Notes under the pieces: model-generated
Database searches by the model: none
The model's input: only the letters and a program-made list of their open reading frames with translations
What the model was told of the DNA's origin: nothing
Made by a program: the position numbers and the translations under genes
In this document: one piece after another, positions 1 to 64,000 of the stretch
Position numbering within the stretch: position 1 is the first letter of the stretch
Layout: each line of letters opens with the position of its first letter
Origin: Streptomyces lienomycini
GTDB taxonomy: Bacteria > Actinomycetota > Actinomycetes > Streptomycetales > Streptomycetaceae
Direction: 5' to 3'
Length of the DNA: 64,000 bases
Assembly (NCBI RefSeq): GCF_027947595.1
Contig: NZ_CP116257.1
Location: forward strand, 6,756,001 to 6,820,000

Positions 1-1046
1 CGCAGGAGCTGGAGGACGCGGGCGGCTGGCCCGAGCGGGACACGGCGTACCGGTTCGCCGAGTACGCGCAGATGGTCGGCGAGGCGCTCGGCGACCGGGT
101 GGAGCAGTGGATCACGCTGAACGAGCCGTGGTGCGCCGCCTTCCTGGGCTACGCCTCCGGTGTGCACGCGCCCGGCCGTACCGACCCGGCGGCGGCGCTG
201 CGGGCCGCGCACCACCTGAACCTGGCGCACGGCCTGGGCACGGTGGCGCTGCGTTCGGTGATGCCGGCCCGCAACTCGGTGGCGATCAGCCTCAACACCT
301 CCGTCGTGCGGCCGCTGTCGCAGACCCCGGCGGACCTGGCGGCGGCCCGGCGGATCGACGACCTGTCCGGCGGCGTCTTCCACGGCCCGATCCTGCACGG
401 CGCCTACCCGCAGTCCCTGCTGGAGGCGACCGCCCCGGTGACGGACTGGTCGTACGTCCAGGACGGCGACCTGGGGCGGGTCCGCCAGCCGATCGACGCG
501 ATCTGCCTCAACTACTACACGCCGACCGTGGTGTCGGCGGCCGACGCCGACTCGCGTGTCCCGCGCGCCGACGGGCACGGCACGAGCGACCACTCGCCGT
601 GGCCCGCCGCGGACGACGTGGCGTTCCACCAGCCGCCGGGCGAGCGCACGGAGATGGGCTGGAGCGTCGACCCGTCCGGCCTGCACGAGCTGATCATGCG
701 CTACCACCGCGAGGCCCCCGGCACCGCGCTGTACATCAGCGAGAACGGCGCGGCCTACGACGACAAGCCCGGCGCGGACGGCACGGTGCACGACCCCGAG
801 CGGGTCGCCTACCTGAACGGCCACCTCGCGGCGGTCCGGCAGGCCATCGCCGACGGCGCCGACGTCCGCGGCTACTACCTGTGGTCCCTGCTGGACAACT
901 TCGAGTGGGCGTACGGCTACGAGAAGCGCTTCGGCGCGGTGTACGTCGACTACGCCTCCCAGGAGCGCACCCCGAAGTCGAGTGCCCTCTGGTACGGGCG
1001 GGCGGCCCGCACCGGGACGCTGCCGCCGGTGGACCTCGCCGGGTAG
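1..1046 (+). CDS. bglC: GH1 beta-glucosidase (C-terminal part; 5' end outside window)
   Basis: Glycoside hydrolase family 1 enzyme, expected to hydrolyse cellobiose or other beta-glucosides in the cytoplasm. The reading frame is already open at base 3, so the start lies before the window. Both catalytic motifs are visible: the acid/base motif TLNEPW near base 116 and the nucleophile motif YISENG near base 733. The late [19 protein letters not shown] block is the conserved GH1 C-terminal region. The protein ends normally at a TAG. In Streptomyces a gene like this closes the CebR-controlled cebEFG-bglC cellobiose operon; the symbol rests on that remembered context because cebEFG cannot be seen here. 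Confidence 0.9.
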
Positions 1047-1093
1047 GCCCCTCGCGGGAGCCCGGGGGCGAGGGGGCCGGGAGGACGGCTGAA

Positions 1094-1132
1094 GCGGGGC
1101 GCGGCATTCCACGGGGGGATGCCGCGCCCCGC
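1094..1132. terminator. Bidirectional hairpin between convergent genes
   Basis: A 14-bp perfect stem (GCGGGGCGCGGCAT against its complement) with an 11-nt loop sits 48 bases after the beta-glucosidase stop and 33 bases before the chitinase stop. The genes converge, so it can end transcription from both sides. There is no T-tract, as usual in Streptomyces. Confidence 0.75.
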
Positions 1133-1164
1133 TCGTAGGGCCGGTGTGGGGGGAGAGCCCGGCC

Positions 1165-2634
1165 CTACCGGTAGGCGGCGAACGCCTTGGCGAAGGCGTT
1201 CGCCTCCTGGTCCACGGAGCTGCAGGTGGCGTCGGCCGAGGGCTTCGGGCCGCCGGGGCACGCCTTGTCGCGGGTCGCGGACCACATCGACAGTCCGCCG
1301 AGGCCCTTGGTCTTCGCGAACTCCACCAGCTGGGCGGCGTCCTCGACCCGGAAGACCTCGGAGGCGACGTCGTTGACGCCGATCATCGGGGTGACGGCGA
1401 CCGTCTTCCAGGCGTCGGCGTCGGACCGGCCGAGGACGCCCTTGAGCTGGGCCTGGGTGGCGGTGGCGGCCTGCTCGGCGTAGGTGCCCATGTCGGCGCT
1501 GTACGCGGGGCCGTAGTCCATCGCCATGATGTTGACGGTGTCGACGGCCACGCCGTTCCTCTTCGCGTCGGCGAGGAGGTCGACGCCCGCCTGGGTGAGT
1601 CCCTCGGGCATCACCGGGAGGGTGAAGGAGACGTCCAGGCCGGGGTGCTGCTTCTGGAGGGCGGTGATCGCCTGGGCGCGGCGGGTGTTGGCGGCCGTGT
1701 CGGGCAGCGCGCCGCCCTCGACGTCGAAGTCGACCTTGGTGAGCCGGTAGGCGTCGACGACCTTGCCGTACGCCGCGGCGAGCGCGTCGGCCGACGTGCA
1801 GGTCGTGCCCAGTTCGGAGCCGGAGGCGCCGCCGAAGGAGACGCGGACGTCGCCGCCCTTCGCGCGCAGGGCGCCGATCTGGGCGGCCACGGCGTCGCTC
1901 GCGAGGTCGGTGACGCCGCCCCACTTGGGGGTGCAGCCGCCGCCGTCGGTGACGAAGGCGAGGGTGTACTCCCGCACGCCGGTCGCCTCGGCGTGCGCGA
2001 GCAGGTCGAAGGCCGGGTAGAGGGACGTGTCGACGTACGGGGCGAAGCCGGAACCGGCCGCGGTGCCGTTTCCGGGAGTGCCGGTGGGGGCCGGGGTGTT
2101 GGGGGTGCCGGTCGGGGCCGGCCCGGTGGTGTCGGTGGCCGTGGGGCTGGGGGTCGGGGTGGGCACCGGGGGTTCGGTGGGGCGGCCGCTGGGCTCGGGG
2201 GTGGCGCCGTCGTCCGCCGAGCAGGCGGCGCCGTCGACGAGGCAACCGGTCGGGTCGGCGGTGCCGTCGACGACGAAGCCGACCGTGACGGACTCGCCCG
2301 CCTTCAGCCCGTCCGTGTCCCACTTCGGCCCGGTCACGGTGACGTGCTGCCCGTCGGTCGTCGACTCGGCGTTCCACAGGGAGCCCAGCTTCGCGCCGGA
2401 GGGCAGGTCGAACTCCAGCGTCCAGTCCGCCTTCGCCTGTCCGCTGTTGTTGGTGACGACGTACTGCGCGGTGTAGCCCGTGGACCACTCGCTGGTCTTC
2501 GTGTAGGCGGCGCCGACCGGGGCCGCCTGGGCGGTGCTGGTGAACAGCAGCGCGCCGCCGCCGGCCACGGCCGCCGCGACGAGGGCGCCGATCGCCTTGT
2601 TCCTGCCACTGACCTTGCGTCGGTGCGTGCGCAT
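1165..2634 (-). CDS. Secreted chitinase, CBM2 plus GH18
   Basis: A 489-residue secreted glycoside hydrolase. A signal peptide with a basic start (MRTHRRKVSGRNK) and a hydrophobic core ends near TAQA at about residue 38. A CBM2-like cellulose/chitin-binding domain follows (about 40-140, with WSTGYTAQYVVTN and a GFVVDG strand), then a Pro/Thr-rich linker (about 145-190). The rest is a GH18 barrel whose active-site strand reads KVDFDVEGG, giving the DxDxE catalytic motif; the outermost Asp of the longer DxxDxDxE form is a Thr here. The ATG at 2634 is preferred over upstream in-frame codons because it has a GAAGGCAGG ribosome site and directly precedes the signal peptide. Extracellular chitin hydrolysis is the expected role. 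Confidence 0.88.
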   Translation of the reverse strand: MRTHRRKVSGRNKAIGALVAAAVAGGGALLFTSTAQAAPVGAAYTKTSEWSTGYTAQYVVTNNSGQAKADWTLEFDLPSGAKLGSLWNAESTTDGQHVTVTGPKWDTDGLKAGESVTVGFVVDGTADPTGCLVDGAACSADDGATPEPSGRPTEPPVPTPTPSPTATDTTGPAPTGTPNTPAPTGTPGNGTAAGSGFAPYVDTSLYPAFDLLAHAEATGVREYTLAFVTDGGGCTPKWGGVTDLASDAVAAQIGALRAKGGDVRVSFGGASGSELGTTCTSADALAAAYGKVVDAYRLTKVDFDVEGGALPDTAANTRRAQAITALQKQHPGLDVSFTLPVMPEGLTQAGVDLLADAKRNGVAVDTVNIMAMDYGPAYSADMGTYAEQAATATQAQLKGVLGRSDADAWKTVAVTPMIGVNDVASEVFRVEDAAQLVEFAKTKGLGGLSMWSATRDKACPGGPKPSADATCSSVDQEANAFAKAFAAYR

Positions 2635-2771
2635 GACGTGCCTGCCTTCGCTGTTCACGGTGCCCCCGCGGGAGACGTGCGGGGGCGGGGTGGGGGTGCG
2701 GCAGCACGCTAGCGATCCGCAAACGGGCAAAGACCCTGATCCGGGCGGGGGTTGACGATCTTAGGGTGGGC

Positions 2772-4187
2772 TTAAGGAAGGGATCGGGGCCGATTGATGG
2801 TGGCGGCCGTGCGGGGGTGCCTGCGGCGGCGTACGGCGCCCCGGTGCCCGCGCTGCCGCACCGGTGCCGCCCGCCCGTCCAGCTGGATCCAGATCCGCAC
2901 CTCGGTGCCGCCCAGTACGGAGGAGCCGATGCGGACGTCGCCGCCGGTCGACTCCGCCATCCTGCGCACGATGTCCAGGCCGAGGCCGGTCGACCCGTCG
3001 GTGCCCGAGCCCCGGCCGCGGGCCATCGCCGCCTCGGGGTCGGGTATGCCGGTGCCCGCGTCGGAGACGAGCACGATCACCGCGTCCTCGCCGTTGTGCA
3101 GGTCGACCGCGAAGGCGGTGCCCTCGGGGGTGTGCCGGAAGACGTTGCCGAGCAGGGCGTCGAGACAGGCGGCCAGGTCGGTGCGGGCCACGGGGATGCG
3201 CACCGGCCGGTCGGCGCCTGCCACCCGCCACTTGCGGCCCTCGTCCTCGGCGAGCGCCGACCAGAAGCCCATCCGCTCCCGCACCACCTCGGCCGCGTCG
3301 CACCCGGCGCCGGGACCGGCGGCGGCCGTCTGCGGCTTGGCGTCCCGGGCGGTGCGGATGATCGTGTCGACCTCGCGCTCCAACTGCTCGACGGCGGACC
3401 GGGTCTGCTCGGCGACCGGTCCGTCGCCGAGCGAGGCGGCGTTGAGCCGCAGCACGGTCAGCGGGGTACGCAGCCGGTGCGACAGGTCGGCGGCCAGCTC
3501 CCGCTCGTTGGCGAGGAGCTGGACGACCTGGTCGGCCATGGAGTTGAACGCGACGGCCGCGCGCCGCAGTTCGCTCGGGCCCTCCACCGGCACCCGGGCG
3601 CCGAGCCTGCCCTCCCCCAGCTCGTGCGCCCCCTCGACCAGGCGCCGCGCGGGCTGCACCATCCGCACGCCCAGCCGGTCGGCGACCGCGACCGACCCGA
3701 CGATCAGCGCGGCGCCGACCCCGGCGAGGACCGCCCAGGCCGTGCCGACGCCGTTGGTCACCGCGGACTCGGGCACGTACACCTCGACGACTGCGATCTC
3801 GCCGGAGCTGAGCGCGACCGGCTGGAGCAGGGTGGAACCGCCGCCCACCTCGGTGGTGGAGGCCCGCCCCATCTCCCGTACGGCGGCGATGTCCTCGTCG
3901 GTGGCGCGCTGCCGCCCGATGTCGGTGGCGTCGCCGCCCCCGTCGGCGGGCGCCGGGATGTGCACGGCCATCCCGGTGTCCGAACCGGCGGAGGCCACGA
4001 CGCGTTCCAGTTGCTCGCGGTCGGTGGTGATGGACAGGGCCGGGGCGACGGCGGCGGCCTCCCGTTCGGCGTTGGAGAAGGCGCGGTCGCGGGCCATCTC
4101 GCGGATGACGAGTCCGAGGGGCACGGCGAAGGCGACCACGACCATCGCGGTGACCGCCAGCGACACCTTGACCAGGGCCCATCTCAT
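2772..4187 (-). CDS. Two-component sensor histidine kinase
   Basis: A 471-residue membrane kinase. One transmembrane helix at residues 8-30 and a second near 155-180 enclose an extracytoplasmic sensor region of about 120 residues. A HAMP-like segment follows (QPARRLVEGAHELGEGRLGA), then the HisKA box with phospho-acceptor His in DLSHRLRTPLTVLR. The HATPase domain has an N box (LLGNVFRHTPEG), G1 (DAGTGIP) and G2 (STGLGLDIVRRM). The ATG overlaps the stop of the upstream response regulator as ATGA, so the two are translated as a pair. The signal sensed cannot be told from the sequence. The last 30 residues are Arg-rich and probably disordered. Confidence 0.9.
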   Translation of the reverse strand: MRWALVKVSLAVTAMVVVAFAVPLGLVIREMARDRAFSNAEREAAAVAPALSITTDREQLERVVASAGSDTGMAVHIPAPADGGGDATDIGRQRATDEDIAAVREMGRASTTEVGGGSTLLQPVALSSGEIAVVEVYVPESAVTNGVGTAWAVLAGVGAALIVGSVAVADRLGVRMVQPARRLVEGAHELGEGRLGARVPVEGPSELRRAAVAFNSMADQVVQLLANERELAADLSHRLRTPLTVLRLNAASLGDGPVAEQTRSAVEQLEREVDTIIRTARDAKPQTAAAGPGAGCDAAEVVRERMGFWSALAEDEGRKWRVAGADRPVRIPVARTDLAACLDALLGNVFRHTPEGTAFAVDLHNGEDAVIVLVSDAGTGIPDPEAAMARGRGSGTDGSTGLGLDIVRRMAESTGGDVRIGSSVLGGTEVRIWIQLDGRAAPVRQRGHRGAVRRRRHPRTAATINRPRSLP

Positions 4188-4903
4188 CGTGGCGGCTCCG
4201 CTCCGGGAGGTGCGGCGGCCGGCGGCTCCAGCTTCACGCCGACGCCGCGCAGGGTGTGCAGGTAGCGGGGCCGGGCCGCGGTCTCGCCCAGCTTGCGCCG
4301 CAGCCAGGACAGGTGGACGTCGATGGTCTGGTCGTCGCCGTACGACTGCTGCCAGACCTCGGCGAGCAGCTCCTTGCGGGCGACGACGACGCCTGGCCGG
4401 CCGGCCAGGAAGGCGAGCAGGTCGAACTCGCGGCGGGTCAGGTCGAGGGCCGCGCCGTCCAACTCGGCCTGGCGGCGCAGGGGGTCGACGGTGAGGCCGC
4501 CGACCCGGACGACACTGGACGGTGCCGCCTCCGCGGGGCCGCCGCGCGCGCGGCGCAGCACGGCCGCCATCCGGGCCGACAGGTGCTCGACGGAGAAGGG
4601 TTTGGTGAGGTAGTCGTCCGCGCCCGCGTTCAACAGCCGTACGACCTCCGCCTCGTCGTCCCGGGCGGTGGCGACGATCACCGGTACGTCGGTGATGCCG
4701 CGCAGCATCTTCAGCGCCTCGGAGCCGTCCAGGTCGGGCAGCCCGAGGTCGAGGATTACCACGTCGAACCGGAGGTGGGCGACCTCGCGCAGCGCCTCCA
4801 GGGCGGTGCCGACGCTGCGCACGGTGTGCGAGGCGTCGGTCAGATGCCGGATGAGCGCCGAGCGGACGAACTGGTCGTCCTCGACCACGAGCACACTTGC
4901 CAT
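4184..4903 (-). CDS. OmpR-family response regulator
   Basis: A 239-residue DNA-binding regulator partnered with the kinase gene it overlaps. The receiver domain (residues 1-115) has the acidic pocket (VVEDD), the phospho-acceptor Asp in VILDLGLPD, and the conserved Lys in LTKPF. The C-terminal winged helix (about 130-225) carries the usual TRREFDLLAFLA and TIDVHLSWLRRKL blocks and ends in RGVGVKLE. It is the first gene of a two-gene leftward operon. Its targets are unknown; the divergent secreted protein gene at 5015 is one neighbour that shares its upstream region. Confidence 0.9.
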   Translation of the reverse strand: MASVLVVEDDQFVRSALIRHLTDASHTVRSVGTALEALREVAHLRFDVVILDLGLPDLDGSEALKMLRGITDVPVIVATARDDEAEVVRLLNAGADDYLTKPFSVEHLSARMAAVLRRARGGPAEAAPSSVVRVGGLTVDPLRRQAELDGAALDLTRREFDLLAFLAGRPGVVVARKELLAEVWQQSYGDDQTIDVHLSWLRRKLGETAARPRYLHTLRGVGVKLEPPAAAPPGAEPPR

Positions 4904-5014
4904 GGGCGGCACCGTACGCCATGCGGACCGACCCGGTCCGAGCCTGTGGACAACTCCGTCCCGGGCCACCGCCGCACCGCGTTCGGGCGACACGGGTGGG
5001 GCGGGTGGGGCAGT

Positions 5015-5593
5015 ATGGCGGCGATGCGCAGAGGACTCGTCCACCTGATCGCCTGGCTGCTCGCCACCGGCGCGGCGGTCACGCTGTCGTGGTGGGGCGT
5101 CCACACGGTGATGGCGGGCACCGCCTACGACGCGCCCCGCGCCCTGCCCATCACGGCGGTCGACGCGAACGTGCGCGGCGGCGAGGACGGGGCCGACGGC
5201 GGGGAGTCCCTGGCGTCGTCCACCAGCCGTCCCTCTCCGTCTCCGTCCCCGCCGGGCAGTCCGTCGCCGACGCCGAGCGGGACGACCCGCGCGCCCGCGC
5301 CCGCCCCGTCGCGGACCGCGCCGTCCACCACGCCGTCCGAGGGCCCGTCGAGCCCTTCGCCCGCGTCGTCCGGCCGGGTCAGGAGTTACGACACCGACGG
5401 GGGCCGCGCGGTCTTCGACCTCGGTACGTCGTCGGCGTCGCTGGTGTCGGCGACACCGGGCGCGGGCTGGTCGATGCAGGTGTGGAAGACGGAGTCGTGG
5501 ATCCGGGTGGAGTTCACCTCGGGCGCGGACCGGGTGTCGGTGTTCTGCACCTGGCACGACGGACCGCCGAGGGTGGAGATCGGCAGCTACTGA
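5015..5593 (+). CDS. Small secreted or membrane-anchored protein of unknown function
   Basis: A 192-residue protein with an N-terminal hydrophobic segment (residues 8-34, LVHLIAWLLATGAAVTLSWW) that acts as a signal or anchor. A Ser/Pro/Thr-rich linker (about 65-120) follows, then a compact C-terminal domain (about 125-192) that starts RSYDTDGGRAVFDLG and ends DRVSVFCTWHDGPPRVEIGSY. I do not recognise the domain. It looks like an extracytoplasmic beta-rich fold on a flexible stalk. A second in-frame ATG at 5024 is an equally possible start; the ATG at 5015 lies closer to the GGTGGGG site. It is divergent from the two-component operon. Confidence 0.7.
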   Translation: MAAMRRGLVHLIAWLLATGAAVTLSWWGVHTVMAGTAYDAPRALPITAVDANVRGGEDGADGGESLASSTSRPSPSPSPPGSPSPTPSGTTRAPAPAPSRTAPSTTPSEGPSSPSPASSGRVRSYDTDGGRAVFDLGTSSASLVSATPGAGWSMQVWKTESWIRVEFTSGADRVSVFCTWHDGPPRVEIGSY

Positions 5594-5602
5594 GCCGCCG
5601 CG

Positions 5603-6472
5603 TCACTTGAAGACGGATTCCGGCGGCGCGGGCGAGTCCACCGCCGCCGCGTCCGTCACGGGGACGGCGCCGCCGGTGAAGTCGGTGAGCGCGCGCCCGT
5701 GTTCCACCCGCGCCGGGTGCGGGTCGGAGGCGGCGCGGCGGGTGAGTTCGGCGAGCGGCAGCGGGTGGTCGCGGGCGACGAGGATCGCGTTGCCGAAGCG
5801 TTTGCCGCGCAGCACCGCCGGGTCGGCGACGAGGGCGAGTTCGGCGAAGCGGGCGGCGGCGGTGGCGATCTGGCCGCGCAGATGGGCGAGCGGCGGGCCG
5901 TCGGCGAGGTTGGCGGCGTAGACCCCGCCGGGCGCGAGCGCGCGCCGTACCTCGTCGAGGAACTCGGTGGAGGTCAGGTGGGCCGGGGTGCGGGCCCCGC
6001 CGAAGACGTCCGCGACGACGACATCCGCCCAGCCGTCGGGCACCTTGGCCAGCCCCGCGCGGGCGTCGGTGGATCGCACCCGGATCCGCGCGCCGGGGTC
6101 CAGGGGAAGCTCCCGGCGGACCAGCTGGACGAGGGCGGCGTCGCGCTCGACGACCTGCTGGGTGGAGCGGGGGCGGGTGGCGGCGACGTAGCGGGCGAGG
6201 GTGAGGGCGCCACCGCCCAGGTGCACGGCCCGGAGCGGTCTGCCCGGCGGGGCGGCCAGGTCGATGACGTGGCCGATGCGGCGCTGGTACTCGAAGGACA
6301 GGTACGCCGGGTCGTCGAGGTCGACGTGCGACTGCGGGGCGCCGTCGACGAGCAGGGTCCAGGCGCGGGGCCGGTCCCGGTCGGGGACCAGTTCGGCGCG
6401 TCCTTGGTCGACGTCCTCGACGACGGCTTCGGCGGCAGCGCGCCCGCGGCGGGCGTTCCTGGACTTTCCCAT
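5603..6472 (-). CDS. Spermidine-synthase-like methyltransferase-fold protein
   Basis: A 289-residue cytoplasmic protein of the spermidine synthase (PABS) superfamily with a Rossmann fold. A nucleotide-binding-like strand VHLGGGALTLARYVAA lies near residues 84-100, an acidic strand QQVVERDAAL near 107, and VVVADVFGG near 152. It lacks the transporter helices of the fused MFS/spermidine-synthase proteins and is of usual length for the stand-alone actinobacterial form. True aminopropyl transfer cannot be claimed. The stop lies 9 bases from the convergent gene ending at 5593. Confidence 0.8.
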   Translation of the reverse strand: MGKSRNARRGRAAAEAVVEDVDQGRAELVPDRDRPRAWTLLVDGAPQSHVDLDDPAYLSFEYQRRIGHVIDLAAPPGRPLRAVHLGGGALTLARYVAATRPRSTQQVVERDAALVQLVRRELPLDPGARIRVRSTDARAGLAKVPDGWADVVVADVFGGARTPAHLTSTEFLDEVRRALAPGGVYAANLADGPPLAHLRGQIATAAARFAELALVADPAVLRGKRFGNAILVARDHPLPLAELTRRAASDPHPARVEHGRALTDFTGGAVPVTDAAAVDSPAPPESVFK

Positions 6473-6543
6473 CGGCCCATTATCGGACCACGTCGGGACG
6501 GCGACGGTCGGGCCTCCGGGCTGACAGCGACCGGAACGGCCCG

Positions 6544-6609
6544 GGACCGGCCTCGGACCGGCCTCGGACCGGCTCCGGACCGGCTCCGGACCGGATCGGG
6601 ACCGGCCCC
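6544..6609. repeat. Short 11-bp tandem repeat
   Basis: Six imperfect 11-bp units: two GGACCGGCCTC, two GGACCGGCTCC, then two diverged copies. It occupies the gap between the spermidine-synthase-like start and the stop of the next leftward gene, so it lies upstream of the former. No function is evident. Confidence 0.7.
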
Positions 6610-7005
6610 TCAGCGGCAGCTGTCCGCGGCCCTGATCAGCCGGGCGGCCTCGCCGAGCGCGGCGCGCAGTACGGCGGGGTCGGTCGCCAGGTCCGTCTCG
6701 CCGGGCGGCAGGAGCCAGTCGGAGCCCTCCACGGGCGGCTCGGACTCCAGGTCGAGGCTCATTCCGCGGCCGTCCGTCTCCGTGCAGGTGCTGCCCGGCA
6801 CGTCCCAGGCGGCGGCGGTGCCCGGCGGCACCAGGAATCCGAGGGTGCGGCGGCCGTCGTCGTGCATCACGGAACCGACCCCCTCACCGACTCCCCGCCT
6901 GAGGATGTCGACCGCCTCCAGACCCTGCCGGGTCGGCACGGTCACGACGTCACAGGCGTCGCAGGGGGGATCACTGACGCTGGTGTCCATCCCGGCCTCC
7001 ACCAC
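6610..7005 (-). CDS. Small conserved actinomycete protein, distantly Prim-Pol-like
   Basis: A 131-residue cytoplasmic protein. The GTG at 7005 is preferred because AAGGAGG lies six bases upstream; an upstream in-frame ATG at 7065 has no such site. The block RTLGFLVPPGTAAAWDVPG followed by SDWLLPPG and a closing helix (DPAVLRAALGEAARLI) resembles the conserved pattern of small Streptomyces proteins often labelled bifunctional DNA primase/polymerase, N-terminal. The catalytic residues of a real Prim-Pol domain are not recognisable. It is divergent from the regulator gene at 7280. Function unknown. Confidence 0.65.
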   Translation of the reverse strand: MVEAGMDTSVSDPPCDACDVVTVPTRQGLEAVDILRRGVGEGVGSVMHDDGRRTLGFLVPPGTAAAWDVPGSTCTETDGRGMSLDLESEPPVEGSDWLLPPGETDLATDPAVLRAALGEAARLIRAADSCR

Positions 7006-7279
7006 GGAACTCCTCCTTGGACGAGCGGATCGGGAGTCGGGGGCCTCCCGGTCCACCCGGTTCAACGCGGCGGGACGTCAACGGCTACGGCCGGAGCCGA
7101 CCGCAAAGGATGGCACTTCATGGCAGATCGCGGAGGAGATATCCGGTTTGTAGCCAAACGGCGCGTGGTGGCTCCGTCACAGCCGGTACGTTCTTGCTCG
7201 CCGGAGACAGGGGCGCGCAGGGCGTGTCCGCGTGTCCCTTCCCGGCATGGTTCGACGGTTCGCACGAGAGGACCCGGCC

Positions 7280-8683
7280 ATGGCGTCGTCAACGGTGACC
7301 TCCGCCCAGCCCGAACGGCCCCCGCGGCCGAACCTCGCCTTCCGGCGGTTGCGCGGCAAGCGCTCCCCGGCGGAGTTCGCGGCGGCGGTCCGCCGGGCCG
7401 CCCTCGAGATCGGCGAGCGGGTCAGCTGCGACGCGCGCTACGTCGGCCGGGTCGAGGCGGGCGAGATCCGCTGCCCCAACTACGCCTACGAGCGGGTGTT
7501 CCTGCACATGTTCCCCGGTCGCACGCTGACCGACCTGGGGTTCGCGTCCCGCTCGTCGGTACGCGGACGCCCGACGCGCACCACGGGTGAGTCGCGAGGG
7601 GCGGGTGAGCCGTATGAGACGTATGACACGCAGGACCTGTACGAGACGCACGACGACAACGAGGAGAGCGACGTGCTGCGTCGCGCATTCATGACGAGCG
7701 GCGCCACGGTGGCCGCCGCCTCGCTGGGGCCCCTGGGGCTCGCCCTCGACGCCGCGGCGGCCGGCCGCCCCGCGCGCCGGTCCGGGGCGGGTGAGGCGGG
7801 CGCCCTCGAAGAAGCCGTCCGCCGGATCCGGCTGCTCGACGACCGGCACGGCGCGGACGGCCTGTACCGGCGCGCGGCGGCCCCGCTGCGCACCGCCTAC
7901 GCCCTCCTGGACGCGGGCGCGTCCCGGCAGGCGACCGCGGACCGGATCTACTCGGGCGCCGGTGAACTGGCGATCTCCGTGGGCTGGCTGGCCCACGACT
8001 CGGGGCGCTTCGACGACGCGCGCTCCCACTACGCCGAGGCCCTCGCCACCGCCCGGATGAACGGGGACGCGGGCCTGGAGGCGCACGCCTTCTGCAACAC
8101 GGCGTTCCTGGCCCGCGACGCCGGGCGTCCGCGCGAGGCGGTGCGGGCGGCGCAGGCCGCGCTGCGTGCCGCCGGGCCGCTGGGCTCGGCCCGGCTGATG
8201 TCCCTGCTCGCGCTGCGCGAGGCGGGCGGCTGGGCGGGGCTCGCCGACCGCGTCGGGTGCGAGCAGGCGCTGGTCCGCGCGCAGACCTTCTTCGAGCGGG
8301 GCCCCTCGGACGCCGACCCCGCGTGGATGAGCTTCTACGGCGAGGCCGAACTGGAGGGTCTGGAGGCGCAGTGCTGGTCCACGCTGGGCGACTGGCCCCG
8401 GGCCGCCCGGCACGCGCGGCGGGCGGCGGACCTCCAGGATCCGCACTTCACCCGGAACCTCGCGCTGTACTCGGCGGAGCTGGCCGACGACCTGGCCCGC
8501 GGCGGCCGCCCCGACGAAGCGGCGGACGCGGGCATGCGCGTCCTGGACCTGCTGGTCGAGGTCCAGTCCTCCCGCATCCACACGATGCTCGCCGGAACGG
8601 CCCGCGTGCTTCTCCCGCACCGTCGCGCGTCGGGCGTCTCGGCCTTCCTGGACCGCCACGGGGCGCTGCCGCGACCGGCATGA
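7280..8683 (+). CDS. HTH/TPR regulator of the NsdA-like family
   Basis: A 467-residue putative cytoplasmic regulator. Residues 20-85 form an atypical helix-turn-helix-like region (FRRLRGKRSPAEFAAAVRRA ... YVGRVEAGEIRCPNY). Downstream of a variable acidic stretch (about 115-135) lies a long helical region with repeated Ala/Leu/Arg patterns (for example RFDDARSHYAEALATARM and DWPRAARHARRAADLQ) typical of tetratricopeptide repeats. This architecture matches the Streptomyces family of NsdA, a negative regulator of sporulation and antibiotic synthesis, but I cannot say it is the nsdA orthologue. Start ATG 7280 has an AGAGGA site upstream. Confidence 0.75.
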   Translation: MASSTVTSAQPERPPRPNLAFRRLRGKRSPAEFAAAVRRAALEIGERVSCDARYVGRVEAGEIRCPNYAYERVFLHMFPGRTLTDLGFASRSSVRGRPTRTTGESRGAGEPYETYDTQDLYETHDDNEESDVLRRAFMTSGATVAAASLGPLGLALDAAAAGRPARRSGAGEAGALEEAVRRIRLLDDRHGADGLYRRAAAPLRTAYALLDAGASRQATADRIYSGAGELAISVGWLAHDSGRFDDARSHYAEALATARMNGDAGLEAHAFCNTAFLARDAGRPREAVRAAQAALRAAGPLGSARLMSLLALREAGGWAGLADRVGCEQALVRAQTFFERGPSDADPAWMSFYGEAELEGLEAQCWSTLGDWPRAARHARRAADLQDPHFTRNLALYSAELADDLARGGRPDEAADAGMRVLDLLVEVQSSRIHTMLAGTARVLLPHRRASGVSAFLDRHGALPRPA

Positions 8684-8737
8684 CATGCGTCACCCCGCGG
8701 CCCGGGGAGGCGTCCTCCGCGTCCGGCGGGTGCCCGG

Positions 8738-9334
8738 TCAGCCGGCGAGGTGGCCCACGTCGTTCCAGCTCTCCACCGCCGGCTCCCCGTAGGCCCAGCC
8801 CAGCACCGACAGCGACGTCGGGTTCAGCCGTATCCGCGCCCCGAACGACAGCGGCAGCCCCAGCCACCGTGCCCCGATCGCCCGCAGGACGTGTCCGTGG
8901 GCGAAGACCAGCACGTCCCGGTCCGCCTCCCGCGCCCACGCCACCACCTCGTCGGCGCGCGCGGTGACGTCCGCCGGGCTCTCCCCCTCCGGGACCCCGT
9001 CCCGCCAGACCAGCCACCCCGGCCGGACGGCCTGGATCTGCTCCGGCGTCATGCCCTCGTACGTCCCGTAGTCCCACTCCATCAGCGTGTCCCACGTGCG
9101 GGCGCGCTCGCCGAAGCCCGCGAGTTCGCAGGTCTCGCGCGCGCGGACCAGCGGACTGGTGCGCACCTCGACGCCGGGCAGCCCGTCCAGCGGCGCCCGG
9201 TGCAGCCGCTCGCCGAGCAGCTTCGCGCCGCGCCGGCCCTCCTCCAGGAGCGGCACGTCGGTCCTGCCGGTGTGTCTGCCGGACAGCGACCACTCCGTCT
9301 GTCCGTGCCGGGCCAGCAGGATGCGCGGTGCCAT
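8738..9334 (-). CDS. Histidine phosphatase family protein (phosphoglycerate-mutase-like)
   Basis: A 198-residue cytoplasmic enzyme of the histidine phosphatase superfamily. The phospho-accepting His is in [11 protein letters not shown] (residues 6-16), with the companion Arg in [14 protein letters not shown] (about 58-71), the Glu in [10 protein letters not shown] (about 85-94) and the second catalytic His in [11 protein letters not shown] (about 139-149). The length fits small-molecule or sugar-phosphate phosphatases better than glycolytic mutases. The substrate is not predictable. It converges on the regulator gene at 7280-8683 across a 54-base gap. Confidence 0.88.
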
Positions 9335-9526
9335 GAAGGGGCCTTTCCGGGAGATATGTCTGAGGGGGCGTCTCCATCATCCCGTACGGTCCGTGCGGGC
9401 AACCCGGGGGGCGTTACCGGCGTCTATCCGGGTCCGAGGGCGCCTCGAGTGGCGGAGGCGGGAAGGCCGTAGAGTGGCTCGCCCGTGTCCGTTCAGGCGC
9501 GCGCATAGCAGAGACGAGTAGCAGAA

Positions 9527-10516
9527 GTGAGAAGGGGGAGGGCGATCGGATTGCCGCACACCGAGGCACCGGGCACCGAGGCGGCCCCGAAGACTCGGCT
9601 GCGCTGGTGGACCGAGCTGCCGCTCATCGTCCTCGTGTACGCCTGTTACAGCGCAGGGCGCCTGCTCGTGCGCGGGGACGTCTCCGACGCCGTCGACCAC
9701 GGCCTGGCCCTCCTGGACATCGAGAAGGCGCTCCACCTCAACGCGGAGCACCCGCTCAACCGCCTCTTCACCAGTGAGCCCTGGATCGGCGTACCGGCCG
9801 ACTTCTGGTACGCGTCGCTGCACTACCTGGTCACCCCGGCGGTCCTGATCTGGATCTTCCGCTCCCGCGCGGTGCGTTACCGGGCCGCCCGGACCTGGCT
9901 GATGACGTCCACGTTCATCGGCCTCATCGGCTTCACCCTCCTGCCGACCTGCCCGCCCCGGCTGCTGGACGCGAGTCACGGCTTCGTCGACACGATGGCC
10001 CAGTACAGCTCGTACGGCTGGTGGGGCGGCGAGGCGAGCGCGCCGCGCGGCATGGGCGGGATGACCAACCAGTACGCGGCGATGCCGAGTCTGCACGTCG
10101 GCTGGGCGCTGTGGTGCGGGGTCATGCTGTGGCGCTACGGCGGCACGCGCGTCACGAAGGTCGCCGCCGTCGTCTACCCGCTGGTGACCACGATCGTGGT
10201 GATGGGCACCGCGAACCACTACTTCCTCGACGCGGTCGCGGGCGCGGCCGTGATGGGCGCGGGGCTGCTGCTGACGCCGTTCGTGCTGCGGACCGCGGAC
10301 CGGGTGCGGACCCGGCTCGTGGCCCGTTTCGCCACGGCCGCCACGGCCTCCACGCCCGCCCCGGACGGCGCGGGTTCCCCGATTGTCAGTGGTGGATGCC
10401 AGACTTCCGCGGGTGAGCGATTTCCACGGCAGCGCGAGCAGCGGTTCGGACCAGGAGCCGAGCCGGACCCCGCCCCCTCGGACGCGGGGGACGAGACTCC
10501 GGCACCGGCTCGCTGA
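9527..10516 (+). CDS. PAP2-superfamily membrane phosphatase/transferase
   Basis: A 329-residue multi-pass membrane protein of the PAP2 (phosphatidic acid phosphatase type 2 / inositol-phosphoceramide synthase-like) group. Six or so transmembrane segments lie between residues 25 and 265. Motif remnants are the strand AAMPSLHVGWAL (His of motif C2) and GTANHYFLDAVAG (His of motif C3). Substrates in this group are lipid phosphates. Start: GTG 9527 is given, but the in-frame TTG at 9551 follows a better GGGGGAGG site and may be the true start. The C-terminal 35-40 residues overlap the next gene in another frame and show weaker third-position G/C, so that tail may be unreliable. Confidence 0.82.
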   Translation: MRRGRAIGLPHTEAPGTEAAPKTRLRWWTELPLIVLVYACYSAGRLLVRGDVSDAVDHGLALLDIEKALHLNAEHPLNRLFTSEPWIGVPADFWYASLHYLVTPAVLIWIFRSRAVRYRAARTWLMTSTFIGLIGFTLLPTCPPRLLDASHGFVDTMAQYSSYGWWGGEASAPRGMGGMTNQYAAMPSLHVGWALWCGVMLWRYGGTRVTKVAAVVYPLVTTIVVMGTANHYFLDAVAGAAVMGAGLLLTPFVLRTADRVRTRLVARFATAATASTPAPDGAGSPIVSGGCQTSAGERFPRQREQRFGPGAEPDPAPSDAGDETPAPAR

Positions 10517-11786
10517 GCTGCGCGGTCCCGACGTACCGGCCAAGGCGCTGGACGCGCGTGCCCTGGCCGCCCTCGCCGCCAACCCGGGGTGCCGCCGACG
10601 GGCGATCCTCGACGGCGCCGGGGTGGACAAGGCGTCGCTGGCGAGCGCCCTGGGCTCGCCGTCGGTCTTCGGTCAGTCGCAGTTCGCCTTCACCCGGGGC
10701 AATGCCTTCGAGGCAAGGGTCAAGGCGGACGGCGGCGCCGAGTTGCTGCGGCTCGTGCACGAGCGGCTCGACCGGGGCGCCGAGCCGCCCGCCGAGGCCC
10801 GGGTGGAGACGCCCGACCTGTCCGCGACCGGCCCCGAGGGACGCGCGGCGCGGACGTCACTGGCCCTGCGCGAGGCCACCGGGACGCCCGGTGCGTGGAC
10901 GCTGCTCGACCATCCGATGCTCGCCCTGGACGTCGCCGGTTCCCCCGCCTTCCTGGAGCCGGACGCCGTGGTGGTGCATCCGGACGGCAGCTGGACGGTC
11001 GTCGAGATCAAGTCCTTCCCCCTGCTGGACGGCTCCGCCGACCCGGCGAAGGTCGGCGCCGCCGCCCGGCAGGCCGCGGTGTACGTGCTGGCCCTGGAGC
11101 GGGTCGCCGCCCGCCTCGACCCGGCGCCGCGCGTACGCCACCGTGTGCTGCTGGTCTGCCCCAGGGACTTCTCCAACCTGCCCACCGCCTCCGCCGTCGA
11201 CGTGCGCAAGCAGCGCGCCGTCACCGACCGCCAGCTGGCCCGTCTGACCCGCATCGAGGACATCGCCGACGCGCTCCCCGAGGGCGTCTGCTTCTCCCCC
11301 GAGCTGCCGGCCGAGGAGCTGGCGGCGGCGGTCGAGTCCGTCCCGGCGACGTACGCGCCCGAGTGCCTGTCCGCCTGCGAACTGGCCTTCCACTGCCGTG
11401 CCCGGTCCCGCGAGGCCGGTGCGGTGACCAGCCTGGGCCGCCCGGTGCGGGCCGAGCTGGGCGGTCTCTCGACGGTGCGGGACGTGCTGGCCGCGGCCCG
11501 CGGGGAGGCGGGCGACCCGGACGATCCGGCGGTGGCCGCGCTGCGCAGGGCGGCCCACCTGCGTTCCGAGGCCCTCGCGGCCGCGGGGCCGCCGGGTCCG
11601 GCGGGTCCGGCGGGGCGACCGGGTCCGCGACCGCCGTCACCGGTGAGGTGTCCGGGTGTCGCTGATCACCACGCTCGCCCGGCTGGAGGCCGTGCGCTCC
11701 GGCCGCGCCCAGCCCGCCGCCACCGTCCGCCACCGGCACCTGTCCGACCGGCCGCTGGTCTTCGTACCGCTGATCACCGCCGGTGA
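10413..11786 (+). CDS. RecB/Cas4-like PD-(D/E)XK nuclease
   Basis: Putative DNA nuclease, first gene of a coupled trio. The PD-(D/E)XK core is FLEPDAVVVHPDG followed by WTVVEIKSFP, giving the D...ExK triad. One Cys in NPGCRRRAI near the N-terminus plus the cluster PECLSACELAFHC (C-x3-C-x5-C) near the C-terminus resemble the four Fe-S ligands of Cas4/AddB-type nucleases. It is similar to TM0106-type RecB-like nucleases that are often fused to a helicase. GTG 10413 is chosen because coding-like third positions begin there; GTG 10389 and 10392 are alternatives. The 3' end is doubtful: beyond about 11580 this frame has weak codon bias and runs 131 bases into the next gene, while another frame ends cleanly at 11665. 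Confidence 0.75.
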   Translation: MSDFHGSASSGSDQEPSRTPPPRTRGTRLRHRLAELRGPDVPAKALDARALAALAANPGCRRRAILDGAGVDKASLASALGSPSVFGQSQFAFTRGNAFEARVKADGGAELLRLVHERLDRGAEPPAEARVETPDLSATGPEGRAARTSLALREATGTPGAWTLLDHPMLALDVAGSPAFLEPDAVVVHPDGSWTVVEIKSFPLLDGSADPAKVGAAARQAAVYVLALERVAARLDPAPRVRHRVLLVCPRDFSNLPTASAVDVRKQRAVTDRQLARLTRIEDIADALPEGVCFSPELPAEELAAAVESVPATYAPECLSACELAFHCRARSREAGAVTSLGRPVRAELGGLSTVRDVLAAARGEAGDPDDPAVAALRRAAHLRSEALAAAGPPGPAGPAGRPGPRPPSPVRCPGVADHHARPAGGRALRPRPARRHRPPPAPVRPAAGLRTADHRR

Positions 11787-13320
11787 GGCGGGCGCCCCGC
11801 TCGGCGCGCTGGTCGGCACCGACCGGGACGCGCCGCATCTGCTGGTGGTGCCGCAGCCCCGCGACCGCGACCTGCGCTTCGCCTTCCTGGCCGAGCTGGC
11901 CGGCATCGTGCTGCCGCACGTCGAGGCGTACGCGGAGAGCGTCGAGGCCGCCGAGCGCACCGAGACCGACCCGGAGACGGGCAAGCGGGTCAAGGTCGAG
12001 GTCGACCTGTGCGCGGACGCCGCGCAGCTGGTCGTGCCGAGCCGCGCGGGCATCGACTTCGTACGGCTGCTGGGCCGCTCCATGCGCTTTCGGCGTACGG
12101 CGGAGCAGGACCCGGAGACCCCGCACCCCGCGCCGCCGCGGGTGCCGCTGCTCGGCCGGTGGCTGACCCACTACGGCGAGCGGGCCCGTGTCCCCGGCTC
12201 CTCGCTCCTCCTGGCGATGACCGACCTGCTGGGCCGGCACTGGGCCACCGGGCAGTCCACGCTGGAGGACCAGCACCTCGGGGCCCTGCTCGCGTGGATC
12301 GCTCCGGGCGACGGGGAGTCGTCCGGAGCGCGGGCCGCGCGCCGCGCCGAACTGGCCCGGGGCGACGACGGCCAGTTGCTGTGCCCGCCCGCGGGCCCGG
12401 CGACCGACCCGGCCTTCGACAACAAGCTGCTCGCCCCCGCCATCGAGCGCTACGACCGCGCCCGCACCGCGCTGGCCGCCGCCGAGGACGGTCTGGAGGC
12501 CGACGAACGGCTCGGCGCGCTCACGGCCGCCGAGCGGGAGATCCGGACCCTGGTCGAGAGCCGTACGCGGCCGACCTGGGACGCGGTGTGGCGGGGCCTG
12601 GATTTGCTGCGGGCGCTGCCCGAGGGGGCGCACGCCGAGGAGCGCTGGACCCGCGACCGCTGGTCGTTCACCTCCCACCGCGACCGCATCCTGGCCGGCG
12701 AGCCCCCGCAGCCGCGTCGCGACGACGCGGTGACGGCGGCGAACAAGCTGGCCACGCGCGAGCGCGAACAGGCCCGGCTGGAGGCGCAGGAGGCGCTGGA
12801 CGACCCGCTGGTGATGGCCGGGCGGCGACTGTCCGGGGAGGCGTTCGCGGGCGAGGTCGTCGACGTGGTGATGGCGTACAGCGAGAGCAGGCGGCCCAGT
12901 CCGCGCCCGCTGGTCACGGTCCGCACGGACGACCGCCCGCACCTGGGCGAGCGGGTGAAGGTCTACCGCTCGCTGGGCGGCAAGCCCCAGGCGGCGGAGT
13001 ACGTCGGCCCGGCGCCCACGGACGAGCCCGACGGCAAGCGCCACGACGCCCGCGGCGACGGGGGCGACGGCGACGGGGGCGACGACGGGACGCTGGTCCT
13101 GCGGATCGTGGACAAGATGGGCCGCGGCAAGGAGCCCGAACCGGGGTCGGTGCCGGAGAAGGGCGACCTCGTCTGCTTCACCCTCTTCGAGCACGAGCAG
13201 CGGGGCGGCGCGAAGCTCCCCGACCCGGAGCAGACCCCGTGGACGCACGGCGGCCCGCCCGGTGAGGGGGCCGCCGTACCGGAGGCCGCCGACGCCCAGA
13301 CCGAGGAGGACGTGCTGTGA
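11656..13320 (+). CDS. Uncharacterised middle protein of the nuclease-helicase trio
   Basis: A 554-residue protein whose family I do not recognise. GTG 11656 is used because an in-frame TGA lies at 11644 and a GAGG site lies seven bases upstream. The N-terminal half (1-200) is mixed alpha/beta; the middle (about 270-400) is rich in charged helices; residues 405-515 look beta-rich (PRPLVTVRTDDRPHLGERV, TLVLRIVDKMG, KGDLVCFTLFEHE) and could be an OB or barrel domain, split by an acidic Gly/Asp insert. In Upf1/Dna2-type helicases a barrel lies upstream of motif I, so this protein may supply that part for the next gene; this is inference. Its stop overlaps the helicase start as GTGA. Confidence 0.8.
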   Translation: MSLITTLARLEAVRSGRAQPAATVRHRHLSDRPLVFVPLITAGEAGAPLGALVGTDRDAPHLLVVPQPRDRDLRFAFLAELAGIVLPHVEAYAESVEAAERTETDPETGKRVKVEVDLCADAAQLVVPSRAGIDFVRLLGRSMRFRRTAEQDPETPHPAPPRVPLLGRWLTHYGERARVPGSSLLLAMTDLLGRHWATGQSTLEDQHLGALLAWIAPGDGESSGARAARRAELARGDDGQLLCPPAGPATDPAFDNKLLAPAIERYDRARTALAAAEDGLEADERLGALTAAEREIRTLVESRTRPTWDAVWRGLDLLRALPEGAHAEERWTRDRWSFTSHRDRILAGEPPQPRRDDAVTAANKLATREREQARLEAQEALDDPLVMAGRRLSGEAFAGEVVDVVMAYSESRRPSPRPLVTVRTDDRPHLGERVKVYRSLGGKPQAAEYVGPAPTDEPDGKRHDARGDGGDGDGGDDGTLVLRIVDKMGRGKEPEPGSVPEKGDLVCFTLFEHEQRGGAKLPDPEQTPWTHGGPPGEGAAVPEAADAQTEEDVL

Positions 13321-14678
13321 CCGCCGAAGCCCCCGCCGCGCCCGCCGCCCCCGCCTTCGACCCGGGCGCGGAGGCCGCGCGTGCCACCGCGGCGATCCTG
13401 GACGACACCCTGCACGGCACGGAGCGCGGTGTCGTCGTCGACTCCCCGCCCGGTGCGGGGAAGTCCACGCTGGTGGTGCGCGCGGCGCTGGAGCTGGCCG
13501 AGGCCGGCCGGCCCCTGATGGTGGTCGCGCAGACCAACGCGCAGGTGGACGACCTGGTCCTGCGCCTGGCCGAGAAGAACCCGGACCTCCCGGTGGGCCG
13601 CCTGCACAGCAGCGACGCCGACCCGTACGACAAGGCGCTCGACGCGCTGGCGGGCGTACGCAAGTCGGCGAAGGCCGCCGACCTGGCGGGGCAGGCCGTG
13701 GTCCTGTCGACGGCCGCGAAGTGGGCGCACGTCACGGTGGACGAGCAGTGGCGGCACGCGATCGTCGACGAGGCGTACCAGATGCGCTCCGACTCCCTCC
13801 TGGCCGTCGCCGGGCTCTTCGAGCGGGCGCTGTTCGTGGGCGATCCGGGCCAGCTGGACCCGTTCGCGACGGTGGGCAGCGAGCAGTGGGCGGGGCTGGC
13901 CTACGACCCGTCGACGTCCGCCGTGACGACGCTCCTCGCCCACAACCCGACCCTTCCCCAGCACCGTCTCCCGGTCTCCTGGCGCCTGCCGGCGTCGGCG
14001 GCCCGTCTGGTCTCCGACGCGTTCTACCCGTACACGCCGTTCCGCAGCGGCACGGACCACGGCGACCGGAGCCTGGCCTTCGCGGTGCCGTCGGACGGTT
14101 CGGGCCCCGACCGGGTGATCGACGAGGCCGCCGCCTCGGGCTGGGGCCTGCTGGAGCTTCCGGCCCGGCACACCCCGCGCACCGACCCGGAGGCGGTGCG
14201 GGCGGTGGCGGCGGTGGTCCGGCGCCTGCTGGACCGCGAGGGCAGCGCCACTTCGGAGCGCTCCCCCGTGCCCGCGCCCCTGACCGCGGCCCGTATCGCC
14301 GTCGGCACCGCGCACCGCGACCAGGCGGCGGCGGTCCGTTCCGCGCTCGCCGACCTCGGGGTGCACGACGTGACCGTGGACACGGCCAACCGCCTCCAGG
14401 GCCGCGAGTACGACGTCACGGTCGTCCTGCACCCGCTCTCCGGCCGCCCCGACGCCACCGCCTTCCACCTGGAGACCGGCCGCCTGTGCGTCCTGGCCTC
14501 CCGGCACCGGCACGCCTGCATCGTGGTCTGCCGGGAGGGCGTCGGTGATCTGCTGGACGACTACCCGTCCACGGAACCCGTCCAGTTGGGCACGCTGGTG
14601 AAGTTCCCGGACGGTTGGGAGGCCAATCACGCGGTACTGGCGCACCTCGCCGAGCACCGGGTGGCCTGGCGCCCCTGA
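13317..14678 (+). CDS. Superfamily 1 (Upf1/Dna2-like) helicase ATPase
   Basis: A 453-residue ATPase with a near-complete SF1 motif set: Walker A GPPGAGKST (about residue 43), motif Ia AQTNAQVDDL, Walker B IVDEAYQM (about 150), motif III GDPGQLDP, motif IV SWRLP, motif V NRLQGREYDVTVVLHP and a motif VI-like LASRHRHA. It lacks the N-terminal barrel of full-length Dna2-type enzymes, which fits a split enzyme with the coupled upstream protein. With the nuclease gene it makes a three-gene unit (10413-14678) resembling fused RecB-nuclease/helicase proteins. The last 23 codons lie in the first copy of a 130-bp tandem duplication, and two silent-looking partial copies of the gene end follow the stop. 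Confidence 0.85.
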   Translation: MTAEAPAAPAAPAFDPGAEAARATAAILDDTLHGTERGVVVDSPPGAGKSTLVVRAALELAEAGRPLMVVAQTNAQVDDLVLRLAEKNPDLPVGRLHSSDADPYDKALDALAGVRKSAKAADLAGQAVVLSTAAKWAHVTVDEQWRHAIVDEAYQMRSDSLLAVAGLFERALFVGDPGQLDPFATVGSEQWAGLAYDPSTSAVTTLLAHNPTLPQHRLPVSWRLPASAARLVSDAFYPYTPFRSGTDHGDRSLAFAVPSDGSGPDRVIDEAAASGWGLLELPARHTPRTDPEAVRAVAAVVRRLLDREGSATSERSPVPAPLTAARIAVGTAHRDQAAAVRSALADLGVHDVTVDTANRLQGREYDVTVVLHPLSGRPDATAFHLETGRLCVLASRHRHACIVVCREGVGDLLDDYPSTEPVQLGTLVKFPDGWEANHAVLAHLAEHRVAWRP

Positions 14679-14912
14679 CCGCCCCCTCCACCGGACGGAG
14701 TCCGGCACGCCGCCGCAGGCGGCCGATGGATACAGCCCGGACGGCTGGGAGGCCAACCACGCGGTACTGGCACACCTCGCCGAGCACCGGGTGGCCTGGC
14801 GCCCCTGACCGCCCCCTCCACCGGACGGAGTCCGGCACGCCGCCGCAGGCGGCCGATGGATACAGCCCGGACGGCTGGGAGGCCAACCACGCGGTACTGG
14901 CACACCTCGCCG
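14607..14912. repeat. 130-bp tandem duplication, about 2.35 copies
   Basis: Units begin near 14607, 14737 and 14867 (partial, 46 bases). The unit starts in the helicase C-terminal codons (PDGWEANHAVLAHLAEHRVAWRP, stop) and includes the downstream spacer. Copies 2 and 3 are identical over their shared length; copy 1 differs at three positions in the coding segment. Each spacer contains two small hairpins, CCGGAC-GGA-GTCCGG and GCCGCC-GCA-GGCGGC. The array ends 46 bases before the next start codon. Confidence 0.9.
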
Positions 14913-14958
14913 ACAAATCCGCTGCCCGCCGGCGGGCCGACGTGCCAGAATCCGACGC

Positions 14959-15987
14959 ATGTCTGTTCGATACCCGCGCCCCTTGCGCCCAGGAGACCGC
15001 GTCGCCGTCACCTCGCCGTCCAGCGGGGTGCCGGACCGGCTCCGTGAACGCCTGCACGTGGCCGTGCGCGACGTCGAGGCGCTCGGCTACGAGGTGGTGC
15101 TCGGGGAGTGCATGGACGGCTCGGGCCACATCAGCGCTCCCGCCGCCGCGCGTGCCGAGGAACTGACGCGGATGCTGACCGATCCCGGCATCGCGGCGGT
15201 GGTGCCGCCGTGGGGCGGCGAGTTGGCCGTCGACCTCGTCCCGCTGCTCGACTGGGACCGGCTGCGCGACGCCGAACCGACGTGGCTCGTGGGCTTCTCC
15301 GACATGTCGACCCTCATGACCCCGCTGACCCTGCTCACCGGGACGGCGACGCTCCACGGCAACAACCTCATGGACACCCCGTACCGGACCCCGGCCGGGC
15401 TGGTCTCCTGGCTCGACATCGTGAGCGCCCCGCGCGGGCACCGGTTCACCCAGGTCCCGCCGGGCCGCCACAGGTCCACCGGCTGGGACGACTACGCGCT
15501 CCACCCGGAGGTGCGGGAGTGCACGCTCGACGCTCCCGGCACGTGGACCCGGCTGGACGCGAGCGGCGACCTGGAGGTCGGGGGCCGTCTGATCGGCGGC
15601 TGCGTCGAGACACTGTGCAGCCTCACCGGGAGCGGCTTCCTCGACACGTCCGCCTTCGCGCGGGCCGAGGCTCCGGAGGGGCTGCTGGTGTACGTGGAGG
15701 CGTGCGGCGACGACGCCTTCGCCATCTGCCGGAACCTGCACGGCATGCGGCTGGCCGGGTTCTTCGACGCCGCGAACGCGGTGCTGGTCGGCCGGACCTC
15801 GGCCCCGGACACCCCGTCACTGACCCAGCACCAGGCCGTACTGGACGCGCTCGGCCCGTTGAACGTACCGATCGTCGCCGACGTGGAGTGCGGCCACGTC
15901 CCGCCGTACATGCCGATCGTCAACGGCGCGCACGGCCGTCTGGTCCACACCTCGACGCGGAGCGAACTGACCCAGTCCCTGATCTGA
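14959..15987 (+). CDS. S66 family LD-carboxypeptidase / MccF-like peptidase
   Basis: A 342-residue serine peptidase of family S66, which includes muropeptide LD-carboxypeptidase and the microcin C self-immunity protein MccF. The nucleophile Ser lies in LVGFSDMSTLM (about residue 115), the Glu in LVYVEACGDD (about 239) and the His in DVECGHVPPYMP (about 313), giving the Ser-Glu-His triad. There is no signal peptide, so it is cytoplasmic, which suits peptidoglycan recycling or detoxification of aminoacyl-nucleotide antibiotics; the sequence does not separate these. It starts just after the 130-bp repeat. Confidence 0.87.
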   Translation: MSVRYPRPLRPGDRVAVTSPSSGVPDRLRERLHVAVRDVEALGYEVVLGECMDGSGHISAPAAARAEELTRMLTDPGIAAVVPPWGGELAVDLVPLLDWDRLRDAEPTWLVGFSDMSTLMTPLTLLTGTATLHGNNLMDTPYRTPAGLVSWLDIVSAPRGHRFTQVPPGRHRSTGWDDYALHPEVRECTLDAPGTWTRLDASGDLEVGGRLIGGCVETLCSLTGSGFLDTSAFARAEAPEGLLVYVEACGDDAFAICRNLHGMRLAGFFDAANAVLVGRTSAPDTPSLTQHQAVLDALGPLNVPIVADVECGHVPPYMPIVNGAHGRLVHTSTRSELTQSLI

Positions 15988-16046
15988 CACGCGGACGCGC
16001 CGCCCGCGTCGTACGGTCGTACCGATACCGGCGAGGAGGTCTGCTG

Positions 16047-16613
16047 ATGCGCAGGGTGACCTATTCGATGAACGTGTCCCTCGACGGCTATGTCGTCGAC
16101 GCGGACGGAGCCTTCGACTGGTCGGTCCCGGACGAGGAGGTCTTCCGCCACTTCATCGACGAGCTGCGGCAGACCAGCACGCACCTGCTGGGGCGGCGGC
16201 TGTACGAGACGATGCTGTACTGGGACACCGCCGATCGTGACGAGTCGCTCGGCGCCGCGGAGTTGGAGTGGGCCGCGCTGTGGAAGGCGCTGCCGAAGGT
16301 GGTGTTCTCCAGGACGCTGACGTCGGTGCGGGGCAGCAACACCCGCCTGGCCTCCGGCACCCCGGCGGAAGAGATCGAGCGCCTGCGGGCCGAGCCCGGC
16401 GACAGCGACATCGCGATCGGCGGCGCGACGCTCGCCGCCGAGGCCGCCGCGGCGGACCTGATCGACGAGTACCGGGCCACGGTCCACCCGGTGCTGGTCG
16501 GCGGTGGCACCCCGTTCTTCCCGCGGCACGGACGCCGGGTGCACCTCGAACTCGTCGAGACCCGCACCTTCACCTCACGCGTCGCCTACCTCCGCCACCG
16601 CGTGACCCGCTGA
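16047..16613 (+). CDS. RibD C-terminal / dihydrofolate-reductase-like protein
   Basis: A 188-residue protein of the dihydrofolate-reductase-like RibD C-terminal family, expected to bind NADPH. The opening RRVTYSMNVSLDGYVVD, the LLGRRLYETMLYW block and the late HPVLVGGGTPFFP are characteristic, as is the glycine motif DIAIGGATLAAEAAA. The ATG at 16047 has a GAGGAGG site eight bases upstream. Members of this family are stand-alone reductases with mostly unknown substrates; it is not the bifunctional riboflavin enzyme. Confidence 0.87.
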   Translation: MRRVTYSMNVSLDGYVVDADGAFDWSVPDEEVFRHFIDELRQTSTHLLGRRLYETMLYWDTADRDESLGAAELEWAALWKALPKVVFSRTLTSVRGSNTRLASGTPAEEIERLRAEPGDSDIAIGGATLAAEAAAADLIDEYRATVHPVLVGGGTPFFPRHGRRVHLELVETRTFTSRVAYLRHRVTR

Positions 16614-16648
16614 CCTGCCCAGTCGCACCGTGTGACGCCGTCACCCGT

Positions 16649-17503
16649 TCACCCGCCGGTCGGCCGGTCCGCCGTGACCAGCCATGACGTGCTGCGGAGC
16701 CGGACGGCACCGTCCGCCGCCTCGTACGCGCGCAGGTGGTCCGCCAGGGCGCGGCGGGCGCGGGCCCGTGCGGGCGGATCGGCCTGTTCCATCAGGTGGC
16801 GGCCGGGCCCGGTGCCCAGGACGAAGTCCGCCGCGTCCTCGGCTCCGTGGCCCCAGGTCCCGTAGGCCTGGGCGCGGTTGACGGTGACGCCGGCGAATCC
16901 CGCGGCGGTGAGGACGTCGCTGATGCGGTCCGGGTCGGCGAGGGAGAACATGCCGGGCAGCCCCGGCTGTCCGAAGCCGCCGACCGGCAGGAAGTCGCGA
17001 AGCGACGCCATCGCCGTCACCCAGTCGTTGAGCGTCGCGTCGGCGGGGCAGACGAATGCCAGGCGCCCGCCGGGTCGCAGCGCACGGCCGACGTTGCCGA
17101 AGGCGGCCACGGGGTCGGCGAAGAACATCACCCCGTAGCGACTGATCGCCACGTCGAACGCGCCCGCCTCGAAGGGGTGCGCCTGCGCGTCGCCCCGCAT
17201 GAAGGAGGCGTTGGCGACGCCTTCCCGCTCGGCGCGGGCCCGCGCCTCGGTCAGCATCGGGCCGGACAGGTCGAGACCGAGTGCGTGTCCGCGCGGTGCC
17301 CGGAGCGCGGCCAGGCGCGTGGTCTGCCCCGAGCCGCAACCGAGGTCGAGGGTCCGGTGGGTCCCGGTGATCGCGGCGGCGTCGAGGAGCGGCTCGTCGA
17401 AGCCCTCGTTCACGGCGTTCCAGCGGTCCTGGTTGCGTGCCCAGTGGGCTCCTTCGGGGCCGTTCCACGCCTGGGCCTGCTCGGTGTTGACGATGTCCGG
17501 CAC
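16649..17503 (-). CDS. Class I SAM-dependent methyltransferase
   Basis: A 284-residue cytoplasmic methyltransferase of the UbiE/type 11 kind. The SAM-binding motif I is RTLDLGCGSGQTTRLAA (near residue 50), followed by the acidic LGLDLSGPML and the post-motif strand AFDVAISRYGVMFFADP. The GTG at 17503 is chosen because AGGAGG lies five bases upstream. The gene is divergent from a TetR regulator, with a double palindrome between them, so it is a likely TetR target. The substrate is unknown. Confidence 0.85.
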   Translation of the reverse strand: MPDIVNTEQAQAWNGPEGAHWARNQDRWNAVNEGFDEPLLDAAAITGTHRTLDLGCGSGQTTRLAALRAPRGHALGLDLSGPMLTEARARAEREGVANASFMRGDAQAHPFEAGAFDVAISRYGVMFFADPVAAFGNVGRALRPGGRLAFVCPADATLNDWVTAMASLRDFLPVGGFGQPGLPGMFSLADPDRISDVLTAAGFAGVTVNRAQAYGTWGHGAEDAADFVLGTGPGRHLMEQADPPARARARRALADHLRAYEAADGAVRLRSTSWLVTADRPTGG

Positions 17504-17533
17504 GGGGGCCTCCTGTGGTGAAGCATCTGGGTC

Positions 17534-17568
17534 TGGGCGTGTGCCCAAACAGTATGGGCGCACGCCCA
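17534..17568. promoter_or_regulatory. Double palindromic operator between methyltransferase and TetR genes
   Basis: Two 14-bp palindromes, TGGGCGTGTGCCCA at 17534-17547 and TGGGCGCACGCCCA at 17555-17568, have centres 21 bp apart (two helical turns). They lie 31 bases upstream of the methyltransferase start and 76 bases upstream of the TetR start. This is the usual layout of a TetR dimer-pair operator. The binding protein is inferred from position only. Confidence 0.7.
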
Positions 17569-17643
17569 AACCCGCAATCCCCGTTACCCTTCACAGGACA
17601 CGAGCCCCTGGAGGGCGGCGGACTTCGAACGGATGGGAGGCCC

Positions 17644-18234
17644 ATGTCACCGCGTGGAGTGGCGACGCCCGACGTACGCGAGCGGCTGTTCGGGGCCGCC
17701 GAGCGCATCGTGGAGCGGGACGGCCCCGGTGCCCTCACCAGCCGGGCCGTCACCACCGAGGCGGGCTGCGCCAAAGGGCTGCTGCACGCCCACTTCGCGG
17801 GGTTCGACGCGTTCGTGGCCGAACTCTGCCTCGACCGGTTCGCGAAGACGGCGGTGAAGGCGCGGGCCCTGTCCCGGATCGCCGGGCAGGGCACGGTGGA
17901 GCGGAACCTGAACGACGTCGCTCTCGCCCTGTTCGACTCGGGCGGCCTCGCCCTGTCCGGCCTCGCCATGACCCGCCCGGCCGCCGCACTGAGCATCCGC
18001 GAGGCCCTGGAGGGCGGGGCGCCCGGCTTCACCGCGATCCAGGAGGCCATAGCCGACTACCTGGAGGCCGAGCGGAAGCTCCACCGCGTCGCGCGGACCG
18101 TCGACCCGCCCACGGTCGCCCTCGCCGTCGTGGGCACCACCCACCACCTCCTGATGACGAGCCGGCCGGGCGACACCGACCCGCGCCCCGGCATGCTGCG
18201 TCTGATCGCCGCGCTGGTCCCCGCCGGGGAATAA
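17644..18234 (+). CDS. TetR-family transcriptional regulator
   Basis: A 196-residue repressor. The N-terminal helix-turn-helix (residues 10-55) has VRERLFGAAERIVERDG, then ALTSRAVTTEAGCAKGLLHAHF, with the family's final aromatic. The rest is a helical ligand-binding domain. ATG 17644 with GGGAGG just upstream is chosen over in-frame codons from 17515, which would cover the operator. It probably represses itself and the divergent methyltransferase gene, and possibly the LLM oxidoreductase 66 bases downstream. The ligand is unknown. Confidence 0.87.
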   Translation: MSPRGVATPDVRERLFGAAERIVERDGPGALTSRAVTTEAGCAKGLLHAHFAGFDAFVAELCLDRFAKTAVKARALSRIAGQGTVERNLNDVALALFDSGGLALSGLAMTRPAAALSIREALEGGAPGFTAIQEAIADYLEAERKLHRVARTVDPPTVALAVVGTTHHLLMTSRPGDTDPRPGMLRLIAALVPAGE

Positions 18235-18300
18235 CCGGAGACTCCCTCCTGTTACGTCGCGGAGCGACCCCGCACGTCACGACACAGGAGGCATCCCACC

Positions 18301-19401
18301 ATGGCCGCAGACGCCGCAGAGGAGATCCGGGGCACCGCCCACGGCACCGCTCCCGTCCCCCTCTCCGTACTGGACCTGGTGACCGTCGGGGCGGGCCGGA
18401 GCGCCACCGACGCCCTGCGGACCAGCGTGGACATCGCGCGGCTCGCCGAGGCCCGCGGATTCCACCGGTACTGGGTAGCCGAGCACCACTCGATGCCCGG
18501 CGTCGCCTCCTCCTCCCCCGCGGTGATCCTGGCCCACCTGGCCGCCTACACCGACCGCATCCGGCTCGGGTCGGGCGGCGTCATGCTGCCCAACCACGCG
18601 CCGCTCGTCATCGCGGAGCAGTTCGGGACGCTGGAGGCCATGGCGCCGGGGCGGGTGGACCTCGGCCTCGGCCGGGCGCCCGGCACGGACGGGGCCACCG
18701 CCGCCGCCCTGCGCCGCAGCGAACGCCTCAACGAGGGCGCCGACGACTTCCCCCAGCAGCTCGCCGAGCTGATCCGGTTCCTGGACGACGACTTCCCGGA
18801 CGGGCACCCCTACGGCCGTATCCACGCCGTGCCCGGCCCCGTGCAGGCCACCTCGCCCGGAGGTGTGCAGTCGGCCCACCGGCCGCCGGTGTGGCTGCTG
18901 GGCTCGTCCGGTTTCAGCGCGCGGCTGGCCGGCACCCTCGGGCTGCCCTTCGCCTTCGCGCACCACTTCTCGGCGCAGAACACGGTCCCGGCGCTGGAGC
19001 TGTACCGCGACTCCTTCCGCCCGTCCGCCGTCCTGGACGCCCCGTACGCCCTCATCGGCGTCTCCGCGCTCGCGACCGACGACGAGAAGGAGGCCCGCCG
19101 GCAGGTGCTGGCGGCGGCGCTGAACATGGTCCGGCTGCGCACCGGGCGCCCGGGGCTCGTGCCGACGCCGGAGGAGGCGGAGGCGTACGACTTCAGCCCG
19201 ATGGAGTCGGAGTTCGTGCAGTCCTGGAACGCCAACGTCATCCACGGGACCGCCGACGAGGTGCGGACCGGCCTGGACGACCTGCGCAAGCGCACCGGCG
19301 CCGACGAGCTGATGATCACCGCCAACGCCCACGGCGGCGACGTGCGGCTGCGTTCCTACGAGCTGATCGCCGACGCCTACGGGTTGCCGACGCCGGCCTG
19401 A
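18301..19401 (+). CDS. LLM-class flavin-dependent oxidoreductase
   Basis: A 366-residue luciferase-like (bacterial luciferase family) oxidoreductase expected to use FMNH2 or F420. Family hallmarks are the opening [37 protein letters not shown], the block [14 protein letters not shown], and the ending [19 protein letters not shown] site precedes the ATG. It lies 66 bases after the TetR gene on the same strand and overlaps the 3' end of the convergent cdgA by 25 bases. The substrate cannot be deduced. Confidence 0.87.
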
Positions 19402-21320
19402 ACCCCGGCCGGTCCGGGCCCGGCGGGGCCCAGCAGCGCGGAGATGCGGTCCGGCGCCACCGGTCGGGAGTAGAGCCAGCCCTGACCGGTGTCGCAGCCG
19501 ATGCGGCGCAGGCGGGTCGCCTGGTCCGAGGTCTCCACGCACTCGGCGGTGACGGTCAGGCCGAGCCGGTGGGCGAGCTGGACCATCGCCTCGACGATGA
19601 CCTCGTCCGCCGGGTTGGCCGCGGGCGCCCCGGCGGCGGCGTCGTACTGGAAGCCCCGGACGAACGCGCCGTCGAGTTTGAGGACGGAGACCGGCAGGCG
19701 GCTGAGGTAGGCGAGGTTCGAGTAGCCGGTGCCGAAGTCGTCGATGGCGATGTGGACACCCATGTCGCTGAGCGCCTTGAGGACCTGGAGCGGGCGGCCC
19801 GCCGAGCCCATCACCGCCGACTCCGTCAGCTCCAGCTGGAGCAGGTGCGGGGCGAGGCCCGTCTCCTCCAGGGTGCGGGCCACGTCCGCGACCAGGTCGG
19901 AGTCCCAGACCTGGCGGACGGCGACGTTGACGCTGACGAAGATCGGCGGCTCGTCCGGGTGGGCCAGCTGCCAGCGGCGGGCCTGGTGGCAGGCGGTGCG
20001 CAGGATCCAGCGGCCGAGGGGAACGATCGAGCCATCCTCCTCCGCCAGTGCGATGAACCGATTCGGCGCCAGTACGCCGAACTGAGGATGATTCCAGCGG
20101 ATGAGCGCCTCGACGCCCCGCACCCGGCCGTCCTCCATACCGACCAGCGGCTGGTACTCCAGGGCGAACTCGCCGCGTTCGATGGCGGGACGGAGCGTGG
20201 CGGCGAGGGCCTGGCGGGTCATGCGGTTGGCGTTGCGTTCGGGGTCGAAGAGCGTCCAGCGGGCGCGTCCGTCGGCCTTGGCCCAGTACAGGGTGGTGTC
20301 GGCGGCCTGCATCAGGGCGGTGGGGGTGGTGCCGGCGGTGTGGCGTTCGACGACACCGACGGAGGCGGTGACCGACAGTCGGCGGTCGCAGAGTTCGAAG
20401 GGCGGCTGGAGGGCCGTCAGGACGGCCGCGGCCAGCTCGGCGAGCTGGTCGGTGCCGGTGGAGTCCTCCACCAGGAGGGCGAACTCGTCGCCGCCGAGCC
20501 GGGCCACCAGCGGGGCGCCGGACCGGGCGTGGGCGGCCTCCTCCGCGCACCGGGTCAGCCGTTCGGCCACGGCGGCGAGCAGCCGGTCGCCGACGCGGTG
20601 GCCGTGGGTGTCGTTGACGGCCTTGAAGCCGTCCAGGTCCAGGTAGCACACGCCGATCCGGCCGGTGCCGCCGTTCTCGTAGGACTCCGCCTCCAGCGCT
20701 CCCGTCAGCCGTTCGAAGAACAGGGCGCGGTTGGGCAGCCGGGTCACCGGGTCGTGCATCTGGAGGTGGCGCAGCCGGGACTGGAGTTCGCGCCGGGCGC
20801 TGACGTCCGCGACGGAGAGCAGCAGGCCCGGGGTGTCCCCGGAGTCGGCCAGCGGCTCGACCGTCACCTGCGCCCACAGGGAGTGCCCGTCGCCCCGCTT
20901 CAGCCGCCGGGTGCAGCGCAGCCGGGGCCGGTGGCCGCGCAGCACCTCGCGGTACGCGTGCCAGGTGCCGGCGTCGGAGGCGAGGTCGACGAGGTCGGCC
21001 GCCACACAGCCGGCCAGCGCTTTCGGGTCGGTGCCGAGCAGGGTGCCCAGTGTGTCGTTGGCGCTGACGACCAGGCCCTCGGCGTCGACGACGGCCATGG
21101 CGAGAGGGGCCGCGGTGAACACCGACCGGTAGGCCGGGGGTCCCGTACGCACGGTACGAGGAGCCAGACCGCTGTCACTCTCTGTGATGACCGACCGGCC
21201 GAGGTCTGCCGCGGGCGCCGGCCCTTCGGAGGTTCCGTTCACCGCTCGCTCCCGCAGTGCCTCGATCTCTGTTCGTGCTCTGTTCGTGCAGGAAAGTGTG
21301 CCGATCATAGAGGCTGACAC
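19377..21320 (-). CDS. cdgA: PAS-GGDEF-EAL cyclic-di-GMP enzyme (CdgA-like)
   Basis: A 647-residue soluble protein for cyclic-di-GMP turnover. A PAS-like sensor domain spans about residues 63-180. The GGDEF domain (about 190-355) has an intact [12 protein letters not shown] signature, so diguanylate cyclase activity is possible. The EAL domain (about 370-635) keeps [32 protein letters not shown] and TAECVET, so phosphodiesterase activity is also possible. There are no membrane helices. Domain order and chromosomal context match Streptomyces CdgA (SCO2817), described as a BldD-controlled cyclic-di-GMP enzyme affecting development; the symbol rests on that. GTG 21320 follows GGAAGGG. It overlaps the convergent LLM gene by 25 bases. 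Confidence 0.87.
21175..21187. promoter_or_regulatory. BldD-box-like palindrome in the 5' part of cdgA
   Basis: TCACTCTCTGTGA has palindromic TCAC/GTGA arms and matches the 13-position BldD consensus, as I remember it, at all but one fixed position. It lies about 135 bases inside the cdgA reading frame. Published work names cdgA as a BldD target, so the site may be real despite its position, or the true start may be downstream. Chance occurrence is possible. Confidence 0.4.
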
Positions 21321-21526
21321 GGGGCCCTTCCAGCCGCCGTCCCGTGTTCAGGACCGAACAACCCCTCCGACAGATCGTTTCCGCTCACACCTGGCCGGGT
21401 CCGGCACGCCTCCGACCAGTTGTGACGTTCTGTGAGTGTCTCCGAAGAGTCGACCCGGAGAACTCCGGGGGAATCCCGCCCGGCTCACCCATCCGGTGCA
21501 GGCGAACAAGGCGTAATACGACAATC

Positions 21527-22906
21527 ATGCACAAGCTGGGTGCGGTGTCCCGTCAACCGCGCCCGGAGGTCCATGTGCCGCGCCAGCTCCCCCTGAGGCG
21601 ACTTTCCCGGGAGGACTTCGAGGCGCTGGGCGGGGGCCGCCGGACGGCGGGGAGGGCCGCCCGGCCCAGGCTGCGCAGCACCGCGGCCGTGTGCACCACG
21701 ATGTCGGCGCTCGCCGCGACGTCCCTGATCACCGCGCCCTCCGTCGCCGAGCCCTTCTCCCCGGAGCCCTGCGCGCTGGAGCGCACCGCGGCGCACCACT
21801 CCGAGGGCCTGGACACCTGGAACGCCGCCTACCCGAGGCCCGCCCGCACCCTGGACGCGGTGATGGTGTTCCTGTCCTTCCCCGACTCCCAGCCGCTGAC
21901 GCGACCGTCCGAACTCGCCGCCGACCACTTCCCGGCCACCGCGCGCTTCTTCCGGCGTGCCTCGTACGGCGCGTTCACGATCCGCCCGCATCCGCTGCGG
22001 AACTGGATCCCGATGCCGAGCCCGTCGACGTCGTACGCCATACGGCGCGACTGGAGCCCCGAGCACCGGGCGGCCTACCTGCACGACGCGCTGGCCGCCG
22101 CGGACCGGTACGTCGACTTCTCCGCGTACGACGTCGTCTACTTCGTCGCGGACCCGGACGCGCCCGGAGTGGACTCCGACGCGACGAAGGTCGTCAACCT
22201 GGACACCCCGCTGCGGGCGGACGGCACGGACATCCGGCGGGTCGTCACGGTCTTCGAGAACCATCCGCCGGACCGGCTGGTCCTGGCCCACGAGACGGGG
22301 CACGTCTTCGATCTGCCCGACCTGTACCACCGGCCGGTCGACGGCAAGGGCGACTGGGACACGCATGTCGGCGACTGGGACCTGATGGGCAGCCAGTTCG
22401 GACTCGCTCCCGACCTCTTCGCCTGGCACAAGTGGAAGCTGGGCTGGCTGCAGCCCCGGCAGGTGGCCTGCGTGCGGGGCGGCGGGCCGAGCCGGCTGAC
22501 GCTGGAGCCGCTGGCGGCGGGGCCGGGGGTGGAGGTGGCCGACGCCGCCGGGGCGCCGGCCTTCGGCCTCGGGCAGGGCACGAAGCTGGCGGTGCTGCGC
22601 ACGGGGGCGGACAGTGTGCTGGCCTTCGAGGTGCGCACGCCGGTCGGCAACGACGCCACCGCCTGCCGGGCGGGGGTGCTGGTGTACCGGGTGCGCAGTG
22701 GGACGCGGTCGGGGGGCGGGCCGATCGAGGTGGTCGACGCCCATCCGGGCACCGAGGCATGCTGGGCCGACTCGGTCTATCCGCCGCTCGCCGACGCCCC
22801 GGTCGGCCTGGGCGAGAGCTTCACGGTGCCGGGCGACGGCGTCCGGGTGGAGGTGGAGGGCCGCACGGACTCGGGGGCGTGGACGGTACGCATCACCCCC
22901 GGGTGA
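21527..22906 (+). CDS. Secreted M6-type zinc metalloprotease
   Basis: A 459-residue protein. After a long basic N-region the hydrophobic signal core lies around residues 55-77 (STAAVCTTMSALAATSLITA), with likely cleavage near SVAEP. The zinc motif is LVLAHETGHVFDLPD (HExxH, near residue 255), followed by YHRPVDGKGDWD and a Met-turn-like GDWDLMGSQFG, the pattern of M6 (immune inhibitor A-like) peptidases. A beta-rich C-terminal region follows. It is expected to degrade proteins outside the cell. ATG 21527 has only a weak AAGG site, so the start is uncertain. It is divergent from cdgA. Confidence 0.8.
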   Translation: MHKLGAVSRQPRPEVHVPRQLPLRRLSREDFEALGGGRRTAGRAARPRLRSTAAVCTTMSALAATSLITAPSVAEPFSPEPCALERTAAHHSEGLDTWNAAYPRPARTLDAVMVFLSFPDSQPLTRPSELAADHFPATARFFRRASYGAFTIRPHPLRNWIPMPSPSTSYAIRRDWSPEHRAAYLHDALAAADRYVDFSAYDVVYFVADPDAPGVDSDATKVVNLDTPLRADGTDIRRVVTVFENHPPDRLVLAHETGHVFDLPDLYHRPVDGKGDWDTHVGDWDLMGSQFGLAPDLFAWHKWKLGWLQPRQVACVRGGGPSRLTLEPLAAGPGVEVADAAGAPAFGLGQGTKLAVLRTGADSVLAFEVRTPVGNDATACRAGVLVYRVRSGTRSGGGPIEVVDAHPGTEACWADSVYPPLADAPVGLGESFTVPGDGVRVEVEGRTDSGAWTVRITPG

Positions 22907-22910
22907 CCCA

Positions 22911-23066
22911 TACACCCCGACCCACCGAACACCGGGCCGGCCCTCGCATCCCCGGCCCACCGGACACCCGGCCGACCTACGCATCCCCGGCCCACCGGAC
23001 ACCCCGCCGAGCCACGCGTCCCCGGCCCACCAGCCACCGAGCCGAGCCACGCATCCCCGGCCCAGC
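22911..23066. repeat. 35-bp tandem repeat array downstream of the protease
   Basis: The anchor GCATCCCCGGCCCA (GCGTC in one copy) recurs at 22946, 22981, 23016 and 23051, so the period is 35 bp. A diverged unit precedes them and the last is partial. The array starts within a few bases of the protease stop and fills most of the space before the leftward tRNA-Lys terminator. Frames across it are open only because of base composition; I see no gene. Confidence 0.85.
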
Positions 23067-23099
23067 CATGGGGGGTGTGGGTGGCGAAGCCCCCACAAC

Positions 23100-23116
23100 G
23101 CGCGGCGAAGCCGCGC
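23100..23116 (+). terminator. Hairpin with A-rich tail after the M6 protease region
   Basis: A 7-bp perfect stem GCGCGGC with loop GAA and its complement is followed by AAAAACAAC on this strand. It lies between the 35-bp array and the tRNA-Lys terminator. It may end rightward transcription, though the flank is A-rich rather than T-rich on this strand. Confidence 0.4.
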
Positions 23117-23124
23117 AAAAACAA

Positions 23125-23171
23125 CGATGGCGAGACCGGTTCGCGCCTTCCGCGAACATGCCTCGCCATCG
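23125..23171 (-). terminator. Terminator of the leftward tRNA-Lys
   Basis: On the minus strand a 10-bp outer stem (CGATGGCGAG with its complement) encloses a second stem GTTCGCG-GAAGG-CGCGAAC, and is followed by a T-rich run (TTGTTTTTG, complement of 23116-23124). It begins seven bases after the tRNA 3' end. This is one of the few classical U-tract terminators in the window. Confidence 0.8.
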
Positions 23172-23177
23172 CCAACG

Positions 23178-23251
23178 TGCGCCGCCAGGGACTCGAACCC
23201 CGGACCCGCTGATTAAGAGTCAGCTGCTCTAACCAACTGAGCTAGCGGCGC
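23178..23251 (-). tRNA. tRNA-Lys (anticodon CTT), copy 1
   Basis: A 74-nt tRNA with acceptor stem GCGCCGC/GCGGCGC, discriminator A, anticodon arm GCTGA-CTCTTAA-TCAGC (anticodon CTT) and T-arm CGGGG-TTCGAGT-CCCTG with one mismatch-type pair. CCA is not encoded. The sequence is identical to the copies at 35672 and 39062. Its 5' end overlaps the last bases of the upstream protein gene, whose TAG stop lies within the tRNA. Confidence 0.97.
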
Positions 23252-23862
23252 CTGCTGACGTCGTAGACCTTAGCATCCTGGTCGGCGGGAGGAAAAATCG
23301 AAATCCGCACCGCCGCACGGGCCGCGCGGACGGCTGCCCAGAGCATGATTTCCGGGCCGGGCAGCCACGGCAGGCGGGTGTCCGGGGCCACCAGCCAGCG
23401 GGACGCGGAACGCCGGGCCGCGCCCGCGGGGGCCGGGACGGTCACCGCGTCCCCGGCGCCGTGGCACAGCAGCGGCGGCACCGCGCCCGTACGACCGCCC
23501 GCGCGGCCGCGGGCGCCCCACTCCTCCCAGGCGAGCAGCGACGGCAGCCGCTGGGCGGTGCCCGGGGCGGCGAACAGCAGCATCCGGCCGCGGTACTCCG
23601 CCACGGGGCCGGAGCCGGGTCCGTCGTCCCACATCCGGTCCAGCATCCGGCGTCCGAAGATCGCGGGTGCGCTCACCACGTCGAAGGCGGAGCCGCAGGG
23701 CAGCACGACGGGGGCCTCGGGCCGCTCCTCCCAGTGTGCGAGCGTGCTGCGCGGATACGCGCCCGCCGAGGCCAGCCAGGCGGCGCCGTCCGAGGTGACG
23801 TCCGAGACGTGGGGCGAGGCATCGAGCGGGGCGTCGGGCGCGGCGTTGCGTGTGCTGCTCAT
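23242..23862 (-). CDS. Prim-Pol-like conserved Streptomyces protein
   Basis: A 206-residue cytoplasmic protein resembling the Streptomyces proteins annotated as bifunctional DNA primase/polymerase, N-terminal. It opens with a helix (SDGAAWLASAGAYPRSTLAHW), has the strand VVLPCGSAFDVVSAP, the conserved AEYRGRMLLFAAPGTA and late SRWLVAPDTRLPWLPG. The catalytic acidic residues of true Prim-Pols are not obvious. ATG 23862 has no good ribosome site, so translation may be leaderless or the start different. The frame has no stop until the TAG inside the tRNA-Lys gene, giving a 10-base overlap with mature tRNA sequence. Confidence 0.75.
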   Translation of the reverse strand: MSSTRNAAPDAPLDASPHVSDVTSDGAAWLASAGAYPRSTLAHWEERPEAPVVLPCGSAFDVVSAPAIFGRRMLDRMWDDGPGSGPVAEYRGRMLLFAAPGTAQRLPSLLAWEEWGARGRAGGRTGAVPPLLCHGAGDAVTVPAPAGAARRSASRWLVAPDTRLPWLPGPEIMLWAAVRAARAAVRISIFPPADQDAKVYDVSRRR

Positions 23863-23983
23863 ACCGCATACATCTACCGGTCGTGAGGAAGCCGCTCCGC
23901 CGAGTTGCGGGAAGCCGGGACAGGGCCGCCGGGGAGGGAGTATCTTGCCCACCCTCCTGGCATATGCGTTCGGGACGTTCGGG

Positions 23984-24331
23984 CTACTCGGCCGGCTCGC
24001 CGCTCATCAGGTCCCGGCCGAACTCCACCATCTTCTTGGCGTAGTCCTCCGTCCACTCGGCCCGCCGCGCGATGTCGGCGGTGGTGAGCCGGTCGAACCG
24101 CCGCGGGTCGGCCAGCTGCGCCGCCGCGATCGCCTGGAACTCCATCGCCCGGTCCGCCGCCGCACGGAACGCGTGCGCCAGCTCGGTGGCCCGCTCCAGC
24201 AGCGCCCCGGGGTCGTCGATCGACTCGAGATCGAAGAAGTGCTCGGGATCGGCGGCCGCCTCCGCCGGCTCGAAGAGCAGGGGCGCGGGGCGTAGCCGCG
24301 GTTCGTTCCGACGCGGCGTGGGCTCCGCCAT
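23984..24331 (-). CDS. Small conserved protein of unknown function
   Basis: A 115-residue soluble protein with a strong GAGGAGGAG ribosome site before ATG 24331. The first 35 residues are basic and Pro-rich. The rest is predicted helical: PGALLERATELAHAFRAAAD, then RAMEFQAIAAAQLADPRRFDRL, then a helix-turn-helix-like ADIARRAEWTEDYAKKMVEF. The last part could bind DNA, since the pattern resembles a small recognition unit, but no family is recognised. It is a single leftward gene between the Prim-Pol-like gene and the pectate lyase. Confidence 0.7.
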   Translation of the reverse strand: MAEPTPRRNEPRLRPAPLLFEPAEAAADPEHFFDLESIDDPGALLERATELAHAFRAAADRAMEFQAIAAAQLADPRRFDRLTTADIARRAEWTEDYAKKMVEFGRDLMSGEPAE

Positions 24332-24442
24332 GTCTTCTCCTCCTCGTACGTCACGACAACGGCCCTCCCCGGGTGCGGGAGCACCGCGTGCGGGGGCACC
24401 CCGGTGGAGTGGGCCACCGTCCATTGTCCCGCGCCCGCGCAA

Positions 24443-24489
24443 GAGGGCGGGGCGCGTCCGGTGCCGCCGCCCGGACCCGCCCCGCCCTC
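24443..24489 (-). terminator. Terminator after the pectate lyase gene
   Basis: A long GC hairpin: arms GAGGGCGGGGCG/CGCCCCGCCCTC continue into GTCCGG/CCGGAC with one bulge each, around an 8-nt loop. It starts 10 bases after the pectate lyase stop in the direction of its transcription. Confidence 0.75.
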
Positions 24490-24498
24490 CCGGCCGTG

Positions 24499-26067
24499 TC
24501 AGCCGGCGTACGTCTCGAACTCGGCGACCTTCGGGGTGCCCGAGGCACCGGTGATCTCGAAGGTGATCTTCTCCAGCGAGACCGGGGAGAAGCCGATCAC
24601 GCCCGCTCCGCTGCCGGAGGCCAGGACGGCGCCGGTGTCGTGGTTCACGACCCGGTAGGAGCCGATGGTGCCGCCGGAGCCCGCCGCCTCCCTGATGTTG
24701 ATCTTGGACACGGTGGTGGCGGAGGACCACTTGACGGAGATGGAGCCGGTCGCCCCGGCCGGGGACCAGAACGTGCCCGGGTCACCGTCGCGCACGTTGC
24801 CGTAGCTGGTGCCGCTCGCCTTGGACGAGCCGTCGGAGCCCGCCCCGAGGCTGAGGTTGGTCCCGCTCGGCGGGTCGGTCGGGTCCGGGTCGGTCGGGTC
24901 CGTGGGGTCGGTCGGATCGGTCGGGTCCGGGTCGGTGGGGTCGGTCGGGTCCGGGTTCTGCGGCGTGCAGCTGCCGTCCGACACCCTCAGGCCCTTGTTG
25001 GCGCCCGCCGTGCCGCTCACCACGGAGGGCACGCAGGAGGCGTCGTCGAGGGTGTAGGAGTACGGGATGGACACCGTGGTGTTGGACTGCGGGTCGGGGC
25101 CGGCCGGGTTGTTGTCCCCGCTGCGCTCGGACCAGGTCACGTTGTCGAAGATGTTGCCGCCGACCTGCCAGGAGCCGGCCTCGTCGGTGTAGAAGGTGCC
25201 GAGGACGTCCTTGGAGTCCTCGAAGTAGTTGTTGTCGACCTTGGCCTTGGCGCCCGCCCGGGAGTTGATCCCGGACTTGTTCAGGCCGACGTAGTGGTTG
25301 TTGTACATGTGCGCGATGCCGCCGCGCAGCAGGGGCGCGCGGGAGTCGATGTTCTCGTACAGGTTGTGGTGGAAGGTGACGTAGCCGTTGGAGCGGTCGC
25401 TCTCGCTGGAGCCGATGAGTCCGCCGCGGCCGGAGTTGCGCAGGACGCTGTAGGACAGGGTCACGTACTGGGTGTTGTCCTTCATGTCGAAGAGGCCGTC
25501 GTAGCCCTCCGACTCGCCGCCCGAGGCCTCCAGGGTGGAGTGGTCGACCCAGACGTTGCGGACGTCGCTCTCCATGCCGATGGCGTCGCCGCCGTTGGAG
25601 GTGGGCGAGCCGGACTTCTTGACGTTCCGGACGGTCACGTTCTGGATGACGATGTTGCTGGAATCCCGGATGTGGATGCCCAGTTGGTCGAAGACGGCGC
25701 CGCTGCCGACCCCGACGATCGTGATGTTGCTGACCTGCTTCAGCTCGATCTTGTCGGCGGCGGTGTTGCAGCTGTCGCCCGACACCTTGCTGGTGTTGCC
25801 GTGGTTGATGGTGCCCTCGACCTCGATGGTGATCGGGGTGCTGCTGCTGGCCCGGCCGCACAGGGCCTGGTGGATGGCGGTGCCGGTGGTGGCCCGGACG
25901 GTCTGCCCGCCCGCGCCGCCGGTCGTGCCGCCGTTCTGGGTCGCGTACCCGGTGGCGCCGCCGGCCGCCGCCGCCGCCTCGGGCATCGTCAGCACCACAC
26001 CGGCCGCGGCCGCGAGGGCCAGCGTGCCCAGCGCCGCTTGGAGTCGCAGCGCGACTGGTCGTCTCAT
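24499..26067 (-). CDS. Secreted pectate lyase with C-terminal carbohydrate-binding domain
   Basis: A 522-residue extracellular polysaccharide lyase of family PL1, which cleaves pectate by beta-elimination with Ca2+. The signal peptide (MRRPVALRLQ, hydrophobic core, AAAAAGG) ends near residue 35. The parallel beta-helix (about 40-360) has the Pel signatures WVDHSTLEASGG and DGLFDMKDNTQYVTLSYSV, HHNLYENIDSRAPLLRGG and HMYNNHYVG. A (TDP)n linker (about 375-400; bases 24870-24950) joins a discoidin-like (F5/8 type C) domain at 405-522. ATG 26067 is chosen for its GGGGAG site seven bases upstream; a GTG eight codons upstream is possible. A LacI-type palindrome lies 73 bases upstream. Confidence 0.9.
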   Translation of the reverse strand: MRRPVALRLQAALGTLALAAAAGVVLTMPEAAAAAGGATGYATQNGGTTGGAGGQTVRATTGTAIHQALCGRASSSTPITIEVEGTINHGNTSKVSGDSCNTAADKIELKQVSNITIVGVGSGAVFDQLGIHIRDSSNIVIQNVTVRNVKKSGSPTSNGGDAIGMESDVRNVWVDHSTLEASGGESEGYDGLFDMKDNTQYVTLSYSVLRNSGRGGLIGSSESDRSNGYVTFHHNLYENIDSRAPLLRGGIAHMYNNHYVGLNKSGINSRAGAKAKVDNNYFEDSKDVLGTFYTDEAGSWQVGGNIFDNVTWSERSGDNNPAGPDPQSNTTVSIPYSYTLDDASCVPSVVSGTAGANKGLRVSDGSCTPQNPDPTDPTDPDPTDPTDPTDPTDPDPTDPPSGTNLSLGAGSDGSSKASGTSYGNVRDGDPGTFWSPAGATGSISVKWSSATTVSKINIREAAGSGGTIGSYRVVNHDTGAVLASGSGAGVIGFSPVSLEKITFEITGASGTPKVAEFETYAG

Positions 26068-26120
26068 CCTCGGTCTCCCCTTCGCCTTCACATGCCGGAA
26101 CGATCGTCATGTCGTGATCA

Positions 26121-26151
26121 TGTCAAGACGACACGACGGGAAAGCGCTTTC
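26121..26151 (-). promoter_or_regulatory. LacI-type operator and -35 element of the pectate lyase gene
   Basis: GAAAGCGCTTTC at 26140-26151 is a perfect 12-bp palindrome with the central CG typical of LacI-family sugar repressors. On the minus strand a consensus -35 TTGACA (26126-26121) follows; no convincing -10 is seen at 17 bp. The position just upstream of the -35 suggests sugar-responsive control of the lyase; the repressor gene is not in this window. Confidence 0.55.
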
Positions 26152-26353
26152 TCGCCGTGAGAATAGGGTCCATCCCCGGAGCTGACAAGACTCCAGACAA
26201 GTTCAGAATGCGAATCAGTGTCTCTCTACATGAACGACCGTGCGGGGAGAGCGCGAGGACGATGCGAGGACGATGCGGGGACGACGCGGGGAGAGCCCGA
26301 GAGAGGGCCGACGCGCCGCGCGGCCGATGTGCACCCCGGGCCGAGCTGCGGTA

Positions 26354-26359
26354 CGATCA
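26354..26359 (+). promoter_or_regulatory. Possible -10 of the tRNA-Gly-like transcript
   Basis: TACGAT fits the Streptomyces -10 pattern TANNNT and lies about 43 bases before the tRNA-like sequence, with a GGGGG-CCCAA-CCCCC hairpin in between. No clear -35 is visible. The rest of the 26152-26353 gap holds short GAGGACGATGCG-type repeats and no gene I can support. Confidence 0.3.
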
Positions 26360-26401
26360 TCTTGCCTGATCACGGGGGCCCAACCCCCAGCAGCAGGCAG
26401 T

Positions 26402-26471
26402 GCGTTGGTGGTCCAAGGAAAGACGCCCCACTTCCCGTGGGGAAATGCAGGTGCAAGGCCTGCCCAGCGCT
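26402..26471 (+). tRNA. tRNA-Gly(UCC)-like gene with non-canonical T-loop and short D-stem
   Basis: A 70-nt cloverleaf can be drawn by eye. The acceptor stem is GCGTTGG (26402-26408) with CCAGCGC (26464-26470), seven pairs including one G-U. The D-arm is a 3-bp stem GTC/GAC with an 8-nt loop that keeps GG. The anticodon stem is CCCCA/TGGGG with loop CTTCCCG, giving anticodon TCC (Gly) after U33. A 4-nt variable region precedes T-stem GCAGG/CCTGC. Discriminator T is the bacterial Gly identity base. The T-loop is TGCAAGG instead of TTCRANY. CCA is not encoded. It may be a specialised tRNA (for example for cell-wall glycine) or a decaying pseudogene. The normal tRNA-Gly(UCC) would be elsewhere. 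Confidence 0.6.
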
Positions 26472-26475
26472 CGAC

Positions 26476-26513
26476 GAGAACCCCGGCCCCGCTCACGCGG
26501 GACCGGGGTTCTC
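26476..26513 (+). terminator. Terminator after the tRNA-Gly-like gene
   Basis: A strong hairpin, GAGAACCCCGG(C)CCCGC with loop TCAC and its complement, followed by TTGTG. It starts five bases after the tRNA-like discriminator and precedes the 3' end of the convergent isomerase gene, supporting a short independent rightward transcript. Confidence 0.8.
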
Positions 26514-26531
26514 TTGTGTCGTACCCCTTCC

Positions 26532-27263
26532 TCAGGCCTGCACCAGCGGCTCCCGGGTGAACAGCGCGCCCAGGTCGGGGGCGTTGACCCTGCGGTCCGC
26601 CAGGCGCAGGCCCTCCCAGACGGTGACCTGGTTGGCGGTGAGGACCGGTTTGCCCAGTTCCTTCTCCAGGGTGGGGATGTGGGCCGCCGTGTGCAGGGCC
26701 GTGTCCGGCAGGAGCACCGCCTGGGCGTCCGGGCGGTCGGCCGCGCGGGCCAGCGCCAGCACCTGCGACTCGGTCCAGGTGCCGACCTCCGCCGCCGTGA
26801 TGACGCCCGAGCCGACCACGTCGACGACCTCGATGCCGGCGGCGCCGAGGAACTCCGCGAAGAGCCCCGCCACGTCGTCCGGATAGGTGGCCCCGATCGA
26901 GACCCGCCGCACCCCGAGCTCCTCCGCCGCCCGCACGAAGGCGAAGGAGGTGGAGGAGGCGGGCAGGCCCGCCGACTGGGCCAGGGCGCGCACCTGCTCC
27001 TGCGCGCCCTCCCAGCCGTGCACGAAGCTGCCGCTGGTGCAGGCCCAGACCACGGCGTCGGCACCGGAGAGCCGCAGTTGCGCCACGCCCGACTCCAGCC
27101 GCCGCGGCGAGCCCATCTCGCGCAGGGCGTCCACGCGGTGCGCGTCCTCGCCGATGTCCGTGTGCACCAGGTCCACCCGGATGTCGCTGCCCAGGAGCTG
27201 CTCGATGCGTGGATAGTCGTCCTCGCCGGAGTGGCCCGGGTACAGGAATCCCAGTGCTGTCAT
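26532..27263 (-). CDS. Asp/Glu racemase-fold protein (maleate isomerase/AMDase-like), second copy
   Basis: A 243-residue cytoplasmic enzyme of the Asp/Glu/hydantoin racemase superfamily, close to arylmalonate decarboxylase, maleate cis-trans isomerase and EutA of ectoine clusters. The first active-site Cys is in VVWACTSGSFVHG (about residue 80). The second Cys, in the C-terminal lobe of maleate isomerases, is replaced: the segment reads AVLLPDTALHTA. That argues for altered chemistry, as in one-Cys decarboxylases. Its ATG overlaps the upstream paralogue's stop as ATGA, so the two are made together. Confidence 0.82.
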   Translation of the reverse strand: MTALGFLYPGHSGEDDYPRIEQLLGSDIRVDLVHTDIGEDAHRVDALREMGSPRRLESGVAQLRLSGADAVVWACTSGSFVHGWEGAQEQVRALAQSAGLPASSTSFAFVRAAEELGVRRVSIGATYPDDVAGLFAEFLGAAGIEVVDVVGSGVITAAEVGTWTESQVLALARAADRPDAQAVLLPDTALHTAAHIPTLEKELGKPVLTANQVTVWEGLRLADRRVNAPDLGALFTREPLVQA

Positions 27264-28159
27264 GTCCACCCTTCCTGCTGTTCCGTGTCCGGGCCGTCAC
27301 CGACGCCCGGCATGTCCGCCACCGCGGGTCCGACCGGGCCCGCCACCGCGGGGCCGACCGGGCCGACGGGGCCCACCACCGCGGGACCGCCCGGACCCGT
27401 GGCCGCGGGGCCCAGGCGCGCGGCCGGATCGGTCAGCGCCTGGTACGGCCCCACCGCAGGAGTACCCAGTCGGCGCAGCGCCGCCCACATCGTCACTTGG
27501 TTGGCCGAGATCACCGGGATCCGCAGCTCGGCCTCCAGCTGCGGGATGACGTCGTAGGTGGGGAGGTTGGTGCAGGAGATGAAGAGGGCGTCCGCGGCCC
27601 CCTGGACCGGCACGGCCTGGCGTGCCATGTCGGCCACGTCGCGGTACGGGACCCGCCAGATGTGCCGGGTCAGCCCCATGAAGGCGCAGCCGGTGATCGT
27701 GACGCCGGCTTCGGCGACGTACGCCTCCAGCGCCCGGGTCACGGACACGGTGTACGGCGTCACCAGCGCGACCCGGCGTACGCCCAGCTCGGCCAGCGCG
27801 TCCAGCAGGGCGCCCGAGGTGGTGACGGACGGGACCGCGCCCGCCCAGGTCATCGCCTCGCACATGGCGCGCTCCCCGGCGATGCCGCCGACGAAGCTGC
27901 CGGAGGTGCAGGCGTAGGCGACGACCTCGGGTGCGATGGCGTTGAGGGTGCGCACCGCCTCGCCGAGGGTTTCGTGCTCACTGACCAGCCGGGCGAGGTC
28001 CAGACTGACCTCGACGGGCACGAACGGTGTCCGGGTCATGTGGAGTGACACGTCGTCGGGCACCCATCGCCACAGCTCGCGATCGAGTGCGAAGTCGAAC
28101 GGGGCGACCACGCCGACCCCGCGTTGCGGAGCTGGTCCGCCGAGAAAGGAGATGTCCAT
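27260..28159 (-). CDS. Asp/Glu racemase-fold protein (maleate isomerase/AMDase-like), first copy
   Basis: A 299-residue paralogue of the downstream gene. Both catalytic Cys are present: VAYACTSGSFVGG (about residue 85) and LFISCTNLPTYD (about 195). It therefore has the two-Cys set for racemase or isomerase chemistry on a small dicarboxylate or amino-dicarboxylate. The last 40 residues form a collagen-like tail of Gly-Pro-Ala/Val units (GPVGPVGPAVAGPVGPAV) not needed for the fold. ATG 28159 is used; GTG 28177 is possible. It is the first gene after a good leftward promoter and divergent from the dehydrogenase gene. Confidence 0.84.
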   Translation of the reverse strand: MDISFLGGPAPQRGVGVVAPFDFALDRELWRWVPDDVSLHMTRTPFVPVEVSLDLARLVSEHETLGEAVRTLNAIAPEVVAYACTSGSFVGGIAGERAMCEAMTWAGAVPSVTTSGALLDALAELGVRRVALVTPYTVSVTRALEAYVAEAGVTITGCAFMGLTRHIWRVPYRDVADMARQAVPVQGAADALFISCTNLPTYDVIPQLEAELRIPVISANQVTMWAALRRLGTPAVGPYQALTDPAARLGPAATGPGGPAVVGPVGPVGPAVAGPVGPAVADMPGVGDGPDTEQQEGWT

Positions 28160-28225
28160 GGCACGCACCGGCCTCACACTGAGAAAGGGGAGGACAACGC
28201 ACCGTTACGCACGGCCGTGTTGACG

Positions 28226-28254
28226 AAGGTAGGTTCCGGTGCGAGCGTGGTCAA
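28226..28254 (-). promoter_or_regulatory. Promoter for the isomerase pair
   Basis: On the minus strand TTGACC (28254-28249) and TACCTT (28231-28226) are separated by 17 bp, close to the Streptomyces housekeeping consensus. They lie 67 bases upstream of the first isomerase ATG. The 170-base divergent gap must also hold the rightward promoter of the dehydrogenase gene, which I could not place. Confidence 0.5.
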
Positions 28255-28347
28255 TCCACCCGCTTCACTCCCAGGTCAGCAGCCGGCCGAGGCCCCCGTC
28301 AACTCCTGAACCGCCCCCGCTTCCACCGACCGGAGACAGGCCAGCCG

Positions 28348-29319
28348 ATGTCCGCCCCCGCGCGCACCCCCACGCCCCTGCCCACGCTCCTCGTCCTGGA
28401 CACCGAGCCGCTCCCCCGCCTGGGCCGGCTCACCGGCCGGGCCCGGGTCGAGCACGCCGACGCGTCGACGCTGGCCGAGCGGCTGCCGGGCGCCGACGTC
28501 CTGCTCGTGTGGGACTTCGCCTCCCGCGCGGTGCGCGAGGCGTGGCCCGGCGGCGGGCCCCGGCCGCGCTGGGTGCACACGGCCAGCGCCGGCGTGGACC
28601 ACCTGATGTGTCCCGAGCTGGCCGCGTCGGACACGGTGGTGACCAACGCCCGCGGCGTCTTCGACCAGCCGATCGCCGAGTACGTCGCCGCGCTCGTGCT
28701 GGCGATGGCCAAGGACCTGCCCGCGACGCTGCGGTTGCAGGGCGAGCGGACCTGGCGCCACCGCGAGTCGACGCGGGTGGCCGGAACACGCGCCTGCGTG
28801 GTGGGGTCCGGGCCGATCGGCCGGGCGATCGAGCGGACGCTGACGGCGCTCGGCATCACCACCGCGCTCGTCGGCCGCACCGCGCGCCCCGGTGTCCACG
28901 GGCCCGAGGAGCTGGACCGGCTGCTGGCGGGGGCCGACTGGGTGGTCGCGGCGGCACCGCTCACCGACGCCACGCGCGGCATGTTCGACGCCCGGCGGTT
29001 CGGGCTGATGCGGCCCTCCGCCCGGTTCGTGAACGTGGGGCGGGGACAGCTGGTCGTCGAGGAGGACCTCGTCGAGGCGCTGACCGGGCGCCGGATCGCG
29101 GGCGCCGCCCTGGACGTCCTGAACCACGAGCCGCTCGCGTCGGACAGTGCGCTGTGGACGGTCCCGGAGCTGATCCTCTCGCCGCACATGAGCGGGGACA
29201 CGATCGGCTGGCGGGACGAACTGGGGGCGCAGTTCGTGGAGTTGTTCGAGAGCTGGGCGGCGGGCGGCCCGCTGGCCAACGTGGTCGACAAGAAGCGCGG
29301 ATACGTGCCCGGACACTGA
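28348..29319 (+). CDS. D-2-hydroxyacid dehydrogenase family protein
   Basis: A 323-residue NAD(P)-dependent enzyme. The dinucleotide fold is RACVVGSGPIGRAIERTL (about residue 150). Catalytic features are the Arg in FVNVGRGQLVVEEDL, a Glu in the loop after ALDVLNHEPL, and the His in LILSPHMSGDT. It reduces a 2-oxoacid or oxidises a D-2-hydroxyacid in the cytoplasm. It stands divergent from the isomerase pair and 63 bases upstream of the amidase, so it is probably part of the same catabolic unit. The intervening gap has short CGACAC repeats. Confidence 0.87.
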   Translation: MSAPARTPTPLPTLLVLDTEPLPRLGRLTGRARVEHADASTLAERLPGADVLLVWDFASRAVREAWPGGGPRPRWVHTASAGVDHLMCPELAASDTVVTNARGVFDQPIAEYVAALVLAMAKDLPATLRLQGERTWRHRESTRVAGTRACVVGSGPIGRAIERTLTALGITTALVGRTARPGVHGPEELDRLLAGADWVVAAAPLTDATRGMFDARRFGLMRPSARFVNVGRGQLVVEEDLVEALTGRRIAGAALDVLNHEPLASDSALWTVPELILSPHMSGDTIGWRDELGAQFVELFESWAAGGPLANVVDKKRGYVPGH

Positions 29320-29382
29320 CGACACCGACACCGACACCGACACCGCCGACACCGGCGTCACACCAACGCGGGAGGGTGCTGC

Positions 29383-30780
29383 ATGACCGACCTCACGGAG
29401 CTGACCGCGGTACAGCTCGTCGACGGGTATCGCAAGGGCGCGTTCAGCCCCGTGGAGGTGACGCGGGCGGTCCTGGAGCGGGCCGAGCGGATCCAGCCGG
29501 AGGTGAACGCCTTCGTCCGGCTGACCGGCGAGGACGCGCTCGGCGAGGCCGCGCGGGCCGAGGAGCGGTGGCGCCGCGGGGAGCCGTGCGGGCGTCTCGA
29601 CGGGGTGCCGGTCACGGTGAAGGACATCCTGCTGACCCGCGGTCGGCCCACCCTGCGCGGCTCCCGGGCCGTCTCCCCCGACGGCCCCTGGGACGAGGAC
29701 GCGCCGTCCGTCGCCCGGCTGCGCGAGCACGGCGCGGTGTTCGTCGGCAAGACCACGACGCCCGAGTACGGCTGGAAGGGCGTGACCGACTCTCCGCTGT
29801 CCGGCGTCACCCGCAACCCGCACGACCCGTCCCGTACCGCGGGCGGTTCCAGCGGGGGCGCGGCGGCGGCCGTGGCGCTCGGGGCGGGGCCGCTGGCGCT
29901 GGGCACCGACGGCGGCGGCAGTGTGCGCATCCCGGCGTCCTTCTGCGGCGTCTTCGGCCTGAAACCGACGTACGGCCGGGTGCCGCTGTACCCGGCGAGC
30001 GCGTTCGGCACCCTCGCGCACGTGGGTCCGATCACCCGGGACGCGGCGGACGCGGCGCTGATGCTGGACGTCGTCGGCACCCCGGACGCCCGGGACTGGT
30101 CGGCGCTGGGTCCGGCGCCGGGGTCGTACACCGAGGCGCTGTCGGGCGGGGTGCGCGGGCTGCGGGTGGCGTACTCGCCCTCGCTGGGCGGGCAGGTGGC
30201 GGTGCGTCCGGCGGTGGCGGGGGCGGTGCGGCGGGCGGTGGAGCGGCTGGCGGAGCTGGGCGCGTACGTGACGGAGGCCGACCCCGACTTCACGGACCCG
30301 GTGGACGCCTTCCACACCCTGTGGTTCAGCGGGGCGGCGCGCGTGGTGCAGCACCTGCGGGCGGGGCAGCGGGAGCTGCTGGACCCGGGGCTGCGGGAGA
30401 TCGTCGGGGCGGGGGCGCGGTACTCGGCGCTGGAGTACCTGGCGGCGGTGGACGTCCGGATGGAGCTGGGCCGGCGGATGGGCGTCTTCCACCAGGAGTA
30501 CGACCTGCTGGTGACGCCGACGCTGCCGGTCACGGCGTTCGAGGCGGGGGTGGAGGTGCCGAAGGGGTCACGGTACCGGCGGTGGACGGGGTGGACGCCG
30601 TTCACGTACCCGTTCAACCTGACGCAGCAGCCGGCGTGCACCGTGCCGGTGGGGGCGGACGGGGACGGGCTGCCCATCGGGGTGCAGGTCGTCGCGGCGC
30701 GGCACCGGGACGACCTGGTGCTGCGCGCGGCGCACGCGCTGTACGAGGCGGGGGCGGCGGGTACGTCGGCTTGGGCGTGA
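29383..30780 (+). CDS. Amidase signature family enzyme
   Basis: A 465-residue amide hydrolase with the full Ser-cisSer-Lys triad: Lys in VPVTVKDILL (about residue 82), cis-Ser in RTAGGSSGGAAAA (about 156) and nucleophile Ser in GTDGGGSVRIPA (about 180). The length is normal. It is cytoplasmic. With the racemase-fold enzymes, a hydroxyacid dehydrogenase and a compatible-solute-type transporter next to it, it probably opens an amide or imide bond in a small imported compound. GAGGGTGC lies upstream of the ATG. It converges on the DUF3830 gene. Confidence 0.88.
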   Translation: MTDLTELTAVQLVDGYRKGAFSPVEVTRAVLERAERIQPEVNAFVRLTGEDALGEAARAEERWRRGEPCGRLDGVPVTVKDILLTRGRPTLRGSRAVSPDGPWDEDAPSVARLREHGAVFVGKTTTPEYGWKGVTDSPLSGVTRNPHDPSRTAGGSSGGAAAAVALGAGPLALGTDGGGSVRIPASFCGVFGLKPTYGRVPLYPASAFGTLAHVGPITRDAADAALMLDVVGTPDARDWSALGPAPGSYTEALSGGVRGLRVAYSPSLGGQVAVRPAVAGAVRRAVERLAELGAYVTEADPDFTDPVDAFHTLWFSGAARVVQHLRAGQRELLDPGLREIVGAGARYSALEYLAAVDVRMELGRRMGVFHQEYDLLVTPTLPVTAFEAGVEVPKGSRYRRWTGWTPFTYPFNLTQQPACTVPVGADGDGLPIGVQVVAARHRDDLVLRAAHALYEAGAAGTSAWA

Positions 30781-30939
30781 CCGGCGTCGGTGAGGGCCGG
30801 GGGCGGGTCGCGCGGCCCGGCGCCGGCGGGGTGCCTCCCCCGGTGCCCGAACGGCCCGCCCGTGCCGCCCCGGCGGCAAGACTGCCCGCAGCCGGGGCGA
30901 GCGGGAGCGGCACGACCCCTCGCAGCGGTGGTGTGCCGG

Positions 30940-31434
30940 CTACGCCCGGCGGAAGCTGAGCGTCTCCCCCGCCGCCCCCGTGCGCCACAGGTCGTTGCAG
31001 GCCTCGGCCATGGCGTCCAGGCCCTCGGTGATCCGGCCCCAGACGGTGCCGGGGACCCAGCCGACGTCGCCGTTGAGGAGCAGGTTGTTGCGCTCGTAGA
31101 AGAGGGCGAGGTCGACGAGGGTGGTGCCCGGGCGGACCTCGCGGTCGTAGCCGTACGCCTTGGTGCCCAACTCGGCACCCGCGAAGGCGAAATAGCACAG
31201 ATCGCCCGGAATCGGCGTTACCGTCGGGTTCTCCAGCGGGGGTTCGGATGTCGCGAAGGGCGGGAAGAGGGCGTAGATCTCGTTTCGGGCGTATTTGGCG
31301 TGGTAGACGTCGCCGCCGAGGGGGAGCGCGTCCCAGACGGCCGCGCAGGTGATCGGGGCCCGTTCGTCCAGCAGTTGGGCCGTGCAGGTGATTCCGCGCT
31401 TGACCAGCGAGACTTCGATGTAGCGATCAGCCAT
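30940..31434 (-). CDS. DUF3830 family protein
   Basis: A 164-residue cytoplasmic protein matching the DUF3830 (cyclophilin-like fold) family: it opens RYIEVSLVKRGITCTAQLLD, then TCAAVWDALPLGGDVYHAKY, NPTVTPIPGDLCYF and a helical end. Members often lie beside amidase, racemase or hydantoin-type catabolic genes, as here, but no activity is established. A GGAGG sequence abuts the ATG too closely to be a normal ribosome site. It is divergent from ehuB. Confidence 0.8.
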   Translation of the reverse strand: MADRYIEVSLVKRGITCTAQLLDERAPITCAAVWDALPLGGDVYHAKYARNEIYALFPPFATSEPPLENPTVTPIPGDLCYFAFAGAELGTKAYGYDREVRPGTTLVDLALFYERNNLLLNGDVGWVPGTVWGRITEGLDAMAEACNDLWRTGAAGETLSFRRA

Positions 31435-31540
31435 GCCTCCATGGCAGTGCCCCGCGGCCCCGCGGTCAAGGGCGCCGGGCCGATGTATCGGACTGAAAAA
31501 GATCGGCATAACCTCCGCGCCTTCGGGTAGCTGCGCGCCC

Positions 31541-32461
31541 ATGGCTCCACCACACAGAACCCCGACAAGGGGTATATCCGTCCACACATCCGGGCCCACA
31601 CGCCGGACGCTGCTCGCGGGGGTCGCGGCGCTCGGCGCGTTGGGGGCGGCCGGCTGCTCGCGGGTGGCCACCGCGTCCGACGTCAAGGGGGGAGATCTGC
31701 TCGGGCGGCTCCGGGCACAGGGCGTCGCCCGGCTCGGCATCGCCGGCGAGATCCCCTTCGGGTACATCGACAAGAACGGCGAGCTGACCGGCGAGGCGCC
31801 GGAGCTGGCGAAGGTCGTCTTCAAGCGGCTCGGAGTGGACCGGGTGCAGCCGGTGCCGACGGAGTTCGGCTCCCTCATCCCGGGTCTCGCGTCGCAGCAG
31901 TTCGACGTCGTGGCGGCCGGGATGTACATCAACGCCGACCGCTGTCAGCAGGTCATCTTCTCCGACCCCGACTACCAGATGCTCGACGCGTACATCGTGC
32001 GCAAGGGCAACCCGCTCGGGCTGCACAACTACCGCGACGTCGTCGAGAAGAAGGCGAAGTTCGCCACCGGCACCGGGTACGCGGAGATCGCCTACGCGGT
32101 GGAGCACGGGTACAAGGAGGACGACATCCTGATCGTCCCCGACCAGGTGGCCGGCCTCAACGCCGTCGAGGCCGGGCGCGTGGACGTCTTCGCGGGGACC
32201 GCGCTGACCGTCCGTGAAGTGGTGAAGAAGTCCAGCAAGGCCGAGGCGACCGAGGCGTTCGCGCCGCTCGTGGACGGCAAGCCCCACGTCGACGGCGGCG
32301 GTTTCGCCTTCCGTCCGGACGAGACCAACCTGCGGGACGCCTTCAACGTCGAGCTGCAGAAGCTCAAGAAGAGCGGCGAACTGCTGCGCATCCTCAAGCC
32401 CTTCGGTTTCACCCAGAACGAGATGACCGATCTGACCGCGAAGGAGCTCTGCGGCGGATGA
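31541..32461 (+). CDS. ehuB: ABC transporter substrate-binding lipoprotein, EhuB-like
   Basis: A 306-residue periplasmic-binding-type protein. A twin-arginine-like start (TRRTLLAG) leads to lipobox LGAAGC, so it is a membrane-anchored lipoprotein exported perhaps by Tat. The body is a polar amino acid/ectoine-type binding fold (PFGYIDKNGELTGEAPELA, FDVVAAGMYINADRC, YAEIAYAVEHGYKEDDI). The gene order binding protein, two permeases, ATPase matches ehuBCDA for ectoine/hydroxyectoine uptake. No ectoine-degrading eutB-E/doe genes are visible, so the true substrate may differ. ATG 31541 has no strong ribosome site. Confidence 0.84.
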   Translation: MAPPHRTPTRGISVHTSGPTRRTLLAGVAALGALGAAGCSRVATASDVKGGDLLGRLRAQGVARLGIAGEIPFGYIDKNGELTGEAPELAKVVFKRLGVDRVQPVPTEFGSLIPGLASQQFDVVAAGMYINADRCQQVIFSDPDYQMLDAYIVRKGNPLGLHNYRDVVEKKAKFATGTGYAEIAYAVEHGYKEDDILIVPDQVAGLNAVEAGRVDVFAGTALTVREVVKKSSKAEATEAFAPLVDGKPHVDGGGFAFRPDETNLRDAFNVELQKLKKSGELLRILKPFGFTQNEMTDLTAKELCGG

Positions 32462-33159
32462 CCTCGGGACTGTGGGAACTCGTACTCCAGGGCGTCTGGG
32501 TCACCGTCCAGCTGCTCTTCTTCAGCTCGCTGCTGGCGACGGCCGTCTCCTTCGTGGTCGGCGTCGCGCGCACCCACCGGCTGTGGATCGTCCGCTTCCT
32601 CGCGGGCTTCTACACCGAGGTGTTCCGCGGGACCTCCGCGCTGGTGATGATCTTCTGGGTGTTCTTCGTGCTGCCCCCGGCCTTCGGCTGGCAGCTGGTG
32701 CCGATGTGGGCGGGCACGCTCGCGCTCGGCCTGACCTACGGGGCGTACGGCTCCGAGATCGTGCGCGGCGCGCTCGGCGCGGTCGACCCGGCGCAGAAGG
32801 AGGGCGGCATCGCCCTCAGCTTCACGCCCTGGCAGCGGATGAAGCTGATCCTGCTGCCGCAGGCGGTGCCGGAGATGATCCCGCCCTTCTCCAACCTGCT
32901 GATCGAGCTGCTCAAGGGCACCGCCCTGGTGTCGGTCATGGGCATGGGCGACCTGGCCTTCAGCGGCAACCTGGTGCGCCTGGCGCTCCAGGAGAGCGCG
33001 GAGATCTACACGTACATCCTGCTGATCTACTTCGTGATCGCGTTCCTGCTCACGCGGGTGATGCGCGGCCTGGAGAAGAAGCTGAAGGCGGGCGTCGGGA
33101 AGGCGCCGAAGAAGAAGACGGCGGCCGTGCGCGTGCCTGAGGGAAGTGGTGTGTCGTGA
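32458..33159 (+). CDS. ehuC: ABC transporter permease, EhuC-like
   Basis: A 233-residue membrane subunit of the polar amino acid/ectoine importer family, with five or six transmembrane helices. It has the HisM/EhuC-type block EVFRGTSALVMIFWVFFVLP and the ATPase-contact EAA loop QKEGGIALSFTPWQRMKLIL. It overlaps ehuB as ATGA and the next permease as GTGA, so the whole transporter is translationally coupled. Confidence 0.88.
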   Translation: MTSGLWELVLQGVWVTVQLLFFSSLLATAVSFVVGVARTHRLWIVRFLAGFYTEVFRGTSALVMIFWVFFVLPPAFGWQLVPMWAGTLALGLTYGAYGSEIVRGALGAVDPAQKEGGIALSFTPWQRMKLILLPQAVPEMIPPFSNLLIELLKGTALVSVMGMGDLAFSGNLVRLALQESAEIYTYILLIYFVIAFLLTRVMRGLEKKLKAGVGKAPKKKTAAVRVPEGSGVS

Positions 33160-33806
33160 AATGGGACTGGAGCGCGGTCTCCGACTTCATGCCGCACTTC
33201 TGGGACGGTCTGCTGGTCACCCTGCAGATCCTGGTCCTCGGCTCGCTGGTCTCCTTCGGCCTCGGCCTGGTGTGGGCGCTGCTGATGCGGGTGCCGAGCC
33301 GCTGGGTGACCTGGCCGGTCGGCGTGGTCACCGAGTTCGTCCGGAACACGCCGCTGCTGGTGCAGCTGTTCTTCCTCTTCTACGTGCTGCCCGAGTGGAA
33401 CATCACGTTCTCGGCGCTCACCACCGGTGTGGTCGCCATCGGCCTGCACTACTCGACGTACACGATGCAGGTCTACCGGGCCGGCATCGAGGCGGTGCCG
33501 GTCGGCCAGTGGGAGGCCGCGACGGCGCTGAACCTGCCGCTCGGCAAGACCTGGACGGCGGTCATCCTGCCGCAGGCCATCCGCCGCGTGGTGCCCGCCC
33601 TCGGCAACTACGTGATCTCCATGCTGAAGGACACGCCGCTGCTGATGGCGATCACGGTGCTGGAGATGCTCGGCGAGGCGCGGCTGTTCTCGCAGCAGAA
33701 CTTCCAGTTCACCGAGCCCCTCACGGTGATCGGTGTGGCCTTCATCATCATCTCCTACCTGGCCTCCCTTGCCCTGCGAGCCCTGGAGCGACGCCTTGTC
33801 CACTGA
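33156..33806 (+). CDS. ehuD: ABC transporter permease, EhuD-like
   Basis: A 216-residue partner permease with five transmembrane helices. Family blocks: EFVRNTPLLVQLFFLFYVLP, the EAA loop GQWEAATALNLPLGKTWTAVILPQ and the periplasmic LKDTPLLMAITVLEML. It presumably forms a heterodimer with the upstream permease. GTG start overlaps the previous stop. Confidence 0.88.
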   Translation: MKWDWSAVSDFMPHFWDGLLVTLQILVLGSLVSFGLGLVWALLMRVPSRWVTWPVGVVTEFVRNTPLLVQLFFLFYVLPEWNITFSALTTGVVAIGLHYSTYTMQVYRAGIEAVPVGQWEAATALNLPLGKTWTAVILPQAIRRVVPALGNYVISMLKDTPLLMAITVLEMLGEARLFSQQNFQFTEPLTVIGVAFIIISYLASLALRALERRLVH

Positions 33807-34581
33807 CACTCTTCCCAACCCCGAGAAAAGCCCCGAGCGCGGTGGCGGTGAGCTGATCCGACTGGAGCAGGTCACCAAGCGGTTCGGGGACAACACCGTC
33901 CTCGACCACCTGGACTTCGCCGTGGACGCGGGCAAGCACGTCACCCTGATCGGGCCGTCCGGCTCGGGCAAGACGACGATCCTGCGCCTGCTGATGACGC
34001 TGCTCAAGCCCGACGAGGGCACGATCACCGTGGACGGGCAGAAGCTGTTCCCGGCGACCGAGAAGGAGCGGCGGGAGGTGCGCAAGCAGATCGGGATGGT
34101 GTTCCAGCAGTTCAACCTGTTCCCGAACATGACGGTGCTGCGCAACATCACCGAGGCGCCGGTCACCGTGCTCGGCATGTCCAAGGACGAGGCGGTGGAG
34201 CGGGCCAAGGGGCTGCTGGACCTGGTGGGCCTGGCCGACAAGTGCGACGCCCACCCCGCCCAGCTGTCCGGCGGGCAGCAGCAGCGGGTGGCGATAGCCC
34301 GGGCGCTGGCGATGCGGCCGAAGGTGCTGCTCCTGGACGAGGTGACGTCGGCGCTCGACCCGGAGCTGGTCGCGGGCGTCCTGGACCTGCTGCGGGACAT
34401 CGCCCGCACCACGGACATCACCATGCTCTGCGTGACCCACGAGATGAACTTCGCCCGGGACATCTCGGACCAGGTCCTGATGTTCGACTCGGGCCGGGTC
34501 ATCGAGGCCGGTCCGCCGGAGAAGATCTTCAGCGAGCCGGAGCACGACCGGACGAGGGAGTTCCTCAGCGCGGTGCTGTGA
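33796..34581 (+). CDS. ehuA: ABC transporter ATP-binding protein, EhuA-like
   Basis: A 261-residue ATPase. Walker A LIGPSGSGKTT, Q-loop GMVFQQFNLF, signature LSGGQQQRVAIARAL, Walker B VLLLDEVTSALD and switch His in CVTHEMNF are all intact. TTG 33796 is chosen: it overlaps the permease stop by 11 bases and follows GGAG at suitable distance; the upstream ATG at 33733 would translate deep into the permease gene. It is the last gene of the transporter operon, before a strong terminator. Confidence 0.87.
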   Translation: MSTDTLPNPEKSPERGGGELIRLEQVTKRFGDNTVLDHLDFAVDAGKHVTLIGPSGSGKTTILRLLMTLLKPDEGTITVDGQKLFPATEKERREVRKQIGMVFQQFNLFPNMTVLRNITEAPVTVLGMSKDEAVERAKGLLDLVGLADKCDAHPAQLSGGQQQRVAIARALAMRPKVLLLDEVTSALDPELVAGVLDLLRDIARTTDITMLCVTHEMNFARDISDQVLMFDSGRVIEAGPPEKIFSEPEHDRTREFLSAVL

Positions 34582-34604
34582 ACGCACAGGCACACGGCGT
34601 GACT

Positions 34605-34635
34605 GCCCCAACGTCCGAGGTCGGGACGTTGGGGC
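34605..34635 (+). terminator. Terminator after ehuA
   Basis: A perfect 12-bp stem GCCCCAACGTCC with its complement and a 7-nt loop, 24 bases after the ATPase stop. It separates the transporter operon from the IclR regulator gene; the remaining bases to 34816 hold that gene's leader and promoter, with no recognisable consensus. Confidence 0.8.
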
Positions 34636-34816
34636 ATTCCCTTGGCATATGCCAGAGGATCAGCGTCCCAGTTGGGGGCGCCGGGATTGTGCCAACACCC
34701 CCTCACACCGGGCGCTTTGGCGGCTATCGTGGAGGGCGTCCGCTGTCCGGACCGGGGGCGCATGCAGGGGCAGGGGCCGAGGAGCTGGCTGTACCGACCC
34801 GCAGGGGGAGACCACA

Positions 34817-35575
34817 GTGGCGCTGCAGCACAGGCCGACCGCGCCGTACCACTCGGCCCAGGACGCCCTGCGCGTCCTGGAGACGGTGACGCGGCACACC
34901 TCCGGTGTCACCGACACCGAGATAGCTCGCCAAAGCGGCCTCGACCGGGACCGTCTGGCCCCGCTCCTGCGCATGCTGCGCCGCGAGGGCTACGTCGAGC
35001 AGACCGCCGACGGCGCGTACGTCACCGGGGAGGCGCTGGCCCGCCTCGGCTCGGCCGAGGGCCGCGAGGTGGCCCTGCGCGAGAAGCTCCAGCACACCCT
35101 GGACCGGCTGCGCGACTCGGTGGGCGCGGCCGTCTACATCAGCCGGTACGTCGACGGCGAGGTCAGCGTCACCCAGTACGCGGACGGTCCGGGCACGCCC
35201 AGGGTGAACGAGTGGGTGGACTTCCGCGTCTCGGCGCACGCGACCGCGGTGGGCAAGTCCCTGCTGACGCAGCTGGACCACGCGGGCCGCCGCGACCACC
35301 TGGCCCGGCACCGGATGGCCCGGCTGACCTCGCGCACCATCACCAGCGACAAGCTGCTGCTGTCCCGGCTGGAGTCCCAGCCGCCCACGGTGCCCGTCCT
35401 GGACCTCCAGGAGTACGCGGTGGGCACGGTCTGCGCGGCCGTTCCGATCACCGCCGGTTCCGCCGTGGGCTGCCTGGCGCTGTCGCTCCCGGTCGAGCAC
35501 GCGCACCGGCTGCGCCGGGCCGCCGACGAGCTGAACCGCGGCGCGGCACCGGTGCTGCTGTCGATGGCGATCTAG
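34817..35575 (+). CDS. IclR-family transcriptional regulator
   Basis: A 252-residue regulator. The N-terminal winged helix (about 15-75: ALRVLETVTRHTSGVTDTEI, LRMLRREGYVEQTADGAYV) is followed by the IclR effector domain (about 90-250: VSAHATAVGKSLLTQL, VPVLDLQEYAVGTVCAAVPI). GTG 34817 with GGGGGAG upstream is used; an ATG at 34649 would add a low-complexity leader. Its place next to the amidase/racemase/ABC block makes it the likely local controller, inducible by the imported compound. Confidence 0.87.
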   Translation: MALQHRPTAPYHSAQDALRVLETVTRHTSGVTDTEIARQSGLDRDRLAPLLRMLRREGYVEQTADGAYVTGEALARLGSAEGREVALREKLQHTLDRLRDSVGAAVYISRYVDGEVSVTQYADGPGTPRVNEWVDFRVSAHATAVGKSLLTQLDHAGRRDHLARHRMARLTSRTITSDKLLLSRLESQPPTVPVLDLQEYAVGTVCAAVPITAGSAVGCLALSLPVEHAHRLRRAADELNRGAAPVLLSMAI

Positions 35576-35671
35576 GACGTACGCGTGCGGGCCGGGCCGG
35601 TCGGGAGCACTGCTCGGGACCGGGTAGTATTTTCTCCGTCGCCGACCGCGGAAGCGGACGGCGGGAGTCAT

Positions 35672-35745
35672 GCGCCGCTAGCTCAGTTGGTTAGAGCAGC
35701 TGACTCTTAATCAGCGGGTCCGGGGTTCGAGTCCCTGGCGGCGCA
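35672..35745 (+). tRNA. tRNA-Lys (anticodon CTT), copy 2
   Basis: A 74-nt tRNA identical to the copies at 23178 and 39062, with anticodon CTT and discriminator A, CCA not encoded. A -10-like TAGTAT at 35625-35630 lies 42 bases upstream. It is a monocistronic tRNA unit followed by a perfect terminator. Confidence 0.97.
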
Positions 35746-35750
35746 CAACG

Positions 35751-35783
35751 GAAGGGCCCCCTCGCTCGGCGAGGGGGCCCTTC
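35751..35783. terminator. Bidirectional terminator between tRNA-Lys and the LPMO gene
   Basis: A perfect 15-bp stem (GAAGGGCCCCCTCGC with its complement) closes on loop TCG. It starts six bases after the tRNA and ends seven bases before the convergent LPMO stop, so it can serve both. Confidence 0.85.
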
Positions 35784-35789
35784 ACTCGT

Positions 35790-36395
35790 TCAGAAGGTCA
35801 CGTCCGAGCACGCGTAGAACGCGTTGGCCGTGTCGGCGACCGTCCAGACCGCCACGATCACGTGGTGTCCGCTCAGCCCGGAGGGCAGCGTGCCGCTGTG
35901 GGAGAGCGTGGCCGGGGGCTGCTTGCCGCCGTAGGGCACCGTGAAGAACGGGGTGAGGTTGAGGTCGGACCGGGCGAGGTTGTGGTTCTGGTTCCAGCCC
36001 GGCTTGGTGACGTAGTACTTGAAGTCGGTCGTGGCGTGCCGGGCGGTGAACTGCCAGCGGAAGGTGTAGCTCTGCCCGCCGTTCACCCGGGTGGTCGGCC
36101 ACGCCTGGCCGTTCGGCTGCTTGGGGCTGTCGAGCGCGGCGAACGTCCCGTGGCCCGCGGAACAGATCTTTCCGTCGGCCGGACCGGAGGCCGGGAAGCC
36201 CTTGGGTCCCTCGACGCTCTGCGGCTCCCACTGGATGGAGCCGCACCCGCTCACCGTGCCGTTCTGGCACACCTTCTGCCGGCTGACGGGCAGGTCGGTG
36301 TAGCCGTGCCCGCTGGCACCGCCGGACGAGAGCACGAGGGCTCCGGTGGTCGCCATGCCCAGCGCGGCCGCGTACAGCTTGGTCCTTGTGCGCAT
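35790..36395 (-). CDS. lpmP: AA10 lytic polysaccharide monooxygenase
   Basis: A 201-residue secreted copper enzyme of family AA10 (formerly CBM33). The signal peptide ends at GASG, leaving the mature N-terminal His of HGYTDLPVSRQKVCQNG, the first ligand of the copper histidine brace. The second His and axial region are in ICSAGHGTFAALD, and FTARHATTDFKYYVTKPGW and NAFYACSDVTF complete the fold. Streptomyces LpmP beside cslA-glxA has been linked to tip-glycan and wall remodelling, and the position here agrees with it. A DasR-like site lies about 43-58 bases upstream of the start. Confidence 0.9.
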   Translation of the reverse strand: MRTRTKLYAAALGMATTGALVLSSGGASGHGYTDLPVSRQKVCQNGTVSGCGSIQWEPQSVEGPKGFPASGPADGKICSAGHGTFAALDSPKQPNGQAWPTTRVNGGQSYTFRWQFTARHATTDFKYYVTKPGWNQNHNLARSDLNLTPFFTVPYGGKQPPATLSHSGTLPSGLSGHHVIVAVWTVADTANAFYACSDVTF

Positions 36396-36437
36396 ACTGC
36401 TGCTCCCTGTGACGTGTGGGGAAGTTCAGTGAGCCGT

Positions 36438-36453
36438 GCAGGTCTAGACCAAG
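36438..36453. promoter_or_regulatory. DasR-like site upstream of lpmP
   Basis: The core GGTCTAGACC is a perfect palindrome, and the 16-base site GCAGGTCTAGACCAAG matches the DasR (dre) consensus across its centre, with differences at the outer bases. DasR is the GntR-type repressor of chitin and N-acetylglucosamine genes, which suits an AA10 enzyme. Confidence 0.6.
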
Positions 36454-36548
36454 TTCAGATTATGGCCGGTAGTTGAACATGTCCATACCAATAGCGGAAC
36501 GCGCTGTCCGCCGGGCGGCGGCCCCGGACGCCGGTCCCCGTCGGCGGG

Positions 36549-37700
36549 TCAGGCCCCCGTGTCGCCCCGACCCGCGCAGAAGGCGACCGTCAGGTCCTTC
36601 ACCAGCACCTTGCGCTCGTAGTCGTCCAGTTCGACCAGGCCGCGCATGGTCAGCCGGGTCACCGTGTCCTCCACCGAGTCCACGACCGAGGTGAGCACGC
36701 TCGCGCGCTGCGCCGCGTCCAGGGCGGCGATCCGGCGCCGGTGCATCGCGGCGGCCACCTCGGGGGCGTACTCCACCCGGACCGGCCGCACCGAGAACAC
36801 CTCCAGACCGACCGGCGCCGCGTCCGCCGCCACCAGCCGGGTCAGCGTGTCCCCGGCCACGTCCGCCGAGCTGCGCACCGTGCCGAGCGGCTCCACCGGG
36901 ACCCGGGCCAGCGCGGCCTCGACGCACTCGCGCAGATACGTCTCGTGGTCCTCGACGCCCAGCGTGGCCCGCGCGGTGTCCCGCACCCGCCACACCACCA
37001 GCGTCACCGCGCGCAGCGCGACCCCGTTGCCGTCGGCCGCGGGCATCGGTTCGCTGCGCCAGTGCCGCAGCCGCACGTCGACCCGGCGGCGCAGCAGCAG
37101 CGGGTTCACCCACATCAGACCGGTGCGGCGCACCGTCCCCCGGTAGCGGCCGAACAGGCCGAGCACCCAGGCCCGCCCGGTTCGCCCCCGGGCCAGCCCG
37201 CCGAACCCGAACATCCCGAGCGCCCCGGCCCCCGCGTACGCCGCCCACTGCGCGGGCCCGAGCCCGACGCCCGCGAACGCCGGCAGTCCCAGGGCCTGGG
37301 CGGCGAGCGGCGGTACGAGACCGGCCCACCAGGAGGTGAGGGCGCAGCCGGCCGCGCCGCAGAGACCGGCGGCCACGCCCGCGGCGCCGGGCAGCACCCG
37401 GGCCGGACGTTCCGTCAGCTCCGGGTCGACCGACGGCACCGGGCGCGGTCGTGCCGCGACGGGGCGCCGTGCGCGGGGCCGCTCCCCGGGGACCTGCCGG
37501 CGGGCGACGACCGCGGGGCGCAGGGGGACCGGCGCCGGATCGGGATCGTCGCGGAACAGCAGGTGGACGGGGATCTCGGTGGTGGCCTCGTTGTGGATGA
37601 GCCGGGCGGGCCGGGGTCCGGCCTCGGCCCCGGCCGCGCTCTCGGTGGTGTCCGGCGCCGCGGCCCGGGGGTCCGTCGACGATGTCGTGTTCGTACTCAT
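36549..37700 (-). CDS. SPFH/band 7 domain membrane protein
   Basis: A 383-residue protein. An N-terminal disordered stretch (1-95, Pro/Arg-rich) precedes two hydrophobic helices (about 100-150), then an SPFH (stomatin/prohibitin-like) domain (about 170-350): RTGLMWVNPLLLRRRVDVRL, ADGNGVALRAVTLVVWRVRD, VEVFSVRPVRVEYAPEVAAAM. Such proteins make membrane scaffolds. Its place between lpmP and the tip-glycan genes suggests a role in organising the growing-tip membrane, which is inference. Confidence 0.82.
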   Translation of the reverse strand: MSTNTTSSTDPRAAAPDTTESAAGAEAGPRPARLIHNEATTEIPVHLLFRDDPDPAPVPLRPAVVARRQVPGERPRARRPVAARPRPVPSVDPELTERPARVLPGAAGVAAGLCGAAGCALTSWWAGLVPPLAAQALGLPAFAGVGLGPAQWAAYAGAGALGMFGFGGLARGRTGRAWVLGLFGRYRGTVRRTGLMWVNPLLLRRRVDVRLRHWRSEPMPAADGNGVALRAVTLVVWRVRDTARATLGVEDHETYLRECVEAALARVPVEPLGTVRSSADVAGDTLTRLVAADAAPVGLEVFSVRPVRVEYAPEVAAAMHRRRIAALDAAQRASVLTSVVDSVEDTVTRLTMRGLVELDDYERKVLVKDLTVAFCAGRGDTGA

Positions 37701-37760
37701 GCGTGCTCCAGCCTCCGCGCCAGACGCCTCATGAACGGGTGATCACCTCGGGGCGGACGG

Positions 37761-38852
37761 TCACGAGAAGAGCCGTCGCCAGGTCTCGGGGCCCGGATGG
37801 CCGTCCGCCGCACCGCCGCGCCAGCCCTGGGCGCGCTGGAAGGCCTGGACGCCCCGCCGGTCCGCCTCGCCCCAGCGCGGACCCGGCCCCTTCGTGTAGT
37901 GCGTGCCGAACCCCTTGCGCACCAGCTGCCTGCCGAGCCGGGTGACGTACGGGTTGTCCGCGCCCGGCCCGAACATCGCCCGTCCCGGGTAGCCGGCCAC
38001 CCCGTGCGAGGCGGGGCCCGCCACCCCGGGGGACGCGGCCGCGGGGTCGGCGGTGGCGGGCGGGGCGCCCTCGGCGGCCGCCTTGCCCGACTCGGCCTGC
38101 TCGCTCGCCGCGACCCCCTTGTAGCGGTACGGCAGGTACTTGGCGGAGTCGCTCCAGTAGGCGTAGGGCGTGTCCAGCCTGCGGGTGTGCGGCGGGGTCT
38201 GCTCGTACGCCGTGTACGTGGTGTGCGCCGTGTCCGTCCAGCCGCCGAAGATCACCACGTGGGAGCCCTTCGTGGGGTCGGACGCGTTGTGGAACAGCAG
38301 CATGTCGCCGGGCTGGAGTTCCTCCTTGGTGATGCGGTCGGCGAAGCTGCCGAGGCTCCCGGTCCACTCGTTGGCGGGCAGCTTCCACGCCATGGACACG
38401 AAGCCCGAGCAGTCCTGCCGGTAACCGTCGGACCAGTAGGCGGTCAGGCTGTACGGGACCTTCGCGGCGACCCACGTCCTGGCCCGGTCGATGATCTCCG
38501 CACGGGTGAGGGCGGCCAGTTCCGCGCGGGCCGGGGGCCCCACGGGCCGGCCGGCCGGACCGTGCAGCGGACCCCTGGCACCCTGCGGCGTGCCGGGCTC
38601 GTCCTCGGCGGGAACGCCCGGCCGGTGGGGCGCGTGGACGGCGGCGGGGACCGCCGCCGCCTGCCCGGCGCCGAGCGCGGACACGACGGTCGCGGAAGCG
38701 GCGGCGGTGGCCACCACCAGGGCGCGGCAGGCCGCCGGATGGGCGAGCGCGCGGCCGGCCGGGGCATGCGGCAGGACGCGCCGCCAGTGCCGGCAACCCG
38801 GGCACCCGCAGTCGCCCGCGGGGTCGATCTCCTCGAATACGGGAGCCTCCAT
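37761..38852 (-). CDS. NlpC/P60-like hydrolase with peptidoglycan-binding-like end
   Basis: A 363-residue protein. A Cys-rich cytoplasmic-looking start (GDCGCPGCRHWRR) precedes a hydrophobic segment (about 45-70). The central amidase-like domain (about 115-250) has the nucleophile Cys in YRQDCSGFVSMAW and the His in GSHVVIFGGW, the NlpC/P60-type Cys-His arrangement. The C-terminal region (about 300-360, LGRQLVRKGFG ... WGEADRRGVQAFQRAQGW) resembles a peptidoglycan-binding module of Streptomyces hydrolases. It probably cuts peptidoglycan peptides. ATG 38852 follows GAGGGG. Confidence 0.82.
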   Translation of the reverse strand: MEAPVFEEIDPAGDCGCPGCRHWRRVLPHAPAGRALAHPAACRALVVATAAASATVVSALGAGQAAAVPAAVHAPHRPGVPAEDEPGTPQGARGPLHGPAGRPVGPPARAELAALTRAEIIDRARTWVAAKVPYSLTAYWSDGYRQDCSGFVSMAWKLPANEWTGSLGSFADRITKEELQPGDMLLFHNASDPTKGSHVVIFGGWTDTAHTTYTAYEQTPPHTRRLDTPYAYWSDSAKYLPYRYKGVAASEQAESGKAAAEGAPPATADPAAASPGVAGPASHGVAGYPGRAMFGPGADNPYVTRLGRQLVRKGFGTHYTKGPGPRWGEADRRGVQAFQRAQGWRGGAADGHPGPETWRRLFS

Positions 38853-39061
38853 GCGATTCCCCTCACACTCCCGGCGGAAATGCCCGAGTCGGTCCACTTC
38901 GGTAGATGTCGGTCAGTTTCTCAACTGTCCCTCCGGCACGCATGTTGACGGTCCGAATGATGTAACCGGCCCCGGAAGGTCCCGAGGGAAGCCCGGCGGG
39001 ACCCCGGCGGGAGTGGTCCGGAGCACGGGTCGGCATCGGGTAGAGTTGTGCAGGTCAGCAG

Positions 39062-39135
39062 GCGCCGCTAGCTCAGTTGGTTAGAGCAGCTGACTCTTAA
39101 TCAGCGGGTCCGGGGTTCGAGTCCCTGGCGGCGCA
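39062..39135 (+). tRNA. tRNA-Lys (anticodon CTT), copy 3
   Basis: A 74-nt tRNA identical to copies 1 and 2. A -10-like TAGAGT at 39041-39046 lies close upstream. With copy 2 it forms 74-bp direct repeats 3,390 bp apart around lpmP, the SPFH gene and the NlpC/P60-like gene. Confidence 0.97.
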
Positions 39136-39143
39136 CCGACGGT

Positions 39144-39176
39144 CGAAGGCCCTCCGTATCACACGGGGGGCCTTCG
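39144..39176 (+). terminator. Terminator of tRNA-Lys copy 3
   Basis: A 14-bp stem (CGAAGGCCCTCCGT with its complement, one T-G pair) and a 5-nt loop, nine bases after the tRNA. The rest of the gap to 39428 is the cslA leader; a TATATA at 39304-39309 could be a -10 but lacks a clear -35. Confidence 0.75.
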
Positions 39177-39428
39177 GCGTGTCCGGTCCCGGGACGTCTT
39201 GCGATCATGACGAACGCCGTAGAACCCTGGTCCGGTCGGGGGGCCGGGTGCCGACGGGATGCCGAGGGGGGCATCATGCAACCGGGGGTCGCCGTTCCAT
39301 GTCTATATAAGGTGTGGATGCCGTGGTGACAGCGACCCACGACGGTGACGTCTGTGAAGGTCGAGGGGGACCGGAGCAGGCGAAGGAAGCGACGAAACAC
39401 GCATGACCCGCGTGTGGGGGGATGACTC

Positions 39429-41456
39429 ATGACGTCGACGCCGACGGGCGCCGGGCAGGACCACGACCCGTCCCGGACCACCCAGCTCAGGGTGCCCGGG
39501 CACCGGAACTGGAACACCGGTTCGTTCCGCCGGATACGCAAGACGCTGCCCAAGTACGACTACGAGCACTACAGCCGCCTCGCGGGCCCCCTCACCCAGC
39601 CGGACCCGAACAAGCCGTACCGGGTCCAGTACCGCTCGCTGATCTCGCAGGAACCGCACCGCTTCCGGGTCGCGCTGATGCTGGCCGCCGCGCCGCTGCT
39701 CTCGGTGGTGCTGCTGGTGTGGCTGCTCCAGCCCGAGCACTGGACCGAGCGCGACTACGTGGCCTTCGACTGGCTGCCCGCGCTCGACATCGTGATGCTC
39801 GTCGCGATCGGCCTGATCGAGCTGTTCCGCTGCCTGAACGTGCTGTCGAACGCGCACGCCACCCTGGTCGCCCGCGACCCGGTCCCGGTGGTGCCCGAGA
39901 CCGGCACCAAGGTCGCCTTCCTCACCTCCTTCGTGCCCGGCAAGGAGCCGCTGGAGATGGTGACGAAGACCCTGGAGGCGGCCGTGAAGATCCGCCACCG
40001 CGGTCTGATGCACGTCTGGCTCCTCGACGAGGGCGACGACCCGGAGGTGAAGGAGGTGTGCGCGCGCCTGGGCGTGCACCACTTCTCCCGCAAGGGCGTC
40101 GCGAAGTGGAACCGGAAGAAGGGCCCGCACCGCGCCAAGACCAAGCACGGCAACTACAACGCCTGGCTGGAGGCGCACGGCGACGACTACGACTTCTTCG
40201 CCTCCGTCGACACCGACCACGTGCCGCTGCCCAACTACCTGGAGCGGATGCTCGGCTTCTTCCGCGACCCGGACGTCGGCTTCGTCATCGGCCCGCAGGT
40301 CTACGGCAACTACGACAACCCGATCACCAAGGCCGCCGAGTCGCAGCAGTTCCTCTTCCACGCGCTGATCCAGCGCGCCGGCAACCGCTACGGCGGGCCG
40401 ATGTTCGTGGGCACCTCCAACGCGGTGCGCATCCGGGCGCTCAAGCAGATCGGCGGTCTGTACGACTCGATCACCGAGGACATGGCGACCGGCTTCGAGA
40501 TGCACCGCCACAAGAACCCGGTCACCGGCCGCAAGTGGCGCTCGGTCTACACCCCGGACGTGCTCGCGGTCGGCGAGGGCCCGAACGCCTGGACGGACTT
40601 CTTCACCCAGCAGATGCGCTGGTCCCGGGGGACGTACGAGACGATCCTCAAGCAGTACTGGAAGGGCTGGTACTCGCTCCCGCCGAGCAAGCTCTTCAAC
40701 TACACGATGATGATCATCTTCTATCCGATGTCGGCCCTGAACTGGATCCTGGCGGCGCTGAGCTGCTGCCTGTTCCTGGGCCTGGGTGCGTCCGGCGTCA
40801 ACATCGACCCGGCGGTCTGGCTGATGCTCTACGGCAACGCCTCCGCGCTCCAGATCGGCCTGTACGTCTGGAACCGCCGCCACAACGTCTCCCCGCACGA
40901 GCCGGAGGGCTCCGGCGGTGTGGCCGGTATGATCATGTCCGCGCTGTCGGCGCCGCTGTACGCGAAGGCGCTGATCGACTCCGTGCTGCGGCGCAAGAGC
41001 AAGTTCGTGGTGACTCCGAAGGGCGACTCGGCCAGCCCCGACACGCTGTTCGGCACCTTCCGGTACCACTGGTACTTCATCGTGATCTTCGGTGGCTCGA
41101 TCGCCGCCGGTCTCGCCTTCGGCCACTCGCACCCCGCGATGATCATCTGGGCGACCTTCGCCCTGCTGATCACCGCGTCGCCGATGTTCGCCTGGCGCCA
41201 CGAGCTGCGGAAAGCGAAGAAGCAACCGCCGGCCGCGGCGGCGGAGCCCGCCCCGCGGGTCCCGTCGCAGCAGCCCCAGCAGCCGACGCCCGAGCAGGCG
41301 TACGCACCGTACGCGCCGCACGCGGCACACCAGCAGCAGGCGCCGTACGCGCCGCACGCGCCGCAGCAGAAACCCAGCTGGGCCGCCCCCGCCGACGGGG
41401 GCGACGACCAGACCATGCAGATCGCCCTTGGTGGACTTGGGGGACGTAAGGAATGA
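39429..41456 (+). CDS. cslA: Cellulose-synthase-like glycosyltransferase CslA
   Basis: A 675-residue family GT2 membrane synthase. Two transmembrane helices (about 83-105 and 122-142) precede the catalytic domain with DEGDD, ASVDTDH, TEDMATGFEMH and QQMRW, the D,D,D,QxxRW set of processive synthases. Four or more helices follow, then a low-complexity Gln/Ala/Pro C-tail (about 600-660). In Streptomyces CslA makes a beta-glycan at hyphal tips together with GlxA. The ATG follows a G-rich site. The gene overlaps glxA as ATGA. Two tandem ATGs in different frames near 39422-39431 make the start worth checking. Confidence 0.95.
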   Translation: MTSTPTGAGQDHDPSRTTQLRVPGHRNWNTGSFRRIRKTLPKYDYEHYSRLAGPLTQPDPNKPYRVQYRSLISQEPHRFRVALMLAAAPLLSVVLLVWLLQPEHWTERDYVAFDWLPALDIVMLVAIGLIELFRCLNVLSNAHATLVARDPVPVVPETGTKVAFLTSFVPGKEPLEMVTKTLEAAVKIRHRGLMHVWLLDEGDDPEVKEVCARLGVHHFSRKGVAKWNRKKGPHRAKTKHGNYNAWLEAHGDDYDFFASVDTDHVPLPNYLERMLGFFRDPDVGFVIGPQVYGNYDNPITKAAESQQFLFHALIQRAGNRYGGPMFVGTSNAVRIRALKQIGGLYDSITEDMATGFEMHRHKNPVTGRKWRSVYTPDVLAVGEGPNAWTDFFTQQMRWSRGTYETILKQYWKGWYSLPPSKLFNYTMMIIFYPMSALNWILAALSCCLFLGLGASGVNIDPAVWLMLYGNASALQIGLYVWNRRHNVSPHEPEGSGGVAGMIMSALSAPLYAKALIDSVLRRKSKFVVTPKGDSASPDTLFGTFRYHWYFIVIFGGSIAAGLAFGHSHPAMIIWATFALLITASPMFAWRHELRKAKKQPPAAAAEPAPRVPSQQPQQPTPEQAYAPYAPHAAHQQQAPYAPHAPQQKPSWAAPADGGDDQTMQIALGGLGGRKE

Positions 41457-43390
41457 AAGACCGTGCCGGCCGCCGCCGCGCCCGTCGCTTCGCGATAGGT
41501 ACGGCGGTGGTAGTCGCGCTGGCCGGGATGAACGGGCCGTGGCTCTACCGCTTCAGCACCGAGAAATACCACCAGTACAAGATCAACCAGCCGGAGTACA
41601 AGGCCGCCAACGGCAAGTGGGAGATCATCGAGTTTCCCGAGAAGTACCGGCAGAACACCATCCACGCGGCGCTGCTGCGCACCGGCAAGGTGCTGATGGT
41701 CGCCGGGTCCGGCAACAACCAGGACAACTCCGACGCCAAGCAGTACGACACCCGGATCTGGGACCCCGTCAAGGGGACCATCAAGAAGGTGCCGACGCCC
41801 ACCGACCTGTTCTGCACCGGGCACACGCAGCTCGCCAACGGCAACCTGCTGATCGCGGGCGGCACCAAGCGGTACGAGAAGCTCAAGGGCGACGTCACCA
41901 AGGCCGGCGGCCTGATGGTGGTGCACAACGAGAACCCGGACAAGCCGATCACCCTGCCGGCGGGCACCAAGTTCACCGGCAAGGAGAACGGCAAGACGTT
42001 CGTCTCCAAGGATCCGGTCCTGGTACCCCGCGCCGAGAAGGTCTTCGACCCGGCGACCGGGGAGTTCCTGCGCAACGACCCGGGGCTCGGGCGCATCTAC
42101 GTCGAGGCGCAGAAGACCGGCGCCGAGTACGAGACGGGTACGGAGGACAACTACCGGATCCAGGGGCTGTCGGGCACGGACGCGCGCAACACCTACGGCA
42201 TCGCGCAGAAGCTCGCCCTCGACAAGAAGGACTTCCAGGGCATCCGGGACGCCTTCGAGTTCGACCCGGTCGCCGAGAAGTACATCAAGGTCGACCCGAT
42301 GCACGAGGCCCGCTGGTACCCGACGCTCACCACCCTGGGCGACGGCAAGATCCTCAGCGTCTCCGGTCTCGACGACATCGGCCAGCTGGTCCCGGGCAAG
42401 AACGAGATCTACGACCCGGAGACCAAGGAGTGGACCTACACCGACAAGGTCCGTCAGTTCCCGACGTACCCGGCGCTGTTCCTGATGCAGAACGGCAAGA
42501 TCTTCTACTCGGGCGCGAACGCCGGTTACGGGCCCGACGACGTGGGCCGCGACCCGGGCATCTGGGACGTGGAGACCAACAAGTTCACCAAGGTCCCCGG
42601 CATGAGCGACGACAAGATGCTGGAGACGGCGAACACGGTGCTGCTGCCGCCGGCGCAGGACGAGAAGTTCATGGTGATCGGCGGCGGCGGGGTCGGTGAG
42701 TCCAAGCTGGCCAGCGAGAAGACCCGGATCGTCGACCTCAGGGCGGACGACCCGAAGTTCGTCGACGGGCCGTCACTGGAGAAGGGCACGCGCTATCCGC
42801 AGGCCTCGGTGCTGCCCGACGACAGCGTGCTGGTCTCCGGCGGCTCGGAGGACTACCGGGGCCGCGGCGACTCCAACATCCTCCAGGCGCGGCTGTACCA
42901 CCCGGACACCAACGACTTCGAGCAGGTCGCCGATCCGCTGGTCGGCCGCAACTACCACTCCGGTTCGATCCTGCTGCCCGACGGTCGCCTGATGTTCTTC
43001 GGCTCGGACTCGCTCTACGCCGACAAGGCCAACACCAAGCCGGGCAAGTTCGAGCAGCGCATCGAGATCTACACGCCGCCGTACCTGTACCGGGACTCGC
43101 GGCCGGACCTGTCGGGCGGCCCGCAGACCATCGCGCGCGGCGAGTCGGGGACGTTCACGTCCCGGGTGGCGTCGACGGTCAAGAAGGTGCGGCTGATCCG
43201 GCCGAGCGCGTCCACGCACGTCACCGACGTCGATCAGCGCTCGATCGCGCTGGACTTCAAGGCGGCCGGGGACAAGCTGACGGTGACGGTGCCGGAGAAC
43301 GAGAACCTGGTCCAGTCGGGGTGGTACATGATGTTCGTGACGGACGGAGAGGGGACGCCGTCCAAGGCCGAGTGGGTGCGGGTGCCATAG
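41453..43390 (+). CDS. glxA: Copper radical oxidase GlxA
   Basis: A 645-residue galactose-oxidase-like enzyme. An N-terminal hydrophobic segment (about 13-33) serves as signal or anchor. Kelch-type beta-propeller repeats fill the centre. The thioether Cys is in TPTDLFCTGHTQLANG and its likely Tyr partner in EARWYPTLTTLGDG; RNYHSGSILLPDGRLMFFG holds another copper-site Tyr-His pair. The C-terminal Ig-like domain (DUF1929-type) supplies the last His in SASTHVTDVDQRSI. The ATGA overlap with cslA indicates coupled synthesis, in line with their known joint role in tip glycan deposition and morphology. Confidence 0.95.
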   Translation: MKDRAGRRRARRFAIGTAVVVALAGMNGPWLYRFSTEKYHQYKINQPEYKAANGKWEIIEFPEKYRQNTIHAALLRTGKVLMVAGSGNNQDNSDAKQYDTRIWDPVKGTIKKVPTPTDLFCTGHTQLANGNLLIAGGTKRYEKLKGDVTKAGGLMVVHNENPDKPITLPAGTKFTGKENGKTFVSKDPVLVPRAEKVFDPATGEFLRNDPGLGRIYVEAQKTGAEYETGTEDNYRIQGLSGTDARNTYGIAQKLALDKKDFQGIRDAFEFDPVAEKYIKVDPMHEARWYPTLTTLGDGKILSVSGLDDIGQLVPGKNEIYDPETKEWTYTDKVRQFPTYPALFLMQNGKIFYSGANAGYGPDDVGRDPGIWDVETNKFTKVPGMSDDKMLETANTVLLPPAQDEKFMVIGGGGVGESKLASEKTRIVDLRADDPKFVDGPSLEKGTRYPQASVLPDDSVLVSGGSEDYRGRGDSNILQARLYHPDTNDFEQVADPLVGRNYHSGSILLPDGRLMFFGSDSLYADKANTKPGKFEQRIEIYTPPYLYRDSRPDLSGGPQTIARGESGTFTSRVASTVKKVRLIRPSASTHVTDVDQRSIALDFKAAGDKLTVTVPENENLVQSGWYMMFVTDGEGTPSKAEWVRVP

Positions 43391-43413
43391 CGGTCCCCCG
43401 GGTGCGTGGTCGG

Positions 43414-43458
43414 GCGCGGGGCGCGTGGTGGTCGATGGCGCAGTCCCCGCGCCCCAGG
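43414..43458 (-). repeat. Dispersed Streptomyces intergenic repeat, copy in cslZ-glxA gap
   Basis: Read on the minus strand this reads GGGGCGCGGGGACTGCGCC and then CATCGACCACCACGCG, a diverged match to the element at 58348. It folds into a 10-bp stem, GGGCGCGGGG with its complement, and lies between two convergent stops, so it can act as a terminator. I recognise the core as a sequence common at gene 3' ends in Streptomyces genomes. Confidence 0.65.
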
Positions 43459-43463
43459 GGGGT

Positions 43464-44489
43464 CTACCCCCGCGCCAGTTCCAAGGCGTACTCGGGATAC
43501 CACTCCCCCGCCTTCGGGCCGCCCTTGCACTCGCCGTCCGACTCTCCCGGGCGCTTGACCCACAGATAGGCGTCGACCAGCGGGTCGGCGGTCTTCGTCG
43601 TCGGGGTCTCGCCGAGGGCCCGGCCGGGCGGGTTGCACCAGCGTTCGTCGGGGGCGCCCTCGGTGTAGGGGCCGTTGCCGTTGCGGCTGGTGTCGACGAC
43701 GAACGGCTTGCCGCCCACCTTGGCGGAGAGCTGCTTGCCGTACGCGACGGACTCCTCGGTCGTGTAGAAGTTCGAGACGTTGACGGCGAAGCCGTCGGCC
43801 CGGTCGATGCCGGCCCGCTTCAGGGGGTCGAAGATCTGGTCGGGGTGGCCCCAGCCGGCGTTGCCCGCGTCCAGGTACACCTTGGTGTTCTTCAGGGCGG
43901 TGAGCTTGTCGACGGCACCGTTGAGCAGGTCGTAGCGCTCCTCGTGGAACTCCTGCGGGGTGCAGCCGTCCACCAGGTGGAGCACGGCGTCCGGTTCCAG
44001 GACGACGGTGGCGGCGCGGTCGCCGATGCCCTTGGCCACGCCGTCGACGAAGGAGCGGTAGGCGTCGCCGTCGGCGGCACCGCCCTGCGAGTACTGGCCG
44101 CAGTCGCGGTGCGGGATGTTGTAGAGGACGAGCAGCGCGGTGCGGTCGGTCTCGTCGGCGGCCTCGGTGAAACCGCGGGCCTGCTCCTCGGGGTTCTCCG
44201 GGCTGATCCACTCGCCGGTCGGCTGCTGGGCGATCTTGCGGAGCTGTGCGGCCTGGTCCTTCTCGCCCGCCTCGGTGAGGGAGGCCACCTGCTCGGCCGC
44301 GGTGCCGTCGGGGTTGACCCAGAACGGGTCGGCCTCCCGGGGCTGCTGCGTGATCCCGGCGCCCGTGCCCTTGCCGTCCCCGTCACCGGACGAGGAGCAG
44401 CCCGCGAGGAGCAGGGCCGCCGCCCCGAGTGCCGCCGCCGACGCAGCCCGCCTCCTGGACATGTTTCCGGCCGGCTTGCTGCCGTACAT
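43464..44489 (-). CDS. cslZ: GH6 endoglucanase lipoprotein CslZ
   Basis: A 341-residue glycoside hydrolase family 6 protein with a lipobox (ALLLAGCSSSG, Cys near residue 30), so it is anchored outside the membrane. GH6 motifs: LVLYNIPHRDCGQYSQGG (Asp region), VVLEPDAVLHLVDGC (catalytic acid Asp), VYLDAGNAGWGHPDQ, and VDTSRNGNGPYTEG with RWCNPPGRALG. The enzyme would trim beta-1,4-glucan made by CslA. It converges on glxA. AGGGGGG lies before ATG 44489. Confidence 0.92.
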   Translation of the reverse strand: MYGSKPAGNMSRRRAASAAALGAAALLLAGCSSSGDGDGKGTGAGITQQPREADPFWVNPDGTAAEQVASLTEAGEKDQAAQLRKIAQQPTGEWISPENPEEQARGFTEAADETDRTALLVLYNIPHRDCGQYSQGGAADGDAYRSFVDGVAKGIGDRAATVVLEPDAVLHLVDGCTPQEFHEERYDLLNGAVDKLTALKNTKVYLDAGNAGWGHPDQIFDPLKRAGIDRADGFAVNVSNFYTTEESVAYGKQLSAKVGGKPFVVDTSRNGNGPYTEGAPDERWCNPPGRALGETPTTKTADPLVDAYLWVKRPGESDGECKGGPKAGEWYPEYALELARG

Positions 44490-44580
44490 CCAACCCCCCT
44501 GGGTGCACTGTTGCGAGGCTCAATCCTGACATACGCCTTCTGCGCCCGGCCGGTTCCCCGGCAGACGGAGGAGCGCTGTG

Positions 44581-45342
44581 CTATGTGCCGGTTCCGGTCA
44601 GGTAGGCGGAGACGACGACGTTGGCCGTGTAGCCGCCGGTGGTGCGGTCGAAGGTGCCGCCGCAGGTGATGAGGCGGAGCTCGGAGCGGCCCGTGTCGCG
44701 GGGTCCGTAGGCCTGCTGGGCGTCGAAGCCGTCGCGGGCGAGGACCTGGACGTCGTCGACGGTGAACTCGGCGACCTCCGCGTCGTCGCGGACCACCCGG
44801 ATCGTCTGGCCGGGTTCGAGGGTGCTGAGCTGGTAGAACACGGCGGGTTGGGTCTCGGTGTCGACGTGGCCGACCATCAGGGCGGTCCCGGCGGCTCCGG
44901 GGGCGACCCCGGCCGCGTACCAGCCGACGGTGCCGGGCCGGTCGAAGGGCGGTGGTTCGATGGCGCCCTTGGCATCGAGGCCGCGGGCCACGACGGACGC
45001 GTCGATGTCGAGTCCGGGGATCTCCAGCCGCTGCGGCCGGGCGTCGTCGAGGGGTGCGTGGGCGGGCGGCAGGGGTACGTCGCGGGGCCGGCCGGCCGCC
45101 GCCATGTCCCCGATGGCGGGCCGGGACACGCCCTCGCGCACGTCGGTGGCCTCGCGGCCCCACAGCCACAGGCCGAGGAGGAGCACCACCCACGCGATGC
45201 CGGTGACCAGGCGCCCGCCGGGGACAGCGGTCTCCGACCCGGTCTTCTGCGCGGCGCCCTGTCCGCACTGCTCATCCCGCTTGCCCCGCTCGTCCTGCTT
45301 GCCCCGCTCCTCCTGCCCGTCCTGCTCGTCCTGTTCCGACAT
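44581..45342 (-). CDS. Class F sortase
   Basis: A 253-residue membrane-anchored transpeptidase. A highly charged Glu/Asp/Gln/Lys N-terminus (1-45) precedes one transmembrane helix (about 53-72). The sortase barrel carries the His in ALMVGHVDTE, Cys in LRLITCGGTFD and Arg in DTGRSELRL. Class F sortases of Streptomyces attach or process surface proteins. It starts two bases after the stop of the secreted partner gene, so they are co-expressed. Confidence 0.88.
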   Translation of the reverse strand: MSEQDEQDGQEERGKQDERGKRDEQCGQGAAQKTGSETAVPGGRLVTGIAWVVLLLGLWLWGREATDVREGVSRPAIGDMAAAGRPRDVPLPPAHAPLDDARPQRLEIPGLDIDASVVARGLDAKGAIEPPPFDRPGTVGWYAAGVAPGAAGTALMVGHVDTETQPAVFYQLSTLEPGQTIRVVRDDAEVAEFTVDDVQVLARDGFDAQQAYGPRDTGRSELRLITCGGTFDRTTGGYTANVVVSAYLTGTGT

Positions 45343-45344
45343 GG

Positions 45345-45902
45345 TCAGTCCGTCCCGCGACTCCGGCTGCGGACGCTGCGCAGCGCGACGGCGACGGCGG
45401 CGATGCCCGCGAGGACCAGGCCGGTCACGGTGTGCGCCGTGCCGGGCGGCTCGGAACGGGCCTGCCGCGTGCCGTCGGAGGCGGCCGTCAGCCGGGCGGT
45501 GCCGCCGCCTCCCGCGTCGACGGGGGCGACGGGCGAGGCGTGGGCGGTCGGGCGCCCCTCGTCGTGGACGGTGATGGTGCCCTTGCGCGCCTGCCCGCCG
45601 CACGTGACCTGCACGGCGTACACGCCGGCCCGCACGCTGGTGCGGACCCGGCTGGAGCCGACCAGGGCGCCGTTCTCCGCGGTGAGGCCGAGCCGGACGT
45701 CCGACTCGAAGGCCGCGGACACGGCGACGGCCGTCTTCTCGGCGCAGTCGGGCACGCGGAGTGTGACGTCCGTGCCGGGGGCGGGCGCGGACGGTGTCAC
45801 GGAGACACCGCCGCCGTCCGCCGCGTGGGCGGTGGCCGCCGGCGCGCACAACGCGGCGGCCAGCGCGCCTCCGGCACAGAGGGTGACCTTCAGTGAGCCC
45901 AT
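45345..45902 (-). CDS. Secreted, membrane-anchored protein paired with sortase
   Basis: A 185-residue protein: signal peptide ending near TAHA (residue 27), an Ig-like beta domain (about 32-115, GTDVTLRVPDCAEKTAVAVS ... VRAGVYAVQVTCGG) with two Cys likely in a disulfide, a flexible stretch, and a C-terminal hydrophobic helix (about 155-172) with an Arg-rich tail. The C-terminal layout is that of a wall-anchored protein, but I see no LPxTG or LAxTG motif before the helix. It could be a sortase substrate with a diverged motif or a simple membrane anchor. Confidence 0.78.
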   Translation of the reverse strand: MGSLKVTLCAGGALAAALCAPAATAHAADGGGVSVTPSAPAPGTDVTLRVPDCAEKTAVAVSAAFESDVRLGLTAENGALVGSSRVRTSVRAGVYAVQVTCGGQARKGTITVHDEGRPTAHASPVAPVDAGGGGTARLTAASDGTRQARSEPPGTAHTVTGLVLAGIAAVAVALRSVRSRSRGTD

Positions 45903-46005
45903 CGTGTACCTCCAGTTGTCTGGAGGCTCCCCCGCGCGCCCGGTTCCCGCATCCCGCGCGGGGGTCGGGCTGCTCCGATCGGGTCACGCGGGGGACGTCC
46001 GGGTT

Positions 46006-46785
46006 TCAGACCCGCGCGACGAGGTCCGCGATCGAGTCGACCACCTGGGACGGGCGGTACGGGAAGTCCTCGACCTGCTCCGGCCGGGTGAGGCCGGTGA
46101 GCACCAGGAAGGTCTGCATCCCGGCCTCCATGCCGGCCAGCACGTCGGTGTCCATGCGGTCGCCGATCATCGCGCTGGTCTCGGAGTGGGCGCCGATCGC
46201 GTTGAGCCCGGTGCGCATCATCAGCGGGTTGGGCTTGCCCGCGAAGTACGGCTGCTTGCCGGTCGCCTTGGTGATCAGGGCGGCCACCGCGCCGGTCGCC
46301 GGGAGCGGCCCCTCGGCGGAGGGGCCGGTCTCGTCGGGGTTGGTGCAGATGAAGCGGGCGCCCGCGTTGATCAGCCGTACCGCCTTCGTCATGGCCTCGA
46401 AGGAGTACGTGCGGGTCTCGCCGAGGACGACGTAGTCGGGGTCGTGGTCGGTGAGGATGTAGCCGATGTCGTGCAGGGCCGTGGTGAGGCCCGCCTCGCC
46501 GATGACGTAGGCCGAGCCGCCGGGCCGCTGGTCCTCCAGGAACTGGGCGGTGGCCAGCGCCGAGGTCCAGATGGAGTCGATCGGCACTTCCAGGCCCATG
46601 CGCCGCAGCCGGGCGTGCAGGTCGCGCGGGGTGTAGATCGAGTTGTTGGTGAGGACCAGGAAGGGCTTGCCGGACTCGCGGAGCCTCTTGAGGAAGGCGT
46701 CGGCACCGGGGATCGGCACGCCTTCGTGGATGAGGACCCCGTCCATGTCGGTGAGCCACGACTCGATGGGCTTGCGGTCTGCCAT
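46006..46785 (-). CDS. HAD-IIA family phosphatase (NagD-like)
   Basis: A 259-residue cytoplasmic phosphatase. Motif I LTDMDGVLI, motif II VLTNNS, the Lys in YFAGKPNPLMM and motif III IGDRMDTDVLAGM are complete, with the class IIA cap between motifs II and III. The substrate is probably a nucleotide or sugar phosphate. It lies downstream of the phosphonate-type operon on the same strand, with a 107-base gap, and may or may not belong to it. Confidence 0.9.
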   Translation of the reverse strand: MADRKPIESWLTDMDGVLIHEGVPIPGADAFLKRLRESGKPFLVLTNNSIYTPRDLHARLRRMGLEVPIDSIWTSALATAQFLEDQRPGGSAYVIGEAGLTTALHDIGYILTDHDPDYVVLGETRTYSFEAMTKAVRLINAGARFICTNPDETGPSAEGPLPATGAVAALITKATGKQPYFAGKPNPLMMRTGLNAIGAHSETSAMIGDRMDTDVLAGMEAGMQTFLVLTGLTRPEQVEDFPYRPSQVVDSIADLVARV

Positions 46786-46892
46786 GTGCGGGTCTCCTGC
46801 CTGCGCGGTCCTGCGTGCGCCCCAGCCTAGACAGAGCAGGATCTTGAGGGAACGGCCGTCTCAGCTCCCGGTCGCCCCGGCCGCCCCTCGCC

Positions 46893-47945
46893 TCAGCCGC
46901 CCGTCGCCTCCTTCCAGGCGTCGATGTAGGCGGTGAGGTTCTCCTCGATGTCGCTCCAGTCCGGCTCGAAGACCTCCACCCCGTCCATCAGCCGGGTGAG
47001 GGCGACGGCGTTGGCGTCGGTGGCCTTGACGTCCTGGCGGGCCGCGAAGCCGCCGCCGATCTCGCTGACCTGCTGCTGCGCCTTCCGGCTCAGCAGGTAG
47101 TCGAGGAGTTTCCTGCCGTTCTCGGTGTGCGGGGCGTCGGTGACCAGACCGGCCGCGTAAGGCAGGGCGAAGGTCGTGGGCCTGCCGCCCTCGCGGGCCG
47201 GGAACCAGATGCCGAGGTTCGGCAGGGACGTGGACTGGGCGTAATTCATCTGGACGTCCCCGTTGGCGACGAGGAGTTCACCCTTGTCGACCTTGGGGGC
47301 GAGCTTGCCGGTGGAGGCGGACGGGCCGACGTTGTTGGCCTGGAGCTTCTTCAGGTACTCCATGGCGGGCTTCTCGCCGCCGAAGTCGTGCATCGCCTTG
47401 ATGAGGACGGCGGTGCCGTCGCCGGCGACGCCGGGGGTGGAGTACTGGAGCTTGTTCTTGTACCTGGCGTCGAGCAGGTCCTCCCAGGTGGTGGGGGCCT
47501 GCTTCAGCTCCTTCGTGTTGTGGACGAAGCCGAAGTAGTTGTTGACGACGGCGGTCCAGGTGCCGTTCGCCGCCTTGTCGGCGCCGTTGACGTGATCGAG
47601 TCCCTGGGGGGCGTACTTCTGGAGCAGCCCCTTGGTGTCGGCCTGCTGGATGAAGGGCGGGAGCGTGACGAGGACGTCGGCCTGCGGGTTGCGCTTCTCC
47701 CGGACGGTTCGCTGCACCATCTCGCCGGAGCCGCCCTCGACGTACTCGACCTCGATACCGGTCTCCTTCTCGAAGTCGGCGAAGACCCGGTCGTACCAGC
47801 CGTCGCCGTTCTCACCCTTGAGGCCGTCGGCGCTGTAGACGGTGACGACGTTCTCGTCGGAGGCGGCGGAGGTGCCGCCGCAGGCGGTCAGGGGGAGGGC
47901 GAGGACGCAGAGGGCGGCGAGCGGTGTGGCGGCGTTCCTGGGCAT
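46893..47945 (-). CDS. ABC transporter substrate-binding lipoprotein (2-aminoethylphosphonate type)
   Basis: A 350-residue lipoprotein (lipobox LPLTACGG, Cys near 22) of the Fe3+/thiamine/2-aminoethylphosphonate binding-protein group: NVVTVYSADGLKGENGDGWY, FEKETGIEVEYVEGGSGEMV, DVLVTLPPFIQQAD. The opposite end resembles the same family (LDYLLSRKAQQQVSEIGGGF). The neighbouring phosphonatase-like and FAD oxidase genes point to an aminophosphonate ligand. It is the last transporter gene of the leftward operon; its upstream gap has a GGTGGC hexamer run. Confidence 0.85.
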   Translation of the reverse strand: MPRNAATPLAALCVLALPLTACGGTSAASDENVVTVYSADGLKGENGDGWYDRVFADFEKETGIEVEYVEGGSGEMVQRTVREKRNPQADVLVTLPPFIQQADTKGLLQKYAPQGLDHVNGADKAANGTWTAVVNNYFGFVHNTKELKQAPTTWEDLLDARYKNKLQYSTPGVAGDGTAVLIKAMHDFGGEKPAMEYLKKLQANNVGPSASTGKLAPKVDKGELLVANGDVQMNYAQSTSLPNLGIWFPAREGGRPTTFALPYAAGLVTDAPHTENGRKLLDYLLSRKAQQQVSEIGGGFAARQDVKATDANAVALTRLMDGVEVFEPDWSDIEENLTAYIDAWKEATGG

Positions 47946-48021
47946 GGCGGGGCGAACTCCTTGCGGGTCGGGTCGGGGCGTGGGGGCGGTGGCGGTGGCG
48001 GTGGCGGTGGCGAGGGCTGGT

Positions 48022-48819
48022 TCAGCGGTACGAGGCTCTGGTGCGGATCCGGGAGACCGCGAGCAGCACCAGCAGGGTGGCCGTCATGAGGACCACGGCG
48101 ACGGCGGAGCCGGTGAACAGGGCGCCGCGGTCGGTGGCCGCGTAGATCAGGACGGGCAGCGGGGTCCAGTCGGGCGGGTAGAGCATCATCGTGGCGCTCA
48201 GCTCGCCCATGGACAGGGCGAAGCAGAGACCGGCGGCCGCGGTCAGGGACGGCAGCAGCAGCGGCAGCCGCACCCGCCACAGGACGTGTGCCGGTGAGGC
48301 GCCCAGCGACGCGGCGGCCTGTTCGTAGGCCGGGTCGAGGCGGGTGAGCGCGGCGGAGACGGACTGGTGGGCGAAGGCGGTCACCAGCACGGTGTGGGCG
48401 ATGATCACGATCCAGCGGGTGCCGTTGAGCAGCATCGGCGGCTGGGAGAAGGCGACCAGGGTGGCGAGTCCCACGACGACGGAGGGCACGGCGAGGGGCA
48501 GCACGAACAGGGCGTCGACCGCCTTGCGGTACCGCTGTTCCAGCGCCGCCGCGGCGAGGGCGGCCCAGGTGCCGGCCGCCAGCGCGACCAGGCTGGCGGT
48601 GACGGCGGTGACCAGGCTGGTGGTGAGCGCCTGGAGGGCCTCGCCGCGGGTGGCGGCCGCGTAGTGGGCGGTGGTCGGTCCCGAGGGCAGCACGCCGGAC
48701 CAGTGGGTGGCGAAGGAGGCACCGAGGACGACCAGCAGGGGCAGGGCGAACAGGGGCAGGAAGAGGAGGAGGAAGAGGGCCCACACGGCCCACCTCGCCC
48801 CGCGGCTATGCACGAGCAC
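48022..48819 (-). CDS. ABC transporter permease, second subunit
   Basis: A 265-residue membrane protein with six transmembrane helices and the EAA loop YEQAAASLGASPAHVLWRVRLP. It is the partner of the upstream permease, overlapping it by 14 bases, and of the same Fe/phosphonate-type importer family. Confidence 0.87.
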   Translation of the reverse strand: MLVHSRGARWAVWALFLLLFLPLFALPLLVVLGASFATHWSGVLPSGPTTAHYAAATRGEALQALTTSLVTAVTASLVALAAGTWAALAAAALEQRYRKAVDALFVLPLAVPSVVVGLATLVAFSQPPMLLNGTRWIVIIAHTVLVTAFAHQSVSAALTRLDPAYEQAAASLGASPAHVLWRVRLPLLLPSLTAAAGLCFALSMGELSATMMLYPPDWTPLPVLIYAATDRGALFTGSAVAVVLMTATLLVLLAVSRIRTRASYR

Positions 48820-49630
48820 GGCGGCTCACCACCCGGTAGAGGCCGTAGAGGCCCACGGAGATCAGGACGTTGACGACGGCGACCACGCAGGCACCCGGGT
48901 AGTCGGACTCCAGGATCGCCTTGCCGTAGACGAGGGTCGGCAGGGTCGTGACGCCCTTGGCGCCGGTGAACAGGACGATGCCGAACTCGTTGAGGCACAG
49001 GACGAGGACCAGGCTGCCGCCGGCCGCGAGCGCGGGCAGCGCCTCCGGCAGGATGATCCGCCGGACGACGCGCGGAGCGCGGGCGCCCAGCGAACCGGCG
49101 GCCTCCAGCTGGGCGGTGTCCAGCTGGGAGAAGGCGGCGAGCAGCGGACGCATCACGAACGGGGTGAAGTACGTGATCTCGGCGAGCAGTACGCCCCACG
49201 GCGTGGTGAGGAACCGGAACGGCCCCTCCGCCGCTCCCGTCACGTCGGTCCACACGCCGTTGGCCATGCCGACCGTGCCGTAGACGAAGAGCAGGGCGAG
49301 GGTGATCAGGAAGGACGGGAAGGAGAGGAAGACGTCGACGAACCGGGCCACCGCCCGCGCCCCCGGGAACGGCACGAACGCGATGACCAGCGCGAGCACG
49401 AACCCGAGGAGCAGGCACCCGGCGGTGGCGGCGAGGGCCAGCCACACGGTGGTCCACAGCGCCTCCCGGAAGGCGGTGGAGGCGAGGACGTCGGCGTACG
49501 GCTCCAGGGAGGTGCCGCCGGTGTCCGGCTGGAAGGACTGCTGGACGACGAGGGCGAGGGGGTAGAGGAAGAAGAGCGCGAGGAGGGCCACGGGCGGCAG
49601 GGCCCACAGGTACGCCGCTTTACTCCTCAT
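48806..49630 (-). CDS. ABC transporter permease, first subunit
   Basis: A 274-residue membrane protein with six predicted helices; the EAA-like loop is LEAAGSLGARAPRVVRRIILPE. It overlaps the ATPase gene by 11 bases upstream and the second permease downstream, so the importer subunits are coupled. Confidence 0.87.
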   Translation of the reverse strand: MRSKAAYLWALPPVALLALFFLYPLALVVQQSFQPDTGGTSLEPYADVLASTAFREALWTTVWLALAATAGCLLLGFVLALVIAFVPFPGARAVARFVDVFLSFPSFLITLALLFVYGTVGMANGVWTDVTGAAEGPFRFLTTPWGVLLAEITYFTPFVMRPLLAAFSQLDTAQLEAAGSLGARAPRVVRRIILPEALPALAAGGSLVLVLCLNEFGIVLFTGAKGVTTLPTLVYGKAILESDYPGACVVAVVNVLISVGLYGLYRVVSRRARA

Positions 49631-50696
49631 CGGCGCTCACCCCCGCGGGCAGCAGCACCGCGTCGTCGGGGGCGAAGTGCAGGGTGACCTCGTCGCCGTG
49701 GGCGGGCGGGTCCCGCAGTTCCCGCACGTCGGCCATGACGCGGTGGCCCGCGACGTCGACGTACAGCCGGTGCGTCGCGCCCCGCCACTGGATCTCCCCC
49801 ACCGTCCCGGTGAACCGGTTGGGCCCGGGACCCTCACCGATCCCGACGAGGTGCGGGCGTACGCACAGGGTCGCCGAGGCGCCCGGCGCGACGCCCCGGC
49901 TGTCGAGTTCCAGCTTCGCCCGCCCCAGCAGCGCCCCGCCGGGCCGCACCGTCACCGGCAGGAGGTTCGCGTTGCCGACGAAGGACGCCGTGAAGGCGTT
50001 GGCCGGCGCCCGGTACAGCTCGCGCGGGGTGCCGCAGGCCTGGAGGCGGGCCCTGTCCATCACCGCGATCCGGTCGGCGAGGGTGAGGGCCTCCACCTGG
50101 TCGTGGGTGACGTAGAGGATCGACACGTCGGGCAGCTCGCGGTGGAGCCGGGCCAGTTCGGCGAGCATCCCGGAGCGCAGTTGGGCGTCGAGCGCGGACA
50201 GTGGTTCGTCCAGGAGCAGGACGCCGGGCCGGATGGCCAGCGCGCGGGCGATGGCGACGCGCTGCTGCTGGCCGCCGGACAGCTCGCGGGGGTGGCGTCG
50301 GGCGTAGGCGCCCATGCCGGTCATGTCCAGCGCTTCGGCGACCCGTGCCCGGACCTCGGCCCGGGGGACCTTGCGGGCGCGGAGTCCGAAGGCGACGTTC
50401 TCCTCGACCCGCATGTGCGGGAACAGGGCGTACTGCTGGACGACCATGCCGATGCCGCGCCGGTGCGGGGGCAGGCCGGTGACGTCGCGGTCGCCGAGGA
50501 ACACCCGCCCCGAGGCGGGCCGTACGAACCCGGCGACCGCCCGCAGCGCGGTGGTCTTGCCGGATCCGGACGGCCCGAGCAGCGCCATGACCTCGCCGGG
50601 TTCCACGGTGAGGTCCAGGGCGTCGAGGACGACGTTGCCGTCGTAGGCGACGGTGACCCGGTCGAAGCGGATGCCGCAGGCGGGGCGGGCGGCCAT
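49620..50696 (-). CDS. ABC transporter ATP-binding protein
   Basis: A 358-residue ATPase with Walker A LLGPSGSGKTT, Q-loop GMVVQQYALF, signature LSGGQQQRVAIARAL, Walker B VLLLDEPLSALD and the His loop YVTHDQVEAL. The C-terminal TOBE-like region (about 260-350) is typical of MalK/phosphonate/iron type ATPases. Its ATG shares one base with the upstream HAD stop (TGATG). Confidence 0.9.
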   Translation of the reverse strand: MAARPACGIRFDRVTVAYDGNVVLDALDLTVEPGEVMALLGPSGSGKTTALRAVAGFVRPASGRVFLGDRDVTGLPPHRRGIGMVVQQYALFPHMRVEENVAFGLRARKVPRAEVRARVAEALDMTGMGAYARRHPRELSGGQQQRVAIARALAIRPGVLLLDEPLSALDAQLRSGMLAELARLHRELPDVSILYVTHDQVEALTLADRIAVMDRARLQACGTPRELYRAPANAFTASFVGNANLLPVTVRPGGALLGRAKLELDSRGVAPGASATLCVRPHLVGIGEGPGPNRFTGTVGEIQWRGATHRLYVDVAGHRVMADVRELRDPPAHGDEVTLHFAPDDAVLLPAGVSADEE

Positions 50697-51517
50697 CAGC
50701 CGGCTCCGCGCAGCAGGGCGGGCAGGTCGGCGACGGAGTCGAGGACGTGGGTCGCGCCCGCCTCACGGAGGGCGTCGTCGCCGTGGGCCCCGGTCCGCAC
50801 CCCGGCGACCAGTCCGGCACCGGCCCGTACCCCGCTGAGCACGTCGTACGAGGTGTCGCCGACGACGGCGACCTGCCGTACGGCATCGGCGGCGCCGGTG
50901 CGCAGGAACGCCGTCAGCACCATGTCCGGGTGGGGGCGTCCGCGTCCGCCGGCGTCGGCGGGGCACAGGGTGAGCGGCACCAGGCCGCGCCAGCCGAGCG
51001 CGTCGAGGATGGCGTCCTGGGTGACGCGGGCGAATCCGGTGGTGAGGACGACGGTGCGGCCGTCGGCGGCCAGTTCCTCGACGGCCTCGCGGGCGCCGGG
51101 TACGGGGGCGATCAGGCCGCCGCCGACGAGGGCGCCGTACGCCTGCTCGAAGGCGGCGTTGGCATGCCGGGCGCGGTCCTCGTCGCCGAACAGGTGCCGG
51201 AAGACGGAGATCTTGGACTCGCCCATGGTGGCGCGGACGTGGGCGAGCTTCTCGGCGTGGTCCGGGGTGCCGGGTTCGACGCCCAGGGCGCGGGCGGCGG
51301 TGTCGAAGGCACGCTCGACGAGGCCGCCGTCGGCGACGGTGGTGCCGGCCATGTCGAGGACGACGAGGCGGATGTCGGGGGCGGGCGTCGTGTCGGTCGT
51401 GGGTGTCGTGTCGGTCGTGGGTGTCGTGTCGGTCGTGGGTGTCGTGTCGGTCGTGGGTGTCGTGTCGGTCGTGGGTGTCGTGTCGGTCGTGGGTGTCGTG
51501 TCGGTCGTGGGTGTCAT
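50696..51517 (-). CDS. Phosphonatase-like HAD hydrolase with N-terminal repeat
   Basis: A 273-residue HAD hydrolase of the PhnX-like group found in phosphonate clusters. Motif I is LVVLDMAGTTVADGG, motif II VVLTTGFAR, motif III VAVVGDTSYDVLSG. It probably cleaves a phosphonoacetaldehyde-like C-P bond or dephosphorylates a related product. Before the fold lie seven TTDTTP repeats (51383-51508) that no HAD fold needs. ATG 51517 is used; GTG 51526 overlaps the upstream stop as GTGA and is as likely. Confidence 0.85.
   Translation of the reverse strand: MTPTTDTTPTTDTTPTTDTTPTTDTTPTTDTTPTTDTTPTTDTTPAPDIRLVVLDMAGTTVADGGLVERAFDTAARALGVEPGTPDHAEKLAHVRATMGESKISVFRHLFGDEDRARHANAAFEQAYGALVGGGLIAPVPGAREAVEELAADGRTVVLTTGFARVTQDAILDALGWRGLVPLTLCPADAGGRGRPHPDMVLTAFLRTGAADAVRQVAVVGDTSYDVLSGVRAGAGLVAGVRTGAHGDDALREAGATHVLDSVADLPALLRGAG
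51383..51508. repeat. 18-bp tandem repeat in the HAD gene, seven copies
   Basis: Seven near-identical 18-bp units encode TTDTTP repeats at the N-terminus of the phosphonatase-like protein. Since 18 is a multiple of three, copy-number change would alter length but not frame. The unit is almost the same in all copies, a sign of recent expansion. Confidence 0.9.
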
Positions 51518-51522
51518 GGGTG

Positions 51523-52647
51523 TCACCAGCCCAGTTCGTTCGCGGTGGTCTCGGCTATCGCGGGCGAGCAGGTCATGCCGCGCCCGCCGGGCCCGGTGAC
51601 CAGCCACACGCCGTCGCGCACCCGCTGCCGGTGCACGACCCGGCTCTTGTCGGTGCACTGCGCGTACACCCCGGCCCAGCGGCGGCGGATCGTGGGCAGC
51701 GGGCGGCCGAGGAGGGACTCGACGACGCCGGTGAGGTGCTCGTAGGGGTCCTCGACGGTGTCGAAGTCGAAGGGGTGGTCGTACGCGTGGGTGTCGCCGA
51801 TGGTCAGGCCGCCGTCGGCGCGCTGGACCATCAGCAACTGCATGCGGTGCTCGGCGGCGGTGGCGGGCTGCGGCTGCCGGGCGTTCAGCTCGTCCAGGGC
51901 GGGCGAGCCGTAGGCGGGGTAGTAGCGGAAGCTGTCGGCGTCGGCGACCGAGGTGGTGAGCGGTTCGCCGAGGGGGTCGGTCTGCATCATCTGGAGGCGG
52001 ACGCGGCGCACCGGCAGGTCGGGGCCGGCCAGCTCGCGGACGAGGCCGCCGAGCCAGGCGCCGGTGCACAGGACGACGGCGTCGCCGGTGTGCGTGTCGC
52101 CGTGGTCGTCGCGGACGGCGTGTTCGCCGACGACGTCGCGGACCTCGCGGCCGGGCAGGAAGGTGTAGCGCGGGGACCTGCCCAGTTCCGCGCGCAGGGC
52201 GAGCTGTGCGGTGCGCGGTTCGACGGCGGCGTCGCGCTCGCAGTACAGCGCGGCGTCGAACGCGCCGCGCAGGGCCGGGTTCAGGGCGCGAGCCTCGCCG
52301 GGGGTGAGGAGCTTGTGGCCGCGGGCGGCGGCGTCCGGGCGGGCGAGCGCCGCCTCGGCGACGGCGCGCTCCAGATCGCCGCGGAGCGGGGTCAGGGAGC
52401 CGTTCGGGCGGAAGCCCAGCGCCGGGATCCGGCCGCCGAGCTCCTCCCACAGCTCCCGGGCCCGCAGCGCGGTCTCCAGCTCCTCCCCGCCTGCTCGGCC
52501 ACTGACCCAGATCTGGCCGAAATTGCGCAGCGAGGCACCACGGGCCTCGGTCTCGCGCTCGATCTGTACGACCTCGTGGCCGCGGTTCACTGCGTGCCAG
52601 GCGTGCATGGTGCCCACCACGCCGGCTCCGACGACTATGACTTTCAC
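51523..52647 (-). CDS. FAD-dependent amine oxidase/oxidoreductase of phosphonate clusters
   Basis: A 374-residue DAO-type (glycine oxidase-like) flavoprotein of the family found with phosphonatase-like genes. The FAD-binding motif VKVIVVGAGVVGTMHAWHAV is at the start, then VQIERETEARGASLRNFGQIW, and the late GGLTIGDTHAY and VTGPGGRGMTCSPAIAE close the fold. It would oxidise an aminophosphonate to phosphonoacetaldehyde for the next gene product. GTG 52647 follows AAAGGAG; ATG 52668 is possible. Confidence 0.85.
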   Translation of the reverse strand: MKVIVVGAGVVGTMHAWHAVNRGHEVVQIERETEARGASLRNFGQIWVSGRAGGEELETALRARELWEELGGRIPALGFRPNGSLTPLRGDLERAVAEAALARPDAAARGHKLLTPGEARALNPALRGAFDAALYCERDAAVEPRTAQLALRAELGRSPRYTFLPGREVRDVVGEHAVRDDHGDTHTGDAVVLCTGAWLGGLVRELAGPDLPVRRVRLQMMQTDPLGEPLTTSVADADSFRYYPAYGSPALDELNARQPQPATAAEHRMQLLMVQRADGGLTIGDTHAYDHPFDFDTVEDPYEHLTGVVESLLGRPLPTIRRRWAGVYAQCTDKSRVVHRQRVRDGVWLVTGPGGRGMTCSPAIAETTANELGW

Positions 52648-52722
52648 GACCGCCACGCTCCTTTGCATCGGGGAACCGGAGGAATCCGGCCGACGACGAG
52701 AGCGTGAACTGGCCATCACGTT

Positions 52723-52751
52723 TGGGCTAGACCCGTTATCCACTCGTTATC
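52723..52751. promoter_or_regulatory. Possible operator upstream of the phosphonate operon
   Basis: TGGGCTAGACCC (52723-52734) resembles the PhnF-type (HutC/GntR) site TGGTATAGACCA. It is followed by CGTTATC twice (52734 and 52745), 11 bp apart. They lie 76-104 bases upstream of the FAD oxidase start and downstream of the GntR gene, which fits control by the neighbouring regulator. Inference from position and similarity. Confidence 0.5.
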
Positions 52752-52820
52752 AATATGGAGGACGGATGAGGGGATGTGAGGCGGAATGAGTGCGTACGAG
52801 AGGCGGATGAGGGGCGGTTT

Positions 52821-53576
52821 TCAGCCGCGCAGATGGGTGGTGAAGGAGAAGCGGTCGCCCCGGTAGAGCGTGCGCACCCGCTCCAGCGGGCGTCCCCCGG
52901 TGTCGCGGGAGACACGGTGGATGAGCAGCATCGGGAGGGCCGGCGGGGTGCCGATGAGCAGGGCCTCGCGCGGGGTGGCGAGCACGGTCTCGATGCGTTC
53001 GTCGGCGTCCCCGAAGGCGATGCCCTGCTCGGCGAGGTGGGCGTAGAAGGAGGAGTCGGGGTCGAAGGCGGTGTCCAGGTCGGGGATGCGGGCCACGGCT
53101 ACGTAGGTGCTCTCGAGCCCGACCCGCTCGTCGTCGGCGAGCAGTACGCGCTCCAGGTGCCAGACGGGCTCCCCGCGCGTGAGGCCGGTCTCGGCGGCGA
53201 GCACGTCGGGGCAGGGGAAGCGGTCGAGGGTGACGAGCGCACGACCGGGGGTGCGCCCCTGGCGCCGGACGCCCTCCGTGTAGCTGGCCAGGGACAGCGG
53301 CTGCGCCAGCTTGGGGCCCGCGACCACGGTGCCGCGTCCCTGCCGGCGCAGTTTGCCCTCCAGCACGAGTTCGCGCAGGGCCTGCCGCACGGTCTCGCGG
53401 GCAACCTCGTAGCGCTCGGCCAGGTCCCGCTCGGTGGGGATGGCGCGGCCCTCCCCGAGTGCGCCGACGAGGCGGTCGATCCGTGCCTTGACGGCGTAGT
53501 ACTTCGGCACGCGGCCGTGCTCGGGGATCCCGGAGCGGACGGGGGCGCCGGGGGCCTGGTCGTTCGGATAGTCCAC
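52821..53576 (-). CDS. GntR-family (HutC/PhnF-type) regulator
   Basis: A 251-residue repressor: winged helix (about 20-90; PKYYAVKARIDRLVGALGEG, IPTERDLAERYEVARETVRQ) plus a UTRA ligand domain (about 105-245; LERVLLADDERVGLESTYV, FEDADERIETV-like block, RVRTLYRGDRFSFTTHLRG). GTG 53576 is chosen as the first plausible start; the ribosome site is poor and GTG at the VPKYY codon is an alternative. It is the most upstream gene of the leftward phosphonate block. Confidence 0.83.
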   Translation of the reverse strand: MDYPNDQAPGAPVRSGIPEHGRVPKYYAVKARIDRLVGALGEGRAIPTERDLAERYEVARETVRQALRELVLEGKLRRQGRGTVVAGPKLAQPLSLASYTEGVRRQGRTPGRALVTLDRFPCPDVLAAETGLTRGEPVWHLERVLLADDERVGLESTYVAVARIPDLDTAFDPDSSFYAHLAEQGIAFGDADERIETVLATPREALLIGTPPALPMLLIHRVSRDTGGRPLERVRTLYRGDRFSFTTHLRG

Positions 53577-53837
53577 GCAGGGATGGTCGCAGACACGGCA
53601 GACGGGAGCTGACCGGGCCGACCCGGCCGACCCGGCCAACTCGGGCCGACGAGCCGACCCGGGCCGACGGAGCGGACCCGGGCTCGGTCAGGTCTCACCC
53701 GGGGGCGACGGCGCGGTGGCGTCCGCAGGGTCCCGGTGCCGGGCCACATGGGGCGAGCCGGGTCACGCGGGCAGGTCGTCGACGGACGGGACACCGGTGC
53801 ACCCGGCTCCGCCCGGCGGCCAGGCCCGCCCGGGTCG

Positions 53838-54245
53838 GCCCTGCTCGATCCCGGGAGGCCCGGGGCGGCGCCTGGTCATCCGGGGCAAACCTGCTCGATC
53901 CCCCGGCAGCCCGGGACCGCACCCGGCCACCCGGAACAGACCTACTCGATCCCCCGGCAGCCCGGGACCGCACCCGGCCACCCGGAACAGACCTGCTCGA
54001 TCCCCCGGCAGCCCGGGACCGCACCCGGCCACCCGGAACAGACCTACTCGATCCCCCGGCAGCCCGGGACCGCACCCGGCCACCCGGAACAGACCTGCTC
54101 GATCCCCCGGCAGCCCGGGACCGCACCCGGTCACCCGGAACAGACCTGCTCGATCCCCCGGCGGCCCGGGGCCGCACCCGGTCGGTCGGGGCAGACCTAC
54201 TCGGCCCGGGGCCGCACCCGAGCGCCCAGGTCAGACCCGCTCGCC
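53838..54245. repeat. 51-bp tandem repeat array, about eight copies
   Basis: Unit anchors CCTGCTCGATC / CCTACTCGATC recur every 51 bp at about 53838, 53889, 53940, 53991, 54042, 54093, 54144 and 54195, with later diverged traces. The G/A alternation in CCTGCTCG/CCTACTCG makes a 102-bp higher order. Inner copies are nearly identical and outer ones diverge. All six frames stay open because 51 is a multiple of three and GC is high; I see no convincing gene in 53577-54275. Confidence 0.9.
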
Positions 54246-54275
54246 CCGGGGCGGCACCCGGACGCCCTGGTCGGC

Positions 54276-55175
54276 TCAGCCGCCGTCCCCCCGGCCGAAC
54301 AGCGGCGCGAGCAGCAGTTGGGCCGCGCCCTCCGCCACCCCGCGGGTCCCGCCCGGCGCGAGCCGCACCGGTACGGCGTCGTCCTGACCGCCCTCGCGCC
54401 GGGCACGGGCGTCGAGGACCGCGCCGACGCCGTGCACGAAGGCCCCGGGGGCGGCGGCGACGGTACGGCCGCCCAGCAGCACCAGGTCGATGTCCAGCAG
54501 CCCGGCGAGGTTCGCGGCGCCCGTGCCGAGCACCCTCGCCGCCTCCGCGAGGTCCCCGCGGGCGACGGCGGCCAGGCACAGGGCCTCTATGCAACCGCGG
54601 GCACCGCAGGTGCAGGGCGGCCCGTCCAGCTGGACGACCTGGTGCCCGAACTCGCCGGCACCGGTCCGGGCGCCGCGGTGCACGCCGCCGCCGAAGACGA
54701 GGCCCGCGCCGAGCCCGGTGCCGAGGTGCAGGTAGGCGAAGGAGCCGCCGTCGCCGCCCCGCTCGCCGCCCCGCTCGCCGCCCGCGCCGCCGACCGCGAG
54801 GCCGAGCGCCGCCGCGTTGGTGTCCTTGTCGACGACGACCGGCACGCCCAGCCGCCGCGCCAGCGCGTCCCGCAGCGGGTAGCCGTCCCACTCCGGGAAG
54901 CCGGTGACCCGGTGCAGGACACCCCGGACGTGGTCGAGGGGCCCCGGGAGGGCCACACCGAGCCCGAGGAGGGTGGGCGCGACGACGAGGGCACCGCCCG
55001 GCGGCCCTACGCCCTCCGCCCCAGGGGGCCGCGACCCGGCGGGGGGCCGCGACCCGTCAGCGGACCGCGACCCGGCAGGGGGCCGCAACCCGGCGGAGGG
55101 CCACGACCCGGCGGAGGACCGCAACCCGGCAGCGGACCGCGCCCCGGCCGCAGGCCACGACCCGGCGGGGGCCAC
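54276..55175 (-). CDS. ROK-family repressor, C-terminal half (second frame)
   Basis: This frame encodes the sugar-kinase-like part of a ROK regulator: LLGLGVALPGPLDHVRGVLH, VVVDKDTNAAALGLAV, FAYLHLGTGLGAGLV and the zinc-type GEFGHQVVQLDGPPCTCGARGCIEAL motif. Residues 1-55 are translated repeat sequence (GSWPAAGARS-like). It has no helix-turn-helix. It is the continuation of the gene at 55007-55753 in another frame, so the intact gene would need a frameshift inside the 55019-55247 repeat. Alternatively the gene is broken. Confidence 0.7.
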   Translation of the reverse strand: MAPAGSWPAAGARSAAGLRSSAGSWPSAGLRPPAGSRSADGSRPPAGSRPPGAEGVGPPGGALVVAPTLLGLGVALPGPLDHVRGVLHRVTGFPEWDGYPLRDALARRLGVPVVVDKDTNAAALGLAVGGAGGERGGERGGDGGSFAYLHLGTGLGAGLVFGGGVHRGARTGAGEFGHQVVQLDGPPCTCGARGCIEALCLAAVARGDLAEAARVLGTGAANLAGLLDIDLVLLGGRTVAAAPGAFVHGVGAVLDARARREGGQDDAVPVRLAPGGTRGVAEGAAQLLLAPLFGRGDGG

Positions 55176-55753
55176 GACCCGGCGGAGGACCGCAACCCGT
55201 CAACGGACCGCGCCCCGGCAGCAGGCCGCGACCCGGCGGGGGCGGGCGGTCCCAGCGCCTCCGCCACGGTTTCCTCCGCCGCCCGCGCCACCTCGTCCAG
55301 CACGGTCTCCGCGCCCGCGCCCAGGTCCAGCGGAGCGCGCCGCTCCGCCACCACGGTGCCGTCGAGGTCGACCAGCACCGCCCGCAGTTCGTCCCGGTCC
55401 AGGTGGACGCCGAGGGCGTGGCCCGCCTCGGGGACCAGGCGCAGTACCGTGCGCGGCTTGCCGCCGGTGGACGCGCGGCGTCCGGCCTCGGCGGCCAGGC
55501 CCTCGCCGCGGAGCCGGGCGGTGATCTTGCTGACGGCCTGCGGGGTGAGCCCGGTGCGCTCGGCGAGTTCCAGCCGGCTGATGCCCTCCGCGCCGGCGGT
55601 GCGCAGCAGGTCGAGCACGAGGGCGGTGTTGTGGCTGCGCAGGGCGAGGAGGTTGGCGCCCCCCGCCGCTCCCCGCATGCCGCCACCGGCGCCGACGCCA
55701 CCCCCGGCACCGCCCGCGCCGGTCCCCGTACCTCCGCCGTTCGTCCTGTCCAC
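55007..55753 (-). CDS. ROK-family repressor, N-terminal half (first frame)
   Basis: Residues 30-95 hold the MarR-like winged helix of ROK regulators (ALRSHNTALVLDLLRTAGAE, ISRLELAERTGLTPQAVSKI), then the start of the first ROK subdomain (RLVPEAGHALGVHLDRDELR, VLVDLDGTVVAERRAPLDLG). From about residue 168 the frame reads Gly/Pro/Arg repeats to a stop at 55007. The rest of the ROK fold is in the other frame (54276-55175). GTG 55753 is used; an ATG 25 codons in is possible. It is divergent from the Gfo/Idh/MocA gene. Confidence 0.7.
   Translation of the reverse strand: MDRTNGGGTGTGAGGAGGGVGAGGGMRGAAGGANLLALRSHNTALVLDLLRTAGAEGISRLELAERTGLTPQAVSKITARLRGEGLAAEAGRRASTGGKPRTVLRLVPEAGHALGVHLDRDELRAVLVDLDGTVVAERRAPLDLGAGAETVLDEVARAAEETVAEALGPPAPAGSRPAAGARSVDGLRSSAGSWPPPGRGLRPGRGPLPGCGPPPGRGPPPGCGPLPGRGPLTGRGPPPGRGPLGRRA
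55019..55247. repeat. About 18-bp tandem repeat inside the ROK gene
   Basis: Imperfect units like GGCCGCGACCCGGCGGGG alternate with GGACCGCAACCCGGCAGC. Period is about 18 bp, with some units shortened by a base or more. The array separates the two ROK halves and is where the frame changes. Confidence 0.8.
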
Positions 55754-55778
55754 GCCCCCATTGTCCCCGGCGCTTGCA

Positions 55779-55801
55779 CTTTGGCAACACCGTTGCGAAA
55801 G
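55779..55801. promoter_or_regulatory. Inverted-repeat operator between ROK and Gfo/Idh/MocA genes
   Basis: CTTTGGCAAC, a 3-base gap, then GTTGCGAAAG: arms match at nine of ten positions. It lies 25 bases upstream of the ROK GTG and ends eight bases before the oxidoreductase ATG. It is a good site for ROK autoregulation and control of the divergent genes. Confidence 0.65.
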
Positions 55802-55809
55802 TAGGACGC

Positions 55810-56892
55810 ATGACTGGTACTCCTTCCGGCACTCCCCCGCTGCGCGTCGGCCTCGTCGGCTACGGGCTCGCGGGTTCCGTCTTCCACGCCCCGCTGATCG
55901 CCGCCACCGAGGGCCTGGCCCTGGACACGGTCGTCACGTCGAACGAGGAGCGGCAGCGCCAGGCCCGCGCCGAGTTCCCGGACGTGCGGACCGTCGCCAC
56001 GCCGGACGAGCTGTTCGACCGGGCCGCCGAGCTGGACCTGGTCGTCGTCGCGTCCCCGAACAAGACGCACGTACCGCTCGCGACGCGCGCCCTGGAGGCC
56101 GGTCTGCCGGTCGTGGTGGACAAGCCGGTGGCGGGCACGGCGGCCGAGGCGCGCGAGCTGGCGGCGCTGGCCGAGGCGCGCGGTCTGCTGCTCTCCGTCT
56201 TCCAGAACCGCCGCTGGGACAACGACTTCCTCACCCTGCGCCACCTGCTCGCCGAGGGCGCGCTGGGCGACGTGTGGCGCTTCGAGTCCCGCTTCGAGCG
56301 CTGGCGGCCGAAGCCGAAGGGCGGCTGGCGCGAGTCCGGCGACCCGGCGGAGATCGGGGGACTCCTGTACGACCTCGGCAGCCACGTCGTCGACCAGGCG
56401 CTGGTCCTCTTCGGCCCGGTCACCCAGGTGTACGCCGAGTCCGTGGTCCGGCGGGCGGGCGCGGAGGCGGACGACGACACGTTCCTCGCGCTCACGCACG
56501 CGAACGGCGTCCGCTCCCACCTGCACGTCTCCTCCACCGCCGCGCAGCTCGGCCCGCGTTTCCGGGTGCTCGGCTCGAAGGCGGGGTACGTCAAGCACGG
56601 CCTCGACCCGCAGGAGGCGGCGCTGCGCGAGGGCAAGCGGCCGGGCCCGGGCTGGGGCGAGGAGGACGAGTCGCTGTGGGGCCGCGTCGGTTCCGGCGAG
56701 TCCCCGCTGACCGGCGGCGGGCAGGTGGAGGCGACGGTCGCGGGCGACTACCCCGCGTACTACGCGGCGGTGGCGAAGGCGCTGCGCGAGGGCGGCCCGA
56801 ACCCGGTGGACGCCCGGGACGCGGCCGCCGCCCTGGACGTGCTGGAGGCGGCCCGCCGCTCCGCCCGCGACTCCGTGGTGGTGACCCTGTGA
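55810..56892 (+). CDS. Gfo/Idh/MocA family oxidoreductase
   Basis: A 360-residue NAD(P)-dependent oxidoreductase. The Rossmann motif is RVGLVGYGLAGSVFHAPLI, followed by the signature VVVDKPVAGTAAEAREL and the C-terminal domain with GGLLYDLGSHVVDQAL. It acts on a sugar, inositol or similar polyol, in line with ROK-type control. ATG 55810 has AGGA just upstream. It overlaps the next gene as GTGA. Confidence 0.88.
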   Translation: MTGTPSGTPPLRVGLVGYGLAGSVFHAPLIAATEGLALDTVVTSNEERQRQARAEFPDVRTVATPDELFDRAAELDLVVVASPNKTHVPLATRALEAGLPVVVDKPVAGTAAEARELAALAEARGLLLSVFQNRRWDNDFLTLRHLLAEGALGDVWRFESRFERWRPKPKGGWRESGDPAEIGGLLYDLGSHVVDQALVLFGPVTQVYAESVVRRAGAEADDDTFLALTHANGVRSHLHVSSTAAQLGPRFRVLGSKAGYVKHGLDPQEAALREGKRPGPGWGEEDESLWGRVGSGESPLTGGGQVEATVAGDYPAYYAAVAKALREGGPNPVDARDAAAALDVLEAARRSARDSVVVTL

Positions 56893-57365
56893 GCGGCGCG
56901 CGGACGACACCGACCGTGGCGGAGCTGGAGGAGCAGGAGCGCCGCCTGGTCTTCCGCCGGTTCACGAACGACGACGCGTGGGCGCTGGGTTCCCTCCTGG
57001 TGGAGCTGGCCCGTGAGCGCGGGGCGCCGGTCGCGATCGACATCCACCGGGCCGGCCAGCAGCTCTTCCACGCCGCCCTGCCGGGTGCCACGCCGGACAA
57101 CGACGCCTGGATCGCCCGCAAGCGCCGGGTCGTGGAGCGGTACGGCTCGGCGTCGTACCTGGTCGGCTCGCGTTTCCGGGCCAAGGGCACGACCTTCGAG
57201 GAGTCCTCCCGGCTCGACCTCGACACGTACGCGGCGCACGGCGGATCCTTCCCGGTCACCGTCGCCGACGTCGGTGTGGTCGGCGCGGTGACGGTGTCGG
57301 GCCTGCCGCAGGTGGAGGACCACCGGCTCGTGGTGGCGGCGCTGGAGCGGTTCCTCGGCGAGTAG
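56889..57365 (+). CDS. UPF0303 / heme-degrading-domain protein
   Basis: A 158-residue protein of the small GlcG/HbpS-like superfamily branch (UPF0303): FTNDDAWALGSLLVELARER, VAIDIHRAGQQLFHAALPG, DNDAWIARKRRVVERYG, YAAHGGSFPVTV. Often found next to Gfo/Idh/MocA genes. Enzyme role unproven. GTG 56889 is coupled to the upstream gene. Confidence 0.85.
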   Translation: MSGARTTPTVAELEEQERRLVFRRFTNDDAWALGSLLVELARERGAPVAIDIHRAGQQLFHAALPGATPDNDAWIARKRRVVERYGSASYLVGSRFRAKGTTFEESSRLDLDTYAAHGGSFPVTVADVGVVGAVTVSGLPQVEDHRLVVAALERFLGE

Positions 57366-57470
57366 CCCGTACGGCCCTGTCCGGCGTACTCGAGGAATCA
57401 GCAGTGGGTACCCGTGGTTGGCAGGCAGTTACCGAGGTTGATCACCGTGCTCACCGGAGGATTCGCGACG

Positions 57471-58343
57471 ATGAACGAGACGACGGCTTCCCTGAAGGAC
57501 TCGATCGGACGGTACGGCGTCTGGAACGCCGCCCTGCGCGCGGAGGCCCCAGAAGGTGCCGGTGAACGCGCCGAGGCGGCGGCCGAGTTGGAGCGGCTCG
57601 GGTTCGGTGCCCTGTGGCTGGGCGGCAACAGCGCCGCCCGGCACGCCGCCCCGCTGATCGGGGCGACCTCGCGGATCGTGGTCGGCACCAGCATCCAGAG
57701 CATCTGGGAGCACAAGGCGTCCGAGGCGGCGGCGGGCTTCGCCGAGCTGGAGGTGTCCCACCCGGGCCGCTTCCTGCTCGGGCTCGGCGTGAGCCACGGC
57801 CCGAGTGTGAAGGGGTACAGCCGCCCGTACTCGACGATGGTCGGCTACCTGGACGAGCTGGACCGGGCGGGGATGCGGTCCGAGCACCGGGTGCTGGCCG
57901 CGCTCGGCCCGAAGATGCTGGACCTGTCCCGGGACCGGGCGGCGGGTGCCATCCCGTACCTGGTCACGCCCGAGCACACCGCGCAGGCCCGCGAGCGCCT
58001 CGGCGACGGCCCGCTGCTGGCCCCGGAGTTCAAGGTCGTCCTCGACTCCGACCCGTCCCGCGCCCGCGCGACGGCCCGCGCCTATCTGGCCATGTACCTG
58101 AAGCTGCCGAACTACACCAGGAACTTCCTGAACCTCGGCTTCACCGACGCGGACGTCACCGGCGGCGGCAGCGACCGCCTCATCGACGCCGTGTTCGCCT
58201 GGGGCGACGACGCCACGATCCGCGCCCGCATCGACGCCTTCCACGCCGCGGGCGCCGACCATGTCGCCCTCCAGCTGGTGGAGGACGACATGACCCGCCT
58301 CCCGAGGGAGGGCTGGCGCCGCCTCGCTTCGCTACTGGGCTGA
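57471..58343 (+). CDS. LLM-class F420-type oxidoreductase
   Basis: A 290-residue luciferase-like protein of the short F420-dependent type: IGRYGVWNAALRAEAPEGAG, LGFGALWLGGNSAARHAAPL, ATSRIVVGTSIQSIW, HPGRFLLGLGVSHGP. ATG 57471 with GGAGG ten bases upstream is used; an upstream ATG at 57414 lacks such a site. Substrate unknown. A dispersed repeat follows its stop. Confidence 0.86.
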   Translation: MNETTASLKDSIGRYGVWNAALRAEAPEGAGERAEAAAELERLGFGALWLGGNSAARHAAPLIGATSRIVVGTSIQSIWEHKASEAAAGFAELEVSHPGRFLLGLGVSHGPSVKGYSRPYSTMVGYLDELDRAGMRSEHRVLAALGPKMLDLSRDRAAGAIPYLVTPEHTAQARERLGDGPLLAPEFKVVLDSDPSRARATARAYLAMYLKLPNYTRNFLNLGFTDADVTGGGSDRLIDAVFAWGDDATIRARIDAFHAAGADHVALQLVEDDMTRLPREGWRRLASLLG

Positions 58344-58347
58344 GTCG

Positions 58348-58406
58348 AGGCGCCCCGAAGGGGCGCGGGGAACTGCGCGATCAACCACGACGCACGCGCA
58401 GCCGCC
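58348..58406 (+). repeat. Dispersed Streptomyces intergenic repeat
   Basis: GCGCCCCGAAGGGGCGC forms a 7-bp hairpin and is followed by GGGGAACTGCGCGATCAACC and ACGACGCACGCGCAGCCGCC. I recognise this as a sequence found many times at gene 3' ends in Streptomyces genomes. A diverged inverse copy is at 43414-43458. It lies between convergent genes and probably helps end transcription. Confidence 0.75.
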
Positions 58407-58429
58407 GATCACCCCCCGCCCCCGCCCCG

Positions 58430-59287
58430 TCAGGCGTCCTTCAGCTCCTGCCGCTGCCGCCCCAGCCCCTCGACCTCCAGCTCGACCACGTCCCCCGCCC
58501 GCAGGTACGGCTTCGGCTCGGGCTGCCCCATGGCCACCCCCGCCGGTGTCCCGGTGTTGATGACGTCACCGGGGCGCAGCACCATGAACCGGCTGACGTA
58601 CCGCACGACCTCTCCCACGGGGAAGATCTGCTCCGCGGTCGTGCCGTCCTGCTTCAGCTCGCCGTTCACCCACAGCCGCAGGGACAGCCGCTGCGGGTCG
58701 GGCACCTCGTCCGCGGTGACCAGCCACGGGCCCAGCGGGTTGAACGTCTCGCAGTTCTTGCCCTTGTCCCAGGTCCCGCCCCGCTCGATCTGGAACTCCC
58801 GCTCGGACACGTCGTGCGCGACGGCGTACCCGGCGACGCACGCGAGGCCCTCCTGCGCCGACTCCAGGTAGCGGGCCGTGCGCCCGATGACGACCGCCAG
58901 CTCCACCTCCCAGTCGGTCTTGACGGACCCGCGCGGCACGAGCACCGTGTCGTGCGGCCCGACCACCGTGTCCGGCGCCTTGAAGAAGACGACGGGCTCG
59001 GCGGGCGGCTCGGCCCCGGTCTCGCGGGCGTGGTCGTGGTAGTTCAGCCCGATGCACACGATCTTGCCGATGCGTCCCACCGGCGGTCCGACGCGCAGCC
59101 CGGTGGCGTCGAGGACGGGCAGCCCACCGGCATCGGCGGCGGACCGTACCCGGTCGAGCGCGCTGTCGTCGGCGAGCAGTGCTCCGTCGATGTCCGGCAC
59201 GACGCCGGACAGGTCTCGCAGGGTCCCGTCGGCGTCGAGCAGCGCGGGCCGCTCGGAACCCGCCGTACCGACTCGCAACAGCTTCAT
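58430..59287 (-). CDS. Fumarylacetoacetate hydrolase family protein
   Basis: A 285-residue FAH-fold enzyme. Metal-binding and active site blocks: ICIGLNYHDHARETG, VFFKAPDTVVGPHD, DWEVELAVVIGRTARY, VAGYAVAHDVSEREFQ, ending GDVINTGTPAGVAMG. Acts on a 2,4-diketo or acylpyruvate-like acid. ATG 59287 follows GGGG. A single leftward gene. Confidence 0.9.
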   Translation of the reverse strand: MKLLRVGTAGSERPALLDADGTLRDLSGVVPDIDGALLADDSALDRVRSAADAGGLPVLDATGLRVGPPVGRIGKIVCIGLNYHDHARETGAEPPAEPVVFFKAPDTVVGPHDTVLVPRGSVKTDWEVELAVVIGRTARYLESAQEGLACVAGYAVAHDVSEREFQIERGGTWDKGKNCETFNPLGPWLVTADEVPDPQRLSLRLWVNGELKQDGTTAEQIFPVGEVVRYVSRFMVLRPGDVINTGTPAGVAMGQPEPKPYLRAGDVVELEVEGLGRQRQELKDA

Positions 59288-59544
59288 GATCCCCAACTCC
59301 TCGATCGCGGGCAGCCCGCCCGACGAGCGCGACCTGAGTGCGGCAGCGACGCGACAAGCATCGGAGGACTGTTCGATCCTCCAAGGTCGGGGTCCACTCC
59401 GCAATCCCCCGTTCACGTACTGGACCGTAGCCGCGCGCGTCGGCCGTGCGGGGACACGCGCGTCAGCCGTGCGTGGGCACGCGCGTGGGCCGTGCGTGGG
59501 TCGTGCGTCGGCGTGTGTGGGCCTCGTCTCGGGGCGGCCCGCGT

Positions 59545-60267
59545 TCAGCGGTGGAGCACGGCCCGCTCGACGGCGCTCCACGTCGTACTGGTGACGACGT
59601 ACAGCGCGGCGGCCAACGGCACCACGGCCACGGTGACGAGCGTGAAGAAGGACATGAACGGCATGACCCTGGTGATCGCGCCCAGCCCCGGCGCCTGCTG
59701 TCCGTCCGTCCCGCCGGCGCCCGGCGGCACCGGGTTCGCGGCCATCGTCCGCCGGGTGAGCCGGTAGCTGAAGAGGGCCACCCCGGCGACGAACACGAAC
59801 AGCACGGCGTAGACCAGCCCCGCGCCTCCGAACGGCCCCGCCCCGCCGAGCGCGTCGGCCCAGCGCCCGCCGAGCGGGGCGTCGAGGAGCCGGTGCGAGA
59901 GGAGGGCGTTGGCCTCGCCGCCGATGGAGGAGCTGGAGAAGAGGTGGTAGAGGAGGAAGAAGGCGGGGAGCTGGAACAGGCTGGGCAGGCAGCCGGACAG
60001 CGGGGACACCTTCTCCTCGGCGTGCAGTTCGAGGACGGCCCGCTGGAGTCTCTCGGGGTTCTTCGCGTGCTTGCGGCGCAGTTCGGCGATCCGCGGCTGG
60101 AGCGCGGTGCGTGCCTTCTGCCCGCGGGCGGCGGCCCGGGACAGCGGGTGCACCAGCAGCCGTACGAGGGCGGTGAACAGGACGATGGCGGCGGCCGCGG
60201 CCGAGGCGCCGAACAGGGGCTGGAGCAGGTCGGCGAGGCGCTCGACCAGGCTGGCGAAAACGGACAT
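59545..60267 (-). CDS. YidC/Oxa1-family membrane insertase
   Basis: A 240-residue membrane protein: start with helix SVFASLVERLADLLQPLFG, then VLFTALVRLLVHPLSRAAAR, the cytoplasmic RKHAKNPERLQRAVLELHAE hairpin, then PLSGCLPSLFQLPAFFLLYH. Five hydrophobic segments. It is shorter than the main YidC and probably the accessory copy paired with DUF6412 in Streptomyces. ATG 60267 follows GGAGGG. Confidence 0.85.
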   Translation of the reverse strand: MSVFASLVERLADLLQPLFGASAAAAAIVLFTALVRLLVHPLSRAAARGQKARTALQPRIAELRRKHAKNPERLQRAVLELHAEEKVSPLSGCLPSLFQLPAFFLLYHLFSSSSIGGEANALLSHRLLDAPLGGRWADALGGAGPFGGAGLVYAVLFVFVAGVALFSYRLTRRTMAANPVPPGAGGTDGQQAPGLGAITRVMPFMSFFTLVTVAVVPLAAALYVVTSTTWSAVERAVLHR

Positions 60268-60369
60268 GGGTGGGTGAGCCCTCCGGGGGTCTCGTCGTGC
60301 CGGGTGGAGATGGGGCGGCATGACGACACGACCGGCGCGGGGCCAGGTGTGGAAGAAGTTCGCTGGGCC

Positions 60370-60720
60370 CTACGCGGTGGTCGCCGGGAGGGCGTGACCG
60401 GGTGCTCGGGGCCGGCGGCGGCCGGGGGCGTCGGGGTCGCGTTGCGGCAGGAAGGCCGTACGCAGGTCCCGGTCCCTGATGGCCGTACGCACCCGGGTGC
60501 GCGGCACGGCGGGCGCGCAGCGTGCGGCGATGACGGCGCAGACGGCGAGCGCGGCCCCGGCCGCGGCGGTCGCGGCGAGCGCGACGGTGGCGGAGAGGCT
60601 GCCGACGTCGACGAGCGCGACGGGCAGGAGGACCAGCAGCAGGACGAAGAGGGGGCGGGGGCGGAGCACCGGGCGGAGCACGGGGGCGAGGGCCCGGCGG
60701 TTCCGGTTCGTCGGCGGCAT
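60370..60720 (-). CDS. DUF6412-type small membrane protein
   Basis: A 116-residue protein with two hydrophobic helices (about 22-45 and 47-68) and a basic C-terminal tail (RTRVRTAIRDRDLRTAFLPQ). ATG 60720 follows GAGGAGGA. It sits 102 bases upstream of the YidC-like gene, on the same strand, a pair I recall from Streptomyces. Confidence 0.75.
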   Translation of the reverse strand: MPPTNRNRRALAPVLRPVLRPRPLFVLLLVLLPVALVDVGSLSATVALAATAAAGAALAVCAVIAARCAPAVPRTRVRTAIRDRDLRTAFLPQRDPDAPGRRRPRAPGHALPATTA

Positions 60721-60756
60721 CGGCAACTCCTCCTCCCGCGCGCGTGTTTGCCCCAG

Positions 60757-61305
60757 TTATACAGGACGCCGGGGCGCGGGCCCCTGCTCGGTCTCGACCG
60801 GCTGGAGCAGCCGCCGGGGGCCGAGCAGCGCCCGGCTGACCGGGTCCGCCGGGTCGGGGGCGAGTCCGGGTCCCGGCCGCATGTCGATGTCGCGCACGGC
60901 GACGAGGGTTCCGCAGGTGGGGCAGGCGCCGTGGGGACTGAGTTCGGTGCCGCAGTCGGCGTGCCAGAAGGTGCGCATCGGCTCGCCGCCGAGCTGCTCG
61001 CGCCCCCAGACGCCGAGCGCGCGCAGGGCGGGCCACAGGGCGATGCCGCGGTCGGTGAGGACGTACTCGTCCCGGGGCGGCGACTCCTGGTACCTGCGCT
61101 TCTCCAGGATTCCCTCGGCGGTGAGCGCCTGGAGGCGGTTGGCCAGGACGGCGCGCGGGATGCCGAGGTGGACGAGGAAGTCGTTGTAGCGCCGGACGCC
61201 GTAGAGCGCGTCGCGGATCACCAGCAGCGTCCACCGTTCGCCGACGACCTCCAGTGCGCGGGCGATCGAGCACTCCTGCGTCGCGTAGTCCTTGCCCAGT
61301 GCCAT
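60757..61305 (-). CDS. HxlR-family regulator with C-terminal Cys/His motif
   Basis: A 182-residue winged-helix regulator: DYATQECSIARALEVVGERW, LLVIRDALYGVRRYNDFLVH, GIPRAVLANRLQALTAEGIL. The conserved Cys at the start is a possible redox switch. The C-terminus carries HADCGTELSPHGACPTCG, a zinc-ribbon-like Cys set. Divergent from the MFS gene with two operator-like sites between. Confidence 0.87.
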   Translation of the reverse strand: MALGKDYATQECSIARALEVVGERWTLLVIRDALYGVRRYNDFLVHLGIPRAVLANRLQALTAEGILEKRRYQESPPRDEYVLTDRGIALWPALRALGVWGREQLGGEPMRTFWHADCGTELSPHGACPTCGTLVAVRDIDMRPGPGLAPDPADPVSRALLGPRRLLQPVETEQGPAPRRPV

Positions 61306-61335
61306 GCCGTCCACTGTAGCCACTTTCTCCCACTA

Positions 61336-61398
61336 GGTTCATTCACCGAACCAGCAGTGCTAGGTTGGGCCGCCCGACTCAGTTCATTGACCGAACCA
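61336..61398. promoter_or_regulatory. Pair of HxlR-type operators
   Basis: GGTTCATTCACCGAACCA (61336-61353) and AGTTCATTGACCGAACCA (61381-61398) are near-identical 18-bp sites, 45 bp apart, each with GGTTC/GAACC-type arms. They flank the likely promoters of the divergent HxlR and MFS genes. Confidence 0.7.
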
Positions 61399-61419
61399 AC
61401 CCAGAGCGGACGGCCAGCC

Positions 61420-62862
61420 ATGACCGAGACCGGCACGGACTCCCCGACGACCCCGACGACTTCGACCGCCCCGACCACCGCGACCCCGGCGTCCACGGCC
61501 GCCGCCGCTGCCCCGCCGGAACGGGCCTCGCCGCCCCCGCACCCGGGTCGCACCCTCGCGCTGACCAGCGCCGCGACCGCCGTCGCCCTGATGGCGTTCA
61601 CCGCGCCGATGGTCACGCTCCCCGAGACGGCCGCCGACCTGCACACCCCGCTGTCCGCCCAGGCCTGGCTGCTGAACGGCACCCCGCTGGGCCTCGCCGC
61701 CCTGCTCCTGGTGGCCGGCAGCCTGGCCGACGACTACGGGCGCCGCCGCCTCTTCGTCTCCGGCACGCTGGCCCTCGGCGTCACCACCGTCCTCGGCGCC
61801 TTCGCGTCCACGACCTGGCTGTTCACGCTGGCCCGCATCGCCCAGGGCGCGGCGAGCGCGGCGTTGCTGGCCAGCAGCCTCGGCCTGCTCGTCCACGCCT
61901 TCCCGACGCCGGCCGGACGGCTGCGCGCGACCGGGGTGTGGGGCGCCTTCGTGAGCGGCGGCATAGCCGTGGGCCCGGTACTCGTCGGGGCGTTCCCCGA
62001 CTGGCGGGTGGCGCACGGCATCCTCGGCGCCGCCGCACTGGTGGTGGGGGGACTCGGCGCGCGGGCCCTGTCGGAGTCGCGCTCACCGCGGGAGGGCCGG
62101 CCGGACTTCGCCGGGGCGCTGACGTTCGGACCGGCGCTGGTCGCGCTGGTGGCGGCGCTGACGCTGGGCCGCGACGGGTGGCTGCGGGCGCCGGTGGGGC
62201 TGCTGCTGGCGGCGACCGTGCTCCTCGGCGCCCTGTTCGTCGTACTGGAGCGCCGCGCGGCCACCCCCATGATCGACCTGTCGCTGCTGCGCCGCCCGCT
62301 CTTCCTGGCGTCCTCCGCGGGCGGACTGTTCACGGGCCTGTCGGTGCTCGGCCTGTTCAGCTTCCTGCCGACGGTGCTCCAGCGGGCGCTCGGCCTGTCC
62401 CCCATGGACACGGCCCTGCTCTCCCTGCTCTGGGCCGGTCTCGCCTTCGCGGTGGCCCTCCAGGTCCGCCGCATCGTCCACCGCGTCCCGCCCCGCCACC
62501 AACTGGTCGTCGGTTTCGTCCTGCACGCGGCCGGCGTCCTGACCATGCTCGGCGCGGTCGGCGCGGGCTCCTGGGCCCGCCTGCTGCCCGGCCTCGTCCT
62601 GGCGGGCGTCGGCAGCGGCCTGCTGAACGCCGCGCTGCCCCTGCTCGCGGTGGAGTCGGTACCGGCGGCCCGCGCGGCGATGGGCTCGGGCGCGCAGCAG
62701 ACGTTCCGCTACATCGGCTCGTGCGCCGGGGTCGCGCTGACGATCGCGATCGCGACGTCGGCGGGGAGCCCGGGGGCGGGCACGGACGTGGCGCTGTGGG
62801 TGTCGGCGGGGCTGGCGGTGGCGGCGGCCGTGCTGGTGGGAGCGCTGCGGGAACGGACCTGA
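61420..62862 (+). CDS. MFS drug-exporter-like transporter (DHA2 type)
   Basis: A 480-residue major facilitator transporter with about 14 transmembrane helices. Motif A-like LADDYGRRRLFVSGTLALG, motif C-like GAFVSGGIAVGPVLVGAF, and the motif LNGTPLGLAALLLVAGSLAD are present. The first 45 residues are Thr/Ala/Pro-rich and cytoplasmic. HxlR control suggests export of a toxic or quinone-type compound. Confidence 0.88.
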   Translation: MTETGTDSPTTPTTSTAPTTATPASTAAAAAPPERASPPPHPGRTLALTSAATAVALMAFTAPMVTLPETAADLHTPLSAQAWLLNGTPLGLAALLLVAGSLADDYGRRRLFVSGTLALGVTTVLGAFASTTWLFTLARIAQGAASAALLASSLGLLVHAFPTPAGRLRATGVWGAFVSGGIAVGPVLVGAFPDWRVAHGILGAAALVVGGLGARALSESRSPREGRPDFAGALTFGPALVALVAALTLGRDGWLRAPVGLLLAATVLLGALFVVLERRAATPMIDLSLLRRPLFLASSAGGLFTGLSVLGLFSFLPTVLQRALGLSPMDTALLSLLWAGLAFAVALQVRRIVHRVPPRHQLVVGFVLHAAGVLTMLGAVGAGSWARLLPGLVLAGVGSGLLNAALPLLAVESVPAARAAMGSGAQQTFRYIGSCAGVALTIAIATSAGSPGAGTDVALWVSAGLAVAAAVLVGALRERT

Positions 62863-62950
62863 GCCCCGGCGGGCGTCGGCGCCCCCGATCCCCGGTCCGC
62901 GGCCCGCGGATGGCTGACCCTCGTCACCTCGCCGCAGTACGGTGTCCCCC

Positions 62951-63988
62951 ATGCGCCCCGACACGCCCGCCGAGAACGTCGACCACGCCGCCGAAGCAGC
63001 CCGCCTGGAACGCACCGCAGGCCTCTACCCCGAGGACGCCGAGGCCCTGCTGCTGCGCGCCGCGGCCCACCTGGAGCTGTCCGGCGCCCGCCCCGCCGCG
63101 ACCGCGCTCTACGACCGCCTGCTGTCCTCCGTCGCCTCCTCCGGGTCGCTGGAGAACCCGTCCCTGGTCCGCGCCCTGAAGGCGTCGAACCTCTGGGAGT
63201 ACGACCACGAGGCGGAGGCCCGGGCGATCATCGACGGCGTCCGTGCGGCGGCGCCGCGCGACCCCGCCCCCTGGGTGATCGTGGCCGAGGCCCTGGAGAC
63301 CCACGACGAACTGGAGGCGGCGCACGAGACGTTCACGGAGGCCGCCCGCCTGCTCCTCACCGACGTACCGGAACCCCCGTACGCGACGCATCCCGTCCTC
63401 TACGGCCGCCACCGCGTCCGCCGGATGCTGGGCCTGGCCCACGACGACTGGGACACCCTGGCCGACACCCTGCACTCGATGCCGGTCTCCCTGGACGAGC
63501 TGCACGACCCGAAGCGCGTCTGGTCCCTGGGCTCGGAGAACCCGGCGGACCTGGAGGCGGAGATCTCCCGCCTCCGTGCCGAACTGGGCGCCTACCGCGA
63601 GGCCCTGTCCCGCCCCTTCCCGGTGGCCATGCTCCACTGGCCGGCCGGCGAACTGGCGGAGCTGGTCGAGGCGTACCCGTCCCTCGCCTCCGAGTACCCG
63701 TCCTACGACGACCACCTGGCGTCGATAGAGGCGGCCCTGCGCGAACTGGCCTCCTCGGGCACCCCGAACCTGGGCGTGGTCCCGGGCACGGTCCCGTCCT
63801 ACGAGGCCTTCGCCGCGTCGGAGGGCGCGTCCCCGGCCGACCCGACGCTGCTCCCGCAGTACGCGACGACGCTGGCCGCCCGGGGACTGGCGGTGGCGTG
63901 GCCGCCGCAGCGCGGGGCGGCGTGCTGGTGCGGGTCGCAGCGGCCGTACGGGCAGTGCCACGGCGAGGACGCCGCCGGGGACCGATGA
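62951..63988 (+). CDS. TPR-like protein with C-terminal SEC-C zinc motif
   Basis: A 345-residue soluble protein: helical repeats in residues 10-150 (AARLERTAGLYPEDAEALLL, EDAELLLRAAAHLEL-like), a central alpha/beta region, and a C-terminal SEC-C motif CWCGSQRPYGQCH. SEC-C motifs bind zinc and are often at the end of SecA or of small adaptor proteins. Role unknown. The window ends 12 bases after the stop. Confidence 0.83.
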   Translation: MRPDTPAENVDHAAEAARLERTAGLYPEDAEALLLRAAAHLELSGARPAATALYDRLLSSVASSGSLENPSLVRALKASNLWEYDHEAEARAIIDGVRAAAPRDPAPWVIVAEALETHDELEAAHETFTEAARLLLTDVPEPPYATHPVLYGRHRVRRMLGLAHDDWDTLADTLHSMPVSLDELHDPKRVWSLGSENPADLEAEISRLRAELGAYREALSRPFPVAMLHWPAGELAELVEAYPSLASEYPSYDDHLASIEAALRELASSGTPNLGVVPGTVPSYEAFAASEGASPADPTLLPQYATTLAARGLAVAWPPQRGAACWCGSQRPYGQCHGEDAAGDR

Positions 63989-64000
63989 GATTCGGCGCGG

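Follow-up and report, generated by a model that had tools for sequence, protein, structure and literature searches.

The window analysed in this study, a 64,000-nt stretch of the Streptomyces lienomycini chromosome (GCF_027947595.1, NZ_CP116257.1, positions 6,756,001-6,820,000, forward strand; its genome is labelled G000), holds at 26402-26471 (+) a tRNA-Gly(UCC)-like RNA that belongs to a conserved family, termed class I, whose tRNA-Gly-like genes are dispersed and flanked by signals resembling a promoter and a terminator. Class I is present in 220 of 392 Streptomyces genomes according to a covariance model, at unrelated sites and including plasmids. The features needed for charging with glycine are kept in this family and those for codon reading are often lost; therefore, the glycine is probably handed to a non-ribosomal acceptor. 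From these sequence features we give an even chance to the reading that class I is an accessory tRNA-Gly that would be charged yet remain outside translation, donating its glycine elsewhere.

Structure and transcription signals of the class I RNA

A sequence-only reading of this DNA had described a cloverleaf with a UCC anticodon, U73, a TGCAAGG T-loop and a 3-bp D-stem, all of which were confirmed. The 70-nt stretch folds into a full cloverleaf with an MFE of -33.3 kcal/mol (z -2.81; 3 of 200 shuffles were equally stable), and ARAGORN called a tRNA-Gly(tcc) in the window at 26402-26472. The acceptor stem pairs 26402-26408 with 26464-26470, leaving U73 at 26471; the D-arm (26411-26424, +) has three pairs and a short loop with GG; the anticodon arm (26426-26442, +) carries the loop CUUCCCG, with UCC at 26433-26435, a pyrimidine (C) at position 37 and a possible C32-G38 pair; and, after a variable loop of 4 nt, the T-arm (26447-26463, +) reads GCAGG-TGCAAGG-CCTGC, with G55 in place of U55, G49-C65 and A51-U63. 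Manual reading in tRNA numbering indicated that U8-A14, A15-U48, G19-C56 and U54-A58 can still form in class I. In the Infernal-type check proposed with the cloverleaf, the window RNA scored 41.3 bits under the Rfam tRNA model in a genome search (cut-off 29; second lowest among 68 matches), whereas cmscan of the window itself missed the RNA both with the gathering threshold and with a limit of E<=10, for which filters were perhaps responsible.

The suspected -10 element was likewise supported. In the window it reads TACGAT (26352-26357, +), with no conserved -35, and a TAnnnT box was found 35-61 nt upstream of 170 of 173 class I copies, compared with 1 of 173 far-upstream controls and 18 of 51 ordinary tRNA leaders in G000; the 173 units behind the -10, leader and downstream counts were collected with a search pattern and are mutually non-independent. 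The presumed start region contained GATCTTGA in 52 of 173 class I upstream stretches, with no occurrence in three control readings or in the 51 ordinary leaders. This sequence directly follows the -10-like box, mostly 39-41 nt ahead of the class I tRNA start, and may be a start-region signal or an operator.

The leader of the window copy forms a hairpin at 26362-26400 (+), with an outer stem of 26362-26368/26394-26400 and an inner stem of 26374-26378/26384-26388. Across 95 non-redundant leaders (from 142 of the 173 copies) the mean folding z was -2.01, versus -0.05 in stretches far upstream. Folding is also seen in ordinary tRNA leaders of G000, some of them located behind another tRNA (mean z -1.06, n=51), a result that weakened the proposal that the leader hairpin is a special domain. 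The 60 nt downstream of class I had a mean MFE of -36.3 against -23.8 for the far-upstream control (173 copies). In the window this region holds an intrinsic-terminator-like hairpin (26476-26513, +); the RNA had been credited with a strong terminator of its own, of which the hairpin stands and the strength is only partly right, the T-run being weak.

Distribution and conservation of class I

The covariance model matched 230 of the 392 genomes, and removal of 10 with class II cross-hits only (class II is described below) left the 220, among which one (G332) is counted on a 53-nt fragment. Most genomes have one to three matches and the maximum is 9 copies (G245, checked); the copy numbers are counts of matches, a few of which may be class II cross-hits. 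BLAST detected class I in 17 of 61 genomes, own genome included. An exact-pattern search returned at least 120 class I stretches, 119 of the 120 among the matches listed being Streptomyces by title; outside this genus, class I was seen in one Actinacidiphila (L148) and, among 50 family genomes, in a single one (G420). A search of 72,556 plasmid records gave 68 that carry class I (66 Streptomyces, 2 Streptantibioticus), and each of the S. clavuligerus plasmid records among the matches listed has it at 4 to 8 places; eight of the plasmid records were inspected, and 6 are linear and 2 circular. Class I is probably an accessory gene that spreads through chromosomes and plasmids alike. A phage origin was rejected, because 50,697 phage records searched with an E limit of 0.01 gave no class I match and IMG/VR contained no exact match to the class I pattern.

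A partner among neighboring genes was also rejected. No linked gene was seen in 8 plasmid regions (one without annotation) or 20 genome contexts, and when 1322 predicted genes from 188 loci, reduced to 102 independent places, were clustered, the commonest family within 2.5 kb occurred at 6 of the 102 places and none at more.

The comparison of stems across Streptomyces that had been suggested for this RNA was carried out on 17 aligned copies (12 distinct rows), where pairing is kept and paired changes are present: 97.9% of the pair cells pair, versus 38-47% with slid partners. The covariation score of the same alignment was reached by 0 of 500 shuffles, although kinship alone can yield such a score without structure. 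The possibility that the RNA is a tRNA pseudogene, which the sequence-only reading had left standing, or an integration-site remnant is accordingly judged extremely improbable. A low Rfam score, two copies with broken 5' ends (L212, L257) and one partial match (L027) point in that direction, but 220 of 392 genomes keep the family, its stems show paired changes, its -10-like box is conserved, and no flank family is common to more than 6 of 102 places. Structure and constraint are not lost in class I; a pseudogene is excluded for the family because copies at many unrelated places show no variation in the bases that identify them to GlyRS and almost none in the loops. In L212, L257 and L027, class I decay can be observed as well.

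Charging determinants and decoding features

Base counts were made on 43 distinct copies from 101 matches in 100 sources, obtained by BLAST and covariance model with no base pattern; L001 (the window copy), L018-L021, the fragments L027 and L257, L434-L436 and all exact-pattern-scan loci are excluded from this set. A separate pattern set comprised 58 distinct copies, of which 2 with broken 5' ends were set aside. A51-U63 is present in all 56 that remain, but since the search pattern and filter demand U73, A51, U63, G1 and C2, this set cannot count as evidence on the T-arm or on U73, G1 and C2.

The bacterial glycine tRNA determinants listed in Table 1 of PMC9976931 are G1-C72, C2-G71, G3-C70, U73 and the anticodon CC. 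Every one of the 43 distinct copies has them all, the CC lying in the anticodon loop. Decoding features are kept less well. A canonical elongator has a 7-nt anticodon loop with U33 and a purine at position 37, an arrangement that class I as a family does not show: 18 of 43 copies, each 69 nt long, lack one base of the anticodon arm, and position 37 is a pyrimidine (C or U) throughout the 25 seven-nt loops. In 16 of the 18 short copies the loop is a plain 6-nt one (CAGCCG, CAACCG, CATCCG, CTCCAA or CTGCCG) in which CC is retained and the preceding bases vary; the other two (L420, L431) may instead be missing a stem base. Because the 6-nt loops always retain CC, it is suggested that the class I anticodon survives only as a handle for GlyRS.

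The T-arm departs from the canonical form as well. In place of UUCRANY, the T-loop reads TGCAAGG in all 17 BLAST-found copies of the alignment and in 40 of the 43 distinct copies, the other three of which also have G55. A51-U63 occurs in the window and in 39 of 43 distinct copies (the exceptions being three A.G and one G.U) and G49-C65 in 43 of 43. The corresponding pairs in the four canonical tRNA-Gly sequences examined from G000 are G49-U65 and G51-C63. G000 holds canonical UCC, CCC and GCC tRNA-Gly; the canonical tRNA-Gly(UCC) at G000:C1:6555575 is like class I in its GlyRS determinants and UCC and unlike it in T-loop, D-arm, T-stem, variable loop and position 37. Counted against a non-decoding role are the 25 of 43 copies with a 7-nt loop, U33 and UCC, the presence of G18-G19 in 40 of 43, and the fact that A51-U63 is not invariant.

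A core relative in the Streptomycetaceae

Weak matches to the class I model led to a second RNA, class II, a 72-nt tRNA-Gly(UCC) with the T-arm GCAG(U)G-UGCAAUU-CCUGU. In G000 it is located at G000:C1:7675679-7675750 (L096:80-151), upstream of tRNA-Gly(GCC), and 39 of 41 copies read precede tRNA-Gly(GCC) by 53-117 nt. All 37 Streptomyces genomes that were checked have class II, each scoring at least 97 bits, whereas 24 genomes outside Streptomyces gave at most 71 bits under the class II model, overlapping the scores of canonical tRNA-Gly (64.8 in G000; 58-66 for those read). With stricter filters, class II was detected in 107 of 150 family genomes and in 14 of 16 genera other than Streptomyces; the misses among the 150 are 38 of 38 genomes of genus g27, 3 of 3 of g24, one of the two from g29 and a genome that is 71% complete. 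In the genomes read from g27 (three) and g24 (one), a tandem pair of tRNA-Gly(GCC) genes was seen, perhaps at the corresponding locus.

The Streptomyces class II copies read have no GG in the D-loop (AGTAGTA or AGTAGCA), while those read from g15 and g18 have both the D-loop GG and a UUC T-loop; therefore, the odd loops of class II probably arose stepwise within the family. Class II shares with class I the UCC anticodon, U73, the T-arm consensus GCAG-G-UGCAA-CCUG, G55, A51-U63 and a 4-nt variable loop (as drawn). It is unlike class I in being present in 37 of 37 Streptomyces genomes and in having a 4-bp D-stem, no D-loop GG (in Streptomyces), a bulged T-stem U and A37. Given the close resemblance of the T-arms, class I may derive from class II. 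Annotation may miss both families, ARAGORN having called 3 of 41 class II copies and, among 12 loci with 69-nt class I, none as tRNA-Gly.

Possible roles of class I

The following route is proposed for class I. A free-standing gene for a non-decoding tRNA-Gly, perhaps derived from class II and spread among chromosomes and plasmids as an accessory element, would be transcribed from its own promoter and its product processed in a tRNA-like manner. GlyRS would charge this RNA through the acceptor stem, U73 and C35-C36, determinants that are observed in the copies. The charged RNA would then escape translation through weak EF-Tu binding by its T-stem and an anticodon arm unfit for decoding, and a trans-acting transferase, possibly FemX or another tRNA-dependent ligase, would pass the glycine to a non-ribosomal acceptor. 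Combined with class II, this would give the Streptomycetaceae a two-tier set of non-translational tRNA-Gly, with class II as the core tier, its loops decaying stepwise, and class I as the mobile, multi-copy tier, its anticodon a GlyRS handle and the RNA a free-standing donor for a glycyl-transfer pathway. Our confidence in this broader scheme falls somewhat below even.

The sequence-only reading had placed the RNA as a dedicated glycyl donor for the peptidoglycan bridge, and the two parts of that suggestion fared differently: a glycine-charged RNA outside translation is well supported by the sequence features, whereas the assignment to the wall-bridge step is not favored by the gene counts. 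FemAB (PF02388) is found in 392 of 392 Streptomyces genomes and class I in 220, leaving 172 with FemAB and without class I, and the number of FemAB genes is not followed either. With scoring limited to 4 candidates in each genome, 128 of 220 class I-positive and 104 of 172 negative genomes show at least 4 matched pieces of FemAB, a number read as two genes or more (Fisher p 0.68), and the Spearman correlation between class I and FemAB numbers is -0.04; a link between accessory FemAB and class I was rejected on both values. FemX may nevertheless be the partner because it is universal in the genomes, and FemX and VanK of S. coelicolor use aminoacyl-tRNA according to a review (PMC4052509). The analogy with S. 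aureus points the same way. The near-universal class II is a better candidate for the wall donor than class I, yet it was not found in genus g27, where FemAB is present in 12 of 12 genomes searched. Overall, class I as the wall-bridge donor specifically, supplying Gly-tRNA to FemX, is considered rather doubtful.

Two further explanations dispense with glycine donation. A decoy or regulatory mimic of glycine tRNA, titrating an enzyme that acts on tRNA-Gly (e.g., a TacT-type acetylating toxin that reads U73/G71) or tuning GlyRS, would suit the patchy, multi-copy and partly plasmid-borne pattern, which fits a conflict or dosage role, as well as the conservation of the loops beyond the needs of pairing; TacT recognition of U73/G71 is reported in PMC9976931. 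With no linked gene and a near-universal class II relative that suggests a housekeeping origin, such a mimic appears unlikely. The remaining explanation, in which an accessory gene supplies an extra elongator tRNA-Gly(UCC) for GGA/GGG codons, draws on the intact 7-nt UCC loops with U33 and the D-loop GG counted above, and on a tRNA-gene-like unit whose leader folds like those of ordinary tRNA genes. It has to contend with the base lost from the anticodon arm in 18 of 43 copies, the pyrimidine 37 of all 25 seven-nt loops, G55, the common A51-U63 and a canonical UCC tRNA already in the genome, and is regarded as quite improbable.

Comparison with known systems and significance

The non-proteinogenic tRNA-Gly of S. 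aureus, donors for the wall pentaglycine, offer a close parallel. Like class I, they have UCC, altered D- and T-arms and the T-stem pair A51-U63, and are additional to a canonical set; by this analogy, charging of class I by GlyRS would be expected. As described in PMC4052509, these S. aureus tRNAs have A49-U65 and A51-U63, the latter a pair associated with weak EF-Tu binding, and have lost GG18-19. Class I shows only A51-U63 of these three traits: it has G49-C65 instead of A49-U65 (43 of 43) and keeps GG18-19 in 40 of 43 copies. It also differs in its dispersal on chromosomes and plasmids and in the 6-nt anticodon loops of some copies. The tRNA-Other of Bacillus cereus is reported to be another tRNA-like RNA outside translation, the deletion of which gives wall and resistance phenotypes; it forms part of a larger RNA located at an island, whereas class I is a compact unit.

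No description of a noncanonical tRNA-Gly in Streptomyces was found in titles and the starts of abstracts, with most subscription journals lying outside the search. The diversion of aminoacyl-tRNA from translation to wall ligases is, in most instances, somewhat unclear according to the same review (PMC4052509). Two conserved tRNA families with charging determinants kept and decoding ones altered make this question testable in non-pathogenic antibiotic producers, and classes I and II suggest an overlooked tRNA input to the wall or natural-product chemistry of Streptomyces.

Additional observations

Within the window, two adjoining proteins of the arylmalonate decarboxylase/Asp-Glu racemase type are encoded at 26532-28111 (-), convergent with the class I gene and near a D-2-hydroxyacid dehydrogenase, an amidase and a DUF3830 protein; no link between the racemase-type pair and the tRNA gene was seen. 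The window also contains three near-identical tRNA-Lys(CUU), at 23177-23259 (-), 35669-35746 (+) and 39054-39136 (+). The first and third form an exact 83-nt inverted repeat, and a direct repeat 3390 bases apart joins 35669 and 39059; these repeats are possibly duplicated attachment sites. Elsewhere in G000, a tRNA-Cys at G000:C1:6929673-6929744 is followed 3.5 kb on by a degenerate tRNA-Cys-like remnant (6933251-6933315, 31.3 bits) with a tRNA-like 3' half, such as an integrated element might leave.
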